A DNA stretch of 64,000 nucleotides from Candidatus Planktophila dulcis (GTDB lineage: Bacteria; Actinomycetota; Actinomycetes; Nanopelagicales; Nanopelagicaceae): positions 930,001 to 994,000 of the forward strand of contig NZ_CP016777.1 in the NCBI RefSeq assembly GCF_002288225.1. The letters are read 5' to 3'. Both the position numbers and the translations under genes were made by a program. How positions within the stretch are numbered: the stretch's first letter is position 1; each line of letters opens with the position of its first letter. The notes below the pieces were generated by a model that ran no database searches, was not told the origin of the DNA, and was given only the letters and a program-made list of their open reading frames with translations. This document shows positions 1 to 64,000 of this stretch, one piece after another.

Positions 1-123
1 GCCTGCAAGAAAGATGATGCGTTCGCGTAGCAAACGGCTATAAATCTGATCACCTAGTCCCATGAGTTCTGAACCAGCTGAGCGGGCAACGGTTGTGTTG
101 TCCTGTGGGTTATTAAAATCCAC
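1..123 (-). CDS. clpP: ATP-dependent Clp protease proteolytic subunit (N-terminal part)
   Basis: Partial gene running off the left edge; only the first 41 codons are visible. The translation ends in YSRLLRERIIFLAG, the conserved N-terminal ClpP stretch that starts the serine-peptidase fold. ClpP forms the barrel that degrades unfolded or tagged cytoplasmic proteins with ClpX or ClpC. The GTG start at 123 has a GGAAGG ribosome site 7-8 nt upstream, and the only nearby ATG in another frame meets a stop after a few codons. It lies 117 nt downstream of tig on the same strand, the usual actinobacterial order tig-clpP-clpP-clpX, so a second clpP and clpX may follow outside the window. Confidence 0.9.
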   Translation of the reverse strand, partial: MDFNNPQDNTTVARSAGSELMGLGDQIYSRLLRERIIFLAG

Positions 124-240
124 GTGTCATCCTTCCGATCGTTTTGCTTGTAGTGACCTTAACAATCTGGGCAGCAAAATGCTTCCCAAATTGGGTAGAA
201 AGCCTGGAAAAGGGGCGATGTTCGCTTACGGCTAAAGAAG

Positions 241-1533
241 TTACTCAACAACAGGGGCATCAGGTGCCTCTTGAGGGCGAAGCGCCTCAAGTTCGACCTT
301 GTTGCCTGACTTATCAAGAACTGTGATGCGAGCAAGAACAGATGCAAGTGCCTTAGCGCGTGTTACCTCAGCAACAACCTGGCTAATCTGTCCAGCTTTT
401 TGAAGTTCTTGTGCGAATTGTTCTGGACCCATTCCATAACGCTGTGACATGCGAATGAGGTATTCAGTTAATTCGATTTCATTAACCTGAACTTTTTCAG
501 CCTTCACAATGGAGTCAAAGAGGAAATCAGATTTGATAGATGCGCGAACCTGGCCATCTACTTCAGCACGGTGTTCAGCATCTTCCATACGTCCTTCACC
601 TTCGAGGTGATCGTTAACTTCTTCAAGGACGATGTCATCAGGAACTGGAATATCTAGATCTGCAAGGAGTTTTTCAACGAGGAGGTCGCGAGCTTGTGCT
701 CCTTGTTCCATCTTCTTCACACGGCTTAGGCGCTCAGTGAAATCAGAACGAAGTTCTGCAACTGTGTCGAACTCTGATGCAAGCTTGGCGAATGAATCAT
801 CAAGCGTTGGAAGCTCACGCTCTTTCACTGCCTTCAGAACGATATCGATCTCACCGCTTTCGCCATCTTTCTGGCCAACGAGCTGAGAGGTAAATGTCTT
901 GGTATCGCCTGCGCTCATGCCGACAAGTGCCTCATCGAGGTTATCAATCATCTTATTTGAGCCAACTTCATAGGAAATTTCATTTGCCTTGCCGCCATCT
1001 ACTTCAGCGCCATCAATGCGTGCTGTGAGATCGATAGTGACGAAGTCACCATTAGCTGCTGCGCGCTCCACTGTATTGAGTGTGCCAAAGCGAGCGCGGA
1101 GCTCATCAATCTGCTCATCAATATCTTTATCAGAGACTTCCACGTTATCTACTGAAATTTCAATCTTGGAGAAATCTGGCAATGTGACATCTGGGCGCAC
1201 ATTAACTTCAACAGAGAAATCAAGCTTCTCGTTATCAACAAAATCAATGGCATCAACTGTTGGGCGACCAACAACAAGCACATCGTTCTCGCGAGCTGCA
1301 GCAACATAGAAATCTTGGATAGCAAAGTTGATTGCCTCATCGATTACTGCTTGGCGACCCACGCGCTGATCGATCATTGCATTAGGAACTTTGCCCTTAC
1401 GGAATCCAGGGATAGTGACAGATGCGCCAACCTTCTTATATGCAGCATCAACATATTCACCAAGCTCGGCATAAGGAACTTTGACATCTAAACGAACACG
1501 AGTTGGGGAAAGTGTCTCGAGAGTGCTCTTCAC
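241..1533 (-). CDS. tig: trigger factor (ribosome-associated chaperone / peptidyl-prolyl isomerase)
   Basis: Trigger factor binds ribosomal protein L23 at the exit tunnel and protects nascent chains. The 430-residue product has the family length. The N-terminal ribosome-docking loop with the signature GFRKGKVP is at residues 43-50, followed by an FKBP-type isomerase domain around 155-235 and an acidic, helical C-terminal chaperone domain. The start is GTG at 1533 with AAGGAG about 7 nt upstream. It is followed by clpP, so folding and degradation functions are co-located. A tRNA-Pro gene on the same strand lies immediately upstream. Confidence 0.97.
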   Translation of the reverse strand: MKSTLETLSPTRVRLDVKVPYAELGEYVDAAYKKVGASVTIPGFRKGKVPNAMIDQRVGRQAVIDEAINFAIQDFYVAAARENDVLVVGRPTVDAIDFVDNEKLDFSVEVNVRPDVTLPDFSKIEISVDNVEVSDKDIDEQIDELRARFGTLNTVERAAANGDFVTIDLTARIDGAEVDGGKANEISYEVGSNKMIDNLDEALVGMSAGDTKTFTSQLVGQKDGESGEIDIVLKAVKERELPTLDDSFAKLASEFDTVAELRSDFTERLSRVKKMEQGAQARDLLVEKLLADLDIPVPDDIVLEEVNDHLEGEGRMEDAEHRAEVDGQVRASIKSDFLFDSIVKAEKVQVNEIELTEYLIRMSQRYGMGPEQFAQELQKAGQISQVVAEVTRAKALASVLARITVLDKSGNKVELEALRPQEAPDAPVVE

Positions 1534-1589
1534 GAAGTGCTCCTTATTATCTACATAGGTAAAGCTCTACAGCTTTGAAGAAGTTCTGG

Positions 1590-1662
1590 TCGGGGCGGGG
1601 AGATTCGAACTCCCGATCTCCTGCTCCCAAAGCAGGCGCGCTAGCCACTACGCTACGCCCCG
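1590..1662 (-). tRNA. tRNA-Pro (TGG anticodon)
   Basis: A full cloverleaf can be drawn on the minus strand. The acceptor arm CGGGGCG pairs with CGCCCCG, the anticodon arm CTGCT/AGCAG carries loop TTTGGGA with anticodon TGG, and the T arm contains GTTCGAATC. The discriminator is A and a CCA end is encoded next to it at 1587-1589. Confidence 0.95.
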
Positions 1663-1736
1663 AGGCGCATGCGGAAGTCTAGACGAATTTTTTACTCTCG
1701 CTTACACACCCTGTACGCTCAGCCTCCGCACCACTT

Positions 1737-1807
1737 GCGGGTGTAGCTCAATGGTAGAGCCCCAGCCTTCCAAGCTGGCCATGCCGGTTCGATCCCGGTC
1801 ACCCGCT
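1737..1807 (+). tRNA. tRNA-Gly (TCC anticodon)
   Basis: The acceptor GCGGGTG pairs with CACCCGC and the anticodon loop CTTCCAA gives anticodon TCC. The T loop is GGTTCGATCCC, the discriminator is T and the CCA end is encoded at 1808-1810. The 3' end lies only a few bases from the stop codon of the convergent collagen-like gene. Confidence 0.95.
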
Positions 1808-1815
1808 CCATAGTT

Positions 1816-2895
1816 CTAGAAGGATGTCGAGACTGATTGCACTTCCTCGGCTACGAATGATCCCTCGAGTTTTACTAACAATGTTCCTGAGGTATTTCGA
1901 CCGACTACGAATGTCATAGTCAATCCGTAATCCGTAGCAACCGCGCTGCCCTCTAACGTGATGTTAATGTCAAAGGAATTCTCATATCTTCCCGCTCCGG
2001 ACCTATAGGAGTATCCGTGGCTCAATAAGTATTGAGTCGTCACGGTTGGTGCTCCGTTAATCCCGGATGCCGACATGGACAGCCAAGTAAAATTCTCTCC
2101 TGGGTCATTTGGTTGATAAGTAAATACTTTTGCATGAACTAGATAACTTTTATTTGACTTGAAACCATTTATTGAAACTGCTTGAGACGTACCTGCGACT
2201 CCGCTCAAATCACCGAAAACGAGACTCCCGGTTATTACTTTTGTAGCACCCGCAGGTCCCGTGGCACCGGCCGCTCCTGTCGCACCTGTTGCACCGGCAC
2301 TTCCGGTAGCTCCGGCTGCTCCTGTCGCTCCCGCCGGCCCGGTTGCACCTGCCGGTCCCGTTGCACCTGCAGCACCCGTTGCACCTGCTGGTCCTGCAGG
2401 TCCCGCAGTTCCACCACCTGATCCAGATGATCCCGCTGCACCTGTCGCACCTTGTGGTCCCGTGGCACCAGCGGGACCTGTTGGTCCTGCAGGTCCTGCT
2501 GCACCTGTTGCACCTTTCTCTCCTTGTGGTCCAGCTGGTCCTGCACCACCTGACGTTGTCGATGCATTCGTGATTGTCTTTCCATCACTACCGTTCTTGC
2601 CATCACTTCCATTCTTTCCATCACTACCACTCAGACCTGCTGCACCTGTTGGTCCTTGCAAGTTTTGAGGTAGTGGCCACTTCCCACTTTTCTTTGGCCC
2701 AAAGAGCAAGAGACTTCGTGTGTCGATATAGAAATCACCGTTGATCCCAACTGAATTAGCTGGTGCCCCTTTGCCATTTAAAATCGTATTGGGAATAGAG
2801 GATGCACTTCTTCCTGCAGCATTGGCGGGAGTGAATGTCAGAGCAGAAGAGAAGAGTGCAATAGAGATAAGAATGGCTAATCGGGTGCGCTTCAC
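1816..2895 (-). CDS. secreted collagen-like Gly-X-Y repeat protein
   Basis: A 359-residue exported protein. Residues 1-27 form a signal peptide (KR n-region, hydrophobic core, cleavage near ANA-AG). Residues about 48-75 contain a GDFYIDT...LLFGPK...WP segment often found before collagen repeats in bacterial and phage fibre proteins. Gly-X-Y triplets run over residues 81-106 (GSDGKN type) and 118-217 (GPAGATG type, interrupted by a Gly/Ser linker near 156-163). Residues about 220-359 look like a beta-rich globular head. No LPXTG or membrane anchor is visible. The start is GTG with AGGAGG 7-8 nt upstream. Collagen-like segments normally trimerise, so a surface fibre or adhesive role is inferred; the true function is unknown. 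It is divergent from another exported protein. Confidence 0.85.
   Translation of the reverse strand: MKRTRLAILISIALFSSALTFTPANAAGRSASSIPNTILNGKGAPANSVGINGDFYIDTRSLLLFGPKKSGKWPLPQNLQGPTGAAGLSGSDGKNGSDGKNGSDGKTITNASTTSGGAGPAGPQGEKGATGAAGPAGPTGPAGATGPQGATGAAGSSGSGGGTAGPAGPAGATGAAGATGPAGATGPAGATGAAGATGSAGATGATGAAGATGPAGATKVITGSLVFGDLSGVAGTSQAVSINGFKSNKSYLVHAKVFTYQPNDPGENFTWLSMSASGINGAPTVTTQYLLSHGYSYRSGAGRYENSFDINITLEGSAVATDYGLTMTFVVGRNTSGTLLVKLEGSFVAEEVQSVSTSF
2245..2655 (-). repeat. Gly-X-Y coding tandem repeat region
   Basis: Short imperfect tandem repeats, mostly 9- and 18-nt units encoding GPAGAT-like triplets, fill the centre of the collagen-like gene. They are more GC-rich than the flanks and keep long spurious frames open on the other frames. 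Such tracts can change length by slippage in steps that keep the frame. Confidence 0.85.
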
Positions 2896-3140
2896 TGGTG
2901 ACCTCCTGGTCGTTGGCGTGTAACCAGTGTGAAGAAGGGGTCCGCCTGTTTAAATCGGGCAATCCCCCAGTTTTCTCTCAGAAATCAAGGGTGGCTACGC
3001 GTAATCGGCCACAAACTCTGCCCACAAACTCGCAAGGTGCTCACAGATTAATGAGATATCTTTTTCAGCATAGGGCGCTTTATTACTCACAGGTCGATAC
3101 AAGGGTGTCGGCACAAAGTACGGGATGAGGAGACATACAA

Positions 3141-3782
3141 ATGTCAACGAAGAAGAAGGTAGCTGCAATAGTTATTACAACTGTTGCACTCACAGCAGGA
3201 ACAATGGGAGTTTCATCTGCAGCATCTAAGTCATCAGTAACTCGAGTGTCTGTGACTAAGGCATCTGTTGCTGGAGTAAAGGGTCCTCGTGCAGAAGTTG
3301 CATCAGTTCTTGCAGCACTTGTTACCAAGGGCACCATCACTCAGGCACAAGCTGATGCGATCACAGCAGCACTTGCAGCGGTGGAAGCATTAAAGCCAGC
3401 TAAGCCACTTGAGGCAGATCGCGCAGCTCACCTTGCTCTCATCTCATCAGTAATTGGTGTGGATGCAGCAACGATTAAGACTCGTCTTGAAGCAGGAGAA
3501 ACTCTTGCAGCAATTGCAGGAGCGAAGAAGGATGCACTCATTGCAGCACTTGTTGCAGATGAGACAAAGCGCATCGATGCAGCAGTAACAGCTGGAAAGC
3601 TCACTGCAGCACAAGCAACAACCCTGAAGTCAACACTCACAGCTCGTGTGACAACTCAAGTAAATGCAGTTCGTCCTATGGGTCCAAAGGGTGGAGATAA
3701 AGGCGATCGCGGTCATAGTGGACCAAAGGGCGGATCTAAGGGTTCACACACTCTGACTCTCCCAGCACCAGCAAAAGCATAA
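3141..3782 (+). CDS. exported Ala/Lys-rich helical repeat protein with Gly-rich tail
   Basis: A 213-residue protein of unknown function. The signal peptide covers residues 1-28 (KKK n-region, cleavage near SSA-AS). The mature part has two related helix-turn-helix segments: AALVTKGTITQAQADAI near residue 57, and AAVTAGKLTAAQATTL near residue 148. The ITQAQADAI / LTAAQATTL pattern is common in small exported actinobacterial proteins. The tail, from about residue 187, has collagen-like and basic glycine motifs (GPKGGDKGDRG). The ATG at 3141 has GAGGAG about 8 nt upstream. It is followed by a strong terminator and diverges from the collagen-like gene, suggesting a shared envelope context. I do not recognise a named family. 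Confidence 0.75.
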   Translation: MSTKKKVAAIVITTVALTAGTMGVSSAASKSSVTRVSVTKASVAGVKGPRAEVASVLAALVTKGTITQAQADAITAALAAVEALKPAKPLEADRAAHLALISSVIGVDAATIKTRLEAGETLAAIAGAKKDALIAALVADETKRIDAAVTAGKLTAAQATTLKSTLTARVTTQVNAVRPMGPKGGDKGDRGHSGPKGGSKGSHTLTLPAPAKA

Positions 3783-3814
3783 GAACTTTCATCATGTAGT
3801 ACCTCCTTGGGTAG

Positions 3815-3848
3815 AAAAACCCGTCACGTGAAGGCGTGGCGGGTTTTT
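3815..3848 (+). terminator. intrinsic terminator, possibly bidirectional
   Basis: The hairpin AAAAACCCGTCACG-loop-CGTGGCGGGTTTTT has a G/C-rich stem with one internal mismatch and a T run on the plus strand. It also has the matching A run needed to work on the minus strand. It closes the exported-protein gene and lies just before rpiB. Confidence 0.85.
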
Positions 3849-3880
3849 CGTTGCCCGCCCTCACCATGCTTCAATTGCCC

Positions 3881-4336
3881 ATGCGCATTCATATCGGTAG
3901 CGATCACGCTGGCCTTGATTTCAAGAATGAACTCATCACCCACCTTGTGATGAATGGCCATGACGTCACAGATCACGGCCCTTATGAATATGACGCACTC
4001 GATGATTACCCAGATTTCTGTATTCCCTGTGCTGAGGCTGTCTCAAAGGATGCGACCTCTATGGGCATAGTCCTAGGTGGCTCTGGCAATGGCGAGCAGA
4101 TGGCAGCAAATAAAGTTAAGGGAATTCGCGCAGCACTTGTCTGGAGTATTGAGACAGCAAAGCTTGCGCGCGAACATAACAATGCCAATGTCATTGCAGT
4201 CGGTGGCCGTATGCACGAATCAGATTTTGTGAAGCAACTGATAGATACCTTTATCGCAACGCCATTTCCAGGAGATGAGCGCCATGTAAGACGCATTGAA
4301 AAAGTTGGAAATTACGAAGTAACCGGTGATCTCTAA
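3881..4336 (+). CDS. rpiB: ribose-5-phosphate isomerase B
   Basis: Interconverts ribose 5-phosphate and ribulose 5-phosphate in the pentose phosphate pathway. The 151-residue product opens with MRIHIGSDHAG, the family N-terminus, and contains GGSGNGEQMAANKV, the mycobacterial-type active-site loop in which Glu replaces the Cys base of the E. coli enzyme. REHNNANVIAVGGR follows. I chose ATG 3881 because family alignments start here; ATG 3866 would add five residues. A start still further upstream falls inside the terminator. No clear ribosome site is visible. Its stop overlaps the convergent trmB stop by 4 nt. Confidence 0.93.
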   Translation: MRIHIGSDHAGLDFKNELITHLVMNGHDVTDHGPYEYDALDDYPDFCIPCAEAVSKDATSMGIVLGGSGNGEQMAANKVKGIRAALVWSIETAKLAREHNNANVIAVGGRMHESDFVKQLIDTFIATPFPGDERHVRRIEKVGNYEVTGDL

Positions 4337-4992
4337 GCTTTGAAATACTTCAGGTCATTGACCTGGTGATCTTTCGTTATTCCTTGTCCTTCAAATCTGG
4401 TTACTGGCCGCCACTGCGGGCGCTCAACAAGGCCCCCTGTGAAGAGTGGGGATGCTGCAAATACTTCTTGGATGTATTCAGCGTAGGGAACCCAATCGGT
4501 AGCAATATGAAAAAAGCCCCCATCCTTAATCTTTGAATGGATGAGCTGTAAGAAGTCTTGATTGATGATGCGCCGTTTATTGTGGCGCTTTTTTGGCCAG
4601 GGATCGGGAAAGAATAAGTGAACACCATCTACGGAACGATCAGGAATCATTGTCTGCAAGATTGGATGGATATCGCCTTCGATAATGCGGATATTAGAAA
4701 GTGCTAGCTCTTCAATCCGAGCCATCAGCTTTCCAATACCTGGCTTATGAACTTCCACTGCAAGAAATCCCGTATCGGGGAAATCTCGACCAATGAGCGC
4801 AGTTGCCTCCCCCATGCCAAAGCCAATCTCAAGAATGACTTCCTTTGAATTGGGAAAGAGTTGAGAAGGGGAAATGGGGGTGAGGGAGTAATCGATTCCA
4901 TATATCCCCCAATACTTATCGAGGGCGCTCTGCTGGGGAGCTGTGATCCGCGTTCCGCGTATGCGATAGCTGCGAATCGTCGGTTGTTCCAT
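4333..4992 (-). CDS. trmB: tRNA (guanine-N7-)-methyltransferase
   Basis: Methylates G46 in the variable loop of tRNAs using S-adenosylmethionine. The 219 residues include the SAM-binding motif EIGFGMGE near residue 56 and the diagnostic FPDPWPKKRHNKRR near residue 127, then the C-terminal TRFEGQG...DHQ segment. The ATG at 4992 has no Shine-Dalgarno, but a TAGGAT hexamer ends 6 nt before it, as expected for a leaderless transcript. Confidence 0.95.
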   Translation of the reverse strand: MEQPTIRSYRIRGTRITAPQQSALDKYWGIYGIDYSLTPISPSQLFPNSKEVILEIGFGMGEATALIGRDFPDTGFLAVEVHKPGIGKLMARIEELALSNIRIIEGDIHPILQTMIPDRSVDGVHLFFPDPWPKKRHNKRRIINQDFLQLIHSKIKDGGFFHIATDWVPYAEYIQEVFAASPLFTGGLVERPQWRPVTRFEGQGITKDHQVNDLKYFKA

Positions 4993-5067
4993 TCCACAAT
5001 CCTAACTTGTGACGGATGCTCGAGTTGGTGGTTGGATAAGGCGATTAATTAACCTTAAGGAGCACCC

Positions 5068-7605
5068 GTGCCAGGCACAAATATCAAGCAGGTTGAAGCA
5101 GCAGAGCGTTCAGCACTTATCAAGGTCTCTCACTACTCAATCGACCTCGACCTCACTACCGGTGCAGAGAACTTTCGCGTAAAGACTGTTATCCACTTTG
5201 CAGGGCTTAAGCCAGGTGCAACCACATACATCGACTGCGTTGGCAGCAAGGTCATCAGCACAAAGCTCAATGGCGCAGATTTTGATCCTAAATTCGATGG
5301 CGAAACCATTTATCTTCCTGCACTTGCTGCAGAGAACGTTCTTGAAATCGAGCACGATGGCATCTACTCAAACTCAGGTGAAGGACTTCACCGCTTCGTA
5401 GACCCTGCAGATAATGAGGTATATCTCTATACACAGTTTGAAACAGGCGATGCTCGCCGTATGTATGCATGCTTTGATCAACCTGATCAGAAGGCAACTT
5501 TCACAATTAGTACCATCACACCTAAGCATTGGGAAGTCATCTCTAACTACGGCGTTGAATCCACCAAAGAGCTCGATGGCGATCGCAAGTTCACGCAGTT
5601 TGCTAAGTCACAAGTTATTGCCACCTATGTCACCGCAATCGTTGCCGGTGCCTACACATCAGTCCATGATGAATACAAAGGCGAGAAGACAATTCCCCTT
5701 GGCATCTATGCCCGTAAATCATTCTTTAAGCATGTCGATGCAGAGAACATCTTTGAAGTAACCAAGCAGGGTTTTGCCTACTTCGAAAAAACCTTCGGTC
5801 TTGCATACCCATTCGGTAAGTACGACCAGATTGCAGTTGCTGAATACAACTGGGGTGCGATGGAGAACGTCGGCTGTGTGACTTTCCACGAAGATGTCTT
5901 GATCTTCCGTTCTAAGGTCACAGAGCGCAACTATGTCAGCCGCGCAACGACTATCCACCACGAGATGGCACATATGTGGTTTGGTGACTTGGTCACCATG
6001 AAGTGGTGGGAAGACCTATGGCTCAATGAATCATTTGCTGAATGGGCTTCATACCAATCAGTCTCAGAATCAACGAAATACACACACGCCTGGACTGAGT
6101 TCAACTCACTCCGCAAGAACTGGGCATATCGTGTAGATCAGTTAACGACTACTCACCCGATTGCAACTGAGATGGAAGATCTCGATGCAGTGCGCACCAA
6201 CTTTGATGGAATCTCTTATGCAAAGGGTGCATCTGTCTTGCAGCAGCTTGTTGCTCACGTTGGCCGCGATAACTTCATCAAGGGTCTTCGTCTCTACTTT
6301 GCTAAGCACCAATATGGCAATACAACTCTAAAAGATCTCATTGATCAGTTAGAGGCAGCATCGGGTCGCGACCTCACTCCTTGGGTCTCCACATGGCTTC
6401 GCACAGCAGGTGTGAACACACTCAGCCCTGTCATTGAAATCAGCGGCGATACATACAAGTCAATCTCTATTAAGCAGATTGCACCTGCAATGCCTGTGGG
6501 TTCAAAGGAACTTCGCCCACACCGTCTTCACGTTGGTCTCTTTGATATCAAGGGTGACAAACTCACTCGCCGCACCAGCGTTGAACTCGATGTTGCAGGA
6601 GCTCTCACTGAAGTCACAGCACTTGCTGGTGAGAAGCTTGCAGACCTTGTCCTTATCAACGATAAAGATCAGACCTATGCAAAGCTGCGCTTTGATGATC
6701 GATCCATTGCAACAATGAAGAGCCATCTTGGAACACTCGATGATTCACTTGCTCGCGGCCTCATCTGGGCATCTCTCTGGGATTCATGCCGTGATGGAGA
6801 GCTATCTACTTCTGACTATGTTGCCATCGCACTGAACGCGCTGAAGACAGAGTCTGACATCTCCATCGTTGCAGCCACCTATATTCAATTTGAGACCGCA
6901 ATTTGGGCATATGCAGATCCTGCTAAGCGCGATGGGCTTCGCACACAGGTTGCTGATGCAACTGCTGCGATGTTGGCTGCGGCAAAACCTGGCAGTGATC
7001 ACCAGATGCAATTTGCTAAGGCATTTGCAAATAATGCAATCACACCAGCACATATGGATAAGCTCAAGGCAATCCTTGATGGTTCAGAAAATGGACTTCT
7101 CATTGATGCTGAAATCCGTTGGTATATCTTCATCTGCGGCGTTAAGCGCGGTGTATTTGGCCCTGCTGAAATCGAAGCAGAGTCAGCTAAAGATAAGACA
7201 GCTCACGGTAAGCAATACAACGCTTACTCCTATGCAGCCCTTCCCACACAGGAAGCTAAAGCAAAGGCCTTTGCATCCATCACCACAGATAACCTCTCCA
7301 ACACAATCCACTCCTATATGTGCCGTGGATTTAACGAGAATATCCATCACGAACTACTTGCTGGATTTGTCGATCAATACTTCGATGCAATCTTGAAGGT
7401 CTGGGAGACAAAGGGATTTGAAATCGCAGAGACAACTGCGACCTTGTTATTCCCAGCATGGGTTATCAGCGATGAAACTGTGAAGAAGGCTCAGCACTGG
7501 CTCGATGTCACCGGCAAGGATGCATCCAATGCACTTCGCCGTTCAGTGACAGAGGGTCGCGATGCTATGTCTCGCGCGATTAAAGCTCGCGCTGCAGATA
7601 AGTAA
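5068..7605 (+). CDS. pepN: aminopeptidase N (M1 zinc metallopeptidase)
   Basis: Removes N-terminal residues from peptides in the cytoplasm. The 845-residue length matches actinobacterial PepN. The M1 signature is complete: exopeptidase motif GAMENVG near residue 262, zinc site HEMAH near 297-301 and the third ligand in NESFAEW about 20 residues later. The C-terminal third is the helical ERAP1-like domain. The GTG start is preceded by AAGGAG 6-7 nt upstream. It diverges from trmB and converges on the small membrane protein gene with no gap. Confidence 0.96.
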   Translation: MPGTNIKQVEAAERSALIKVSHYSIDLDLTTGAENFRVKTVIHFAGLKPGATTYIDCVGSKVISTKLNGADFDPKFDGETIYLPALAAENVLEIEHDGIYSNSGEGLHRFVDPADNEVYLYTQFETGDARRMYACFDQPDQKATFTISTITPKHWEVISNYGVESTKELDGDRKFTQFAKSQVIATYVTAIVAGAYTSVHDEYKGEKTIPLGIYARKSFFKHVDAENIFEVTKQGFAYFEKTFGLAYPFGKYDQIAVAEYNWGAMENVGCVTFHEDVLIFRSKVTERNYVSRATTIHHEMAHMWFGDLVTMKWWEDLWLNESFAEWASYQSVSESTKYTHAWTEFNSLRKNWAYRVDQLTTTHPIATEMEDLDAVRTNFDGISYAKGASVLQQLVAHVGRDNFIKGLRLYFAKHQYGNTTLKDLIDQLEAASGRDLTPWVSTWLRTAGVNTLSPVIEISGDTYKSISIKQIAPAMPVGSKELRPHRLHVGLFDIKGDKLTRRTSVELDVAGALTEVTALAGEKLADLVLINDKDQTYAKLRFDDRSIATMKSHLGTLDDSLARGLIWASLWDSCRDGELSTSDYVAIALNALKTESDISIVAATYIQFETAIWAYADPAKRDGLRTQVADATAAMLAAAKPGSDHQMQFAKAFANNAITPAHMDKLKAILDGSENGLLIDAEIRWYIFICGVKRGVFGPAEIEAESAKDKTAHGKQYNAYSYAALPTQEAKAKAFASITTDNLSNTIHSYMCRGFNENIHHELLAGFVDQYFDAILKVWETKGFEIAETTATLLFPAWVISDETVKKAQHWLDVTGKDASNALRRSVTEGRDAMSRAIKARAADK

Positions 7606-7824
7606 TTACTGGATAGAGGTAATGACAGAAGATGAGCTTGCGCTCTTCTTCTTTTCACCTGTCAGCGCCCAGACAATGAGTGAGATCCCAAGGAATAGCC
7701 CGATAGGTGCTGCAACAAAGTAGGTGAAGGTTTGTAGCGCTGTGAGTCCCTCACCTGGCATTGCGCCAGGCTCTTGGTTAATTCTGGGAGAAAGAACTGC
7801 GACCTGAGAAAGTGTCTTGATCAT
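7606..7824 (-). CDS. small single-pass membrane protein
   Basis: A 72-residue protein with one predicted membrane helix, roughly residues 34-56 (TYFVAAPIGLFLGISLIVWA), followed by a short basic KKK and serine-rich tail. The ATG at 7824 lies 10 nt after the stop of the HNH gene, so it is probably co-transcribed with it. A longer in-frame start would lie inside that gene and is unlikely. Similar small membrane proteins occur in other actinobacteria, but I cannot name a function. Confidence 0.6.
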   Translation of the reverse strand: MIKTLSQVAVLSPRINQEPGAMPGEGLTALQTFTYFVAAPIGLFLGISLIVWALTGEKKKSASSSSVITSIQ

Positions 7825-7834
7825 GTGGCTAAGT

Positions 7835-8353
7835 CTATGCAGTGGCTGCAGCGACGCCAAATGGCTCAAGGTATGGAAGCCATCTAGATTCAGTGCGACC
7901 TGTTCCAAGAATTCTCCATGCAGCACCCACAGGTTCGCGAGGAAGTGAACGCAGTCGCCATCCCAATTCTTTTAACGGCTTATCAGCTTTGACATGGTTG
8001 CACTTATGGCAAGCGCTGACAACATTCTCCCAATTGTGACCGCCGCCACGAGAACGCGGGATCACGTGGTCAATAGAAGTTGCAGCTGCATGGCAGTAGA
8101 CACAGCGACCACCATCGCGAGCAAAGATTGCCCGACGTGAAAGTGGAACTGCGTGGCGATATGGAATCTTGACGAATTTATTGAGGCGAATAACAAGTGG
8201 AAGTTCGAGCTGACCTGTTGCAAAGTGCAGAACAGTTCCAGAGGATTCAATCATTGTTGCCCGATTATTGAGAACCAAAATAAGCGCGCGACGATCAGTA
8301 ACAACACCTAGAGGTTCATAGGTGGCGTTGAGTACCAACGTGCGGTTCATCAT
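7835..8353 (-). CDS. HNH endonuclease family protein
   Basis: 172 residues with a C-terminal HNH fold: RDGGRCVYCHAAATSIDHVIPRS supplies the first CxxC pair and the catalytic IDHV histidine, and NVVSACHKCNHVKADK supplies the second CxxC and the final H. The N-terminal half (VLNATYEPLGVV, then strands to SRRAIFARD) is typical of a chromosomal actinobacterial HNH family of unknown substrate. There is no signal peptide. Two adjacent ATGs (8353, 8350) are possible starts. It is not embedded in an intron or mobile element. Confidence 0.85.
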   Translation of the reverse strand: MMNRTLVLNATYEPLGVVTDRRALILVLNNRATMIESSGTVLHFATGQLELPLVIRLNKFVKIPYRHAVPLSRRAIFARDGGRCVYCHAAATSIDHVIPRSRGGGHNWENVVSACHKCNHVKADKPLKELGWRLRSLPREPVGAAWRILGTGRTESRWLPYLEPFGVAAATA

Positions 8354-8468
8354 TACCCCGGTTCCAACGCGTGGCTCGCGTTGATTGGGATATATTGCCT
8401 CAAAACCGAGCCTCCTAGGGGTATTTCGCGGTGAAATTTAGATAAAGATTTCACTACCCTTAGCGATT

Positions 8469-9014
8469 ATGAGCGAACGCACGCAGGCAATCTGGGATTG
8501 GTTCAATGGAGCCCCACTTCGAGTACTGGTGATCTTCCTGGTCGCAGCTATCGGCCACCTCGTAGGACACCGCGCCATCGACCGTGCCATCGACCGATTA
8601 GCTAGCGCCGATCTCAAGCCAGGGCCAGGAACTGCAAAGCGTCAAGCAGAACGTGCTCGCACAATCGGAACAGTATTTAGCTCAACATTTAATGCAGCTA
8701 TTTGGATCATCGCCTTTGGAATGATTCTTGGTGAATTCGGATTTAATCTCGGGCCCGTGATTGCATCTGCTGGTGTCATCGGTGTTGCACTCGGACTTGG
8801 CGCACAGACTCTTGTCCGTGACATTCTTTCAGGAATCTTTATGTTGATTGAAGATCAATATGGTGTTGGCGATGATGTCAAAGTCCAAGATGTTGAAGGA
8901 AAAGTTGAACGTGTGGGACTAAGAATTACTCAAGTGCGCGATAAGAAGAATGTGCTCTGGTATATCCGAAACGGTGAGATTCTCACTGTCGGAAATAAAT
9001 CTCAGAAGCGTTAA
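8469..9014 (+). CDS. short MscS-family mechanosensitive channel protein
   Basis: 181 residues with three hydrophobic segments (about 16-34, 72-90 and 95-115). The last matches the MscS pore helix and following beta domain: GVIGVALGLGAQTLVRDILSG then FMLIEDQYGVGD. These channels open under membrane tension and release solutes on osmotic downshock. The protein stops soon after the beta domain (VLWYIRNGEI) and lacks the C-terminal alpha/beta cage of E. coli MscS. A TACCCT hexamer lies 8 nt before the ATG and there is no ribosome site, consistent with a leaderless start. The end touches the convergent glbO stop. Confidence 0.85.
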   Translation: MSERTQAIWDWFNGAPLRVLVIFLVAAIGHLVGHRAIDRAIDRLASADLKPGPGTAKRQAERARTIGTVFSSTFNAAIWIIAFGMILGEFGFNLGPVIASAGVIGVALGLGAQTLVRDILSGIFMLIEDQYGVGDDVKVQDVEGKVERVGLRITQVRDKKNVLWYIRNGEILTVGNKSQKR

Positions 9015-9397
9015 TCCAGAGCGTTCACCATATGAAGGGCAGCGCCTTCTAAATAGCGCCATAACTTCTCACGCAGTTCAGGTTCTAACTTCATTCCATC
9101 TACTGCCTTACCCATGCAATCAAGCCAGGCTTCTTTTGCTTCTGGGTTGATATGAAAACCTGCATGGCGCATACGAAGACGTGGATGTCCGCGCTCTTCT
9201 TGATAGGTAGTAGGCCCTCCCCAATATTGTTCAAGGAAGATCTGCAATCGATGGGCTGCACCCTTCATATCTGACTCTGGATACATCGGGCGCAAGATCT
9301 CATTGGTGGCAACATGTGCATAGAACTGTGAGACGAGATCTGCGAAGAAGACTTCTCCCCCAAAGAGTTCGTAGTAATTCGTTGTGTCGCGCTCCAC
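9011..9397 (-). CDS. glbO: group II truncated haemoglobin (trHbO)
   Basis: A 128-residue haem protein of the 2-on-2 globin fold; group II members bind O2 and are linked to oxygen supply or peroxide and NO chemistry. Recognisable residues are TyrB10 (Y26), TyrCD1 (Y39), proximal HisF8 (H78 in RLRMRH) and TrpG8 (W91), plus the family block FLEQYWGGPTTY. The GTG start sits one base after the stop of the MFS gene, so translation is probably coupled. It is the last gene of ettA-thioesterase-MFS-glbO. Confidence 0.92.
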   Translation of the reverse strand: MERDTTNYYELFGGEVFFADLVSQFYAHVATNEILRPMYPESDMKGAAHRLQIFLEQYWGGPTTYQEERGHPRLRMRHAGFHINPEAKEAWLDCMGKAVDGMKLEPELREKLWRYLEGAALHMVNALD

Positions 9398-9398
9398 G

Positions 9399-10661
9399 TT
9401 AACCTCGAAGCTCTGCTGTGCTCTTGCCCTTAGCTATCTGCAGTACTGCAAATGATGCAACAAGACACATCGCCCCTGAGATATAGAAGGCAGCTGCATA
9501 ATCACCGAGTTTGACGCGAAGAACTGCAGCGCCAAGGGCGGCAATAGATGCACCAATTTGATGGCCCACAAATACCCATCCATAGACAACTGCTGAGCGT
9601 TGATTGCCCATCACCATGCGACAGAGCACCAGCGTTGGCGGGACTGTTGCAACCCAATCAAGGCCATAGAAGATAACAAAGACAAGAGTCGATGGATGCA
9701 CTGAACTAAAGAGAATGGAAGGCAAGAGAAAGAGTGATAGTCCGCGAAGACCGTAATAGAAGAAGAGAAGTTTGCGTGGGTCAATTCGGTCTGTGAGATA
9801 GCCAGAAAAGAGAGTACCAATCACATCAAAGAGACCAATGAGTGCAAGAAGTCCTGCAGCAACTGTCTCTGCCATCCCATGATCGTGGGCAGCGGGAATA
9901 AAGTGAGTGCCAATAAGGCCATTAGTTGATAGCCCACAGACGAGGAATGTTCCAAAGAGAATCCAGAAATCTCTCGACTTGGATGAAACTCTTAAGGTAT
10001 CGATTGCAATGCGTCTTGCAGAGAGTTCATTAGGTGCAGGTGGCTGCCAATCACTGGGTGCACCGTAAGGAGTCATGCCAAGCGCTTCAGGCTTTTCCTT
10101 GAGGAAGAAGTAGATAAAGGGAATGACAAGAGCTGCGGCAGTTCCCACAGTGAGTGAGACGCTCTTCCAGCCATAGTTGATCGCAAAGTACGAAAGCATC
10201 GGCAAGAAGACCAGCTGTCCACTTGCTGTTGCTGCGGTGAGCGCACCAATAACAATTCCCTTGCGCGCCACAAACCAGCGATTAGCAATGGTTGCTGCAA
10301 AGACAAGAGCCATGGATCCTGTGCCAACTCCAACGCCTACCCCCCACAGCGCCCACAAGTGCCACGGTTGGGTCATAAAGATTGTCGAGGTTGAACTGAT
10401 GGCAACTAAAGTAAGAGCTGACATCACCACTTTACGAACGGTAAATCGCTCCATCAACGCTGCAGCAAAGGGTGCTACCAAACCAAAGAGGAGCACATTG
10501 ATAGAGACTGCCAGTGAAATCTGAGAGCGTGACCAACCGAATGCATCTTCAAGAGGAACGATGAGAACTGAAGGAGCCGAGCGATAGCCAGCAGATGCCA
10601 TCAAGGTGAAGAAGGTAACGGTGACTGCTATCCACCCAGGGTGGATCTTCTGCTTAGCCAT
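9399..10661 (-). CDS. MFS transporter (monocarboxylate/oxalate-formate-like)
   Basis: 420 residues with about 12 membrane helices. The N-terminal RSAPSVLIVPLEDAFGWSRSQIS stretch and the loop motif between helices 2 and 3 resemble the oxalate:formate antiporter / monocarboxylate branch of the major facilitator superfamily. The substrate cannot be read from sequence. It starts 3 nt after the thioesterase stop and is followed by glbO one base later, so all belong to one transcript. Confidence 0.8.
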   Translation of the reverse strand: MAKQKIHPGWIAVTVTFFTLMASAGYRSAPSVLIVPLEDAFGWSRSQISLAVSINVLLFGLVAPFAAALMERFTVRKVVMSALTLVAISSTSTIFMTQPWHLWALWGVGVGVGTGSMALVFAATIANRWFVARKGIVIGALTAATASGQLVFLPMLSYFAINYGWKSVSLTVGTAAALVIPFIYFFLKEKPEALGMTPYGAPSDWQPPAPNELSARRIAIDTLRVSSKSRDFWILFGTFLVCGLSTNGLIGTHFIPAAHDHGMAETVAAGLLALIGLFDVIGTLFSGYLTDRIDPRKLLFFYYGLRGLSLFLLPSILFSSVHPSTLVFVIFYGLDWVATVPPTLVLCRMVMGNQRSAVVYGWVFVGHQIGASIAALGAAVLRVKLGDYAAAFYISGAMCLVASFAVLQIAKGKSTAELRG

Positions 10662-10664
10662 GAA

Positions 10665-11039
10665 TTAAGCCTTTAGATATTGATTCAGGAACTCACGTTC
10701 TGAATCTTTAAGCGGACGAGACTTCATCGTCTCCATGCTCACAACAACTTGCACGGTCTTTACCTTTGCGTGCACAACACCGTTATCACCCACTACTTCA
10801 TAAGCCATTGTAAAAGATGAATTACCAATCGCTTCGACCCAGAGATTGACATCGTAGAAACGACCACCTTCATAGATTGCTTCTATGTAATCTACTTCAG
10901 CGCGTGCAACAACCATCTCCGTGATGGTTGACCACAGGAAGCGTGCCTCTTGGATATAGGTCAGATACTTTGCATTATTGACATGGCCAAATGCATCGAT
11001 GTCATCCCAACGCACAAATTGCTTACCTGTATAAATCAT
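10665..11039 (-). CDS. acyl-CoA thioesterase, 4HBT hotdog fold
   Basis: 124 residues of the YbgC/FadM-type hotdog fold. RWDDIDAFGHVNNAKYL near residue 10 carries the Asp and the GHVNN turn that form the thioesterase active site. It hydrolyses an acyl-CoA of unknown chain length. The ATG overlaps the ettA stop by one base (TAATG), indicating coupled translation. No distinguishing substrate residues can be named. Confidence 0.85.
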   Translation of the reverse strand: MIYTGKQFVRWDDIDAFGHVNNAKYLTYIQEARFLWSTITEMVVARAEVDYIEAIYEGGRFYDVNLWVEAIGNSSFTMAYEVVGDNGVVHAKVKTVQVVVSMETMKSRPLKDSEREFLNQYLKA

Positions 11040-12706
11040 TAGCGTGTGAGCTTTCGATAGGTGACGCGGTGAGGGCGAGCTGCATCTGCTCCAAGTCGCG
11101 CAATCTTGTTCTCTTCATAGGATTCAAAATTTCCTTCAAACCAGAACCATTTGGAATCACCTTCATAAGCCAAGATGTGTGTTGTCACGCGGTCCAGAAA
11201 CCATCGATCGTGGGAGATCACAACGGCGCAACCAGGAAATTCAAGGAGCGCATTTTCAAGTGATCCAAGAGTTTCCACATCAAGATCGTTCGTTGGCTCA
11301 TCCAGCAGCAATAGATTGCCACCTTGCTTGAGTGTCAGAGCTAAGTTCAAACGGTTTCGCTCACCACCTGAGAGAACACCTGCAGGCTTTTGTTGATCAG
11401 GACCCTTAAAACCAAATGCTGCAACATATGCACGCGATGGCATTTCCACTTGTCCGACCTTCATAAAATCAAGACCATCTGAGACCACTTCAAAGAGTGA
11501 TTTCTTTGGATCGATGCCACCACGTGACTGATCCACATAGGAAATCTTTACCGTCTCACCAATCTTCACACTGCCTGAATCAGGTGTCTCCATACCAAGA
11601 ATGGTCTTAAAGAGAGTTGTCTTACCAGCGCCGTTGGGCCCAATAACTCCAATAATTCCATTTCGTGGCAAGGTAAAGGACAAATCATCGATCAGTACAC
11701 GATCGCCAAAACCCTTCACAAGGTGTTCAACTTCAACAACAATATTTCCAAGACGCGGGCCAGGTGGAATCTGAATCTCATCGAAGTCCAACTTACGCAT
11801 CTTGTCTGCCTCAGCTGCCATCTCTTCATAGCGAGCAAGACGAGCCTTGGACTTTGTCTGGCGGCCCTTTGCATTCTGGCGAACCCAATCAAGTTCCTCT
11901 GTCAGACGCCTGGCACGCTTTGCATCTTTCTGGCCTTCAACTTTAAGACGTGCTGACTTTGTCTCAAGATAGGTGGAGTAATTTCCTTCATAGGGATAAG
12001 CACGACCGCGGTCGAGTTCAAGAATCCACTGTGCAACGTTGTCTAGGAAGTATCTATCGTGCGTAATCGCAACAACGGTGCCTGGGTACTTACTCAAATG
12101 TTGCTCAAGCCAGAGAACAGATTCAGCATCTAAGTGGTTCGTTGGTTCATCAAGGAGCAGTAAATCTGGTGCTTCAAGAAGTAACTTGCAGAGTGCAACG
12201 CGGCGCTTTTCTCCACCAGAGAGAACCTTCACATCAGAATCTCCTGGTGGGCATCTGAGAGCATCCATCGCCTGCTCGAGTTGTGAATCTAACTCCCATG
12301 CATTGCGGTGATCGAGTTGTTCTTGGAGCTCACCCATCTCAGCCAATAACTTGTCGTAGTCAGCATCAGGGTTTGCCATCTCCTCTGAAATTTCATTGAA
12401 GCGGCGAACCATCTCCATGGTTTCAGCAACGCCCTCTTGCACATTTTCAAGAACTGTTTTCTCTTCATTTAGGTGTGGTTCCTGCAAGAGGATTCCGACT
12501 GTGTAACCAGGTGATAGATATGCCTCGCCATTAGATGGCTGCTGTAGTCCTGCCATGATTTGAAGGACTGTTGATTTACCAGCACCGTTGGGACCGACAA
12601 CACCGATCTTTGCGCCAGGCAAGAACATCAACGTCACATCATCGAGAATTACCTTCTCGCCATGCGCTTTACGCGCCTTCTTCATCGTGTAAATGAACTC
12701 AGCCAT
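11039..12706 (-). CDS. ettA: energy-dependent translational throttle protein EttA (ABC-F)
   Basis: ABC-F ATPases bind the ribosomal E site; EttA gates the first peptide bond according to the ATP/ADP ratio. The 555 residues hold two ATP-binding cassettes: Walker A GPNGAGKST at 38-46 with LSGGEKRR and LLLLDEPTNHLD, then a second GPNGAGKTT, LSGGERNR and LLLLDEPTNDLD. The linker has the arm/P-site tether region (WVRQNAKGRQTKSKARLARY). There are no membrane segments. A TAGAGT hexamer lies 8 nt before the ATG without a ribosome site. It leads the four-gene operon ending in glbO. Confidence 0.95.
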   Translation of the reverse strand: MAEFIYTMKKARKAHGEKVILDDVTLMFLPGAKIGVVGPNGAGKSTVLQIMAGLQQPSNGEAYLSPGYTVGILLQEPHLNEEKTVLENVQEGVAETMEMVRRFNEISEEMANPDADYDKLLAEMGELQEQLDHRNAWELDSQLEQAMDALRCPPGDSDVKVLSGGEKRRVALCKLLLEAPDLLLLDEPTNHLDAESVLWLEQHLSKYPGTVVAITHDRYFLDNVAQWILELDRGRAYPYEGNYSTYLETKSARLKVEGQKDAKRARRLTEELDWVRQNAKGRQTKSKARLARYEEMAAEADKMRKLDFDEIQIPPGPRLGNIVVEVEHLVKGFGDRVLIDDLSFTLPRNGIIGVIGPNGAGKTTLFKTILGMETPDSGSVKIGETVKISYVDQSRGGIDPKKSLFEVVSDGLDFMKVGQVEMPSRAYVAAFGFKGPDQQKPAGVLSGGERNRLNLALTLKQGGNLLLLDEPTNDLDVETLGSLENALLEFPGCAVVISHDRWFLDRVTTHILAYEGDSKWFWFEGNFESYEENKIARLGADAARPHRVTYRKLTR

Positions 12707-12771
12707 AAGGCGAGACTCTACCCGTCAATGCTTCGGTAGACTTACTCCGCAAACACAGATGTTCTTCACAC

Positions 12772-12845
12772 GTGCCCGTAGCTCAGTCGGATAGAGCAAC
12801 CGCCTTCTAAGCGGTAGGTCGCTGGTTCGATTCCAGCCGGGCACA
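12772..12845 (+). tRNA. tRNA-Arg (TCT anticodon)
   Basis: The acceptor GTGCCCG pairs with CGGGCAC, the anticodon arm CCGCC/GGCGG-type stem carries loop CTTCTAA with anticodon TCT, and the T loop is GGTTCGATTCC. The discriminator is A and the CCA end is not encoded. It is divergent from ettA. Confidence 0.94.
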
Positions 12846-12863
12846 CACATAAAAAGCCTGACA

Positions 12864-12905
12864 ATAAAAAAACTGGATGGGCCGCCGAAGCGGACCACCC
12901 AGTTT
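12864..12905 (-). terminator. intrinsic terminator downstream of pstS
   Basis: On the minus strand the hairpin AACTGGGTGGTCCG-loop-CGGCCCATCCAGTT, with small mismatches, is followed by a run of seven T. It lies just after the pstS stop and separates it from tRNA-Arg. Confidence 0.85.
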
Positions 12906-12919
12906 CTCTTTTTTAAGGG

Positions 12920-14068
12920 TTACTGATTCATCTTTGCAAGCTGTGCCTTCGCCTTATCGAGGAAGGTACCTGAGATGACTACGAATCCAAGCTTTGGATC
13001 CGCTCCAGAACATGCTGGTGAAACGATGTACTCAGCGAGCTGCTTTACAGCTGCTCCACGAGTCTTATCTGCATATTGTGACTCAATCAACATGTAAGAG
13101 ATGATTCCGAGTGTGTACGCACCAGCAACCTTTGTGTTGTAGTCGTACTTCACGATTCCGTTAGCATCTTGTGATGCTTCGCCCAAGAATGCTGATGTAG
13201 CAACTGAATCTGGGAATGTGAAGCTTCCAGATGCGTTACCGACATATGCAGAACGAAGTCCGTAAGCATCGCCCCAGTTCTTCTCAGCGTATGTGATTGA
13301 GTACTTTGTCTTTGCAGCAAGTGTTGCTACACCTTGTGACTGGTTAGCGCCAACAATGCGGCCGATGTTTCCAGTTGCATTGATGTTGCCTGGGAACGCT
13401 GTTGTGAAAGCGTTATTTCCTGCCTTCGACCATACAGTTGGAGCAACAGCGTTCATCCATGCTGTGAAGTTACCTGATGTTCCCGATCCGTCTGAGCGGA
13501 AGATTACTTTGATTGGCTGGTTGGGAAGTGTGTAGATAACTGACTTAGTACCGGAACGAAGGACTACTGGCTTTCCACTTGCGTCCTTGAGGGCGTTTCC
13601 TTGTGCATCCTTCTTGTAGACAACTGATGCGACTGAACGGTTGTTATCCGCAACGATTGCTGGATCATTCCAACGAGTGATTTCTCCCGCAAAAATCTTT
13701 GCAACAGTTGTTGCTGAAAGATAGACATCCTTCTTCGCTGGAAGGTTTACTAGTACTGCAATTGGTGCAGCCACGACTGGAGCGTGGAATACTGTTGAAC
13801 GCTTTGTTGCAGCGGTGTGTGGAGTATCTGAGAACCAGAAATCACCAATCTTTGCATCTGAGTTCTTCTGGCCTGTTCCTGAACCTGTTGATGTGTAAAC
13901 ATATGAGTGGCTTGATGCCTTAGCAAAGCCAGCTTTGCAAGCTTGTAGAAGTGGATCTACGAATGAAGCTCCAGAACCCTGGAGATCTACTGCGTGAGCA
14001 GGTGTTGCTGAGGAGATTGCAATAAGGCCTGCAATTACAAGCGCCTTTGCCTTCTTTGAAAATGTCAT
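12920..14068 (-). CDS. pstS: phosphate ABC transporter substrate-binding protein
   Basis: Extracytoplasmic phosphate receptor of the PstSCAB importer. The 382 residues contain a signal peptide (1-26, cleavage near AHA-VD), the early phosphate-binding loop GSGASF, STGSGTGQ near residue 60 and RSDGSGTSGNFTAW near residue 190. No Cys is present at the signal cleavage site, so this copy is not a lipoprotein, unlike most Gram-positive PstS. It is the last gene of the cluster, separated by 128 nt from pstB and preceded by its own PHO-box-like repeats, so it can probably be transcribed independently. Confidence 0.95.
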   Translation of the reverse strand: MTFSKKAKALVIAGLIAISSATPAHAVDLQGSGASFVDPLLQACKAGFAKASSHSYVYTSTGSGTGQKNSDAKIGDFWFSDTPHTAATKRSTVFHAPVVAAPIAVLVNLPAKKDVYLSATTVAKIFAGEITRWNDPAIVADNNRSVASVVYKKDAQGNALKDASGKPVVLRSGTKSVIYTLPNQPIKVIFRSDGSGTSGNFTAWMNAVAPTVWSKAGNNAFTTAFPGNINATGNIGRIVGANQSQGVATLAAKTKYSITYAEKNWGDAYGLRSAYVGNASGSFTFPDSVATSAFLGEASQDANGIVKYDYNTKVAGAYTLGIISYMLIESQYADKTRGAAVKQLAEYIVSPACSGADPKLGFVVISGTFLDKAKAQLAKMNQ

Positions 14069-14146
14069 TTTTTACCCTTCGAGATGTCTAAGTAAGTAGC
14101 CCTTACATCTGGAAAAGTAACGAAAATGGATGTCTAAATGCCCACC

Positions 14147-14179
14147 TTTAGGTAAACGATTGGAAACACCAAAGTGAAC
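14147..14179 (-). promoter_or_regulatory. PHO-box-like repeats upstream of pstS
   Basis: On the minus strand three consecutive 11-nt units, GTTCACTTTGG, TGTTTCCAATC and GTTTACCTAAA, fit the actinobacterial PhoP target of GTTCACC-like heptamers repeated every 11 nt. The block lies 79-111 nt before the pstS start. Matching boxes before pstC strengthen the call. Confidence 0.75.
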
Positions 14180-14196
14180 AGATGAAGACGCAGGGT

Positions 14197-15093
14197 TTAG
14201 CCGAAACGCCCTGTTACGTAATCTTCTGTGCGCTTATCTTGAGGTGCAGAGAAGATGCGGCTGGTCGGTGCTGCCTCAATCATCTCTCCTGGGCCGCCAT
14301 CAGAGAGGAAGAAGGCGGTGTAGTCAGAGACGCGCGCTGCCTGCTGCATATTGTGAGTCACAATCACGATGGTCATGGTCTTAGCAAGGTCTGCAATGGT
14401 CTCTTCAATTCTAAATGTTGAACCTGGGTCAAGTGCTGAACATGGCTCATCCATAAGAAGCACTTGTGGCTCAACTGCAAGTGATCGAGCGATACATAGA
14501 CGCTGCTGCTGTCCACCTGACAGCGCACCACCATGTTCTCCAAGACGATCCTTAACCTCGTTCCAAAGACCTGCACGGGTGAGGCATGACTCAAGGAGCT
14601 CATCTGTATTGCTCTTCTTGATCTGAGCCAACTTAAGGCCTGAGAGAACGTTCTCACCGATGGTCATTGATGGGAATGGGTTTGGCTTCTGAAAGACCAT
14701 TCCCACGCGAAGACGAATCTTGGTGACATCTGTTCCTGGTGAGTAAATATCTTTTCCATCGAGAAGTACTTCTCCTGCCATGGCAGCTGTTGGAATGAAC
14801 TCATGCATGCGATTGAGTGTGCGCAAGAATGTTGACTTACCGCACCCTGATGGTCCAATGAGCGCAGTCACTGTTCCTGCTGCGAAATCAAGGGTGACAT
14901 CTGAGAGAACATGCTTCTTACCAAACCATGCGTGCACGCCACGGGTCTCAAGACCTGTGCCGAGCAATGCGGTGCCTGGCTGTGACTGCGTGCGAGCGGA
15001 TGCAACACTGGCTAGTGATGCTGGCTTTGTCTTTGATGTTGTCATATTGCTCTCATCTTTCTCATTGTTGTTCAAGTCGCTTGTGTTAGTCAT
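14197..15093 (-). CDS. pstB: phosphate ABC transporter ATP-binding protein
   Basis: Cytoplasmic ATPase that powers phosphate import. Walker [11 protein letters not shown]-loop VFQKPNPFP, signature LSGGQQQR, Walker [13 protein letters not shown] and switch VTHNMQQA are intact. At 298 residues it has an N-terminal extension of about 45 residues, rich in Ser/Thr/Lys, compared with typical PstB. ATG 15093 is 4 nt after the pstA stop. A TTG 12 nt upstream or ATG 15045 are alternative starts; the last would remove part of the extension. Confidence 0.94.
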
Positions 15094-15097
15094 GGTC

Positions 15098-16144
15098 TTA
15101 CCCAACCTTTCTTCCGCTTAAGTAGCGTGCTAATCCAAAGAGAATGAAGATGAAACTGAGTAAGACCAACATACCTGCCCAGGCGCGAGCAAATGCTTCA
15201 TCAGTTCCGCCCGTTAGGAATGCCTTCCAGATGTAATAAGGAAGGGAACCCATCGCACCTTGGGTTGGGTTGAGGTTCAGTGCATCTCCTCCGCCGCTGA
15301 CAAGAAGCAGTGGCGCAGTTTCTCCGATGATGCGAGCGACGCCCAGAATGATTGCGGTGACAAGCCCGCTCTTGGCCGCAGGTAGAACTACCCCAGCCAC
15401 TGTGCGCCATTGGGTTCCACCTAGAGCAACTCCAGCTTCACGAAGTTCATTAGGAATAAGGTGAAGCATTTCTTCGGCGGTACGAGCAATGGTTGGAATC
15501 ATCAGGATTGTTAGGGCCAGAGAACCCATAAGTCCTGAGAGTTCTTTCGTTACTGGGTAGATCAAGCTTGAAAGAATAAAGAGGCCAGCGACGATTGAAG
15601 GAACACCTGACATCGCTTGTACCAGGAACTTGATCGGACGGGTAAGTGAGCCGCGAATTTCAGTCAGATAGAGAGCGGTCAATACACCGATTGGGAAGCT
15701 GAAGATGAGAGCGCCGCCCACCATCAAGATTGTTCCGACTAACGCATGAAGTAATCCACCATTTGCGATGGGGTCATTGACCGATGCCAAAGCCATATCT
15801 TTGGTGAGAATTCCCCAGTGCAAGCCTTTGTAACCTTTTGCAAAAACAGTTACCACAATACTTACTATCGGAATCAACGTAATCACAATCGCCATTACCG
15901 TAAGCACCTGCAACAAGGAATCCTTAGCTGCCGCGCTACCGCGTTGTAAATAATGAAAAGAAAAACTAAGAATTAGTAGCGATATAAATAGAGAGATAAA
16001 GAAGCCAAGCTTGCCGCTTAAACCTGTGAATTCAACTGAAAGGCCCGCAAGTCCAAAAGCAGCAACAATAACGAGTACATTCTCAATGCGATTCTTCGCA
16101 GTAGGCTGCCATGGCTTGCGAGGTGTTGGAATTGTCATTGTCAT
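15098..16144 (-). CDS. pstA: phosphate ABC transporter permease PstA
   Basis: One of the two membrane subunits of the phosphate importer. The 348 residues have about eight hydrophobic segments. The first two (residues 25-65) form an extra N-terminal hairpin ahead of the six-helix permease core. The binding-protein-dependent transport loop ([23 protein letters not shown]) contacts PstB. It overlaps pstC by 4 nt (ATGA), so the two permeases are translationally coupled. Confidence 0.94.
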
Positions 16145-17130
16145 CGCCCCTTGCCTCCAAAGCGGTTGATTAAGAAATCCGCTGTCGCATTCACTAGAAG
16201 TGTGAGCAAGAAGAGAATGAGGCCCGCTGCCATCAGGGCATCGACTTCATAAGGGCCAGCTTCACCAAACTTAAGCAGAATGAGTGACGCTACGTTCCCA
16301 CCAGCCCCAAAGAGCACCTGCCAATTTACCTGATAGACAACATTGAGAACCGTGTAGACCGCAACAGTTTCACCCATCGCGCGACCCAAGCCAAGCATTG
16401 CGCCACCAATGATGCCGCCACGTCCAAATGGAATAACGACTGCCTTAATCATGGCTAACTTCGTCGCACCAAGTGCATAGGCTGCTTGAATGCGATCTAA
16501 AGGTGTTTGATCAAAGATTTCTCGCGAAATCGATGTGACAATTGGAATAATCATGATTGCAAGTACTAATCCTGCAATAAATGGTGAGCGCTCAAAGATT
16601 GGCACTGGAACATCGAAAATCGGAATAAAACTTAGGTACTTATTTACTAATTTCGCCCAGTATTCAGCTGACGACATAAAGACTATAAATCCCCAGAAAC
16701 CGAAGAGGAGTGATGGAAATGCTGCCATCAAATCGATGACAGAGATTAGGAATTTCTTGACGCGACCATCGGCATAAAACGTTAAGTACAAAGCACTGAG
16801 CACCGAAATTGGTACACCGACAACAATTGCAATAAGCGCACACAGCATCGTGCCGATGAGCATTGCACCGATTCCAAACTTGGATTCAACAATGTTGCCA
16901 GTTTCATCAGTGACGACTTCCCAAGCAGAGCCGGTTATGAATCCAAGCTTCTCATCAATAAGGATGTGCACACCTTTGATAGAAAGGAAGAGTGCAATCA
17001 AACCGAGAATGACAAGTGATGCCATTCCACCGACTGTGACAATGGTGCGGAACACCTGATCCGAAAGTCGAGGCTTTGTCGTGATCTCGCGTGCTTCTGG
17101 AATCACCTTTACTGGAGCGTCAATTGACAT
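16141..17130 (-). CDS. pstC: phosphate ABC transporter permease PstC
   Basis: Partner permease of PstA; 329 residues with six to seven membrane helices and the coupling loop LDRIQAAYALGATKLAMIKAVV. ATG 17130 was chosen because it has AAGGATG about 9 nt upstream and begins just before the conserved N-terminus; longer in-frame starts run into orn and the PHO boxes. It is the first gene of the cluster and lies 40 nt downstream of PHO-box-like repeats, so phosphate starvation control through a PhoP-type regulator is likely. Confidence 0.94.
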   Translation of the reverse strand: MSIDAPVKVIPEAREITTKPRLSDQVFRTIVTVGGMASLVILGLIALFLSIKGVHILIDEKLGFITGSAWEVVTDETGNIVESKFGIGAMLIGTMLCALIAIVVGVPISVLSALYLTFYADGRVKKFLISVIDLMAAFPSLLFGFWGFIVFMSSAEYWAKLVNKYLSFIPIFDVPVPIFERSPFIAGLVLAIMIIPIVTSISREIFDQTPLDRIQAAYALGATKLAMIKAVVIPFGRGGIIGGAMLGLGRAMGETVAVYTVLNVVYQVNWQVLFGAGGNVASLILLKFGEAGPYEVDALMAAGLILFLLTLLVNATADFLINRFGGKGR

Positions 17131-17169
17131 GAGGGCATCCTTCAGTCTGTCGGCATAAATTGAAAGTGG

Positions 17170-17191
17170 ATTTAGTGAACAGAAGGTGAAC
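17170..17191 (-). promoter_or_regulatory. PHO-box-like repeats upstream of pstC
   Basis: The minus strand carries two adjacent 11-nt units, GTTCACCTTCT and GTTCACTAAAT, a near-perfect match to the GTTCACC direct repeats bound by actinobacterial PhoP. A weaker third unit may follow at 17159-17169. They lie in the divergent interval between pstC and orn. Confidence 0.82.
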
Positions 17192-17239
17192 GAAGGCTGA
17201 ATTATCGCCTTGGGCGCTAAAACCTCTATCGTGCACCCC

Positions 17240-17824
17240 ATGGCTACCGAACTCCCCCACCTGATTTGGATCGATTGTGAGATGACGGGCTTAGACCTTG
17301 CAACCGATGCCCTGGTGGAGATTGCCGTCCTTGTCACCGACTCAGAACTAAACGTCATCGGTGAAGGCGTTGATGTCGTTATTCATGCAACCGAAGGCCA
17401 ACTCGCATCGATGAATGACTTTGTTCGCGAAATGCACACAGCCTCAGGTTTGATTACTGAGATCCCCAAGGGCATCACGATGTCTCAAGCTGAAGAACAG
17501 ATACTTACCTATCTGCAATCTGCAGGAGTAGAGGCAGGCAAATCTCCTTTAGCTGGTAATTCAGTATCGGTTGATCGCAACTTCATCGCTCGCGATATGA
17601 GCGCACTCAATGGCTACCTTCACTACCGCACCATCGATGTCTCATCGATTAAAGAGCTAGCCCGTCGTTGGTATCCCAAGACCTACTTTGCCGCCCCTGC
17701 CAAGACTGGCAACCACCGCGCACTCGGAGATATCCGTGACTCCATCGCTGAATTGGCCTATTACCGAGCGGCTCTCTTCATCAATAGCGATAACAATTCG
17801 ACCACTACAGAGTCGAACGGGTAA
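17240..17824 (+). CDS. orn: oligoribonuclease
   Basis: 3'-5' exonuclease that degrades 2-5 nt RNA fragments and pGpG. The 194-residue product shows the DEDD(h) catalytic set: WIDCEMTGLD (D and E) at the N-terminus, NSVSVDRNFIARD in the middle and HRALGDIRDS (H and D) near residue 160. ATG 17240 is preferred; TATCGT lies 7 nt before it, fitting a leaderless transcript. The last ~20 residues are a non-conserved Asn/Ser/Thr tail. It diverges from pstC and is followed by tRNA-His. Confidence 0.95.
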   Translation: MATELPHLIWIDCEMTGLDLATDALVEIAVLVTDSELNVIGEGVDVVIHATEGQLASMNDFVREMHTASGLITEIPKGITMSQAEEQILTYLQSAGVEAGKSPLAGNSVSVDRNFIARDMSALNGYLHYRTIDVSSIKELARRWYPKTYFAAPAKTGNHRALGDIRDSIAELAYYRAALFINSDNNSTTTESNG

Positions 17825-17846
17825 AGTAACCCCTGCACAGCACATG

Positions 17847-17919
17847 GTGGGCGTAGCTCAGCTGGTAGAGCACTCGGTTGTGGTCCGAGATGTCGCGGGT
17901 TCGAGCCCCGTCGTTCACC
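17847..17919 (+). tRNA. tRNA-His (GTG anticodon)
   Basis: The acceptor GTGGGCG pairs with CGTTCAC (two G-U pairs) and the anticodon loop TTGTGGT gives GTG. The extra G(-1) expected for tRNA-His is encoded at 17846 opposite C73. A CCA end is encoded at 17920-17922. Confidence 0.95.
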
Positions 17920-17973
17920 CCAAGTCTTTCACTCATTACTTTCCTACCTATTTATAGAGAGAGTCGGTTTCAT

Positions 17974-18459
17974 ATGATCTTCGACGTAGTTGTTGAAATC
18001 CCAGCAGGCTCACGCAATAAGTATGAAATCCATCATGAGACTGGTGAGATTCGCCTAGACCGCATGCTCTTTACCGCAACGCGCTTTCCCCATGACTACG
18101 GCTTTGTGAAGAACACTCTCTCTAATGATGGCGATCCACTTGATGCTCTCATCATGCTTGATGAACCGACATTTCCTGGCTGCGTTGTCTCATGCCGCGT
18201 TATCGGAATGTTTCGCATGACAGATGAAAAAGGCGGCGATGACAAGCTCCTCTGCGTTGCAGCAGGAGATATCCGCAAGAACAATCTCAAAGATCTCTCT
18301 GATGTTCCATCCTATGAGCTCGATGAAATCAAGCACTTCTTTGAGGTCTACAAGACTTTGGAGCCAGGTAAGGAAGTACATGGCGGAGAGTGGGTTGGCC
18401 ACGATGCTGCCGAACTTGAAATCAACGCATCATATGAACGCTTCAAAAGTCATAAGTAA
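17974..18459 (+). CDS. ppa: inorganic pyrophosphatase (family I)
   Basis: Hydrolyses pyrophosphate to phosphate, pulling biosynthetic reactions forward. The 161 residues include the family core KYEIHHETGEIRLDR, FPHDYGFV and the metal-binding signature DGDPLDAL near residue 54. ATG 17974 was chosen because the protein family begins with an IEIPAGSRNKYE-like strand; the upstream frame runs through tRNA-His. It probably shares a transcript with the SHMT-like gene 4 nt downstream. Confidence 0.95.
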   Translation: MIFDVVVEIPAGSRNKYEIHHETGEIRLDRMLFTATRFPHDYGFVKNTLSNDGDPLDALIMLDEPTFPGCVVSCRVIGMFRMTDEKGGDDKLLCVAAGDIRKNNLKDLSDVPSYELDEIKHFFEVYKTLEPGKEVHGGEWVGHDAAELEINASYERFKSHK

Positions 18460-18463
18460 GTAA

Positions 18464-19801
18464 ATGACACAGTCTCTTAAGACTCAGAGTTGGGCAACCC
18501 CGGCATCACAAGAGCTCATCACTCGTATTGCATCGCAAGTAGATAACAAGTCGGCATCTGATGTGCAGGGCTGGATTGAAGAGCTAGCGCAAGAGAACCA
18601 TCGCCTTCACGATATTGAAGGAATCAATCTCAATCCCGCCACAAATATTCTCAATCCTCGCGCAGAGAAGATGCTGGCATCAGGTATGAGCTCACGGGCA
18701 TCCCTAGGACATCCTGGTGATAAATATGAAACTGGCCTTGGCGCTATCGAGCAGATTGAAATCATCACACAAGAGTTAGCCTGTGAAGTATTTGGGTCAA
18801 CCTATGCAGAGTTTCGTGTTCCATCTGGTGCTATTGCAAACCTCTATGCATTTATGGCAAATACAGAACCGGGAGACACGATCATCGCTCCCCCAGCAAC
18901 TATCGGTGGACATGTCACTCACCATAAAGGTGGCTCTGCTGGTCTCTACAGACTCAACACAATCTCAGCACCTGTTGATGAGACCGGCTACACCATCGAT
19001 ATCGATGCTTTAAGAAAACTGGCTATTGATGTAAAGCCGGCGATGATTACAGTCGGTGGATCTCTTAATCTCTTTCACCACCCGATTGCTAAGGTGCGCG
19101 AGATTGCAGATGAAGTCGGTGCAAAAGTTCTCTTTGATGCAGCCCACCTCTGCGGAATGATCGCTGGAAAGGTCTGGCCACAGCCTCTTGTTGAAGGTGC
19201 ACACCTGATGACCTTCTCTACCTATAAGTCACTTGGTGGTCCTGCAGGTGGACTGATTGTCACCAATGATGATGCCATCGCACAGAAGTTAGATGCCATC
19301 GCATATCCAGGTCTTACCGCGAACTTCGATGCTGCAAAGACGGCAGCTCTTGGCATCACCTTGCAAGATTGGAAGACAGTAGGACCTGCCTATGCGCAGA
19401 TGATGGTCAAAACATCACAAGCACTGGCGCAGAATCTACAAAGCCGTGGTGTCAATATTTATGCAGCCGATAAAGGCTTTACGACCTCTCACCAATTCGC
19501 AATCATTGCAGCCCCCTATGGCGGCGGACAGCGAGCAGCACAGCGCATGGGTCAAGCAGGCCTTCTTGCATGCGGAATCGGTTTACCGATAGCAGCAGTG
19601 GAAGGTGACCTCAACGGCCTACGTATTGGAACCCCTGAGATCGTGCGCCTTGGTATGAAGGTTGAGCATATGGATGCGCTTGCTGATTTCATTGCACGAT
19701 CACTTGATGTAAACGTTGACTCACAGTCAGTAAAGAGTGAAGTGACGCAGTGGCGTAAGCAATTTGGCGGTGTTCACTACACCGTAGATCTTCCTAACTA
19801 A
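18464..19801 (+). CDS. divergent serine hydroxymethyltransferase-family PLP enzyme
   Basis: 445-residue fold-type I PLP enzyme. The Schiff-base segment is FSTYKSLGGPAGG with Lys255, compared with THKTLRGPRGG in ordinary GlyA. The PLP-binding DAAH is at 225-228 and the region around RVPSGAIANLYAF corresponds to the substrate/PLP site. Global order matches SHMT, but the N-terminal SEN-containing active-site strand of GlyA is not recognisable. It may use another amino acid (for example an alpha-methylserine or aldol-type reaction); this is inference. Located 4 nt after ppa. Its end overlaps the convergent nuclease gene by 8 nt. Confidence 0.72.
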   Translation: MTQSLKTQSWATPASQELITRIASQVDNKSASDVQGWIEELAQENHRLHDIEGINLNPATNILNPRAEKMLASGMSSRASLGHPGDKYETGLGAIEQIEIITQELACEVFGSTYAEFRVPSGAIANLYAFMANTEPGDTIIAPPATIGGHVTHHKGGSAGLYRLNTISAPVDETGYTIDIDALRKLAIDVKPAMITVGGSLNLFHHPIAKVREIADEVGAKVLFDAAHLCGMIAGKVWPQPLVEGAHLMTFSTYKSLGGPAGGLIVTNDDAIAQKLDAIAYPGLTANFDAAKTAALGITLQDWKTVGPAYAQMMVKTSQALAQNLQSRGVNIYAADKGFTTSHQFAIIAAPYGGGQRAAQRMGQAGLLACGIGLPIAAVEGDLNGLRIGTPEIVRLGMKVEHMDALADFIARSLDVNVDSQSVKSEVTQWRKQFGGVHYTVDLPN

Positions 19802-20459
19802 CAGGAACTTTCTGAGTTGGGCACTTTGCCAAGATAGAGAGCATCGCAGCTTTCTCAGGTGGCACAACCCATAACGAATACTTAGCCTTGACCGCAATCT
19901 GCTGAGCAACATAAACACATCTAAAACTCTTGAGCGGTGGCAGCCATGTTGCAGCATCGCCATCGCCCTTCTGTGAATTCAAGCGACCTTTGACAGCAAA
20001 GAGGTTGAGTGGATCATTAGCGAGCGCCTTGCGTTGCTCTGCTGTTAACTTGAATGCTCCTGTCTGCCAGGCATTGGATAGCGCCACCACATGATCTATC
20101 TGCACCTCCATGCTGGTGATATTTCCTCGAAGAAAATTGATGCTCTCCCCTGAATAGCGGTCTAGCAAAGTGCCAGAGAGAACAACGCAATTACGAGTTT
20201 TAGCTTTATAGGTAAGAGATGTTAAATCTCGCTTCAAGATATCGTTTCGGGTATCGCACCCATTGCGGTCAACATCGGCCCATGCCTGCCCGAATTGATC
20301 ACGGGTATATCCAGTCTTTGGTGCGCGCCCCTTTACAGGCAAAGTCTCAAGGGCGGCTATAGCAAGGCCTGGCTGCTCTGCAGCCGTTGTTGCCGTCGGG
20401 GAAAGCCCAAGAGCCATCGCAGCAATAACTGTGGCTATCCGTATTTCCCAGCGAGACAT
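19794..20459 (-). CDS. secreted HNH-type nuclease, DUF1524 (GmrSD C-terminal-like)
   Basis: 221 residues: signal peptide (about 1-26, cleavage near TAA-EQ), then a DUF1524-like nuclease core. IDHVVALSNAW near residue 122 carries the catalytic His, and NDPLNLFAVKGRLNSQKGD provides the Asn and second motif. C69, C91 and later Cys could form disulfides in an exported protein. Such stand-alone secreted relatives occur across actinobacteria and may scavenge nucleic acid for phosphate or nucleosides, which is inference. No partner restriction gene is present, so a GmrSD system is not indicated. Confidence 0.82.
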   Translation of the reverse strand: MSRWEIRIATVIAAMALGLSPTATTAAEQPGLAIAALETLPVKGRAPKTGYTRDQFGQAWADVDRNGCDTRNDILKRDLTSLTYKAKTRNCVVLSGTLLDRYSGESINFLRGNITSMEVQIDHVVALSNAWQTGAFKLTAEQRKALANDPLNLFAVKGRLNSQKGDGDAATWLPPLKSFRCVYVAQQIAVKAKYSLWVVPPEKAAMLSILAKCPTQKVPVS

Positions 20460-20524
20460 CTCACTATCTTCGCCCTAGATACGTGGTTATACAAGGCGCG
20501 CCTCGCTGGTAGGGTCTGCTCTGC

Positions 20525-20548
20525 ATTTAAGTGTTTACGCACTTAAAT
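20525..20548 (+). repeat. perfect inverted repeat immediately before tRNA-Lys
   Basis: ATTTAAGTG, a 6-nt loop and CACTTAAAT form a perfect 9-bp stem ending at the base before the tRNA 5' end. There is no T run, so it is not a standard terminator. It could be a processing signal in the tRNA leader or a protein-binding operator in its promoter. Confidence 0.6.
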
Positions 20549-20621
20549 GGGTTGTTAGCTCAGTTGGTAGAGCAAGGCACTCTTAATGCCTGGGTCGGGG
20601 GTTCGAGTCCCTCACAACCCA
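20549..20621 (+). tRNA. tRNA-Lys (CTT anticodon)
   Basis: The acceptor GGGTTGT pairs with ACAACCC, the stem AGGCA/TGCCT encloses loop CTCTTAA with anticodon CTT, and the T loop is GGTTCGAGTCC. The discriminator is A and CCA is not encoded. Confidence 0.95.
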
Positions 20622-20630
20622 CTTAGTGGA

Positions 20631-21230
20631 CTACTTACTGAATTTTGGTAAGTGCAGATCAAAGTGAATTGAAACCACGCGCGTCAGGATTACTACTGCT
20701 CCCCCGACAATCGCGCAGATATTGTCCCCAAAGCTAAATTGGTGAAGTGCCACAAAGGTAATGGCGCCCATCATCGCTGAAGTTCCGATTGTTTCGCGAT
20801 GGAGAAGCACGGGCTCAAGCTGGCAGAGAACATCTCGCAAGAGTCCACCAGTTACTGCTGTGATAACGCCCAGCAGAATCGCTGCAAACCAGGTGACATC
20901 CATTTCGAATGAAAGCTGGGTCCCCGACATCGTTGCAACGGCTAGACCAAATGTGTCCATGATGAGCAACGTCTTACCCACATGAGTCACTCGTCTAAAT
21001 ACCAAGGTGATTACAACTGCTGCGATGATGCTGGTGATAATCCATGGATCAATAATCCAGATGGGGCGAAGTCCTAAGAAGATATTTCGAAGAGTTCCAC
21101 CTGAGACAGATGCAATGCCAGCAATAAATGCGATGCCGCCGTAATCAAGACCTTTATCTGCTGCGACCCTTGCGCCAACGAGTGCGAAGACGAAGGTGGA
21201 GAGCAGATCCAGGATATGCAGCAGAGTCAT
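20631..21230 (-). CDS. TRIC-type cation channel / UPF0126 membrane protein
   Basis: 199 residues with about seven hydrophobic segments and two related halves. The hallmark GGTLRNIFLG (first half) and GGLLRDVLC (second half) repeats are those of the bacterial trimeric intracellular cation channel family (formerly UPF0126). Ion conduction is known for some members; the in vivo role is unclear. ATG 21230 is supported by TACCCT 6 nt upstream (leaderless pattern). A longer start at 21257 would add nine residues. Confidence 0.85.
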   Translation of the reverse strand: MTLLHILDLLSTFVFALVGARVAADKGLDYGGIAFIAGIASVSGGTLRNIFLGLRPIWIIDPWIITSIIAAVVITLVFRRVTHVGKTLLIMDTFGLAVATMSGTQLSFEMDVTWFAAILLGVITAVTGGLLRDVLCQLEPVLLHRETIGTSAMMGAITFVALHQFSFGDNICAIVGGAVVILTRVVSIHFDLHLPKFSK

Positions 21231-21348
21231 GGGTACAGGGTAGAGATATTTGGGCATCCCTGCACAAAACTGCAAATTCATTTCATTTACATCACAATAT
21301 GCGTGTTTAGGTATCGCCAATACCTGCCTCTTCCGTAGAGTTCCGCGC

Positions 21349-23019
21349 ATGTCAAAGACCACGAAGAAGAGTTCAGGCCTGAGTACCGATAAGAATTGGT
21401 GGCGCCAAGCTGCCATCTATCAGATCTATCCACGCAGCTTCGCCGATTCAAATGGCGATGGCATTGGAGATATCAAGGGAATCACTTCACGTATTCCATA
21501 TCTGAAGTCTCTTGCAATCGATGCGGTCTGGCTCAGCCCCTTCTATCCATCAGCGCTAGCCGATGGTGGTTATGACGTTGATGATTACCGCAATGTTGAT
21601 CCCAAGCTTGGAACTCTTGCTGACTTTGACGAGATGTTGGCCGGCCTTCACAAGCAAGGCATCCGTGTATTTGTAGATATCGTTCCAAACCACTCATCAA
21701 ATTTGCACGAATGGTTTAAGGAAGCAATCGATGCAAAACCAGGATCCAAGGCGCGCGAGCGTTACATCTTCCGCGATGGTAAGGGTGCAAATGGCGAACT
21801 CCCACCATCAGACTGGGTTTCACACTTCGCCCCATCTTCATGGACACACGAATCAACATTTGGTGGAAAGAACAATCAGTGGTTCCTTCACTGGTTTGCA
21901 CCCGAACAACCAGACTTCAACTGGGAAAATCGTGAAGTTCAGAAAGATTTCCTTAAGACTCTTAAGTTCTGGTCAGATCGCGGCGTCGACGGATTCCGTA
22001 TCGATGTGGCACATGGTCTTGCTAAAGATCTCTCAGAGCCATTTCGCAGTATGCCTGTGCACGAAGGTTTGGAACAGCGCGGCAATAAGGGCAAGGGTAT
22101 TTGGGGCGATCGCAACGAAGTCTTTGCTATCTATAAGGAGTGGCGCAAGGTATTTAATCAATACGACCCACCACGTGTTGCAGTTGCTGAAGCCTATGTT
22201 CACCCTGAGCGTCTTCCACTCTATGCAAGCACAAAGACTTTAGGTCAGTGCTTTGACTTTCGCTTTATCGAAACTCCCTTTGAGGCAGCTGCTTACAAGG
22301 CAGCAACGAAGGAAGCAATTGATCTTGCCAAGAAGAATAAGTCTTCCTGCACATGGACTCTGTCTAACCATGACCAGATTCGCCATGCAACGAAGATGGG
22401 GCTCAACCCAGCAGTTGAGCGTCGCGATTGGATGCTCTCAAACGGCACATCTCATCCGATTGATATGAAGTCAGGCACTCAGAACGCACTTGCTGCAACG
22501 CTCTATATCTTGGGCCTTCCAGGCTCTACCTATATGTATCAAGGTGAAGAGCTGGGCTTGCATGAAGTAACTGATATTCCTGAAAAAGATATCCAGGACC
22601 CTCAATACCTACGTAATTTAAAGGTTGATAAGGGTCGCGATGGTTGCCGTGTACCACTGCCATGGACATCATCTGGTTCATCATTTGGCTTTGGTTCAGG
22701 TGGAGCTCACCTGCCACAGCCGAAGTGGTTTGCTGATTACTCAGTAGAAGTTGAGGAGAAAGATTCTCTCTCACCACTATCCATCTATCGCAAGGCTCTC
22801 AAGCTCCGCAGCGAGCTACAGACCAAGGAAGATATCAAGTGGCATAAGACAAAAGATATCTCCGTGCTGCATTACTCACGTCCTAATGGATGGCACTGCA
22901 TCACTAACTTCCGCGGACATGCTTATCCAATGCCAAAGGGTGAAATCCTCATTGCATCATCACCGCTGGTGAATGGTCGCATTACTGCAGGTACTACGGT
23001 CTGGTTTAAGAAGAAGTAA
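21349..23019 (+). CDS. alpha-glucosidase, glycoside hydrolase family 13
   Basis: 556-residue cytoplasmic enzyme cleaving terminal alpha-glucosidic bonds of maltose- or isomaltose-type sugars or sucrose. GH13 regions are all present: IYQIYPRSFADSNGDGIGD near the N-terminus, DIVPNHSS, the nucleophile in DGFRIDVAHG, the general acid in VAVAEAYV and LSNHDQIRHAT with the transition-state Asp. No signal peptide. ATG 21349 has TAGAGT 7 nt upstream and no ribosome site (leaderless pattern). No sugar transporter or regulator is adjacent, so the substrate stays open. Confidence 0.92.
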   Translation: MSKTTKKSSGLSTDKNWWRQAAIYQIYPRSFADSNGDGIGDIKGITSRIPYLKSLAIDAVWLSPFYPSALADGGYDVDDYRNVDPKLGTLADFDEMLAGLHKQGIRVFVDIVPNHSSNLHEWFKEAIDAKPGSKARERYIFRDGKGANGELPPSDWVSHFAPSSWTHESTFGGKNNQWFLHWFAPEQPDFNWENREVQKDFLKTLKFWSDRGVDGFRIDVAHGLAKDLSEPFRSMPVHEGLEQRGNKGKGIWGDRNEVFAIYKEWRKVFNQYDPPRVAVAEAYVHPERLPLYASTKTLGQCFDFRFIETPFEAAAYKAATKEAIDLAKKNKSSCTWTLSNHDQIRHATKMGLNPAVERRDWMLSNGTSHPIDMKSGTQNALAATLYILGLPGSTYMYQGEELGLHEVTDIPEKDIQDPQYLRNLKVDKGRDGCRVPLPWTSSGSSFGFGSGGAHLPQPKWFADYSVEVEEKDSLSPLSIYRKALKLRSELQTKEDIKWHKTKDISVLHYSRPNGWHCITNFRGHAYPMPKGEILIASSPLVNGRITAGTTVWFKKK

Positions 23020-23024
23020 CTTCT

Positions 23025-23435
23025 TTAAGCAACGCCGATAATATCGACTGCAAAGATCAAAGTTTCATCAGGGCCGATAGGTCCTGCTCCTGCTGAGCCA
23101 TAACCCATTGATGGTGGCAAGATCAGAAGACGTCGTCCACCTTCCTTGGCTCCCGGTAGACCTTTCTGCCATCCCTCAACAACTTGAGCTAGTGGAAATG
23201 TTGCAGGTTGTCCGCTCCATGAAGATTCAATGATCTTTCCTGTCGACCAAGCCATCAGTGTGTAATGCACAGTCAACGTTGATGTGGGAAGAACTTCAGC
23301 ACCAGTGCCCACAATGACATCTGTGAAGGAGAGCTCTGCAGGTGGTGTGCCTTCAGGCTTTGAAATTGTTGGCGCTTGTCCTGCTACTGCTGAAACAACG
23401 GGTAGAACTGTTGCACTTGTTCCTGACATTTTCAT
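23025..23435 (-). CDS. FKBP-type peptidyl-prolyl cis-trans isomerase, probably exported
   Basis: Catalyses proline isomerisation in protein folding. The visible ATG-started frame has 136 residues: a Pro/Ser/Gly linker then the FKBP core (LTVHYTLMAWSTGKIIESSW, VVEGWQKGLPGAKEGGRR, LILPPSMGYG). GGAGG supports ATG 23435 or 23429. The frame, however, stays open upstream for 25 codons that read as a signal sequence (RKILAGIFAVALIAITILGG) beginning at an ATT with AAGGAG 7 nt before it. The gene may therefore really start at 23510, overlapping the argG stop; see findings. It follows argG directly. Confidence 0.88.
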   Translation of the reverse strand: MKMSGTSATVLPVVSAVAGQAPTISKPEGTPPAELSFTDVIVGTGAEVLPTSTLTVHYTLMAWSTGKIIESSWSGQPATFPLAQVVEGWQKGLPGAKEGGRRLLILPPSMGYGSAGAGPIGPDETLIFAVDIIGVA

Positions 23436-23505
23436 TCCTCCGAGAATTGTGATGGCAATGAGAGCTACGGCAAAGATGCCTGCGAGAATTTTGCGTGTGA
23501 GTATA

Positions 23506-26029
<2,524 letters not shown>

Positions 26030-26039
26030 ACGTGCGAGT

Positions 26040-27263
26040 TTAGTCTCTCACCTGCGGTAATTCGACCACGATTGCAAGGCCGCCTAGCGCGCTCTTGCGT
26101 AATGAGAATCTGCCACCAAGCTTTTGAATCACTGCAGACATGATGCTCATGCCTAAGCCTGAACCACCATTTTCACGTGAGCGAGACTTATCGAAGCGAT
26201 TGAGTGAACGAATATCCTCACGATAGGCGCTCTCTGGTAGTCCCCCTCCAGCATCTTCAATGATGAGTTCAACATTCTTACCACGCGATACCAATGAGAT
26301 ATTCACGGCCACGTTGCTATCGGTATGGCGGATGATATTGGTGAGTGCATTTTGAATAAAGCGAGCCATGTAGTCACGGGATGCTTCAACAGTAATTGAT
26401 TGCGCAATAGCAAGAGTCACATTCCGTGATGGGTTGAGCGTTATGAAGTCCGTGCCATGGGCGGTCAAAACTTCACTCAAATCAATATTTTCAATATCTC
26501 GCACGCCGCTCTCACCGAGTTCGGCAAGGAGTAAGAGATCTTGCACTAAGGATTCCATCCGTTGAATCTCTGTTCCCACTCGATCAAATGCTCGTTTCTT
26601 ATCTGCATCTTCTTTCAGTTGGTTCTTGCTGAGCATTTCAACATAACCCTTAATGACGGTCAGTGGTGTGCGCAGCTCATGTGAGGCATCGCCTAAGAAC
26701 TCTTGCATGCGTGCAAGGGATGCGCTCTCATAGCCTCGATTTGTGCGGCGGAAGTAGAAGAAGAGAAGAAGTGCTGCAAGAGAGTCGATAGCAAAGGTAA
26801 ATCCAGCTAATGATTGAAAATTGGAGCGGAAATTTGCATCAATCTCATCGGTAGAGCGTGCAACGAGTACGTAATCACCGCCTTCCACTAGTACTGCACG
26901 GAATCGATAGGGCGCGCCATCTCGAATCTGAACTGGGCGAGTTGTTGCTAATTCAACGGTAGGAAAATCTGGCGCACCTCTATAGCGAAGGGATGATTCA
27001 TGGACAATTGTCTCCTGCCCCTCATGGGTTAAGAAGATCAGAGAAATATCCAAACTAGATTGCTCGATGGCAAAGAGTGCAGCCCCCACAGGTTGCTGGG
27101 GATTTTCAAATGCACTTCGAACTACAAACTCCAGTGATTGATCGACCTTATTGATCTCAGCCCCTTGCGAGTGAAGTACCGAGAAGCCACCAACGCCCAT
27201 GGTAATTCCGGTCAATAAGAAAACGGTTGCAACTGTGGTGCGGGTAAAGGCTGAGAACTTCAC
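26040..27263 (-). CDS. two-component sensor histidine kinase
   Basis: 407 residues: TM1 (about 9-30), an extracytoplasmic sensor region (31-150), TM2 (152-171), then DASHELRTPLTVIKGY with the phospho-accepting His195 and an HATPase domain with N, DAGGGLP and GGSGLGMSI motifs. No HAMP domain separates TM2 from the DHp domain, which is uncommon. It overlaps the response regulator by 4 nt (ATGA). The sensed signal is unknown. Confidence 0.92.
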   Translation of the reverse strand: MKFSAFTRTTVATVFLLTGITMGVGGFSVLHSQGAEINKVDQSLEFVVRSAFENPQQPVGAALFAIEQSSLDISLIFLTHEGQETIVHESSLRYRGAPDFPTVELATTRPVQIRDGAPYRFRAVLVEGGDYVLVARSTDEIDANFRSNFQSLAGFTFAIDSLAALLLFFYFRRTNRGYESASLARMQEFLGDASHELRTPLTVIKGYVEMLSKNQLKEDADKKRAFDRVGTEIQRMESLVQDLLLLAELGESGVRDIENIDLSEVLTAHGTDFITLNPSRNVTLAIAQSITVEASRDYMARFIQNALTNIIRHTDSNVAVNISLVSRGKNVELIIEDAGGGLPESAYREDIRSLNRFDKSRSRENGGSGLGMSIMSAVIQKLGGRFSLRKSALGGLAIVVELPQVRD

Positions 27264-27946
27264 TTCTTCTCCGCTTGAAGCTGAAACCCGACTCCTCTTA
27301 CTGTGCGAATTCCCTCAAAACCATCACGATGGAGCTTTTTGCGAAGATAGGAAATATAGGTATCAACAACTGTACTTTCGGATTCAAAGGTAATTCCCCA
27401 TACCTCATCCAGGAGATAGGTCTTGCTTAAAACCCTGCCTTTGCTCTCAAGCAGAACGTGGAGCAGGCGAAATTCTGTAGGAGAGAGATCAACAACGTCA
27501 TCGTTAAATCGCACTTGATGTGAATCACTATCAAGTGAAATCGGACCACAACTGAGACTTGTAGGAGTCTCAACGCTAAATTGGGAACGTCGCAAGATTG
27601 CTTTGATGCGAAGGACTAACTCTTCAAGTCCAAAAGGCTTGGTGACATAATCATCGGCGCCCAAGGTAAGACCTCGAGTGATATCTGCACGATCTCCGCG
27701 TGCGCTAAGCATCAGCGCTGGTGTGTTATCCCCATTGCTTCGAATGCGTTCAATAAATTCAAAGCCATCCATCATCGGCATATTGATATCGACAATCAGT
27801 AAATCGGGTTTCGTATCTCTGAGTAAAGTCTGAGCAATCATCGCATCTGATGCCGTGATGGTCTCAAAGCCGGCAAGCTTGAGGGCATCGCCCAGTAAAT
27901 CACGGACTCCTGCCTCGTCATCGATCACCATGATTAATTGGCTCAT
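27260..27946 (-). CDS. OmpR-family response regulator
   Basis: 228 residues: receiver domain with acidic pair DDE at 9-11 and phospho-acceptor Asp53 (LIVDINMPMMDGFEF), Lys in VTKPFG, then an OmpR/PhoB winged helix (LSPTEFRLLHVLLESKGRVLSKTYLLDEVW). ATG 27946 begins the conserved SQLIMVIDDE strand. Coupled to its kinase. A divergent interval with a TTCACA direct repeat separates it from a small exported protein that is a candidate target. Whether it is the PhoP-type regulator of the pst PHO boxes cannot be decided here. Confidence 0.92.
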   Translation of the reverse strand: MSQLIMVIDDEAGVRDLLGDALKLAGFETITASDAMIAQTLLRDTKPDLLIVDINMPMMDGFEFIERIRSNGDNTPALMLSARGDRADITRGLTLGADDYVTKPFGLEELVLRIKAILRRSQFSVETPTSLSCGPISLDSDSHQVRFNDDVVDLSPTEFRLLHVLLESKGRVLSKTYLLDEVWGITFESESTVVDTYISYLRKKLHRDGFEGIRTVRGVGFQLQAEKK

Positions 27947-28016
27947 GGCTATACCTTGCCATGCGTAGCGCTGCTTTGCTACCAATTCAAGGCTATGCAC
28001 ACGTAGTCAAAAGGAC

Positions 28017-28052
28017 TTTCACAGAATATTCACACCTCAGAGGAATTACTAT
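28017..28052 (+). promoter_or_regulatory. activator-type promoter with 11-nt direct repeat
   Basis: TTTCACAGAAT and ATTCACACCTC repeat TTCACA at exactly 11 nt (28018-28023 and 28029-28034). TACTAT at 28047-28052 lies 6 nt before the ATG of the exported gene. The repeat covers the -35 position, a placement typical of OmpR/PhoB-family activator sites. Confidence 0.55.
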
Positions 28053-28058
28053 TACATC

Positions 28059-28523
28059 ATGTCAAACAACCGTAGATATGCACTTATTGCACTCTCGGCT
28101 GCGCTCATCTCATCCAGCTGTGTATCAGCCTTTGCAGCTCCTACTCCATCAGCATCACCTTCAGCATCGACATCTATTGATACTTTTAAAGTGGCACAAG
28201 AGCAATATAGGAAAGATCGCGATGCATACATGTTTGCTCTGCAAGAACGCGAAATGAAGATTCGTTCTATTAATGCAACTTTTAAGAACGCTATCGATAA
28301 ATCTGCTGCCGATGCTAAGAGTGCGATGTTGCTAGCGACTACTCCTGATCAGAAGAATGCAATTACTTCGGCCAGACGAACTGCAGTGGCATCTGCGATT
28401 ATTTCTCGCGAGAGTGCGATTGAAGCACTGGGGCCACTTCCCTCGCCGCCAGTGCAACCACAACGACCAGCGAAGATGTCTCCTCAAGGAATGAGTGAGC
28501 AGAAGGAAAAGAAGAAGCGATAG
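28059..28523 (+). CDS. small exported helical protein
   Basis: 154 residues of unknown function. Signal peptide over residues 1-26 (NNRR n-region, cleavage near AFA-AP), a Pro/Ser-rich spacer (PTPSASPSAS), then a charged helix (about 40-115: QEQYRKDRDAYMFALQER...) and a Pro/Lys-rich tail (PPVQPQRPAK ... KEKKKR). The middle is likely coiled-coil. The start follows TACTAT by 6 nt and lacks a ribosome site. Divergent from the response regulator, which may control it. It ends next to the convergent hpf gene with no gap. Confidence 0.7.
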   Translation: MSNNRRYALIALSAALISSSCVSAFAAPTPSASPSASTSIDTFKVAQEQYRKDRDAYMFALQEREMKIRSINATFKNAIDKSAADAKSAMLLATTPDQKNAITSARRTAVASAIISRESAIEALGPLPSPPVQPQRPAKMSPQGMSEQKEKKKR

Positions 28524-28871
28524 CTACTCGCTTACATCCACCTTCATGGTGCGCACAGTCTGACGGTTGTGGCTCTTCTCTCGCTCATGAATTTTTCTAA
28601 TCTGTAGCTCAATACTCTTAATCGCATCATCAAAGGCTGCAACATCGTTAAATCCTGTTGCTTCAGCGCGCAAGAGTGGGCCAGATCCGTGAGATGTGAT
28701 TACCACTTTGTGGGATTGCTTTCCTTGTCGAGGATTTGCCTCATGAGTTACTTCAACTTCAATCCGGTCAATGACAACGTTAAAACGTTCCATCGATTGA
28801 AGTTTCTCTTCAGCAATTGCTTTAAAGTCACTTGCGAGTTCTGCATGGCGGGTATGAATAATTATTTTCAC
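28524..28871 (-). CDS. hpf: short ribosome hibernation promoting factor (HPF/RaiA family)
   Basis: 115 residues of the S30AE fold that docks in the mRNA/tRNA channel of idle 30S subunits: MKIIIHTRHAELASDFKAIAEEKLQSMERF, then VEVTHEANPRQ and AFDDAIKSIELQIRK. It lacks the C-terminal dimerisation domain of the long HPF used by most actinobacteria (~200+ residues). Stasis by 70S pairing through that domain is therefore not expected of this protein alone. GTG start at 28871. Confidence 0.85.
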   Translation of the reverse strand: MKIIIHTRHAELASDFKAIAEEKLQSMERFNVVIDRIEVEVTHEANPRQGKQSHKVVITSHGSGPLLRAEATGFNDVAAFDDAIKSIELQIRKIHEREKSHNRQTVRTMKVDVSE

Positions 28872-28922
28872 AATGCCAACAATGTCACTGAAGGGGTGAA
28901 AATGTAAGGGGGGTGTGGAGAA

Positions 28923-29306
28923 CTAAGCGAGCGGGAGAAGATAGACGATTAAGGTAAGAATGGCTGCAAGACCTATGCACTGAACCAGAATTGAGGCCGC
29001 AGTCTTACGATCTGCAGCTAGCGCTGCTTTATCGCCAACTCGTGAGACTTTACCGAGACGACCAAAGTTAAAAGTGCCCATAAACCCATAGGCTAAACAG
29101 AATTTCTTACGCGATTGAATAAATCCCACAGAGAAAACTAAGAGTGGAAGAAAGATTCCCAGTCGAACACTGGGTGAGGCACTTGTCGATATAAATCCAG
29201 CCAGTGCGCTGACGCTCAAGAAGAGCCCAATGAGAGCCACCACTTGTCGCTGGCGAACTTCACTCTTTCCAATGTTGCATGAACCTGCGATGTATTGATC
29301 GCTCAT
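28923..29306 (-). CDS. polytopic membrane protein with CNIG motif
   Basis: 127 residues with about four hydrophobic segments (roughly 22-42, 46-64, 70-85, 104-126). The N-terminus reads SCNIGKSEVRQRQ and a FIQSRKKFCLAYGFMGTFNF segment follows the second helix; the two Cys are notable. I recognise this as a recurring small membrane-protein type but know no function. Its ATG follows the stop of the 48-residue gene with no gap (TAAATG). Confidence 0.7.
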   Translation of the reverse strand: MSDQYIAGSCNIGKSEVRQRQVVALIGLFLSVSALAGFISTSASPSVRLGIFLPLLVFSVGFIQSRKKFCLAYGFMGTFNFGRLGKVSRVGDKAALAADRKTAASILVQCIGLAAILTLIVYLLPLA

Positions 29307-29453
29307 TTATGCATCTTCAAATTCGTCTTCATCAATCCAAGCATCGGTTGCGGTGTCATCTTGTTTCTCAACCCATGAGAGAAATGTTCCCACTGCTCGA
29401 AAGGCGAGAATGCCAACAGTGACTGCAGCAATGACTCGTCGAAGGGCTTTCAT
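29307..29453 (-). CDS. 48-residue membrane-anchored acidic-tail miniprotein
   Basis: Short gene reading MKALRRVIAAVTVGILAF, with a membrane helix over about residues 7-27 and a strongly acidic C-terminus (DAWIDEDEFEDA). GGGGAG lies about 13 nt before the ATG. The stop abuts the ATG of the CNIG membrane protein, so the two are probably one operon and may interact. No family is recognised. Support is the clean N-in positive charge, helix, acidic tail and perfect junction. Confidence 0.6.
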   Translation of the reverse strand: MKALRRVIAAVTVGILAFRAVGTFLSWVEKQDDTATDAWIDEDEFEDA

Positions 29454-29492
29454 GAGGATAAAAATACTCCCCTTTAGCGCACTGCGCTCGTT

Positions 29493-30560
29493 TTAAGCCT
29501 TAGTCAGGGCGGTGTCGATATCTGCCCAGAGATCATCAACGTGCTCGCAACCAACAGAGAGACGGATGAGATTTTCAGGAATGTTTTCACTTTCCAGCGG
29601 CCAACGGCGGCGGCGCTCCCATGTGCTCTCTACTCCCCCGAGGCTTGTTGCATTAGTAACCAATGACGCGCTATCGCAGACTCGCTCTGCAGTTGCTGCA
29701 TCCCCTGTAATTTCAAAGGAGACGATCGCACCAAATCCTGGGTAGCGCACATTCGTGACCGCTTTATGGCCAGCTAACTTCTTAGCAAGGGCTGCTGCGC
29801 TCTCCTGCGCCTTGGCAAAGCGAAGTGGGAATGTGCGAATTCCGCGGAGTGCAAGCCATGATTCAAAGGGGCCAGCGATAGAGCCGTAGGAAACGCGTGC
29901 ATCCTGCAGGCGTGCATGAAGAGCTGGGTCTTTCATTGAGAGCGAACCAAGGATGACATCGCTATGTCCTGCTAAATACTTCGTTACCGAGTGCATCACG
30001 ATATCTGCGCCAAATGTCAACGGCTTCTGATTGAGCGGTGTTGCAAAAGTGTTATCAAAGCCAACGCCCATATTGCGCTTCTTTGCTTCGCCAATAATGA
30101 CGCCTACTTCAGCTACTCCAAGGCCTGGGTTTGTTGGTGATTCCACCCATAAGAAAGCTGCTCCTTGTAGTTGTGAAATAACTTCCTTGGTATCAGTGAT
30201 ATCAACAAAGCGAACCTCTAGGCGTCCTTCTGTGTGATATCTCTTGAGCAGCGACATCGTTCCGCTATATCCCTGATCGGATGCAACAATCGGTGCACCA
30301 TGTGGCAATAATGAAAATGCTGCAGTGATGGCAGCCATTCCTGATGAGAAGACAAGTGTGGACGTTGCCTCTTCCAGCGCGCTGATTGCTTCCTCTAGTG
30401 GCTGCCAGGTTTCATTACCTGTGCGCCCGTAGTTGATAGGGCCGTTTGCAACAAAGGTTGAGTTCAATGAGATAGGACTGTTGATACCAACACCTGCAGC
30501 GTGGGCTGGGCGCCCTGAAGAGATTGCAAGGGTATCGGGATGAAGGTTCTCAGAACTCAT
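29493..30560 (-). CDS. cystathionine gamma-synthase/lyase-family PLP enzyme
   Basis: 355 residues of the transsulfuration (Cys/Met metabolism) PLP family. PLP-binding elements include FSSGMAAI (phosphate contact), ESPTNP, DNTFATP and the Schiff-base Lys in HSVTKYLAGHSD. Synthase, gamma-lyase and beta-lyase activities cannot be separated from sequence alone. ATG 30560 has TACTCT 6 nt upstream (leaderless pattern), just after the stop of the neighbouring MalY/PatB-like enzyme. The two together suggest cysteine/methionine interconversion. Confidence 0.88.
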   Translation of the reverse strand: MSSENLHPDTLAISSGRPAHAAGVGINSPISLNSTFVANGPINYGRTGNETWQPLEEAISALEEATSTLVFSSGMAAITAAFSLLPHGAPIVASDQGYSGTMSLLKRYHTEGRLEVRFVDITDTKEVISQLQGAAFLWVESPTNPGLGVAEVGVIIGEAKKRNMGVGFDNTFATPLNQKPLTFGADIVMHSVTKYLAGHSDVILGSLSMKDPALHARLQDARVSYGSIAGPFESWLALRGIRTFPLRFAKAQESAAALAKKLAGHKAVTNVRYPGFGAIVSFEITGDAATAERVCDSASLVTNATSLGGVESTWERRRRWPLESENIPENLIRLSVGCEHVDDLWADIDTALTKA

Positions 30561-30576
30561 TGGGTAAGAGTAATCG

Positions 30577-31740
30577 TTAGTGCAGAACTGTGGCGAGGCG
30601 ATTAAACGCCTCTTCAAGAATTTCTGGGCTTGTTGCAAAATTGAGGCGAACAAATTGGGCAGATTGTGCACCAAAGCGATGTCCTGGAACTAATGCCACC
30701 TTTGCCTTCTCAACAAGGACAGCTGATGGGTCCGCACCGAGATTAAAACTGGTCAGATCCAGCCACGCTAAATATGAGCAATGGGGAATGAGATAGCCAA
30801 CACCTGGAGTCTTTGCCGCAATCAGATCTGCGATGAGATTTCGATTGTGGTCAATCTGCACCATCAGAGAATCTAGCCATGGCTCGCCCTTCTCAAATGC
30901 TGTCACTGTGGCAAAAGCGCCAAGTAGTGATGCCCGGTAGTGAGTAGCAGAGGCAATTGCATTCATCGTCTCGTGAACTTTTTCATTCTCTGTCACGATG
31001 ATGGCGCATTTAAGCCCTGCAATATTCCAACCTTTACTTGCAGCCGTGATGGTGATTCCAACCTCACGAGCAGTGTTGGAGACTGTAAGAAAGGGAGTGA
31101 AAGTCTGCTCTGAATACATCAAAGGCGCATGTATCTCATCGCTAAGAACATAGACATTGTGCTTCTTTGCAAGCTCTGCAATACGTGAGAGTTCTTCGCG
31201 CGTATAGACCCGACCTAATGGATTGTGAGGGTTACAAATCAGATGAGCTTTAATGCCTGATGCGTACGCCTTTTCAATGCCCTCCCAATCAAGAATCCAA
31301 TTGCTGCCGTTGACTTGCTGCTCAGATTGCGTCAGTGGAACATCTACATGTTCTAGATGGGTTTCAGCGCTCCATGTCCAAAAATTTGGATAGACAGGTG
31401 AGTTGATAAGAATCTTGTCACCAGGTTGTGTAATGACTCGAAGTACTTCAACAACTCCAACTCCCACATCAGCTGCAATGCGCACCTGAAGTGGATCGAC
31501 TTTCCATCCCCAGCGTCGCTCGGCAAATCCAGCAAAAGAAGTTCCCATCTCTGGAATCAAGCCTAGATAACCTAAATCTGAGTGATCGATCATCTCTCGC
31601 AGTGTTTGGCGAATCGGCTCTGCTACAGGGAAATCCATTTCAGCAACAGGAAGTGGAAGAACATCTTTAGGAAAGGCTCTCCACTTTTCACTGCGATGCG
31701 TCTGTAATTCACCGAGATCCAGTGCCCGCAACTCGCTCAT
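30577..31740 (-). CDS. MalY/PatB-type cystathionine beta-lyase or C-S lyase
   Basis: 387-residue fold-type I aminotransferase-like enzyme. The MalY/PatB hallmark CNPHNPLGR is at 169-177, PLP Asp in LSDEIHAPL at 199-207 and the Schiff-base Lys236 in ITAASKGWNIAGLK. The N-terminal FPKDVLPLPVAEMDFPVA is also typical. It likely splits cystathionine to homocysteine, pyruvate and ammonia. The start codon region overlaps by a few bases the divergent promoter of alkA. Confidence 0.88.
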   Translation of the reverse strand: MSELRALDLGELQTHRSEKWRAFPKDVLPLPVAEMDFPVAEPIRQTLREMIDHSDLGYLGLIPEMGTSFAGFAERRWGWKVDPLQVRIAADVGVGVVEVLRVITQPGDKILINSPVYPNFWTWSAETHLEHVDVPLTQSEQQVNGSNWILDWEGIEKAYASGIKAHLICNPHNPLGRVYTREELSRIAELAKKHNVYVLSDEIHAPLMYSEQTFTPFLTVSNTAREVGITITAASKGWNIAGLKCAIIVTENEKVHETMNAIASATHYRASLLGAFATVTAFEKGEPWLDSLMVQIDHNRNLIADLIAAKTPGVGYLIPHCSYLAWLDLTSFNLGADPSAVLVEKAKVALVPGHRFGAQSAQFVRLNFATSPEILEEAFNRLATVLH

Positions 31741-31774
31741 GGACTTAGTATGTCACTGTCAATACGCTATATCT

Positions 31775-32407
31775 ATGACTAGCGAGATGACTATCTCTCA
31801 AGCGCAGATGAAGAAGATAGCTAAGGAGTTATCAACGCGCGATAAACGACTTGCACGGGTCATCGATGCTCACCCTTTATGCACCATCGGCCGTAATCCA
31901 AAGCCCGTTACTCACTTTGAGGCTCTCGTGGAATCTGTCATCTCGCAGCAATTGGCTGTTAAGGCTGCAGACACTATCTATGGGCGGGTTAAGGATTTAA
32001 CTAAGGGGCGCATGGTTCCAGGGCGCATTGCAGATATATCAGAGGCAGATATGCGCGCTGCTGGAGTATCTGGTGCAAAGTTTAAAACTATCCAAGGACT
32101 TGCAGATGCTGCTCTCTCAAAGAAGATAAAGATCAACACACTTCATGAAATAGATGATGACCAACTCATCTTTGATCAACTGACATCTCTATGGGGCATT
32201 GGGCCATGGACAGTTGATATGTTTATGATGTTTCAACTAGGTCGCCTTGATATCTGGCCCACGGGAGACCTCGGTGTGCGGCGCGGCTGGGAGAAGATCT
32301 ATGCACTTAAAGATGAGATTGAACCAAAGGCGCTGGATAAGAAGGGTGAGAAGTTTCGCCCCTATCGAAGCGTCGTCGCCTGGTACTGCTGGCGAGCGCT
32401 TACTTAG
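31775..32407 (+). CDS. DNA-3-methyladenine glycosylase (AlkA-like HhH-GPD)
   Basis: 210-residue base-excision repair enzyme removing alkylated purines. HhH-GPD fold: VESVISQQLAVKAADTIYGR at the start, the helix-hairpin-helix LWGIGPWTVDMFMMF and the catalytic Asp in IWPTGDLGVRRG. No Fe-S cluster Cys and no AraC/Ada domain, so it is the minimal form. ATG 31775 is preferred because TACGCT ends 6 nt before it (leaderless pattern); ATG 31787 is an alternative. Its end overlaps msrA by 8 nt, convergent. Confidence 0.88.
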   Translation: MTSEMTISQAQMKKIAKELSTRDKRLARVIDAHPLCTIGRNPKPVTHFEALVESVISQQLAVKAADTIYGRVKDLTKGRMVPGRIADISEADMRAAGVSGAKFKTIQGLADAALSKKIKINTLHEIDDDQLIFDQLTSLWGIGPWTVDMFMMFQLGRLDIWPTGDLGVRRGWEKIYALKDEIEPKALDKKGEKFRPYRSVVAWYCWRALT

Positions 32408-32927
32408 CGAGAGCAGGAAATGCCACACCCGTTGAAGAGTGGCAGTCATATCCATTGGGATTTTTCTGCAAGTACTTCTGGTGATACTCCTCAGCGAGGT
32501 AATAAGGCACGCCGTCTGCACTCTTAATCTCAGTGACAATCGAATCAATGCCTTCACGAGTAAGCGCTGCTTGATAGACATCGCGAGTGACCTCAGCTTG
32601 TAGCTGCTGTGATTCAGAGGTTGTGAATATGGCGCTGCGATATTGAGTTCCAATATCTCCACCTTGGCGATTGAGTGAGGTTGGATCATGCATCACCCAG
32701 AACTCTTCAAGAAGTCTGCGATAGCTCACGCGGGTTGGATCAAAGGTAACTTCCACCATCTCTGCATGTCCTGTTACTCCGGTGCAGACTTGTTCATAGG
32801 AAGGGTTCTCTCGTACTCCACCCATATAACCAACGCTTGTGGCGATAACTCCATCGATATTCCAGAAACGTCGTTCTGCGCCCCAGAAGCATCCTGTTGC
32901 AAAATATGCATTCTCTGAACTGTTCAT
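32400..32927 (-). CDS. msrA: peptide-methionine (S)-S-oxide reductase
   Basis: 175-residue repair enzyme for oxidised methionine. The catalytic Cys is in TGCFWGAE, followed by VGYMGG and PTYEQVCTG-like and GHAEMVEV motifs. No fused MsrB. ATG 32927 fits the family N-terminus; TAGGTT lies 8 nt upstream. A longer frame would overlap the tRNA-Arg gene and is rejected. One-domain MsrA depends on thioredoxin or another thiol reductant. Confidence 0.94.
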   Translation of the reverse strand: MNSSENAYFATGCFWGAERRFWNIDGVIATSVGYMGGVRENPSYEQVCTGVTGHAEMVEVTFDPTRVSYRRLLEEFWVMHDPTSLNRQGGDIGTQYRSAIFTTSESQQLQAEVTRDVYQAALTREGIDSIVTEIKSADGVPYYLAEEYHQKYLQKNPNGYDCHSSTGVAFPALAK

Positions 32928-32954
32928 AGTCGGATAACCTACCCTTGTACCTGC

Positions 32955-33026
32955 GCCCCCGTAGCTCAGGGGATAGAGCACTGCCCTCCGGAGGCAGGTG
33001 CACAGGTTCGATTCCTGTCGGGGGCA
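32955..33026 (+). tRNA. tRNA-Arg (CCG anticodon)
   Basis: The acceptor GCCCCCG pairs with CGGGGGC, the stem CTGCC/GGCAG encloses loop CTCCGGA with anticodon CCG, and the T loop is GGTTCGATTCC. The discriminator is A; no CCA is encoded. Divergent from msrA. Confidence 0.94.
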
Positions 33027-33067
33027 CGCGATATAAATCACCTCATATTACGAAATCTCTTTCCTTT

Positions 33068-33096
33068 CCCTGTTGTTTATATATCTAGCAACAGGG
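33068..33096 (+). repeat. hairpin between tRNA-Arg and whiB1
   Basis: CCCTGTTG and CAACAGGG form a perfect 8-bp stem around a 13-nt A/T-rich loop. It may terminate the tRNA transcript, although the following bases are not a clean T run, or act in the whiB1 leader. Confidence 0.5.
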
Positions 33097-33161
33097 ATAA
33101 TTACTCTCTTGCGCAGATACTTTGACGCACATTCACCATCAGATTCGAAAGGGGTAGAGCC

Positions 33162-33428
33162 ATGGATTGGAGACATCAGTCAGCCTGTCGTGATGAAGAC
33201 CCCGAGCTCTTCTTCCCCGTAGGAAATACTGGCCCTGCCATCACCCAGATCGAAGAGGCGAAGAAGGTCTGCAATCGCTGCATCGTTAAAGATGCATGCC
33301 TAGCCTGGGCCCTTGAATCAGGACAGGATGCTGGAGTCTGGGGCGGTCTGTCAGAAGATGAACGTCGCGCACTCAAGCGCCGTGCTGCACGTAATCGTGC
33401 GCGTCTTGCCGATCACGCAAATAATTAA
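33162..33428 (+). CDS. whiB1: WhiB-family Fe-S transcription factor, WhiB1-like
   Basis: 88 residues with the four cluster cysteines C9, C37, C40 and C46 at the same positions as mycobacterial WhiB1, the turn GVWGGLSEDERR and a basic C-terminal DNA-binding helix (ALKRRAARNRAR). WhiB1 binds the principal sigma factor and its [4Fe-4S] cluster reacts with NO. GAAAGGGG supports ATG 33162. It lies next to pdtaS, the same neighbourhood as Rv3219-Rv3220c in M. tuberculosis. Confidence 0.93.
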   Translation: MDWRHQSACRDEDPELFFPVGNTGPAITQIEEAKKVCNRCIVKDACLAWALESGQDAGVWGGLSEDERRALKRRAARNRARLADHANN

Positions 33429-33432
33429 TTAC

Positions 33433-34905
33433 TTACACATTCGGAAAGAGTAATACCGCTCGCGTCTCTTTCTCATCCGTTACAAGTGAGAGCGTTCCGC
33501 GTAGTTCATTCTCAGTCAGTGTGCGCACAATCTGCAAACCTAAGTTCGGTGATGTTGCGATATCAAATCCTTCAGGAAATCCCACTCCATCATCGGAGAT
33601 GGTGACTGATAACTCTGAAGCCACACTTGAGACATGAATACCCAGAGCAAGACCTTCTTGGGCTAATCCATGCTCAAGAGCGTTGTGAATAAGTTCGGTA
33701 ATGACCAAGGCGAGCGGGGTTGCAATACGAGGCTCAAGGGATCCAAAGGACCCAGTGCGATCGATGCGTAGCTCATTCATGCGCGGGCTCAGTTCCAGCG
33801 CATGAGTCACAAGACTGTCAAGAACATCATCGAATGCAACAGATGAATCACGGCTGTTGGAAAGGGTTTCGTGCACGAGGGCAATTGATGCAATACGGCG
33901 CACTGCTTCATTGAGTGCTGCACTTGCACCAGGATCTTCAATGCGGCGTGCTTGCAGACGCAAGAGCGCTGAAACAGTTTGGAGATTGTTCTTCACGCGG
34001 TGGTGAATCTCGCGGATGGTGGCATCTTTTGTCACGAGCTCACGTTCACGGCGGCGTAGCTCTGTGACGTTATTAAGCATCACAATGGCACCGATGCGAT
34101 CTCCTGATCGCATCAAAGGAAGCACAGTGAAATCAATCGTTCCGCCAACATTTTCAATCTCAACGCGCTTGAGCGCTTTACCTGTAAGCCCAAGTGCAAT
34201 TGTCTCTTCATGTGCATCAGGGCGAACACGTGCAAGTGATTGCGCAACATCTCCTAGGACATGGCCTTCAACTTCACTTACCCACCCTAAACGACTAAAT
34301 GCAGAGCGTGAATTAGGGCTTGCATAGGAGATAACTCCGTTGACATCAAGGCGAATGAGACCATCGCCAACGCGAGGCGCGGGATCAAAGAGTGAACCTG
34401 CATCAGGATATGGAAAAGTTCCTTCTGCAATCATGCGATAGAGATTATGTGCAATCTCGCGGTAATTAAGTTCAAGGCGGGAAGGTTGACGCATGAGCTC
34501 TGAATTTCGGTGGCGAGAGATCACGCCAATAACCTGGTCTCCAACCATCACCGGAATCGTCTCTTCTTTGACCATGAACTCACCCATGGCTTCTGGTTGA
34601 GTATCGCGCACAATTTCAGCACCAGAGAGTGCTTGATCGATATGAGGGCGTGCGCCATAAGAAATTTCATCACCGATGACATCATGTGGAAAGAGAGTTG
34701 CAGCTGTTGTGGGACGAATATGCGCAACAGCCACATATCCAGTGGGCCAACTCTTAAAGTCTTTTCGTAGTGGAACCCAGAGAATGAGATCTGCAAAGGA
34801 GAGATCTGAGAGCAGCTGCCAATCAGCAACTAATTCGCGAAGGCGGTGAATCTGATTGGGTGAGAGCGAGCTTCTTCCCTGCACATAATCTTCAATAGAT
34901 GCCAT
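33433..34905 (-). CDS. pdtaS: PdtaS-type cytoplasmic sensor histidine kinase
   Basis: 490-residue soluble kinase: N-terminal GAF-like domain, a central PAS-like domain (about 170-290), then a HisKA_2 domain with IREIHHRVKNNLQTVSALLRL and an HATPase domain (LIHNALEHG, DDGVGFP). In mycobacteria PdtaS signals to the RNA-binding antiterminator PdtaR, which is not in this window. The start at 34905 is 2 nt after the DUF6912 gene. It is the last gene of a four-gene operon that starts with a SAF-domain protein. Confidence 0.9.
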   Translation of the reverse strand: MASIEDYVQGRSSLSPNQIHRLRELVADWQLLSDLSFADLILWVPLRKDFKSWPTGYVAVAHIRPTTAATLFPHDVIGDEISYGARPHIDQALSGAEIVRDTQPEAMGEFMVKEETIPVMVGDQVIGVISRHRNSELMRQPSRLELNYREIAHNLYRMIAEGTFPYPDAGSLFDPAPRVGDGLIRLDVNGVISYASPNSRSAFSRLGWVSEVEGHVLGDVAQSLARVRPDAHEETIALGLTGKALKRVEIENVGGTIDFTVLPLMRSGDRIGAIVMLNNVTELRRRERELVTKDATIREIHHRVKNNLQTVSALLRLQARRIEDPGASAALNEAVRRIASIALVHETLSNSRDSSVAFDDVLDSLVTHALELSPRMNELRIDRTGSFGSLEPRIATPLALVITELIHNALEHGLAQEGLALGIHVSSVASELSVTISDDGVGFPEGFDIATSPNLGLQIVRTLTENELRGTLSLVTDEKETRAVLLFPNV

Positions 34906-34907
34906 CG

Positions 34908-35297
34908 CTACTTCAACCAACTCGCTAGATTGGCATCAATTTCTTGCGTTGCATACCAGGTCAGCTCTTCACCATCGCTGGATACTTCAAAGAGGCACTC
35001 AAGGCTCTCCCACTTCAAAGGTGATGAGAGTGAGATTGACATGTCATGGCTCTCTGAAATTGACTCTGCAGGAACTTCAAATGCAAGAACACATGCAGCA
35101 CCCGATGTAGCCGTCTTCATCTCTAGCGCATCTTCTGCAGCAACCATAGAAAGTGTGTATTCAATCTCTTCATCATCAAGATCTTGGTGATCGACAATGA
35201 ATTGAGATGTTGGGGCATAGACATCAGAGACATCAAAGAGACCCGATGCCATAAATTCGGCAACCTCTTGGGCTGTCATAGCCACATATCCACGCAT
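34908..35297 (-). CDS. DUF6912-like conserved actinobacterial protein
   Basis: 129-residue acidic cytoplasmic protein. The opening MRGYVAMTAQEVAEFMASG and the central DLDDEEIEYTLSMVAAEDAL match the pattern of DUF6912 proteins of actinobacteria, as I remember it. No catalytic motif is visible. It sits between the CpaE-like gene (19 nt upstream) and pdtaS (2 nt downstream), so a link to that signalling operon is likely. Confidence 0.65.
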   Translation of the reverse strand: MRGYVAMTAQEVAEFMASGLFDVSDVYAPTSQFIVDHQDLDDEEIEYTLSMVAAEDALEMKTATSGAACVLAFEVPAESISESHDMSISLSSPLKWESLECLFEVSSDGEELTWYATQEIDANLASWLK

Positions 35298-35316
35298 GAG
35301 CTAAGCCTATAAGAAG

Positions 35317-36393
35317 TTATGAGATCAATTCACCTGCATATTCAGCAATGGTTTTACGCAGTAAAGCTCTCTCATTCGATTCACATAAGGAGGTGCGCTT
35401 ATCTTGCGCACCTTGTGCGCTGCGTGGATCCCATGGATATTCCAACACACGCAATGGGCGAAGTGAAGTCACCACAGGTAGAAATGAATCCTGTCCAGAT
35501 TTACTTCGTTTTGAAGCACCACGAAGGGCGTGAAGAAATGATAATCGTGGCTTGATGGAGTTCTGTGCAAGCTCTGCAACGAGTAGACGAAGTTGCTCAG
35601 TTCCAAGCAGATCAGTCTGTGCCATCACCCACATCTCATCTCCATGAGTAGTAGTCCACACGCACGCTTCCTCAGACCAGCGTCGTCCACTTAATGATGC
35701 AGAGAAATCTTTGAGAACCCCCAGATCTATCACGATGAAGTCGAATTCAGAGCGCGCATGATCAAGAGCTGCTATCTGTGTGTTGATCTCAGATTGCGTG
35801 ATTTCAAGTGCCCAGAGATTATTGGAGATACTTCTGATCTCGGGCGATGAATTCAAGCCCCGCTCACCTAACTTCAGCGCAATTGCAGGTGAGTAACTAT
35901 GAGCATCAACTAAAAGTACTTTCTTTCCTAGCTCTGCTAACTCAGCACCGAGATTGATTGCAAGGGTTGTGCACCCGAGTGAATGGGACGCTGCACATAC
36001 TCCAATAATCTTTGAGCGAATCTTCTTCGAATGTGTGGGGCGAATAAGTGGTGAGCGCAGTGAGCCACGAATGATTCCAAGGAGTTCAAGGGGTGTTGTG
36101 GGCATCGCAATCGCTTCAGGAAACACTTCGTGAGCATCAATCGTTGCTGCAAAGAGAAAGTACTTCACACCACGGCGCTTGAGCACATCGAGACCTTCCA
36201 CAGAGAATCCATCCACATCGGTGGAGATCAGAAGCAGTGAGCCACGTGCTTCAGTTCTCTCAATATGATCTAACAGTGATGAGAAATCCAGAGCCCTGCA
36301 TGAAACGCTCCATCCTTGGCTAAAGAGAGTTCCTGCGATGAAACCTTCCGCCTCTGCGCTGCGAATTGCGGTTGCTACTGATTGCGTCTGCAT
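35317..36393 (-). CDS. CpaE/TadZ-like ParA-superfamily protein with degenerate P-loop
   Basis: 358 residues: an N-terminal receiver-like alpha/beta region (1-110) and a MinD/ParA-like domain. The nucleotide loop reads GVCAASHSLGCTTLAINL (131-148): the GxxGxTT shape is retained, but both Lys of the deviant Walker A (KGGxGK) are missing. KKVLLVDAHSYSPA and FIVIDLGVL follow. CpaE/TadZ proteins localise Flp/Tad pilus machinery at poles and often have weak ATPase motifs. ATG 36393 is one base after the SAF gene stop; longer starts would overlap that gene. Confidence 0.7.
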   Translation of the reverse strand: MQTQSVATAIRSAEAEGFIAGTLFSQGWSVSCRALDFSSLLDHIERTEARGSLLLISTDVDGFSVEGLDVLKRRGVKYFLFAATIDAHEVFPEAIAMPTTPLELLGIIRGSLRSPLIRPTHSKKIRSKIIGVCAASHSLGCTTLAINLGAELAELGKKVLLVDAHSYSPAIALKLGERGLNSSPEIRSISNNLWALEITQSEINTQIAALDHARSEFDFIVIDLGVLKDFSASLSGRRWSEEACVWTTTHGDEMWVMAQTDLLGTEQLRLLVAELAQNSIKPRLSFLHALRGASKRSKSGQDSFLPVVTSLRPLRVLEYPWDPRSAQGAQDKRTSLCESNERALLRKTIAEYAGELIS

Positions 36394-36394
36394 C

Positions 36395-36991
36395 TCACCC
36401 ATGTGCGCGCACGATGACCAATCTCCCACTTGTAGTTGCATTCAAGAGTTCAGAGATAGATTCACGATTAATTGAAACGGTTAGCGCAGCTTCTCCCCCA
36501 AAATTATTACCTTTGCGATCAAGGGCGCTCACAAAAACTCCACCCTGCACAAATTCAGGAGCAAGGGCTGCCTGGCCATTTTTTGCATCATGGAGTTGAT
36601 AGATACTGACCATCTCTCCCACAGTGAGCCCTGCTGGGATATCTACAGATCTCACACTGATGGAAATTTGTCGATTGACCATGGCAGATGAGTCATCTGT
36701 GATCGAATTACCTCCCAGCAGCTCACCCGAAGATAAGGCTCTACGCGTTATCGACCCGATCGGGTTTAGCGCTGCTGGAAGGTAATTGCCCTCGGAACTA
36801 CCTAGCACAACAGATTCCAGACCGAGATCGGCCGCCTCAATCTGTGTGCCGGCTGCAATTGGGCGCAGGACCACCCAATACTTTTCTTTTTGATTTGCCG
36901 CAACAGACATTGCAAAGGATGCAAGAAGAGTCGCTCCGCAGAGAGTTGTAGCAAGAATCAGTCGGGTATGTGAATTTCTTTTCTGGACCAT
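36395..36991 (-). CDS. SAF-domain protein, CpaB/RcpC-like
   Basis: 198 residues: membrane anchor or signal sequence (about 11-32), then a SAF beta-clip domain (YWVVLRPIAAGTQIEAADL ... PIGSITRRALSSGELLGG) and a C-terminal beta region (RSVDIPAGLTVGEMVSIY). This is the architecture of CpaB/RcpC, which works at the Flp/Tad pilus secretin, and of FlgA-like chaperones. No prepilin, CpaF or TadBC gene is adjacent. First gene of SAF, CpaE-like, DUF6912, pdtaS. Confidence 0.72.
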   Translation of the reverse strand: MVQKRNSHTRLILATTLCGATLLASFAMSVAANQKEKYWVVLRPIAAGTQIEAADLGLESVVLGSSEGNYLPAALNPIGSITRRALSSGELLGGNSITDDSSAMVNRQISISVRSVDIPAGLTVGEMVSIYQLHDAKNGQAALAPEFVQGGVFVSALDRKGNNFGGEAALTVSINRESISELLNATTSGRLVIVRAHG

Positions 36992-37114
36992 GGGCGCAAG
37001 TTAGGAGTGTTGGTGTAATCCCACTTCACACTTCTACACACTCCCTCAAAAGTATGAGAGTAGATAGAACTATTCCTTGATGCTCTTCACATTCTCTGGT
37101 TACAGGATGCCTGC

Positions 37115-37618
37115 ATGACAACATCCCATAAAACCACGATGCAATTGATTTCTAGCACTGAAGATCCAGCGCTGTGGAGCCATCCTGTCCTGGATCTCTT
37201 CGCTCCCCCAACACAAGTAAGAGTTGAACAGAGCACCAAGCTCTATCTCGTTCCCTCTACCTTTGGAGAAGAACTTGAGGCTGATGAAATGCCGCTACCT
37301 ACTTCAGCCACGGCGCTTCCCGAACTTCATGCATGGACTATGAAATTTATCGTCAGCGTTGTTGAGGTATGGGCAGGACGTAGGCAACCAGCTCAACTAA
37401 TCAGCTGGTGTCACAGAGTTATTTACATGGAGTTACTTCGTGCTTCAGGAAGTCAGAAAGAAATCGGAAAGATTAAGAGCATTCACCAATCCGAGCCACT
37501 GGATGGAATCTGTGAATCAACAGCCCTGATTCGATATGGCGAACGACTGCGCGCAGTTGTCATCCGCTTTGAAGGCGTAGATGGACGTTGGTTATGTACT
37601 GCGCTAAAAATGATTTAG
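37115..37618 (+). CDS. Rv3235-like conserved actinobacterial protein
   Basis: 167 residues. The C-terminal ~90 residues (VVEVWAGRRQPAQLISWCHRVIYMEL, then IRYGERLRAVVIRFEGVDGRWLCTAL) match the Rv3235/DUF6459 family that lies near secA in many actinobacteria. The N-terminal 60 residues are variable and Pro/Ala-rich. No enzymatic motif is seen. AGGATG is 6-8 nt before ATG 37115. Divergent from the SAF operon and convergent on secA. Confidence 0.72.
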   Translation: MTTSHKTTMQLISSTEDPALWSHPVLDLFAPPTQVRVEQSTKLYLVPSTFGEELEADEMPLPTSATALPELHAWTMKFIVSVVEVWAGRRQPAQLISWCHRVIYMELLRASGSQKEIGKIKSIHQSEPLDGICESTALIRYGERLRAVVIRFEGVDGRWLCTALKMI

Positions 37619-37623
37619 AAGAG

Positions 37624-40296
37624 TTATGCGGCGCCGTGGCAACGCTTGTACTTCTTTCCAGAACCACATGGGCACTGGCTATTACGTGAAACATCACCCG
37701 ATGAAGCAACACCATTTTCATCTGCTGCTGTGTATTTCAACGGCGCAGTTTGAGCGGGCTTCTCATCAACGCCGCGAGCTTTCACCTGTGATCCATCACC
37801 TTCGATAGTGACTTCAACGTTAAAGACAAGGCTTGCAAGTTCTTCCTTGATGGCATCCATCATCGCTGCAAAGAGTTCATATCCTTCGCGCTGATATTCA
37901 ACCAATGGGTCACGTTGCGCCATGGCACGAAGTCCGATTCCCTCTTGGAGATAATCCATCTCATAGAGGTGCTCGCGCCACTTTCGATCGAGGACAGAGA
38001 GTAGAACCTTGCGCTCGAGCTCGCGTAGAACATCGACACCAAGATCTTCTTCGCGCTTCTTATATGCAGCAGCTGCATCATCCAAGATGCGAGCCTCAAG
38101 GAAATCAACATCGAGTGCTGAAGTTGATCCAACCTCAGCGATGATCTGCTCAGGTGTAAATGAAATTGGATAGATAAGTTTGAGAGCTGTCCAGAGCTGG
38201 GCCAGATCCCAATCTTCTCCAAAACCTTGTGCAGCAGCTGCACGCACGTATGCAGATAACGTATCTGCCATAAAGTCATTGACCTGCTCACCGATATCTT
38301 TGCCTTCAAGTACTAAGCGGCGCTCTCCATAGATCACTTCACGTTGGCGGTTCATGACATCGTCATACTTCAAAACATTCTTTCGGATTTCAAAGTTCTG
38401 AGCTTCAACCTGTGTCTGGGCTGAGCGAATTGCATTTGAGACCATCTTGGATTCGATGGGTTCATCTTCAGGTAGTCCTGCAGCTGCCAATACTCGCTCA
38501 ACAATTCCTGAGTTAAAGCGGCGCATCAAATCATCTTGAAGTGAGAGATAGAAACGAGATTCACCAGGATCGCCTTGGCGACCTGAACGTCCACGTAGCT
38601 GGTTATCAATACGACGAGATTCGTGGCGCTCAGTTCCTAATACATAGAGACCGCCCAGTGAAATCACTTCTTCATGTTCTCTAGCGATTGCATCTTTCTG
38701 CTTTGCAATCTCTGCAGGCCATGCAGCTTCATACTCAGGTGCGTTATCTACTGGAGAAAGCCCACGACGTTGAAGTTCGAAATCTGCCATGAACTCAGGG
38801 TTTCCTCCGAGCATGATGTCAGTACCGCGACCTGCCATATTGGTTGCAACGGTGACTGCGCCCTTCACACCTGCACGAGCAACGATTGCTGCTTCGCGCT
38901 CGTGATGTTTAGCGTTCAATACTTCGTGGGGAACGCCCGCTTTCTTTAAGAATGCTGAGAGTTCTTCAGATTTTTCAACGCTGACAGTTCCAACCAATAC
39001 TGGCTGGCCTTTGCGATGGCGTTCGACGATATCGCGAGTAACGGCTGCAAACTTTCCTACTTCAGATTTATAGACCAAGTCGGCTTGATCAAGGCGTTGC
39101 ATATCGCGGTTTGTAGGAATAGGAACAACACCAAGCTTGTAAATTTGGTGGAATTCAGATGCCTCAGTCATTGCAGTACCTGTCATGCCTGAAATAGTTT
39201 CGTAGAGACGGAAGTAGTTCTGCAGCGTAATCGTTGCCAGAGTCTGGTTCTCATCCTTGATTTCAATATGCTCTTTTGCCTCAAGTGCTTGGTGTAGACC
39301 TTCGCTATAGCGACGTCCTGCCAGCATGCGTCCTGTGTGCTCATCAACGATCAAGAGCTCACCATTCATCACTACATAATCCTTATCGCGCTTAAAGAGC
39401 TCTTTAGCGCGCACTGAGTTATTCAAATAGCCAATTAGCGTTGTATTTGCTGCCTCATAGAGGTTTTCAATCTTAAGAAGCTCTTCAACCTTTGTGACGC
39501 CATCTTCAAGAATGCCGACGGTCTTCTTCTTCTCATCAACCTCATAGTGCGCATCACGCTGGAGCTTGCCCGCAATATTTGCAAACTCGACATACCACTT
39601 GGTTGCTTTATCAGCCGGTCCACTGATGATCAAAGGTGTACGAGCTTCATCGATAAGAATGGAGTCCACTTCATCGACAACAGCGAAGAAGTGGTCGCGC
39701 TGAACACAATCTTCCAGCGACCATGCCATATTGTCGCGAAGGTAATCAAAACCAAATTCATTATTTGTGCCATAGGTAATATCTGACATATATGCAGCGC
39801 GACGCTCTGCCGGAGTCATACTGTTAAGAATGACACCAACGCTTAAGCCGAGGAAGCGATGGATGCGACCCATCCATTCACTATCGCGCTCAGCGAGATA
39901 ATCATTGACTGTAACGACGTGAACACCTCGACCTGCGAGAGCATTGAGGTAGGAAGGAAGAGTTGCAACGAGAGTCTTACCTTCACCAGTACGCATTTCG
40001 GCGATATTTCCGCTGTGAAGTGCTGCCCCGCCCATTAGCTGAACATCGTAATGACGCTGACCCAAGGTGCGCTGTGCTGCTTCACGGACAACTGCGAATG
40101 CCTCTGGCATTAGGTCATCAAGAGTTTCACCTTGTGTAAAGCGTGACTTGAATTCTTCTGTCTTTGCGCGCAGCTGCTCGTCAGATAGTGGAGTGATGGA
40201 AGCTTCAAGGGCATTGACCTTGTCGACGATCTTGCTCAAGTCGCGAAGGATTTTGCCTTCGCCAGCTCGCATGATTCGATCGAGAATTGAAGCCAT
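37624..40296 (-). CDS. secA: preprotein translocase ATPase SecA
   Basis: Motor of the general Sec pathway at the cytoplasmic membrane. 890 residues with Walker [15 protein letters not shown] near 100-113, [15 protein letters not shown], the preprotein cross-linking domain, [16 protein letters not shown] of the second helicase domain and [12 protein letters not shown]. The C-terminus has the zinc-binding [14 protein letters not shown] tail that contacts SecB or ribosomes. GGAAGG lies 6-7 nt before ATG 40296. This is the canonical SecA1, given its position next to comF and mtrAB. Confidence 0.97.
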
Positions 40297-40343
40297 CGGT
40301 CTACCTTCCAGTTGCTGTACTACAGGGCGCTAAATCAACCCCC

Positions 40344-40982
40344 TTATCGTAGGGGTTCTGCAACGCAGGCTGTTACGCCGGCTGCCACCTCAATGCCTAG
40401 TTCACGCAGGGCTCGCGCAGCTTCATGCAGAGTTGCCCCAGTTGTGACGAGGTCGTCAATCAAAAAAGCCTTTCCACTGAGATATCTCAGCCCTTTAAGT
40501 GCTCCCGCTAAGTTTTCGACTCTCGCTCTTGCATCCAGTGCTGATTGATCTCTCACTTTTCTTACATGTATGAGATTTTCAAATGTTGGCAATCCGCAGC
40601 TCTTGCTCAATTGCTCTGACAAATCACACATAAATTGCCGCCCTCGCAATCGTGCGATGCTAGGTCGTGATGGAATCGGAATGAGCATTCCTATTCCTTG
40701 CTCCTTCACACAGTATGAAAGTGATTTCTTAAGAGCATCGATCATCAATTCATCTGCCTGAACCAGGCTATTTTCTTTGGCAGCAAGAAGCACCTTTCCT
40801 GCAATCGGTGAATACTCAATCGCTGAATAGATTGGGAATTTCGGATTGCTTCGAGAATTGCGCGTGAAGATATGTGGGTGCCATTGGCTGCGACAGAGCG
40901 AACAGATTGAAAGCCCCAAAGCTGAACATCCCAGACAACGGACAGGAAATATCATTTCTTGCAGGGCTTGAATACTTCTCAC
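40344..40982 (-). CDS. ComF-family phosphoribosyltransferase-like protein
   Basis: 212 residues: N-terminal zinc-ribbon cysteines C16, C19, C27, C30 and a C-terminal type I phosphoribosyltransferase fold with the PRPP loop FLIDDLVTTGAT near residue 176. ComF proteins help DNA uptake in competent bacteria, and the Rv3242c neighbour of secA1 is the corresponding gene in mycobacteria. GTG start at 40982. It follows mtrB by 31 nt, where lpqB is normally found. Confidence 0.85.
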   Translation of the reverse strand: MRSIQALQEMIFPVRCLGCSALGLSICSLCRSQWHPHIFTRNSRSNPKFPIYSAIEYSPIAGKVLLAAKENSLVQADELMIDALKKSLSYCVKEQGIGMLIPIPSRPSIARLRGRQFMCDLSEQLSKSCGLPTFENLIHVRKVRDQSALDARARVENLAGALKGLRYLSGKAFLIDDLVTTGATLHEAARALRELGIEVAAGVTACVAEPLR

Positions 40983-41013
40983 TCGCGCATTGTGAACGAG
41001 AGGCTAGAGCTAT

Positions 41014-42582
41014 TTACAGATAAAAATTCTCTTCGTGGAAATCTTTTGGCGCAGCCTTTATTGGTCGTCCTTCAATAGATTCTCCCGCTTTGCGTGGCAG
41101 GGTAAGTACAAATTGAGCTCCAAGGCCTGGTCGGCCCCACGCATCGAGTTCGCCGTTATGTAGTCGGGCATCTTCGAGTGCGATCGATAGACCAAGGCCA
41201 GTGCCGCCACGAACTCGAGCACGGGAAGGGTCTGCGCGCCAGAATCGGTCGAAGACTCGTATTAATGATGATTCATCAAGGCCAGATCCAAAATCTCGCA
41301 CAGCAATACCGACATCACTATCGGTTGCAACGATGGTGACGATTACTTGCTGACCGTCGGCATGATCGAGGGCATTAGATAAGAGATTGCGCATAATGCG
41401 CTCAACGCGCCTGACATCAGCCTGAATATTGACCTTGCCTAGCTCACAAAGAACTCGAATACCTGACTCTGTATCAATATCGCCTAGCTCAAAATCTTTG
41501 ACGCATTTCTGCACAAGTGCAACGACATCAAAGTCAACCGGCTCAAGGACTGCGACCTCTGCATCGAATCGACTTACTTCAAGCAGGTCTTCAAGTAATC
41601 GCTCGAAGCGATCAATCTGGGCTGCTAAGAGTTCAGAACTTCGTGCAACCAATGGGTCAAACGATGTGCGCTGGTTGTAGATAACTTCAGATGCCATACG
41701 AAGAGTGGTCAGTGGTGTGCGCAGTTCATGAGAAACATCCGAAACAAAACGTTGCTGTACTCGAGAAAGGTTTTCAAGGCGAGTGATTTGCTGCTCAATA
41801 GATTGCGCCATCTCGTTATATGAATTGGCAAGGGTTGCCATCTCATCCTGAGATTCGATCTTCATGCGCTGGCTGAAATCACCCAAGGTAAATTGCGTTG
41901 CGATGCGCGCAGCATCACGTACGGGCCGGACAACTTGTCGTACTACCAGCCATGTGATCAAGCCAATCAGAAAGATCAGTCCAAATCCCGTGAAGAGAAG
42001 AGAGTTTCGAATGAGCGCCAGCGTGGCTGTCTGATTTTCAAGAGAGAAGACAATATACATTTCATACTGTCCGCCTGAAGGAATGTTTACTCTCTTTCCT
42101 ACGATCAGTACTTGTCGAGATACTCCTGAGTTCTCTTTCGCCTGGGCATAGCTATTTTCAATCTTGGTTCCAGAGATAACCTTCTTCCTTAGGTCGGCCG
42201 GGATAGAGGAGCTCTTGATGCGCGCTGAAGCCATCTCGTAAGAAACCTTTTTATTGGTATTTGCCGGAACTTTGAGGAAGATGATTTCTCGTCGCGCTTC
42301 TTTCACTACTTGAGTAGTGGCATTCACAACTATGTCGGCAAGAATTTTCTTACGTGCCTCTGTTGTTGAATCGCGTGAAATCGCCAACTTATACTCTGCA
42401 TCAAAGAAGGTGAACTTGGACTCTGAAAGTGCAGAGTTAAAAGCAGATGAGCGAAGGCCATCAGATAAGCGTGAATTAAGCGCGGAACCGACTAAAGAGA
42501 TTACGCCCAGAGAAAGTAGAACTGTCGAGAGAATGACTTTGATTGCAAGTGATTGCGATAGTGTCTTGCGAATATCCATCAT
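41014..42582 (-). CDS. mtrB: sensor histidine kinase MtrB
   Basis: 522-residue membrane kinase controlling cell-wall turnover and division with MtrA. TM1 at about 12-33, a large extracytoplasmic region, TM2 near 190-210, a HAMP domain (PVRDAARIATQFTLGDFSQRM), the phospho-His in VSDVSHELRTPLTTLRM and an HATPase with SNALDHADG, FGSGLD and GGTGLGLSI. ATG 42582 or the next codon is 16 nt after mtrA; a longer in-frame start overlaps mtrA and is unlikely. Operon ahcY-mtrA-mtrB-comF. Confidence 0.93.
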   Translation of the reverse strand: MMDIRKTLSQSLAIKVILSTVLLSLGVISLVGSALNSRLSDGLRSSAFNSALSESKFTFFDAEYKLAISRDSTTEARKKILADIVVNATTQVVKEARREIIFLKVPANTNKKVSYEMASARIKSSSIPADLRKKVISGTKIENSYAQAKENSGVSRQVLIVGKRVNIPSGGQYEMYIVFSLENQTATLALIRNSLLFTGFGLIFLIGLITWLVVRQVVRPVRDAARIATQFTLGDFSQRMKIESQDEMATLANSYNEMAQSIEQQITRLENLSRVQQRFVSDVSHELRTPLTTLRMASEVIYNQRTSFDPLVARSSELLAAQIDRFERLLEDLLEVSRFDAEVAVLEPVDFDVVALVQKCVKDFELGDIDTESGIRVLCELGKVNIQADVRRVERIMRNLLSNALDHADGQQVIVTIVATDSDVGIAVRDFGSGLDESSLIRVFDRFWRADPSRARVRGGTGLGLSIALEDARLHNGELDAWGRPGLGAQFVLTLPRKAGESIEGRPIKAAPKDFHEENFYL

Positions 42583-42598
42583 GGATGTGTGAGCCCCT

Positions 42599-43279
42599 TT
42601 ACGCTGGGCCGCCTGCCTTATAGCCAACACCACGAACTGTCATAACAATTTCAGGATGCTCAGGATCGTGCTCGATCTTTGAACGAAGACGTTGAACGTG
42701 AACATTTACTAGGCGAGTATCCGTGCTGTGACGATAGCCCCAAACCTCACTGAGCAGCGCATCGCGCGTGAAGACTCGTCCTGGATCTTTAGCAAGTGCC
42801 ACTAGAAGGTCGAATTCAAGACGTGTGAGCTGAATAGATGTAGCACCACGATGGACTTCATGAGCTGTCACATCGATGGTGAGATCTCCGATGGTGAGTA
42901 GACCTGTGACATCGGCATTGGTGCGACGAAGACGTGTGCGAATTCGAGCTATGAGCTCGGCCTTATCGCGAAAGGGCTTTTGCATGTAATCATCTGCGCC
43001 AGCTTCAAGGCCACGGACAATGTCCTGTGTTTCACCTTTAGCGCTGAGCATGACGATTGGAACCATTGATTCTTGTCTGATTAATCTGCAGACCTCAATG
43101 CCATCAATTCCTGGCAACATCACATCGAGTAAGACGAGGTCTGGAGGATTATTTCTAAATACCTCCAGCGCCTCATCTCCGCGACTGACAAGATCTACAT
43201 CGAAGCCTGAACTTGTGAGAACAATTCCAAGCATTTCTGCGAGGTCTTGATCGTCATCGACGACCATAACCAAGGTCAT
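42599..43279 (-). CDS. mtrA: response regulator MtrA
   Basis: 226-residue OmpR-family regulator of cell envelope, division and osmotic genes. Receiver with DDD at 8-10, phospho-acceptor Asp52 in LVLLDVMLPG and Lys in MQKPF. The winged helix ends GVGYKAGG and contains the recognition segment DTRLVNVHVQRLRSKIEHDP, which is almost invariant in MtrA. ATG 43279 follows the ahcY stop with no gap. Confidence 0.96.
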   Translation of the reverse strand: MTLVMVVDDDQDLAEMLGIVLTSSGFDVDLVSRGDEALEVFRNNPPDLVLLDVMLPGIDGIEVCRLIRQESMVPIVMLSAKGETQDIVRGLEAGADDYMQKPFRDKAELIARIRTRLRRTNADVTGLLTIGDLTIDVTAHEVHRGATSIQLTRLEFDLLVALAKDPGRVFTRDALLSEVWGYRHSTDTRLVNVHVQRLRSKIEHDPEHPEIVMTVRGVGYKAGGPA

Positions 43280-44560
43280 TTATGAACCGTGCTCCCAAGA
43301 GTTGAGGTACATATCTTGTGCAGGTGTAAGCGTGTCGATGCGTCCACCCATTGACTTGAGTTTCAGTGAAGCAACTTCCTTATCAATGTATGTAGGAACT
43401 TCGTGAACACCAGCTGGAAGATTCTTTGCTTCCTTGACTAAGTATTCAGCTGTAAGTGCCTGATCAGAGAATGACATATCCATTACTGATGCTGGGTGAC
43501 CTTCTGCAGCTCCAAGGTTTACAAGGCGTCCTTCTGCAAGAAGAAGTAGGCGACGGCCATCCTTCATGACGTATTCGTCAGTCTGGTGACGCATCTTCTC
43601 GTTCTTCTTTACTGAGTTCTGCTCAAGCCATGCAACATCGATTTCGATATCAAAGTGACCTGAGTTGGCCATGATTGCGCCATCCTTCATCACTGCGAAG
43701 TGCTCATCGCGAAGAACATCGCGGTTACCTGTAACGGTAATGAATACATCGCCGACCTTTGCCGCATCAACCATTGGCATAACGCGGAATCCCTGCATCA
43801 TGGCATCAAGTGCCTTAGTTGGATCGATTTCAGTGACAACAACATCAGCGCCCATGCCCTTGGCACGTTCTGCAACGCCCTTACCGCAGTAACCAAATCC
43901 AGCAACAACGACGATGCGTCCTGCAAGAAGGAAGTTAGTCGCACGGAATACAGCATCCAGTGTCGACTGACCTGTTCCATAACGGTTATCGAACATGTGC
44001 TTTGTATCAGTGTCATTGACAGCGATCATTGGGAAAGTCAGTGCGCCATCTTTTGCCATCTGGTTCAGACGGATAACACCCGTTGTTGTCTCCTCGCAAC
44101 CACCAGCGATGTTGGGAAGAAGTTCCTTACGGGTTGTGTGAAGAGTGTTCACGAGGTCGCAACCATCATCAAAGACTTGGTGTGGGTTGATATCAAGTGC
44201 TGCGTTGATGTGTGCGTAGTAACCATCACGGTCGACTGAGTTACGTGCAAATACTGAAATACCGTATTCGTGAACGAGCGCAGCTGCTGTGTCATCTTGT
44301 GTTGAAAGTGGGTTTGAAGCACAGAGTGCGATATCAGCGCCTCCTGCTTTAAGAACGCGCATCAAGTTTGCAGTCTCTGTTGTGACGTGCATGCATGCTG
44401 CGATACGTACGCCTACGAATGGTTGTGACTTTTCAAAACGCTCACGGATCTGAGCAAGCACAGGCATGTTGCGCTCTGCCCATTCGATCTTCTTACGGCC
44501 AGCTTCAGCAAGTGATGCATCTGCAATGTCATGCTTTGGAATAGTTGTGACAGGTGTCAT
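43280..44560 (-). CDS. ahcY: S-adenosylhomocysteinase
   Basis: NAD-dependent hydrolysis of S-adenosylhomocysteine to homocysteine and adenosine, recycling the by-product of methylation. 426 residues with the substrate-binding core [40 protein letters not shown] and the NAD loop [13 protein letters not shown]. It is the shorter subtype without the ~40-residue insertion of mycobacterial SahH (~495 residues). GGGAG lies about 11-13 nt before ATG 44560. It leads the ahcY-mtrA-mtrB run; homocysteine links it to the sulfur enzymes near 30 kb. Confidence 0.96.
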
Positions 44561-44630
44561 GTGTATTTTTCTCCCTAGTGTAAAAACGGCTGTTTTATTC
44601 GCTTGACCTTCGGCGTAGGGCTCTACTGTG

Positions 44631-44658
44631 CTAGTCGGCTATGGGCATAGCCTACTAG
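44631..44658 (-). repeat. hairpin between manB and ahcY
   Basis: CTAGTCGGCTAT, GGGC and ATAGCCTACTAG form a 12-bp arm pair with one mismatch, placed directly after the manB stop codon. No T run follows on either strand. It could end manB mRNA, stabilise its 3' end or lie in the ahcY promoter region. Confidence 0.6.
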
Positions 44659-46038
44659 TTACGGGATTAATACGAGGATGTCGAGGTCGCCTCGAATGGT
44701 GTTAAGTACATCATCTCGAACCTTCTTCATGCGGGCCTCTGTTGAAGCCTCAACGTTGAGTCGAAGGAGGGGCTCGGTATTGGATGCGCGCAGGTTAAAC
44801 CACCAGGTATCGCCATTGATGGTCAGGCCATCCAGATGATCAACTTCAACACCATCTTTCTTTCCATAGATTCCTTCAATTTTAGCCATCGCAGCTTTAG
44901 CATCCGAAACCGTTGAATTGATTTCACCGCTTGAGTGATATCGATTAAATGGAGCTAGAAGTTTTGACAGCGAAGTCTTTCTTTCTCCAAGAGCTGCGAT
45001 TGCGTGGAGGGCTGCAAGCATTCCTGAATCTGCCTTCCAGAAATCGCGGAAGTAGAAGTGACCTGAATGCTCTCCCCCGAATACAGCGTTTGTCTCAGCC
45101 ATCAACTTCTTAATATATGAGTGGCCCACTCGTGAGCGAACTGCAGTGCCACCATTTTCTTCAACAACTTCCTTCACTGCGCGCGATGAGATTAAGTTAT
45201 AAATAATGTTTGAGCCTGGATGAAGCTTGAGTTCGCGGGTGGCTATCAAAGATGTGAGAGAAGATGGATTTACGAGATCTCCATTCTCATCCACAAGGAA
45301 GCAGCGATCGGCATCACCATCAAAGGCAAGGCCAATATCTGCGCCATGCTTCTTCACAGCCTTCTGGAGATCTTTAAGATTTGATGGCTCAATCGGATTT
45401 GCTTCATGGTTGGGGAAGGTGCCATCGAGCTCAAAATACATCTCAATAACTTCAGCGTTCAGGCGCTTAAAGACTGCAGGTGCTGTGTATCCACCCATTC
45501 CATTACCGGCATCAATAACTATTTTCAGTGGTCGAATGGCTGAGACATCAACGAGTGAGAGAAGGTGATCTACATACTCCTCAAGCATGTTCTGAGTCTT
45601 CTCAACTCCAACGTTACGCATCGCCATAGGAGTTCCTTCTTTGACGAAGTTTTCAATGGTTACTAGACCCGACTCTTTACCAATGGGTCTTGCGCCACTA
45701 AAGCAGAGTTTGATTCCGTTGTAGGCAGCAGGATTATGGCTTGCAGTGAACATCGCACCTGGAAGATTGAGCTTTCCTGATGCGAAATACAACATATCTG
45801 TTGAGGCTAAACCAATACGAATGACATCAAGTCCTTGAGAGGTAATTCCTGCAGCAAATGCAGTTGCAAGTGTGGGAGATGACGGGCGCATATCTTCACC
45901 GATTACCACAGTGCCCGGTTCGCGCTCTAATTCAAGAAATCGAGCAACGGCAACACCTGTAGCAAAGGCAAAATCAGGGGTGAGTTCTTTATCGACTAGA
46001 CCACGTATGTCATAGGCCTTAAAGATAGATGCGCTCAT
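44659..46038 (-). CDS. manB: phosphomannomutase / phosphoglucomutase
   Basis: Interconverts mannose 6- and 1-phosphate (or glucose equivalents), supplying GDP-mannose for envelope glycans. 459 residues of the alpha-D-phosphohexomutase family: FKAYDIRG, catalytic Ser in FTASHNPAAYNGIK near residue 97, metal loop AFDGDADRC near 243 and GGEHSGH near 325. ATG 46038 has TACGAT 6 nt upstream (leaderless pattern). Corresponds by position and sequence to Rv3257c next to the DUF3499 gene. Confidence 0.94.
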   Translation of the reverse strand: MSASIFKAYDIRGLVDKELTPDFAFATGVAVARFLELEREPGTVVIGEDMRPSSPTLATAFAAGITSQGLDVIRIGLASTDMLYFASGKLNLPGAMFTASHNPAAYNGIKLCFSGARPIGKESGLVTIENFVKEGTPMAMRNVGVEKTQNMLEEYVDHLLSLVDVSAIRPLKIVIDAGNGMGGYTAPAVFKRLNAEVIEMYFELDGTFPNHEANPIEPSNLKDLQKAVKKHGADIGLAFDGDADRCFLVDENGDLVNPSSLTSLIATRELKLHPGSNIIYNLISSRAVKEVVEENGGTAVRSRVGHSYIKKLMAETNAVFGGEHSGHFYFRDFWKADSGMLAALHAIAALGERKTSLSKLLAPFNRYHSSGEINSTVSDAKAAMAKIEGIYGKKDGVEVDHLDGLTINGDTWWFNLRASNTEPLLRLNVEASTEARMKKVRDDVLNTIRGDLDILVLIP

Positions 46039-46074
46039 ATGGATATCGTAAAGAGAAGAGTGTGGAAATAGAAA

Positions 46075-46446
46075 TTAGGAAGGGACTGCGCGTAAGTGAC
46101 CACGTCGACCCACGCTTGACTGGGATGGCGATGTTGATACTTCGTGCTCAGAGGCGAGTGCAACCTGAGCTACTTCGCGGACTGCATCTGCAATTGCCAT
46201 CAAATCATCATCACTGGGTCCAGCGCTATCAACATCAACGCTCTGACGAATTACATTCCAACCATTGGGAACTGTAAGCCGTGCTGAATGTTTTTCACAG
46301 AGATCATAGGAATGTGGTTCAGAGAAAGTAGCAAGTGGACCTAGGACTGCTGTGGAATCTGCATAGATATATGTCAGAGTCATCGATGCGACGGAGCGAC
46401 AAGTCACACGTGAACACACGCGACCTGTCCGTACTTGATTACTCAT
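46075..46446 (-). CDS. DUF3499 protein (Rv3258c-like)
   Basis: 123-residue conserved actinobacterial protein. The N-terminal CSRVTCRSVASMTLTYIYAD and the YDLCEKHSARLTVPNGW segment define DUF3499; C11, C16 and C50 with H53 look like a small metal site, which is inference. The C-terminus is variable and ends RRGHLRAVP. TAATCT is 7 nt before the ATG (leaderless pattern). It sits upstream of manB as in mycobacteria. Function unknown. Confidence 0.88.
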   Translation of the reverse strand: MSNQVRTGRVCSRVTCRSVASMTLTYIYADSTAVLGPLATFSEPHSYDLCEKHSARLTVPNGWNVIRQSVDVDSAGPSDDDLMAIADAVREVAQVALASEHEVSTSPSQSSVGRRGHLRAVPS

Positions 46447-46478
46447 GTCAACAAGATTAGTGGGGGTGAGTCCGAAAG

Positions 46479-47780
46479 TTAGGGATTGAGTACTCGAATA
46501 TTCGATGCGGGTACAGAAGATTTTGCTAGAACGCTGCCAGCATTGAGTGGGATGTAGCCATAGCCACTCTTGGATGCGATCAGTGCAGCGCCCGATGTGC
46601 CCGATGAGATTGCGCTAAATGAGACTGCTCGTACAGAATCAGGAACGACATAGGTTGCAATATCCTCGGCTGCAATCTTGATCGTCTTCGTTTTGCCATT
46701 GGTATAGGTCAGCTCCAGATTGACCTTGATGCCAGTGCCAGTAAATACAAGGGTAGGAGCCAATCCTGTTGTGGCAAGGGTGTACTCAGTCAGATCTTCG
46801 GCTGCAGTACTCCAGACAAAGTCACGCTTTCCCTTCACCAAAGTCTGAGAGAAGACAGAGCCAAGGATTGGTTGATCCGATGAAATATGCAGCGCAAATT
46901 TTCCAGATTCCATCGTCACATCCAGGGGAATTTCAATGACTTTCTTATGTGCAATCACTCTTCCATCAATACCAGCTGGGGCAAATGTTCCATCTGTTGA
47001 TTTGATTACCGCAGTAATTCGCGCATCAACATCACCGGGAACAAGAAGGCGCAGAGTATGCGGTGTGGAGCCCCGCCTTCCAGTCTGTTGAGGTATTGCA
47101 GGGATTTGCAACTTCTTTATTGGCTCCCTTGTTGAATTCACAATATCTCCACCGAGGGCCTTTAACCCTTTGCCACGTTCATCGATGACAAATCCATTCA
47201 CGCGTCCCGAACGAGGAAGTAAATGGATGGCAATCTGCTTAGAGCCCGGCGCCAAGGACGCCAACGAAATAGATGTAAAGGTATTTGGTTTGAGTGAAAT
47301 GGTGCGTGGAGTGATTGCTCCATTTTCAGTAAACAGCTTTATCTCAACCAGTGCGCGACCTAGACCACTATTAACAACGTTGAGTGAACCTTTAGATGTG
47401 ATATCTGCAGTTGCGCCGACAAACCACTGCGATGCAACCGGTGCACTGCAGGGAACAGCGCCCGCCCACACTCCCGTGCGCACTTGCCATGCAACAGGAG
47501 TGATAACACCTGCTTCAATCACAGCAGATTGTGCAGCCACTGCAAAGCGCCTAATGCCAACCTCTGACGTCTGCATCGATGAGGTTCCAGTTTTGCGCAC
47601 AAGTGTCTTCGGGCTTGTTAAAGAAATTGCAGTAGATAGGCCTGCTGTATTGGGTGGGCATACCGATGCTGGGTATGAAGAGTTAAACCTGCTGGTTGAG
47701 ACTGTGAAATTAAGTATGTTGCTCAGAAAGAGCACTGTTGCAGTGGCGATAGCAAGGATCAATATGCGTTGGTTTTTCAT
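46479..47780 (-). CDS. DUF5719-family envelope protein
   Basis: 433 residues: an N-terminal signal anchor (7-27) and a large beta-rich extracytoplasmic part with repeated Ig-like strands (SQWFVGATADITSKGSLNVVN; NGFVIDERGKGL). This matches DUF5719, a family that is consistently encoded after the giant glycosyltransferase in actinobacteria. It overlaps that gene by 4 nt (ATGA), so the two products are probably made together. Role unknown; partnership in glycan assembly outside the membrane is inferred. Confidence 0.78.
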   Translation of the reverse strand: MKNQRILILAIATATVLFLSNILNFTVSTSRFNSSYPASVCPPNTAGLSTAISLTSPKTLVRKTGTSSMQTSEVGIRRFAVAAQSAVIEAGVITPVAWQVRTGVWAGAVPCSAPVASQWFVGATADITSKGSLNVVNSGLGRALVEIKLFTENGAITPRTISLKPNTFTSISLASLAPGSKQIAIHLLPRSGRVNGFVIDERGKGLKALGGDIVNSTREPIKKLQIPAIPQQTGRRGSTPHTLRLLVPGDVDARITAVIKSTDGTFAPAGIDGRVIAHKKVIEIPLDVTMESGKFALHISSDQPILGSVFSQTLVKGKRDFVWSTAAEDLTEYTLATTGLAPTLVFTGTGIKVNLELTYTNGKTKTIKIAAEDIATYVVPDSVRAVSFSAISSGTSGAALIASKSGYGYIPLNAGSVLAKSSVPASNIRVLNP

Positions 47781-50700
47781 GCAATCACCGCATCTTCAAT
47801 TTCACTTCTGCGACGACCTGAAGGGAGGGCGAGAACAACTGTGGTGACCAACACGATGAGGAATAGTGAGATCCATCCACGTCTGATAGTGCCATCGTGA
47901 ATGACTGAGATATCTCCCCCTGTTGTGACCTCAAATGATGGGAGTTCGTTGGCATTCTCAATTTTTGCTAAGCGGTATCCATTCTGGAAAATCTGCCATG
48001 CATTGCTATAGCTCTCAGTTAATGTGATTGTTCCTGGAGAAGGTGCATAGGCGCGCACGCCTTTAGAGGCAAGAGTCATCTCTTTGCCAGAGTAATCAAC
48101 AAATCTTAATCGTCCAGTATCTTTCAAAACTCGCCAAACAATTCCAGCATTTGTTGCAGATGTTCGATTAAAACCACCTAGGCCATCGATTGTTTGTACA
48201 ACATCATTGCTGACTGGATTCTTTAAGAACACATACTTAATGCCATAAGTTGAGAAAATATTGCTTGATGTGACGCCAGTGTTGTCAACAAGCCCCTCGA
48301 TAGCTTGAGTCAGAACGGGAAGATCTTTCGGAGCAACATCTGGTTCGCCCAACATAATCGCAGATCCTCGTGAAATGTAATACGACAATGTGGTCTGATT
48401 GTTATGTCGATATGAACGTAGAACAACAGTTTTGGCATCTTTCTCAATAGCAAGAAAGGCTGGAAGTATCTCCTTTGATGTAGTTCGAAGAGGTGAATCA
48501 GCTCCGGCAGTGACTAGCCAGAAAGTTGAAGTGACTGAGTAAGCCATCGTAATGAGTAGAACTAGTGCAACCGAGACGTGACGGTAATTCACGTGTGACT
48601 GTTCAAGTCGGGCGCGAACTTTGTCGAACATCACCACAGCCGATGTAATCGATAGCAAGGTGGCAACTGCAATGAATGTGGCTGCATTAGCGCGAGTACT
48701 GGTAGCTGAACCGTTTCCTGAGACAACGAGTGCACTGAAGAACGTTCCAGCAAGCAAGAAGATTAAACCTAGCGTTGCAAATTTGCGCGAGGCAGTTGTT
48801 GAAAAGAATGTAACAAGGAGAACGATCGCTATTGGGCTTACAGACCACCATGGAAGTGAACCTGGACCACCAGGGTTTGCAAAGAATGCGAAGTTGGCAC
48901 CGCCTCCTGGGATAGTGAGTCCGATCTCTGCAAGAAGTCGTGTTGGCTTCATAAAGACTGCAAAGGAACCAGGCGCTGATAAGAGAATAGGCAGAACCAC
49001 CAAGGTGGTCCTGCGAATGACTCTCTCAATAAAGAGTGGATCTTTATGGTTCTTCTGCGCACGTAGAAAATCTCTATAGAGAGCAAAAGCTACTGCGGCA
49101 ATCAGAATCAGGAGCACCGATGGGTTAAAGGCAAAGAGCAACCAGATAAAGAGCGAATAGGCGAAGATGCTTCGCCATGTCCGCTTTTCAATATCAACCC
49201 AGTTGCGAAGGCCTGCAGCAAATATTGGCAAGAGCGCTATAAAGACAAGCACTCCTAAGCGCCCAGAGTTCACAGCAGCAATTGAGACAGGAGAGAGTGC
49301 ATATAAGAGCGATGCTCCCGCGGATAGCCACTGGTTATCGGTATAGCGCTTGAGGAATTGATGTGAAGTCAAAAGGAATATAAAGGGGGCTGCAAGAAAG
49401 AAGAGAGAGATAAATACCTTCACATTACCGAATGTGAGTAGCGATGCACCGCTGAGGAGTAATACCCATGGAGGCGTCGATAGACCGCTTCCCATTCCAA
49501 TTTCATGCCAACTTTGGAGATAGAGCTTAAAGAGATCTTGGAAGCTGCTGGGAGATTGCGGAAGCGCTCCCCCAGAGACTGCGCCAAGTCTGTGACGAGC
49601 CCAGAATATAGAAATCACAGCAAGAATTGTGAACACCGCAACGAGAGGGCGAGCAAAGACTAATCTCCATGGCTTAACTGAAATCGGAGTAAGTAAATCC
49701 TCATCTTCATTGATATTCAGAACACTTGCAGCAGGAACACTTTCATTAACGTCGTCAGGCAGTAAACGCGATCGCAACCTTTCAAATCCGTGAGAAATTG
49801 AACTTCGCAGTTGTGTGAATCGCGAGGGAATAAAAGTCTTTACTACGCGGCTTGAAATGTAGCGGCTCGCCTTGCGTACCTTGCGTGCCTTCAGAAGCTC
49901 TGTGGGATGAATAAGAAGGGTAGCGATTGCCAAAATCTCATCACTTGCATATCCAGGAAGTTTGGCAAAGAGATATCCAACAGATCGCAGAAGAGCACCT
50001 GCAAGCAATTGGATGGATAACCAAGGAAGTGAGTACCAACTTGAATTTGCTAGAAGAACATAGGCAGCGTTGCGGCGATCAAGAAGTAATGGGCGATGCA
50101 GGAATGCACCTTTGACATCCACCGCACGCCGTTCATTGCTAGCAGCTTGCGCGTGATACCCAATGGCATCGGTGACAACTGCAACGGAGTGGCCTGCTGT
50201 TCGCACTCGCCAGCCAAAATCAACATCATCGCGGAAGAGTTCAAGGTTCTGATCAAATCCACCAAGCTCTTCAAAGACATCGCGTCTGATGAGTGCTCCA
50301 GCAGTACTTACTGAGAGAACTTCATATATTCCATCGCGCTGACCTTGGTCATATTCATTTGCTTCAAGACCTGTCCAACGAGCACCGTTACTAGCAAGAC
50401 TGATTCCAACTTCAAGTAAGTGTGTGCGGTTATGCCACCCGAGTAACTTTGGTCCAGCCATCACAACGCTGGGTCTTTCAGAAAGTGCGCTTAAGAGTGA
50501 TTCAAGGGCGCGCGGATGCAGTGCGCAATCATCATGGAGAATCCATAACCATTCTTCATCACCTTCGATAGGAGCTGCCAGTTTTTCCACTCCATAGGCA
50601 ACTGCTTCACCAAAACCTGTTGCGCGATCAAGAGTTGTCACTGGAATGCGAGCGCCTTTAAGAAGTTTTGCCGAACCATCAAGTGAGCCAGTATCGACTG

Positions 50701-50812
50701 CAAGAATCTGATCAACGTTTCGCGTCTGAGAGACGATCGATGCAACAACTTCAGGCAACCACGTTGACCCATCATGGACAACGAGAATTGCAGAAACGCG
50801 TTGCGTACTCAT
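47777..50812 (-). CDS. giant membrane glycosyltransferase (GT2 domain plus polytopic membrane region)
   Basis: 1011 residues. The N-terminal ~250 residues form a GT-A glycosyltransferase family 2 domain: AILVVHDGSTWLPEVVAS, TGSLDGS, the metal-binding LHDDC at 92-96 and GGFDQNLELFRDDVDFGWR. A linker leads to about 12 or more membrane helices (roughly residues 265-1000) interspersed with extracytoplasmic segments. The family is conserved in actinobacteria near whiB2/manB and is thought to build envelope polysaccharide. Coupled to the DUF5719 gene downstream. Confidence 0.87.
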   Translation of the reverse strand: MSTQRVSAILVVHDGSTWLPEVVASIVSQTRNVDQILAVDTGSLDGSAKLLKGARIPVTTLDRATGFGEAVAYGVEKLAAPIEGDEEWLWILHDDCALHPRALESLLSALSERPSVVMAGPKLLGWHNRTHLLEVGISLASNGARWTGLEANEYDQGQRDGIYEVLSVSTAGALIRRDVFEELGGFDQNLELFRDDVDFGWRVRTAGHSVAVVTDAIGYHAQAASNERRAVDVKGAFLHRPLLLDRRNAAYVLLANSSWYSLPWLSIQLLAGALLRSVGYLFAKLPGYASDEILAIATLLIHPTELLKARKVRKASRYISSRVVKTFIPSRFTQLRSSISHGFERLRSRLLPDDVNESVPAASVLNINEDEDLLTPISVKPWRLVFARPLVAVFTILAVISIFWARHRLGAVSGGALPQSPSSFQDLFKLYLQSWHEIGMGSGLSTPPWVLLLSGASLLTFGNVKVFISLFFLAAPFIFLLTSHQFLKRYTDNQWLSAGASLLYALSPVSIAAVNSGRLGVLVFIALLPIFAAGLRNWVDIEKRTWRSIFAYSLFIWLLFAFNPSVLLILIAAVAFALYRDFLRAQKNHKDPLFIERVIRRTTLVVLPILLSAPGSFAVFMKPTRLLAEIGLTIPGGGANFAFFANPGGPGSLPWWSVSPIAIVLLVTFFSTTASRKFATLGLIFLLAGTFFSALVVSGNGSATSTRANAATFIAVATLLSITSAVVMFDKVRARLEQSHVNYRHVSVALVLLITMAYSVTSTFWLVTAGADSPLRTTSKEILPAFLAIEKDAKTVVLRSYRHNNQTTLSYYISRGSAIMLGEPDVAPKDLPVLTQAIEGLVDNTGVTSSNIFSTYGIKYVFLKNPVSNDVVQTIDGLGGFNRTSATNAGIVWRVLKDTGRLRFVDYSGKEMTLASKGVRAYAPSPGTITLTESYSNAWQIFQNGYRLAKIENANELPSFEVTTGGDISVIHDGTIRRGWISLFLIVLVTTVVLALPSGRRRSEIEDAVIA

Positions 50813-50854
50813 AAGGGAAACTTATCGTTTGAAACGGTGGGTGAAGCGGCGCGC

Positions 50855-51163
50855 TTAAGCAGGGCGACGCTTGAGACGGCGGCGCTCACGCTCGGAGAGG
50901 CCACCCCAGATTCCAAAACGCTCATCATGTGCGAGCGCGTATTCAAGGCACTCTTGGCGGACATCACATGAGAGGCAGACACGCTTTGCTTCGCGTGTAG
51001 ATCCACCCTTTTCAGGAAAGAAAGCTTCGGGATCTGTCTGAGCGCAGAGAGAGCGCTCTTGCCAGGAGAGTTCAATATTCTCTCCACTTGCTAGTTGGAT
51101 AGTTGGTCCAGCAGTGGGGGCTGATGGCTTGCCAGTCGATGTTCCTTCTGGGCGGATCGGCAT
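50855..51163 (-). CDS. whiB2: WhiB-family Fe-S transcription factor, WhiB2/WhmD-like
   Basis: 102 residues with cluster cysteines C40, C63, C66 and C72, the turn FGIWGGLSERERRRLKRR and an N-terminal Pro/Thr-rich extension of ~30 residues. WhiB2/WhmD controls septation and division. The SWQERSLCAQTDPEAFFPEKGGS segment is diagnostic. GAGGAG precedes ATG 51163. It has a well-formed promoter with a palindrome over the -10 box. Location between the envelope glycosyltransferase and the nucleotidyltransferase matches the mycobacterial whiB2 region. Confidence 0.92.
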   Translation of the reverse strand: MPIRPEGTSTGKPSAPTAGPTIQLASGENIELSWQERSLCAQTDPEAFFPEKGGSTREAKRVCLSCDVRQECLEYALAHDERFGIWGGLSERERRRLKRRPA

Positions 51164-51224
51164 ATGAAAAGCTCCTCAAGTCATTAGGGCGCACTTCGGT
51201 GTGAAGAACGCGCTCTAGGTATGA

Positions 51225-51253
51225 ATTACACCGTTGTAATCCCTCTGAGTCAA
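51225..51253 (-). promoter_or_regulatory. whiB2 promoter with palindromic operator
   Basis: On the minus strand TTGACT (51248-51253), 17 nt and TGTAAT (51225-51230) form a near-consensus sigma-A promoter about 60 nt before whiB2. The -10 box is one arm of a perfect palindrome ATTACA-CCGT-TGTAAT (51225-51240), so a bound dimer would block RNA polymerase. Confidence 0.7.
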
Positions 51254-51312
51254 CCCCAAGGTTGAGACTTTCCTCAGAAATTTAGGCACAAATGAAGAAA
51301 AAATAAAGATTT

Positions 51313-52269
51313 CTACACAATTATCGGTAAATCGAGCTTTTGTGAGAGGTAATGAGCGCTTTTCTGAACCCCTGCGGCAACTGCTGTGCCATGGGCGATA
51401 AATGAATGTGAGAGCCGGGCTCCATCCCCGATTGTGACGTCATCTCCAATGATGCAGTCATCGATATGAACCCCTGCGCCAATGGTGCAGCGAGCACCGA
51501 TAGATGTTCCACCGGCAATCACCGCATCGGGTGCAATGGTGGTGCCAGCCATCGCCTGGAAATCGCCTTCAACAAGATCGCGCGAGCCCTTAAAGAGCGC
51601 CGCTGGAGTTCCCACATCTAACCAATAGGACTGCTCTTTATATCCAAAGACAGATCTACCACTTGCAACGAGTGCGGGGAAAGTTTCGCGTTCAACACTG
51701 ACTACTGTGCCGAGAGGGATTTTATCAATCACATCAGGGCTAAATACATAGCATCCAGCATTGATTGAGTTCGTGACTGGGTTATCCATCTTCTCAAGAA
51801 AAGCTGTGACGCGACCATCGGCATCGGTTGGGACGCAACCAAAGGCGCGAGCATCTTCCACATCAATCAAGTGAAGTGTGACATCTGCCTTGTTATCGGT
51901 ATGAAACTTGATTTGATCTGCAATCGAATGGCGACTTAAGACATCACCATTGAAGACAACTACTGGTTCATCTCGTCCAAGTAGCTCTGCAGCATTACGA
52001 ATTGCACCACCTGTGCCAAGAGGTTCTTTCTCAACGGCGTAGAGGATCTTCATCCCCCACTTAGCTCCATCACCGAAGTAGGGAGTAAAGATCTCTGCAA
52101 GATATGAGGTTGCTAAGACGAGTGTGTGAACTCCAGCTTTCTTCGCAGCAAGGATTTGATGTTCTGTGACAGGAAGACCTGCAACAGGAAGCATCGGCTT
52201 AGGTGATTCATCTGTCAGAGGTTTCAGTCGTGTACCAAAACCACCAACTAAAAGAATGCCTACAGCCAT
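51313..52269 (-). CDS. sugar-1-phosphate nucleotidyltransferase (probable mannose-1-phosphate guanylyltransferase)
   Basis: 318 residues: Rossmann-like nucleotidyltransferase with ILLVGGFGTRLKPLTDESPKPMLPVAG at the N-terminus, FNGDVLS metal site, then a left-handed beta-helix tail of hexapeptide repeats (about 240-300: TIAPDAVIAGGTSIGARCTIGAG style). Resembles Rv3264c, which lies near whiB2 and is assigned GDP-mannose synthesis. Base and sugar specificity cannot be proven from sequence. ATG overlaps the dapC stop by one base (TAATG). Confidence 0.87.
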   Translation of the reverse strand: MAVGILLVGGFGTRLKPLTDESPKPMLPVAGLPVTEHQILAAKKAGVHTLVLATSYLAEIFTPYFGDGAKWGMKILYAVEKEPLGTGGAIRNAAELLGRDEPVVVFNGDVLSRHSIADQIKFHTDNKADVTLHLIDVEDARAFGCVPTDADGRVTAFLEKMDNPVTNSINAGCYVFSPDVIDKIPLGTVVSVERETFPALVASGRSVFGYKEQSYWLDVGTPAALFKGSRDLVEGDFQAMAGTTIAPDAVIAGGTSIGARCTIGAGVHIDDCIIGDDVTIGDGARLSHSFIAHGTAVAAGVQKSAHYLSQKLDLPIIV

Positions 52270-53366
52270 TATTTGGCACCTACTTTGCTGATGATGCGTG
52301 CTGCAGCATCTTTTATCTGCGCATCCGTAGCTGTCAGTGCGATACGAATATGGGATGATCCGCCTTCGCCATAGAAGATACCGGGAGTTGCGATGATGCC
52401 AAGATCTGCAAGCCATGAGACTGAGTCCCAACAATCTTCTTTGCGGGTGGCCCAGATATAGAGCCCGGCTTCTGAATCTTCGATCGTAAATCCTGCTGCA
52501 ACAAGTGCCGGTGCAAGAGTTGCGCGACGAGCGTTATAGCGCCCACGTTGTTCTGTCACATGCTTTTCATCAGAGAGAGCTGCAATCATCGCGTGCTGCA
52601 CAGGCAAGGGCACCATCATCCCTGCATGTTTGCGCACCTCAAGGATTCGAGCAATCAACGCAGCATCTCCCACAATGAAGGCAGCACGATATCCAGCCAT
52701 AGATGAGCGCTTGGAGAGTGAGAGGACAGAGAGAATGTTGGTGTTATCTCCCCCTGTGTATTGCAAGATGGATGTCGGTTTTACGGAATCTCCAAATTCG
52801 AGATAGCACTCATCAGAGACGACAACGCTCTTGTGCTTGCGTGACCAATCGATTGCAGCCTTTAACTCGGCTTCAGTATGAACGCGACCTGTCGGGTTTG
52901 ATGGTGAGTTCACCCATGCCATATCTGCCTGTGGCCATGAAGTGGCATCGAGTGAGACAGGTGTTGCTTTGGCTTGTGCAAGAAGAGAGCCCACCACATA
53001 GGTTGGATATGCAACATCAGGATAGAGAACACTCTGTGCTTCAATGAAAGTAGGAAGCCATGCAACAAACTCTTTTGAACCAATAAGTGGAAGCACGCCG
53101 AAGTCACCTGTTGCTCCAAGATATTTCTTTGCCCATGCCGTAATTGCTTCACGCAGTTCAGGAGTTCCTACGGTGACGGGATAACCTGGTGAGTTAGATG
53201 CTTTCTGAAATGCTTGCTGAATAAATTCAGGAGTTGGATCTACTGGTGTTCCCACGGAGAGATCGATTGCTCCTTGTGGGTGCGCTCTTGCGATAGCTCC
53301 GTATGGGGCTAGCGCATCCCAAGGAAAATCAGGAAGTTTTTGGCGCAAGAGCAGTGACTTCTGCAT
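52269..53366 (-). CDS. dapC: succinyldiaminopimelate aminotransferase (DapC type)
   Basis: 365-residue PLP aminotransferase of lysine/diaminopimelate synthesis. N-terminal LPDFPWDALAPY, IDLSVGTPVDPTP, VNSPSNPTGRVH, SDECYLEFGD and the Schiff-base Lys in SLSKRSSMAGYRAAF are typical of actinobacterial DapC encoded beside fdxA. ATG 53366 overlaps the fdxA 3' end by 38 nt; a TTG at 53348 would shorten the overlap. Translation is likely coupled to fdxA. Confidence 0.9.
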   Translation of the reverse strand: MQKSLLLRQKLPDFPWDALAPYGAIARAHPQGAIDLSVGTPVDPTPEFIQQAFQKASNSPGYPVTVGTPELREAITAWAKKYLGATGDFGVLPLIGSKEFVAWLPTFIEAQSVLYPDVAYPTYVVGSLLAQAKATPVSLDATSWPQADMAWVNSPSNPTGRVHTEAELKAAIDWSRKHKSVVVSDECYLEFGDSVKPTSILQYTGGDNTNILSVLSLSKRSSMAGYRAAFIVGDAALIARILEVRKHAGMMVPLPVQHAMIAALSDEKHVTEQRGRYNARRATLAPALVAAGFTIEDSEAGLYIWATRKEDCWDSVSWLADLGIIATPGIFYGEGGSSHIRIALTATDAQIKDAAARIISKVGAK

Positions 53367-53649
53367 GGTCGGTATTTGTCTCCCCGACCTTCGCAGCTCC
53401 CCCAGGTGAACCGAGTTCGATAAAGAATTCTGTATTGATCTTCTTATAGCCCTGCCACTGACCTGGAACATCATCTTCGTAGTAGATAGCTTCCACTGGA
53501 CATACTGGTTCGCACGCACCGCAATCAACGCATTCATCAGGCTGGATATAGAGCATGCGGGTTCCGTCATAGATGCAGTCGACGGGGCACTCCTCGCGGC
53601 ATGACTTATCTTTTACATCCACACACGGTTCAGCAATTACATATGTCAC
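53329..53649 (-). CDS. fdxA: 7Fe ferredoxin
   Basis: 106-residue ferredoxin carrying a [3Fe-4S] and a [4Fe-4S] cluster. Cysteines at 9, 17, 21, 25, 40, 43, 46 and 50 with the CVDCGACEPVCP motif, then the conserved tail YYEDDVPGQWQGYKKINTEFF. Donates low-potential electrons to unidentified redox partners. The GTG start has GGAGGA 6-7 nt upstream. It shares a transcript with dapC and diverges from the cysS-like gene. Confidence 0.95.
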   Translation of the reverse strand: MTYVIAEPCVDVKDKSCREECPVDCIYDGTRMLYIQPDECVDCGACEPVCPVEAIYYEDDVPGQWQGYKKINTEFFIELGSPGGAAKVGETNTDHAEVTALAPKTS

Positions 53650-53717
53650 GAAAGTCCTCCGAGGGCTTTAAATACTTATGAGCGGTAGGCGGTAATTCTA
53701 ACCCTGCAGGAGCGCCC

Positions 53718-55322
53718 GTGCACGATTATGGTTGCTATATGGCCTCCATGAGTTTGCGCACGCAAATAGCGCAGGCGCTCGGCAAGCGAGCGACTATCCG
53801 CCTGCGCGATAGCGATGGGGGCTTGCGAGATATCGTGGGCGTTTTACAGAGTGAGACAGAGCTGATTAACCGCCGTGGTGAAGTAGTGAACTTCAACCCT
53901 GATGAGGCCGTGGCCTTTCGAGTGATCCCTGTATTTAATCGTCGTGATGTGTCGACAGGTTCACTATCTATATATGACACCAAGTCAAAATCATTACACA
54001 CCATTGCCGGCACTGACGGAGTAGTGCGGATCTATTGCTGTGGTCCGACTGTCTATCGCGATGCTCATGTGGGAAACCTTCGCACCTTCTTACTCTCAGA
54101 TCTCATCTCTCGCACTCTGCAGATGACAGGACTTGATGTGAGCCTGGTGCAGAACATCACCGATGTTGGCCATATGGCTGATGATTTTGAAGAAGACAAG
54201 ATGTTGGCAGAGTCTGCAAAGACAAAGGTGAATCCTTTTGAGATTGCCCGCACATTTGAAGATAGATTCCATATTGATTTAGAGCGTCTGAATATTCAGC
54301 CTGCAGCTTCATATCCACGAGCATCAGAGAAGATGGCTGAGATGATTACTGCAATCGAGAAATTGATTGCGATGAAGCGCGCTTATGTTGGTAGCGATGG
54401 ATCTGTCTACTTTGATGCTACATCTTTCCCCACTTATGGCGCTCTGAGTGGAAATAAACTTGATTCACTTCAACCAGGACATCGATATGAATTCACCGAT
54501 GAAGGTGGCAAGCGTTTTCATGCAGATTGGGCGCTCTGGAAATTAGCAGGTGCTCGAACACAAATGATTTGGGATTCACCATGGGGTGCTGGTTTTCCGG
54601 GCTGGCACATCGAGTGCAGCGCAATGTCTATTGAGCTCCTCGATGCTCACGTCGATCTTCACCTTGGCGGTATTGATCTGCGCTTTCCTCACCATGAAAA
54701 TGAGCGAGCACAATCGAACTCACTCACAGGCAATGAAACCGTTGATACGTGGGTTCATGGCGAGCACCTGCTCTTTGAGGGGCGCAAGATGTCAAAGAGC
54801 GCAGGAAATGTTGTCCTGCTGCAGGATGTTATTGATCGTGGGTTGGATCCACTCTCCTTGCGTTTTGCACTCCTTGAGAACCGATACCGCTCACAGATGG
54901 ATTTAAGTTGGGCATCTCTTGAAGCAGCTCATTCCACTCTTAAACGATGGAGACAGCTACTGAGTAATGCTGGGACAAGTGCAGAGATGAAATTTGATCA
55001 AGAAGTAAGTGATGCCCTAACAACTGATCTCGACACACCACGCGCTATGCAGCGCATTCGCACCATTGAAAAGGACTCAACTATTGGGGCACTCGATAAA
55101 CGCGCGCTCTTTCTCTTTGCAGATCAAGTATTCGGGTTGGACCTTGATCGTGGAGTTGAACAACGAGAAGTAAGTAGTGAGATTCAAGCGTTATTGGATG
55201 CTCGCATCACAGCGCGTGCTGAGAAAAATTGGAGCTTGAGTGATTCTTTACGTGAGCAGTTAACCAATGCTGGACTTGAAATCAATGATGGAGCAGAAGG
55301 TCAAAGTTGGAGCTGGAAGTAG
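53718..55322 (+). CDS. cysS: cysteinyl-tRNA synthetase with N-terminal SH3-like domain
   Basis: 534 residues. From about residue 82 it is a class I CysRS: IYCCGPTVY, HVGN (117-120) as the HIGH motif, ECSAMS (C300), PHHENE (H325-E327) completing the zinc site with C108/C109, and KMSKS at 357-361. MshC is unlikely because the KMSKS, zinc and C-terminal DALR-like features follow CysRS. Residues 14-72 (RTQIAQALGKRATIRLRDS onwards, to AVAFRVIPV) form a small beta domain resembling the N-terminal domain of Rv0428c-like GNAT acetyltransferases. GTG 53718 has CAGGAG upstream, so the extension is translated. Activates cysteine for tRNA; the extra domain has no known role here. Confidence 0.87.
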   Translation: MHDYGCYMASMSLRTQIAQALGKRATIRLRDSDGGLRDIVGVLQSETELINRRGEVVNFNPDEAVAFRVIPVFNRRDVSTGSLSIYDTKSKSLHTIAGTDGVVRIYCCGPTVYRDAHVGNLRTFLLSDLISRTLQMTGLDVSLVQNITDVGHMADDFEEDKMLAESAKTKVNPFEIARTFEDRFHIDLERLNIQPAASYPRASEKMAEMITAIEKLIAMKRAYVGSDGSVYFDATSFPTYGALSGNKLDSLQPGHRYEFTDEGGKRFHADWALWKLAGARTQMIWDSPWGAGFPGWHIECSAMSIELLDAHVDLHLGGIDLRFPHHENERAQSNSLTGNETVDTWVHGEHLLFEGRKMSKSAGNVVLLQDVIDRGLDPLSLRFALLENRYRSQMDLSWASLEAAHSTLKRWRQLLSNAGTSAEMKFDQEVSDALTTDLDTPRAMQRIRTIEKDSTIGALDKRALFLFADQVFGLDLDRGVEQREVSSEIQALLDARITARAEKNWSLSDSLREQLTNAGLEINDGAEGQSWSWK

Positions 55323-55323
55323 C

Positions 55324-55635
55324 TTAAGGATTGCGTAAGACTGCAACAACGCCTGCAACAAAGCCGATAGTTAAGAGTGCACTGCCTTGGTTATCTCCTT
55401 GAATCAGAAGTTCCTCACCAACGCCAAATGAACCAGCAATCGAAATCACAGCCAACCAAGCACTGAGGGCGATGAGTTTGTAGCGACGCTTTCCATAATG
55501 GCGACCCACATACCAAATACCTAAATAGGTAGCGAAGATTCCAACGCTCACACCAACTGGTGGCAACGTCTGGTGCACAAGGGTTGCGGAAATAGCGATC
55601 ATTGCGCCAAAGAGGAGTGAGGATAGAAATTGCAT
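55324..55635 (-). CDS. small polytopic membrane protein beside mshB (Rv1171-like position)
   Basis: 103 residues with about four membrane helices (5-22, 26-45, 54-70, 84-101) and a basic loop GRHYGKRRYK. In mycobacteria a membrane protein of similar size follows mshB. Its ATG overlaps the mshB stop by one base. No function is known, and the similarity to Rv1171 is judged from size and context only. Confidence 0.65.
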   Translation of the reverse strand: MQFLSSLLFGAMIAISATLVHQTLPPVGVSVGIFATYLGIWYVGRHYGKRRYKLIALSAWLAVISIAGSFGVGEELLIQGDNQGSALLTIGFVAGVVAVLRNP

Positions 55636-56504
55636 TACGAAGGATTTATCCCTGCAAAGAGATCCATCTCGTGTCCACGAGAATCCAATGGCTCAGACTT
55701 TTCTCCCTTTACAAGTGTGTAGTACTCATTGCCCCACACTTGAAGTCCTAAGTTGTTGGAGAGTGCAAAGAAGGGGCCATCAACCTCAATCTGCGTTGAG
55801 TGTGCTCGCATTGCATCCATCTTCTTCTCAACATAGGCATTGCCATCAACCATCGCATGAACGAAAGAGTCGTCCTTTGCGAAGGGAAGATCTTCAGCTT
55901 TCTCTGCTCCCATAAAATCAGAGCCAAGCTTCTTCATCGCATCGATTCCCTCTTGAATGACAGAGCGTGGCATGACATTCCAATAGATCTTTTCAATATT
56001 CCAGGACGATTTCTCAGATGCTCGCATGGCAACGCGGTGAGCTTGAATGTGATCTGGGTGCCCATAACCACCAATCTCGTCATATGTGATGAGTACGTGT
56101 GGCTTCACTTGATCAATAACCTTCACTAACTCACTTGATGCTTCCTCTAAGTCAGCCTGCCAGAAGACATCGGGGCGATTATTAGGTTCTGTTCCCATCA
56201 TCCCGCTATCACGATACATCTTTTCTCCTTCACCAAGGAAGCGATGGTCAGTTATGCCAAGTGCTTTCATTGCATCAGCTAGCTCGCCTACGCGATGTTC
56301 ACCTAGAGAATCGGTTTCGTGAGCAGCTAAATGAGCAAGATCCTTAACAAGAACTTCGCCTTCTTCACCACGCGTGCATGTCACCAATGTGACATCTGCG
56401 CCGAGTGCTGCGTACATCGCCATCGTGCTTCCATTATTAATCGTCTCATCATCAGGATGCGCATGAACGAGCAGCATGCGATAACCCTTATAGCTAGAGA
56501 GCAT
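55635..56504 (-). CDS. mshB: mycothiol biosynthesis deacetylase MshB
   Basis: Removes the acetyl group from GlcNAc-inositol in mycothiol synthesis; zinc enzyme of the LmbE family. 289 residues with HAHPDDE at 14-20, TCTRGEEGEV, YRDSGMMGTE and the zinc histidine in GYGHPDHIQAH. RDSGMAGT-like and EEGEV motifs favour MshB over the amidase Mca. ATG 56504 overlaps the moeZ stop by one base. The presence of mshB implies mycothiol as the main low-molecular thiol; mshA, mshC and mshD are not in the window. Confidence 0.9.
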   Translation of the reverse strand: MLSSYKGYRMLLVHAHPDDETINNGSTMAMYAALGADVTLVTCTRGEEGEVLVKDLAHLAAHETDSLGEHRVGELADAMKALGITDHRFLGEGEKMYRDSGMMGTEPNNRPDVFWQADLEEASSELVKVIDQVKPHVLITYDEIGGYGHPDHIQAHRVAMRASEKSSWNIEKIYWNVMPRSVIQEGIDAMKKLGSDFMGAEKAEDLPFAKDDSFVHAMVDGNAYVEKKMDAMRAHSTQIEVDGPFFALSNNLGLQVWGNEYYTLVKGEKSEPLDSRGHEMDLFAGINPS

Positions 56505-57685
56505 TAATAGACCGGCAAGGTTGTATCGATTTGCTTAGCCCATGCAATAACGCCACCAAAGACGTGGGATGCATCAGCAAAGCCTGCATTCTTCAAGATT
56601 GCTAAGCACTCAGCAGAGCGAACTCCACTCTTACAGTGAAGAACTATCGGCTTATCTTGTGGAAGTGATGCAAGAACACTGCCATCGATAAATCCTTGCT
56701 TAGGAATGAGATGCGCAGTTGGAATATTGACGATTTCATACTCACTGGGTTCACGAACATCGATGAGATAGAAATTATCCTTATTATCAATTTTAGCTTT
56801 GAGATCTTGCACAGTAATTGTCGAGCCAGAGCTAGCCTCTTGTGCTGCCTCTGAGAGTGTTCCGCAGAATGCTTCGTAATCAGGAAGCAGCGCAGTTTGT
56901 GTTGCATTCTCGCTACACAATGGGCAGTTAGGATCTTTGCGCACCTTAATCTTGCGAAATGTCATATCGAGTGCGTCATAGACCATCAATGAACCAATCA
57001 GTGGTTCACCAACTCCTGTCAGCACTTTGATTGCCTCTGTTGTCTGAATAGAACCGATGGTTGCGCAGAGAACTCCGAGCACTCCACCTTCGGCACAACT
57101 TGGAACCATTCCTGGAGGTGGTGGTTCTGGATAGAGACAGCGGTAGCAAGGACCGTACTCGGCCCAGAACACACTTGCCTGACCATCAAAGCGATAGATA
57201 GAGCCCCAGACATACGGCTTCTTCAGTAGCACGCATGCATCGTTAACTAAATAACGTGTAGCAAAGTTATCTGTTCCATCAACAATGATGTCGTACTGAG
57301 AAAAAATCTCCATCACATTGGAGTTATCAAGACGAGTCTCGTGAAGAATGACATTGACGTAAGGATTGATTTCGGCAATCTTCTCCTTGGCACTGAGGGC
57401 CTTGCTCTTTCCAATATCTGATTGGCCATGAATAATCTGGCGCTGCAAGTTAGATTCATCGACTGTATCGAATTCAACGATGCCCAATGTGCCAACGCCA
57501 GCTGCTGCAAGATACATAAGTGCAGGAGAGCCGAGTCCACCAGCGCCAACGCAGAGAACTTTTGCATTCATCAAACGTTGCTGACCCGCCATTGCTACAT
57601 CAGGGATGATCAAATGGCGGCTATAGCGGCGCACTTCATCAACGGTTAGCGCAGGTCCTGGCGTGACTAGAGGAGGCGTCTTCAT
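56504..57685 (-). CDS. moeZ: MoeZ: adenylyltransferase/sulfurtransferase for sulfur carriers
   Basis: 393 residues: an E1-like ThiF/MoeB domain (GAGGLGSPALMYLAAAG with ATP loop, CxxC pairs CYRC and CPLC for zinc) fused to a C-terminal rhodanese domain whose active Cys lies in LHCKSGVRS. MoeZ activates and thiocarboxylates MoaD-, CysO- and ThiS-type carriers. ATG 57685 was chosen because the family begins at a PGPALTVDEVRRYSRH-like strand; the longer frame overlaps tetR. Adjacent genes follow the Rv3206c region order. Confidence 0.93.
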   Translation of the reverse strand: MKTPPLVTPGPALTVDEVRRYSRHLIIPDVAMAGQQRLMNAKVLCVGAGGLGSPALMYLAAAGVGTLGIVEFDTVDESNLQRQIIHGQSDIGKSKALSAKEKIAEINPYVNVILHETRLDNSNVMEIFSQYDIIVDGTDNFATRYLVNDACVLLKKPYVWGSIYRFDGQASVFWAEYGPCYRCLYPEPPPPGMVPSCAEGGVLGVLCATIGSIQTTEAIKVLTGVGEPLIGSLMVYDALDMTFRKIKVRKDPNCPLCSENATQTALLPDYEAFCGTLSEAAQEASSGSTITVQDLKAKIDNKDNFYLIDVREPSEYEIVNIPTAHLIPKQGFIDGSVLASLPQDKPIVLHCKSGVRSAECLAILKNAGFADASHVFGGVIAWAKQIDTTLPVY

Positions 57686-57699
57686 GCAGGTAATTCTGC

Positions 57700-57731
57700 C
57701 GTACTGTGCCTTTCGTGGCGAATTCAGTACG
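57700..57731 (+). promoter_or_regulatory. inverted repeat in moeZ-tetR divergent promoter
   Basis: CGTACTG (57700-57706) and CAGTACG (57725-57731) form a perfect 7-bp inverted repeat with an 18-nt spacer. The right arm overlaps the TACGAT hexamer that sits 7 nt before the tetR ATG. It is a candidate operator for the TetR protein. Confidence 0.5.
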
Positions 57732-57740
57732 ATTCGCACA

Positions 57741-58376
57741 ATGACTACAGAATCAGCAACTGCAAACAATTCGCGTTCAGATAAGTCTCGCCTTCCTCGC
57801 GATGAAAGACGCGCAATTTTGCTCTCTGCTGCCCTCGAAGTTTTCACTGCGGCTGGGTATCACTCCGCAGCGATGGATGAGATTGCAGATCGAGCAAATG
57901 TCAGCAAGCCAGTTCTCTACCAACATTTCCCATCGAAGCTCGATCTCTACCTAGCCGTTCTCGATCTCCATATTGATTCACTGGTCTTTGAAATTCAGAA
58001 AGCAATTTCTTCAACGCCTGATAACGAGCGACGAGTGCATGTGACCATCGAGGCTTACTTCAACTTTATTGAGAACGAAGGAGAAGCATTCCGTCTGCTC
58101 TTTGAAAGCGACATGAGTGTTGAACCACAAGTGCGTGAACGTCTCAATCGAATGACATATGACTGTGCTGCGGCTGTGTCAGGTGTTATTTCAAATGACA
58201 CTGGCCTTCCCAAGGAAGCTGCAATGATGCTTGGAGTTGGGTTAATTGGTTATGTCCAGGTCACAGCTCGCCACTGGCTTGAGCGTGATAGCAAACTCAC
58301 GCGTCAGCAAGCTATGGATCTCGTTGAAAACCTCATGTGGCGAGGAATTTCTGGATTTCCCCGTACAGACTCTTAG
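57741..58376 (+). CDS. TetR-family transcriptional regulator
   Basis: 211 residues: helix-turn-helix near 30-70 (ILLSAALEVFTAAGYHSAAMDEIADRANVSKPVLYQHF is the standard TetR motif order), followed by an all-helical ligand domain. Positioned as Rv3208 between moeZ and the DUF3107 gene. ATG 57741 is supported by TACGAT 7 nt upstream; the longer frame would start inside moeZ. Ligand unknown; autoregulation and moeZ control are plausible because of the inverted repeat between them. Confidence 0.9.
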   Translation: MTTESATANNSRSDKSRLPRDERRAILLSAALEVFTAAGYHSAAMDEIADRANVSKPVLYQHFPSKLDLYLAVLDLHIDSLVFEIQKAISSTPDNERRVHVTIEAYFNFIENEGEAFRLLFESDMSVEPQVRERLNRMTYDCAAAVSGVISNDTGLPKEAAMMLGVGLIGYVQVTARHWLERDSKLTRQQAMDLVENLMWRGISGFPRTDS

Positions 58377-58392
58377 CGAATAAGATAGGCAC

Positions 58393-58644
58393 ATGAGTTC
58401 AAAGAAATCTGAAAAAGCAGCAAAAGTTCGTATCTCCATTATCAATGTTGGAAGTGAACTCTCTTTTGACTGCCCTTCAACTCCCGCTGAGATCAAGAGC
58501 GCAGTTACTGCAGCTCTGACAGCGCAGACACCACTTTCTCTTCAAGATGTACAGGGCCACGAGATCATCGTCCCTGCGGACAAGATTGGTTATGTCGAAA
58601 TCGGCGAGCCAGCTGAACGCCGCGTCGGTTTCGGCGTTGTGTAA
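58393..58644 (+). CDS. DUF3107 protein (TB9.4-like)
   Basis: 83 residues: KVRISIINVGSELSFDCPSTPAEI, an Ala/Leu helix and the C-terminal block HEIIVPADKIGYVEIGEPAERRVGFGVV, which is the DUF3107 signature (Rv3208A in mycobacteria). Predicted small beta-alpha cytoplasmic protein. Its stop abuts the helicase start, so both are translated from one mRNA. Function unknown. Confidence 0.9.
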   Translation: MSSKKSEKAAKVRISIINVGSELSFDCPSTPAEIKSAVTAALTAQTPLSLQDVQGHEIIVPADKIGYVEIGEPAERRVGFGVV

Positions 58645-60006
58645 GTGAGCCTGACTTTCGCAGATCTTCCTCTTCGCAAGGAAACAATTGATGCTCTCCA
58701 CGAGCATGGCTTCACATCCCCCTTTCCTATTCAAGAGATGGTGATGCCTATTGCACTCGCTGATGGCGATGTCATTGGTCAGGCAAAGACAGGAACAGGT
58801 AAGACTCTCGCATTCGGAATTCCCGTTATTGAACGTGTTATCGCACCTAATGATGCAGATTGGGCCCAGCTTCCTAATCAAGGAAAACCTCAAGTACTCA
58901 TCGTTGTTCCAACACGCGAACTCTGCGTTCAGGTCACCAAAGATGTTGAAGAGCTCTCATTTAACCGCGGCATCCGCACACTCGCTGTTTACGGTGGACG
59001 CGCATTTGAACCACAGATTGAGGCGCTTAACAACGGTGTTGAAATCGTTGTTGGAACACCAGGACGCCTTCTTGATCTCTATCGCCAAGGACAATTGACG
59101 CTCAAGTTTGTCTCTCGTGTTGTTCTTGATGAAGCAGATGAGATGCTCGACCTTGGCTTCTTACCCGATGTTGAAAAGATCTTTACAAGCACTCCAGCTC
59201 GCCAGCAAACAATGCTCTTCTCGGCAACAATGCCTGGCGACATCATTGCTCTCGCTCGCCGCTTCATGAATCAGCCAGTACATATTCGTACGCAAGATAA
59301 TGAAGATGAAGGCGCAGTTGTCTCGCGCATTGAACAGCATGTTATTCGCGCACATGCCATGGATAAGATTGAAATGCTTGCTCGTATTCTTCAAGCAGAT
59401 GGACGCGGACCAACAATCGTCTTCTGCCGCACCAAGCGCACAGCACAAAAGACTTCAGATGATCTCTTTGAGCGTGGATTCCGTGCAGCAACCATCCATG
59501 GCGATCTTGGACAATCTGCCCGTGAAAAGGCACTTAATGACTTTAAAGCCGGCAAATCAGATGTTCTGATCGCAACTGATGTTGCAGCTCGCGGAATTGA
59601 TATCGATGGCATCACCCACGTCATCAACTACCAATGCCCTGAGGATGAGAAGACCTACGTTCACCGCATTGGTCGTACTGCTCGTGCGGGAGCAGCTGGA
59701 ATAGCTGTGACCTTTGTCGATTGGGATGACCTTGCACGCTGGAAGATGATTGACACAGCACTAGTGCTGGGATTACCAGAACCAGTTGAAACGTATTCAT
59801 CATCTGAGCATCTCTTTGAAATGCTCAATATTCCTGCAGGATCTTCAGGGCGTATGACAAAGAAGAGCGCTGCTGCGGTTGATAAACCAAAGAGTGATCG
59901 CCCTAAGAGTGATCGTCCAAGAAGTGAGAAGGCAGTTGAGCCAAAGAAGCCGGCAGCCGATCGCATCAAGCGCGAACGCACACGTACCAAGCGAATTTCT
60001 GAGTAA
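58645..60006 (+). CDS. rhlE: DEAD-box RNA helicase (RhlE-like)
   Basis: 453 residues: Q motif FTSPFPIQEMVMP, Walker A AKTGTGKT, PTRELCVQ, GTPGR, DEAD in VLDEADEMLD, SAT, then IVFCRTKR, ATDVAARGID and HRIGRTARAG. The C-terminal ~60 residues are basic and Ser/Pro/Lys-rich, likely RNA-binding and disordered (KPKSDRPKSDRPRSEKA). Likely role: unwinding structured RNA in ribosome assembly or mRNA decay. The GTG start follows the DUF3107 stop without a gap. End touches convergent marC. Confidence 0.94.
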   Translation: MSLTFADLPLRKETIDALHEHGFTSPFPIQEMVMPIALADGDVIGQAKTGTGKTLAFGIPVIERVIAPNDADWAQLPNQGKPQVLIVVPTRELCVQVTKDVEELSFNRGIRTLAVYGGRAFEPQIEALNNGVEIVVGTPGRLLDLYRQGQLTLKFVSRVVLDEADEMLDLGFLPDVEKIFTSTPARQQTMLFSATMPGDIIALARRFMNQPVHIRTQDNEDEGAVVSRIEQHVIRAHAMDKIEMLARILQADGRGPTIVFCRTKRTAQKTSDDLFERGFRAATIHGDLGQSAREKALNDFKAGKSDVLIATDVAARGIDIDGITHVINYQCPEDEKTYVHRIGRTARAGAAGIAVTFVDWDDLARWKMIDTALVLGLPEPVETYSSSEHLFEMLNIPAGSSGRMTKKSAAAVDKPKSDRPKSDRPRSEKAVEPKKPAADRIKRERTRTKRISE

Positions 60007-60618
60007 TTAACTCGCAGCAAATGCCTTAATTGCATTTGCCAACATCTGAACAGCAATAGCTGCAAGTAAGAGACCTGCAATACTTGCAAGAAGTGTGACA
60101 CCTGAATCCTTAATGAGACCAACGATTTTTGTCGATGCCATCAGTACAGTTCCGATAATCAGGTGCACGGCCAAAATGGCAATTACCAAACCAAGAATCT
60201 GAGCATTGGTATCTGCCTTCTGCACATAAATCATGGTTGCAACAATCGCACCAGGACCTGCAAGAAGTGGTGTTCCCAGTGGGACCATCCCAATGTTATC
60301 GCTGGCATTTTCTGTGCCAGTGTTTTTGTTGCCAGTTAGTAGCTGCAGAGCAACATAGAGAAGGAGTAATCCACCTGCTGCTTGTAGTGCTTCAATCGAA
60401 ACATTCATGTAATCAAGAATGAAGCGACCAAAGAGAGCAAAGCTTGCAATAACAAAGAGTGAAACACCTGCAGCCTGCCAGGCAAGACGCACGCGCTCAC
60501 GAGGAGACTTATCACCAACGAGTCCCAAGAAAATTGGTGTGGCACCCGGTGGATCCATAATGACAAAGAGGGTCACGAAGGCTTGGGTGGCAAAGGTAAC
60601 TGCTCCGAGTGAATTCAT
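60007..60618 (-). CDS. MarC-family integral membrane protein
   Basis: 203 residues with six membrane helices; FVTLFVIMDPPGATPIFLGL and PLGTPLLAGPGAIVATMI repeats are the two family hallmarks. MarC proteins (UPF0056) were named for the E. coli mar locus but their substrate is unknown. ATG overlaps the PHP gene stop by 4 nt. Third gene of EamA, PHP, MarC. Confidence 0.88.
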   Translation of the reverse strand: MNSLGAVTFATQAFVTLFVIMDPPGATPIFLGLVGDKSPRERVRLAWQAAGVSLFVIASFALFGRFILDYMNVSIEALQAAGGLLLLYVALQLLTGNKNTGTENASDNIGMVPLGTPLLAGPGAIVATMIYVQKADTNAQILGLVIAILAVHLIIGTVLMASTKIVGLIKDSGVTLLASIAGLLLAAIAVQMLANAIKAFAAS

Positions 60619-61460
60619 TTCTTAACAACCCTTCGCGCATCTGCAAGTGACTCTAATTGTTCCCATTGTGCCTGATGAGTTGTGTTTTCTGCTAACCCAT
60701 TAAGTTTGCCTGTGCCGTGATAATCACTTGAGCCTGTAATAACAAGATTTAACTCTTGAGCAATGGCAGTCAAGGTGCTTTGTTCGTCAGCGCTCTGATC
60801 TCGGTGATGCACTTCTATTCCATTAAGCCCTGCTGCGACTAAATCAGTAAATGTTGATGCAGTGATGATCTGGCCACGGCGAGATGCAAAAGGGTGAGCA
60901 ATGACTGCTACTCCCCCAGCTTTTCGAATTACTTCAATCGCATCAACGGGTGTGGGCGCAGCATGGGTGACATAGTATTTCGATTCATTATTGAGCAGAT
61001 CTAAGAAAGCTTCATCACGTGTTGCTACTACTCCATTTGCCACAAGTGCATCAGCTAAATGAGGACGTCCCACTGTGGCACCTTCTGGCGTTGCTCGATA
61101 GACATCATCGAGTGAGATGTTAATTCCATCTGCGCTCATGAGTTCAACCATCTTGCGCATACGTGGCACACGAGTATCGCGTGAATCCGACAGCATTTGC
61201 TGCATCTCACTGTTCTTACCATCAAAGAGAAGGCCGAGCATATGAACACTGATGCCATCTGTTGTTAAACACGAAATTTCTGCACCGAGTACGAGTTCGA
61301 TTTGCGGCTGAATAGCAGAGACTGCTTCCTCCCATCCAGCAGTTGAATCATGATCGGTGATGGCAAGTGTTGTGATTCCTGCAGCTAACGCCTTCTTCAC
61401 GAGTGCAAAAGGAGCATCCGTTCCATCGCTACAGGTTGTATGAGTGTGAAGGTCAATCAT
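60615..61460 (-). CDS. PHP-domain phosphoesterase (RNase AM / YciV type)
   Basis: 281 residues: metal ligands in IDLHTHTTCSDGTD at the N-terminus, ITDHDS, GAEIS, then GVAVIAHPFA and SSDYHG. The full PHP metal set is present. Characterised relatives remove 5' nucleotides from short RNAs or hydrolyse 3',5'-nucleoside bisphosphates. ATG overlaps the EamA transporter stop by 4 nt and marC overlaps its stop, so the three genes are one operon. Confidence 0.87.
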   Translation of the reverse strand: MIDLHTHTTCSDGTDAPFALVKKALAAGITTLAITDHDSTAGWEEAVSAIQPQIELVLGAEISCLTTDGISVHMLGLLFDGKNSEMQQMLSDSRDTRVPRMRKMVELMSADGINISLDDVYRATPEGATVGRPHLADALVANGVVATRDEAFLDLLNNESKYYVTHAAPTPVDAIEVIRKAGGVAVIAHPFASRRGQIITASTFTDLVAAGLNGIEVHHRDQSADEQSTLTAIAQELNLVITGSSDYHGTGKLNGLAENTTHQAQWEQLESLADARRVVKK

Positions 61461-62368
61461 TGTTCTGTCATCACACTTTCTGGTCGAGTACGCAAGACAA
61501 CAAGTATGCATCCAAGAAGAATAAGAATCACGCCAGGAATAATAGACAGGGTTGGTTGCTTACCAATATCAAAAACCAACGACACAATCGCTGCGACAGG
61601 AACTTCAAAGAAGACAATCATGGAAACTACTGCAGGTGACACGCGCTTTAAGGTCATGTTAAACATTGTGTGACCCAGAATTTGAGCCCCGATGATGAGT
61701 CCGAGCAAGATCCACCATTCGCGTAGAGCGAAGCCGACAATGTCATATCCGGATAAGAGTGCCATGGGAAGTGCCGTCATTGCGCAGACAAAATAACAAA
61801 TAGTCGTATAGGACGTGGTTGCAAGCGTTTGCTGAGCACGTGAACCAATCAACATGTAAGCGGCAGCAAGCGCTCCTGAAATCAACGCTGCAAGGTCTCC
61901 AAGAAATGATCTGCGGTCGAGTTGAAGGTCGATACCTGTTACAACAAGTACTCCAGTGAAACTGATGAGCATTCCAAGCCAGGCTTTCGTTGGAATATGT
62001 CCACCAGTAAGTTTGACGAAGAATGCAGCAAAGATTGGTTGCGTTGCAACGATTGCAGTTCCAGCAGTCACGCTCGTCATGCGCATCGAGAGGAAGAATC
62101 CAACAAAGTGAACTGCAAGCACGATGCCAGCTAATACCGCCCACTTCACACCAGTGCGATCTAATTTATGGCGAAGAGCGAATGGAAGAGTCATGAGAGA
62201 GCCGCCGAGATTGCGCCAGAAAATTAAGGTCGGAACAGGCATGGCGCTCAAGGCGATGAGAGGGCCAGATGAGCCAATTCCAAATATGCCAATAATCAGG
62301 CGAATGAGGTCAGGTCGTGCGGGCAGCTCAGTGTGATTATGAACTGTTGCTTTCTGGGCCTCGGACAT
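61457..62368 (-). CDS. EamA-family drug/metabolite transporter
   Basis: 303 residues with about ten membrane helices in two EamA repeats (IFWRNLGGSLMTLPFAL in the first half; AAYMLIGSRAQQTLATTSYTT and VVSMIVFFEVPVAAI in the second). Substrate cannot be assigned. ATG 62368 has TAGGTT 6 nt upstream and no ribosome site (leaderless pattern), so it starts the EamA-PHP-MarC operon. Divergent from the MgtE-N/CBS gene. Confidence 0.87.
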   Translation of the reverse strand: MSEAQKATVHNHTELPARPDLIRLIIGIFGIGSSGPLIALSAMPVPTLIFWRNLGGSLMTLPFALRHKLDRTGVKWAVLAGIVLAVHFVGFFLSMRMTSVTAGTAIVATQPIFAAFFVKLTGGHIPTKAWLGMLISFTGVLVVTGIDLQLDRRSFLGDLAALISGALAAAYMLIGSRAQQTLATTSYTTICYFVCAMTALPMALLSGYDIVGFALREWWILLGLIIGAQILGHTMFNMTLKRVSPAVVSMIVFFEVPVAAIVSLVFDIGKQPTLSIIPGVILILLGCILVVLRTRPESVMTEQ

Positions 62369-62409
62369 AAGGCAAACCTAGTCGATACCTCAACGGTTAC
62401 TCTTATCCC

Positions 62410-63711
62410 ATGAGCGGAAATAACATCAATCGCATATTTCTCGCCCGTCTTGCTGGAACTGCTGTCTTTGACCCAAATGGGGATCCTGTTGGCAAGGTGC
62501 GCGATGCTGTCGCGACCCTTCGTTCCAATAACCAATCACCACGCGTACTTGGTTTAGTTGTTGAAGTTCCTCTACGCCGTCGAGTCTTTGTTCCTATTAC
62601 TCGAGTTACCTCTATTGAATCTGGCTCCGTTGTCATTACAGGGTTGCTCAACATGCGCCGCTTTGAAACTCGCACTGGTGAGATGTTGGTCCTTGGAGAT
62701 TTACTTGACCGCACTATTTCACTGACTGAAAATAGTGAAGATGTTCTTGTCGAAGATATGGGCATGGAGCAGAACCGCACTGGTGATTGGCTCATCACTC
62801 GCGTTCACATCATGCGCAAAGGACGTGGGCTACGCCGCAAGGGTGCAACATCAACTGTCGCGTGGGAAGAAGTCACTGGCTTTACTCAACACGAAACTAA
62901 TCAAGGTGTGTCAAACCTTCTCGCAACGCTCAGCAACCTGCGCGCTGCTGACTTAGCTGCAGTGATTCAAGATTTGGCGCCTAAGCGTCGCGTTGAAGTA
63001 GCGCGCGCACTCGATGACGAACGTCTTGCAGATGTTCTTGAAGAGATGGATGAGTCCGAGCGCGTTGCACTGATGGCAGAACTTGAAGGCGAACGTGCTG
63101 CAGATATTCTTGAAGAGATGGATCCAGATGATGCAGCTGACTTGCTGCGCGAAATTGGCGAAGAGCGTGCTCAAGAATTGATCGGGTTGATGGATCCTGA
63201 AGATGCTGAAGATGTTCTGCGCTTGATGACATATGAAGATTACTCAGCAGGCGGAATGATGACGACTGAGCCAATTGTGATGTCCGCTGATTACACAGTT
63301 GCAGATGCACTCGCTGCTGTTCGACAGAGCGAAATATCTCCAGCACTTGCATCCCAAGTTTTTATCGCTCGCCAGCCACTAGAGACTCCTACGGGTCGCT
63401 TCATTGGAATGGTGCATTACCAGCGCCTCCTACGTGAACCACCTTCAACACTTCTAGGCTCAATCGTCGATACCAATACGCAGGGCGTTAATCCCGATGC
63501 ATCCTTGCATGCTGTTTCGTCATACTTAGCTAGTTATAACTTGCTCTCACTGCCTGTTATCGATGCCAATGATCGCCTACTCGGTGCAGTCACTGTCGAT
63601 GACGTGCTCGATCACTTGTTGCCTACCAACTGGCGTCACGATCACAGAGATTCAGCAGCTGCTACAGCTGCTCTTGAAAGTATTGACACTAATTTCACCG
63701 AGGAGGTGTAA
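62410..63711 (+). CDS. PRC-barrel/MgtE-N/CBS cytoplasmic protein
   Basis: 433 residues. Residues about 8-150 show PRC-barrel-like pairs (VFDPNGDPVGKVRDAV and the VRVTSIESGSVVITG-type strands); 170-280 is the MgtE intracellular N domain, a superhelix of acidic repeats (RLADVLEEMDESERVALMAEL, RAADILEEMDPDDAADLL, DAEDVLRLMTYEDYSAGGMMTTE); 285-405 is a CBS pair. The MgtE membrane channel is absent, so it is a soluble sensor-like relative. A DUF1003 membrane protein follows 2 nt later, as in Rv1232c-like loci. TACTCT is 6 nt before the ATG. Confidence 0.87.
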   Translation: MSGNNINRIFLARLAGTAVFDPNGDPVGKVRDAVATLRSNNQSPRVLGLVVEVPLRRRVFVPITRVTSIESGSVVITGLLNMRRFETRTGEMLVLGDLLDRTISLTENSEDVLVEDMGMEQNRTGDWLITRVHIMRKGRGLRRKGATSTVAWEEVTGFTQHETNQGVSNLLATLSNLRAADLAAVIQDLAPKRRVEVARALDDERLADVLEEMDESERVALMAELEGERAADILEEMDPDDAADLLREIGEERAQELIGLMDPEDAEDVLRLMTYEDYSAGGMMTTEPIVMSADYTVADALAAVRQSEISPALASQVFIARQPLETPTGRFIGMVHYQRLLREPPSTLLGSIVDTNTQGVNPDASLHAVSSYLASYNLLSLPVIDANDRLLGAVTVDDVLDHLLPTNWRHDHRDSAAATAALESIDTNFTEEV

Positions 63712-63713
63712 CG

Positions 63714-64000
63714 ATGGCACGCAACTTTGGTTTGGATACACCGCGCGAGACTCGTCGTTCGCTTCGCGGAAATATTGACCCTGAGACTTTTGGTCGCCTC
63801 TCAGAACGTTTTGCACGTTTCTTAGGCACCGCTCGCTTCTTGGTCTATATGACAGCCTTTGTTCTCACATGGGTTCTCTGGAACACATTGGCACCGCGAG
63901 ATATTCGCTTTGATAATTATCCATTTATCTTCTTGACGTTGATTCTTTCACTTCAAGCATCGTATGCAGCTCCATTGATTTTGCTTGCCCAAAATCGCCA
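63714..64000 (+). CDS. DUF1003 membrane protein (partial)
   Basis: The first 95 codons are visible before the right edge. FGRLSERFARFLGTARFLVYMT followed by VLTWVLWNTLAP, RFDNYPFIFLTLILSLQASYAAPLILLAQNR shows the DUF1003 pattern, with two membrane helices. GAGGAGGT 5-6 nt before the ATG gives a strong ribosome site. Co-transcribed with the MgtE-N/CBS protein; the pairing suggests a two-part membrane/cytoplasm unit responding to divalent metal, which is inference. Confidence 0.87.
   Translation, partial: MARNFGLDTPRETRRSLRGNIDPETFGRLSERFARFLGTARFLVYMTAFVLTWVLWNTLAPRDIRFDNYPFIFLTLILSLQASYAAPLILLAQNR

Follow-up and report, generated by a model that had tools for sequence, protein, structure and literature searches.

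A second cysteinyl-tRNA synthetase with an N-terminal SH3-like barrel in Candidatus Planktophila dulcis and related actinobacteria

Introduction

MshC, the cysteine:GlcN-Ins ligase, is a paralogue of cysteinyl-tRNA synthetase (CysRS) that has no anticodon-binding domain. A second CysRS, termed CysRS*, was described in Desulfobacterales by Mukai (2017), as recounted in a review (PMC9437257), with SelC* and SelB* as its partners. A small SH3-like barrel forms the N-terminus of the acetyltransferases of the Rv0428c/CG3035 type (SH3-GNAT); according to Petri et al. 2013 (PMC3827942), CG3035 is the N-acetylglutamate synthase of C. glutamicum and a ferredoxin gene adjoins the SH3-GNAT gene. No description of a fusion between an SH3 barrel and a CysRS was found in the literature searched, and no wider claim is made.

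Here we describe such a fusion, CysRS2, encoded by cysS2 in Candidatus Planktophila dulcis. The window, i.e. the whole stretch of DNA that was analyzed, comprises 64,000 nucleotides (positions 930,001 to 994,000 of contig NZ_CP016777.1). Like canonical CysRS (TIGR00435), the protein possesses the catalytic domain, the zinc ligands, the KMSKS motif and the C-terminal domain and scores above the family cut-off; in contrast to it, CysRS2 is the product of a second copy at another locus, starts with an SH3 barrel and is less conserved between species. With the SH3-GNAT proteins it shares the N-terminal SH3 domain and the fdxA/dapC locus, where relatives encode the full two-domain protein, whereas in the window protein the acetyltransferase part is gone and a CysRS follows the SH3 domain. 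It resembles MshC in being a CysRS paralogue of an actinobacterium encoded near mshB, but scores 235 against 485 bits on the MshC model, has an anticodon domain and coexists with a true MshC encoded elsewhere. The likeness to CysRS* lies in being a second CysRS and, in one clade of relatives (dC), in the loss of the anticodon-binding domain; the window protein itself differs from CysRS* in having that domain as well as the SH3 barrel.

Results

The open reading frame at 53718-55322 of the forward strand, 534 aa long when read from a GTG at 53718, contains the residues quoted in a preliminary description of this DNA, in which a CysRS with an additional N-terminal domain had been proposed. Both parts indeed lie in one reading frame (Table 1), and the fusion is also present in relatives. 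The CysRS core reached 383.3 bits against TIGR00435 (curated cut-off 340), and only 235.5 bits against the MshC model TIGR03447 (cut-off 485.1). The catalytic residues and the zinc-ligand positions, which we take to be C108, C300, H325 and E329 by analogy with the E. coli CysRS, are present in the window protein and kept in 102-103 of 103 aligned CysRS2 rows, while the third position of the KMSKS motif is S in 81 and A in 22 of the 103. Because these catalytic and zinc-binding residues are kept, CysRS2 should be able to activate cysteine. The match extends into the C-terminal domain in the window and in 97 of the 102 other CysRS2 proteins. A model of the whole protein (pTM 0.72) does not fix the placement of the SH3 domain on the CysRS, and pLDDT falls below 50 at residues 72-79 of the linker.

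Table 1 Features of the cysS2 locus in the window. Residue numbers refer to the protein read from GTG 53718.
Feature	Position	Strand	Remarks
dapC-type aminotransferase, putative	52269..53366	-	open frame from 53570; probable start, placed from sequence, 53366; name from the preliminary description
fdxA ferredoxin, divergent neighbour	53329..53649	-	4Fe-4S domains; name from the preliminary description
TATGGT, possible -10 box	53727..53732	+	6 nt before ATG 53739; conserved DNA block, TANNNT counts
cysS2, SH3 barrel and second CysRS in one frame	53739..55322	+	about 527 aa from the probable ATG start
SH3-like small beta barrel, SH3_Rv0428c type	53775..53921	+	residues 20-68
Linker between SH3 and CysRS	53931..53957	+	residues 72-80; low confidence in model
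CysRS catalytic domain (PF01406)	54015..54932	+	Pfam match
HIGH-type motif (HVGN)	54066..54077	+	H117 and G119 in 102/103 rows, the remaining row being a gap
KMSKS motif	54786..54800	+	K, M, K and S in 103/103 CysRS2
CysS_C anticodon-binding domain (PF23493), C-terminal	55167..55310	+	29 bits, cut-off 23
103-aa protein, convergent neighbour	55324..55635	-	no Pfam match over cut-off
mshB	55635..56504	-	TIGR03445, 359.8 bits, cut-off 224.35
MoeZ-type adenylyltransferase/sulfurtransferase, upstream of mshB	56504..57847	-	686.5 bits, cut-off 647

The first ~70 residues had been assigned to the SH3-like domain of Rv0428c-type acetyltransferases, and this assignment was confirmed by several approaches. 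A profile whose sole input was 30 SH3-GNAT proteins from relatives matched the window protein with an E-value of 9e-19, and BLASTP against an SH3-GNAT protein of the same genus gave 29 identities in 50 positions (58%, E 4e-19). The structure prediction that the preliminary description had named yielded a five-strand barrel for the domain alone (AF2, pLDDT 87.8). Pfam SH3_Rv0428c (PF24551) matched residues 20-68 with an E-value of 0.0035 on the fragment, below the Pfam cut-off (18.7 for the domain alone vs a gathering score of 27); L202, which encodes a complete SH3-GNAT in the same order, reaches 16.9 and also falls short, so that the cut-off does not separate the two. When PF24551 was searched with the A3 rows, 27 of 27 matched at E ≤ 1 (best 1.1e-5), and positions 1-57 of model NF049894 were matched weakly by the N-terminus (E 0.037). 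Searching PDB sequences with the N-terminus returned chance-level matches alone (E 0.34 and above). The SH3-like N-terminal domain is thus real and far above chance. Structural neighbours of the SH3 model (Foldseek/VIA) were GerQ, Hfq/Sm, RimP and GatD at Z 7-8.4. Likeness to Hfq/Sm, RimP and GatD was rejected as proof of RNA binding, as such values are common for barrels of this kind; the predicted fold permits RNA binding but does not demonstrate it.

The genome, a single contig of 1,348,019 bases that is 99.93% complete, was searched for another cysS and for mshC, as had been suggested, and both were found. A canonical cysS (453 bits against TIGR00435, cut-off 340) lies at a separate locus, flanked by frames that are presumably ispDF-like and rlmB-like, and a separate MshC scores 536.1 bits (cut-off 485.1). 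The gene studied here is therefore a second CysRS, its product being 35% identical to the canonical enzyme of the same genome. One tRNA-Cys was present among the 40 tRNA matches obtained with model RF00005, which is not the selenocysteine tRNA model; ARAGORN additionally called a tRNA whose anticodon is irregular (tRNA-???) at L247 101-174 (G000:C1:449935-450008). At the cysS2 locus of the window no GNAT catalytic domain was detected; the best match to NF049894 in this genome lies at another locus and covers positions 237-290 only (E 7.6e-10). An MshD match at G000:C1:72226-72705 (156.6 bits, cut-off 163.1) spans positions 127-289, the second half of that model. At a threshold of E 1e-110, a canonical cysS was recovered from 116 of the 121 genomes sampled in the order, and the five genomes without a match are not claimed to lack the gene. 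Between species CysRS2 is less conserved than its canonical counterpart, with identities to the window's proteins of 65% vs 90% in G002, 71% vs 92% in G009 and 87% vs 96% in G003, as would be expected of an accessory enzyme.

As the preliminary description stated, the gene sits beside fdxA and dapC. fdxA was found upstream and divergent in all 103 CysRS2 loci. Within the stretches examined, mshB follows downstream in 101 of them, and of the two exceptions one stops at a contig end; the convergent 103-aa protein has a BLAST match in 80 of the 103 loci and in none of the 15 g4 loci. A link of cysS2 to mycothiol, also suggested earlier, is not supported: MshC is separate, CysRS2 scores far below the MshC cut-off, and mshB also occupies the same place in nine loci that have an SH3-only gene and no CysRS2.

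The start at GTG 53718, preceded by CAGGAG, had been taken as an argument that the N-terminal extension is translated. The SH3 domain lies inside the coding part with either start considered here, and this part of the argument stands; the GTG start itself is doubtful, CAGGAG being absent from most aligned relatives. In an alignment of the window with nine relatives, GCACGATTANGGTT is conserved as DNA, yet in the window's frame (CAC GAT TAN) it contains a stop triplet in four of the nine (L177, L181, L182 and L186), two of which (L177, L186) also carry frame-shifting insertions nearby. Of 97 loci, 55 have a TANNNT box 4-10 nt upstream of a possible SH3 start, compared to 58 of 2104 control codons, where the control consists of internal codons counted per codon and several starts were tried in some of the 97 loci. 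A simple sigma-70 scan found no promoter upstream of cysS2, and an Rfam search of its surroundings gave nothing at E 0.1. Taken together, the in-frame stops in relatives, the TANNNT box and the lack of conservation of CAGGAG indicate that GTG 53718 is probably not the start; ATG 53739 with its -10-like box fits better, giving a putative protein of ~527 aa, and we infer a leaderless mRNA that would begin at this ATG.

To place the fusion among its relatives, the surroundings of fdxA were compared across 121 genomes of the order, a survey that had been proposed earlier and that revealed a stepwise series of architectures. All counts derive from our own profiles and reading frames and not from annotation, and since completeness in the sample ranges from 80% upward, genes that seem absent may reflect gaps in the assemblies. 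An acI-type locus is also contained in records that bear the title Bifidobacterium breve or Streptomycetaceae (L182, L195, L205, L208; L183, L186), and these titles look wrong. CysRS2 is encoded beside fdxA in 103 of the 121 genomes. An SH3-GNAT gene followed by CysRS2 occurs in 31 of these loci (including G103, whose CysRS2 match lacks its 5' end and contains two stops), an SH3-only mini-gene followed by CysRS2 in 42, and SH3 fused to CysRS2 in 24, five of which lack the anticodon domain. In the remaining six loci, all of genus g7, CysRS2 stands without SH3; a profile search of all 121 genomes left these six g7 genomes without it. Among the 18 genomes without CysRS2, eight have an SH3-GNAT gene (one cut by a contig end), one (G120, 80% complete) has neither SH3 nor CysRS2, and nine (L300-L308) possess a stand-alone SH3 mini-gene, flanked by fdxA and mshB, in the absence of SH3-GNAT and CysRS2. 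With a presence in 114 of 121 genomes, SH3 is the most persistent part of the locus. The SH3-only gene and CysRS2 overlap by 4 nt, stop on start, in 35 of 42 loci; for the spacing, the start codon closest to the preceding stop was taken, a choice biased towards short distances, and one of the 31 GNAT loci gave no start.

These gene orders bear directly on the earlier proposal that the GNAT half was replaced by cysS. In the form weighed here, an incoming cysS would have inserted into an SH3-GNAT gene and displaced its catalytic half, and would now serve mycothiol synthesis. The identity of the SH3 domain and the fdxA/dapC site were given correctly, but an SH3-GNAT gene is directly followed by the same cysS2 in 31 of 103 loci, and a separate MshC is present. 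cysS2 was therefore already the downstream neighbour when the GNAT half disappeared; gene order in related genomes led us to reject a replacement by a newly arrived cysS, and we regard this scenario as highly improbable. The comparison instead indicates that the GNAT part was lost and that the SH3 domain was then joined with the gene already there.

Starting from a GNAT-bearing ancestor, 12 GNAT losses were counted on the careful IQ-TREE phylogeny of CysRS2 and 10 on a quick tree, with at least 6 remaining after weak branches were merged. Treated as a plain label, GNAT absence requires 10 changes, at least 7 of them forced by starred branches, while the fused label requires 6 changes at the fewest, at least 5 being forced in the same way; a change of label on the tree may also be a reversal, and the trees rest on one substitution model (LG+G4) without a mixture option. 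A single clade of the 12 fused g1 rows was not rejected (p-AU 0.40), and the linker VFNRRD occurs in four of the five g1 fused rows inspected, while the fused rows of g4, g10 and g12 carry other linkers. Given this p-AU value and the similarity of the g1 linkers, two independent fusions inside g1 are not claimed. Of the ten GNAT losses on the quick tree, nine left SH3 in place, the exception being g7.

In a clade of five fused g4 genomes (dC; L149, L150, L152, L153 and L156, corresponding to G087, G042, G064, G082 and G099), the anticodon-binding domain has been lost while the active site and SH3 are kept, and the reading frame now terminates within the 3' portion of the convergent mshB. This clade would suit CysRS2 being a ligase of the MshC or CysRS* kind that transfers cysteine to another acceptor (a small molecule, a special tRNA or a protein) presented by the SH3 domain. 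MshC likewise has no anticodon-binding domain; the same holds for CysRS* (PMC9437257). The lower conservation of CysRS2 relative to canonical CysRS in the same genomes (G002, G009) and the mshB and MoeZ-type neighbours also point in this direction. Set against it are the C-terminal domain, which is matched in the window, there above the Pfam cut-off, and in 97 of 102 others, the scores of 383 bits for cysS vs 235 for MshC, and the genomes of group f18 described below, in which an enzyme of this type is the sole CysRS match. We consider such a ligase unlikely; it is compatible with the gene history proposed here, and the likelihoods we attach to the several alternatives are not mutually exclusive.

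Beyond the order, the preliminary statement that SH3-GNAT genes often lie beside fdxA held for 18 of the 30 best-scoring SH3-GNAT loci in the class, examined with flanks of 1.5 kb only, where the gene is divergent to fdxA; every one of the 12 exceptions falls in family f4. Among 395 other genomes of the phylum, 23, none of the same class, encode CysRS2-like proteins (39-49% identical, E ≤ 1e-80); of these 23, 20 regions were examined, 15 genomes were tested for the number of CysRS and nine loci were included in trees. An SH3 match lies upstream of the CysRS2-like gene in 5 of the 20 out-of-class loci (E 1.7e-13 to 3.7e-5, computed without filters for a database size of 20), four of the five with fdxA adjoining. 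The distance from the end of SH3 to the CGPT motif of CysRS is ~0.13-0.19 kb in four loci and ~0.87 kb in L289. Since SH3, CysRS2 and fdxA also occur together outside the class, the grouping either predates the order or was transferred as a unit. Weak SH3 matches were further noted in G244 and G264. In f18, each of the three genomes tested yielded a single CysRS match, the type-2 enzyme, so that this kind of enzyme can probably carry translation. At least two CysRS matches were obtained in each of the other 12 of the 15 genomes, and in five of the 12 an SH3 match lies upstream; across these 15 out-of-class genomes, CysRS number does not track SH3 alone.

Selection on the SH3 domain was estimated from same-genus pairs, ~50 codons and dS near 1.3, with pairs outside dS 0.15-2 dropped. 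The median omega was 0.09 for SH3-only genes (90 pairs), 0.21 for SH3 attached to GNAT (31 pairs) and 0.21 for fused SH3 (51 pairs). SH3-only genes are therefore under strong purifying selection. Within g1, the SH3-only median was 0.097 where CysRS2 is absent (8 genes, 12 usable pairs; G075, of g4, is left out) and 0.105 where it is present (25 pairs, 12 of 16 genes).

Two further explanations were weighed against these values. The SH3 part could be an inert GNAT relic and the fusion neutral: where genes overlap by 4 nt, a small frame change is enough to fuse them, and fusions are scattered on the tree; the joinings of SH3 and CysRS2 as such could be by-products of overlapping frames. An inert relic is nevertheless difficult to reconcile with median omega values of 0.09 (SH3-only) and 0.21 (fused) and with the retention of the domain in 114 of 121 genomes, and we regard it as quite improbable. 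Alternatively, SH3 could be an obligate subunit of CysRS2, acting in trans as a mini-protein and in cis when fused, for example by aiding tRNA binding. Its persistence beside CysRS2 in nine of ten GNAT losses, about five independent fusions, the 4-nt overlaps and the joint occurrence of SH3 and CysRS2 outside the class would all agree with this. However, nine of 121 genomes have the SH3-only gene without CysRS2, and six have CysRS2 without SH3. A strict partnership is weakened by the former, which also lack SH3-GNAT, and SH3 is not relaxed in the eight genomes without CysRS2 that entered the omega estimate. Thus, CysRS2 does not appear to need SH3 (six g7 genomes), nor SH3 to need CysRS2; the unchanged omega tells against a role as subunit only, and we hold an obligate subunit to be improbable.

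Discussion

The explanation that we favour, with moderate confidence, is that CysRS2 is an accessory second CysRS carrying the SH3 barrel of a lost Rv0428c/CG3035-type GNAT, and that the barrel serves as an adaptor. The comparison across the order supports an ancestral arrangement in which fdxA was divergent to an SH3-GNAT gene followed by cysS2. It likewise supports repeated deletion of the GNAT catalytic part, with a free SH3 gene of ~60-75 aa left behind whose stop usually overlaps the start of cysS2 by 4 nt, and a joining of the two frames in about five lineages, including that of the window. CysRS2 would activate cysteine and charge the single tRNA-Cys, given that some other genomes yielded no CysRS besides its relatives. 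The SH3 barrel, which persists even by itself, probably has a function of its own and may act as an adaptor that binds RNA or protein, independently of both GNAT and CysRS2. Being made with CysRS2 or tied to it, the barrel could bring cysteine activation to where the adaptor binds.

A further step, which we put forward tentatively and consider unlikely as it stands, would be that SH3, more than an accessory of the GNAT, forms the functional core of an unrecognized small actinobacterial protein (~60-75 aa). Paired with a dedicated second CysRS, through fusion or overlapping genes, it would make up a unit that charges cysteine onto a partly non-canonical acceptor, the last point being suggested by the fused clade without an anticodon-binding domain.

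The fusion is real and uncommon, a synthetase paralogue with an appended domain whose evolutionary stages are unusually well represented. Two CysRS are mostly kept by actinobacteria even at small genome sizes (1.0-2.2 Mb in our sample), and the genome of the window maintains two for one tRNA-Cys gene, which calls for a reason. The natural series, from a two-domain neighbour to a free mini-gene, to a fusion and finally to a fusion without the anticodon domain, provides a case for studying how synthetases gain and lose appended domains. Moreover, the locus points to a conserved small barrel protein whose role can be tested directly.
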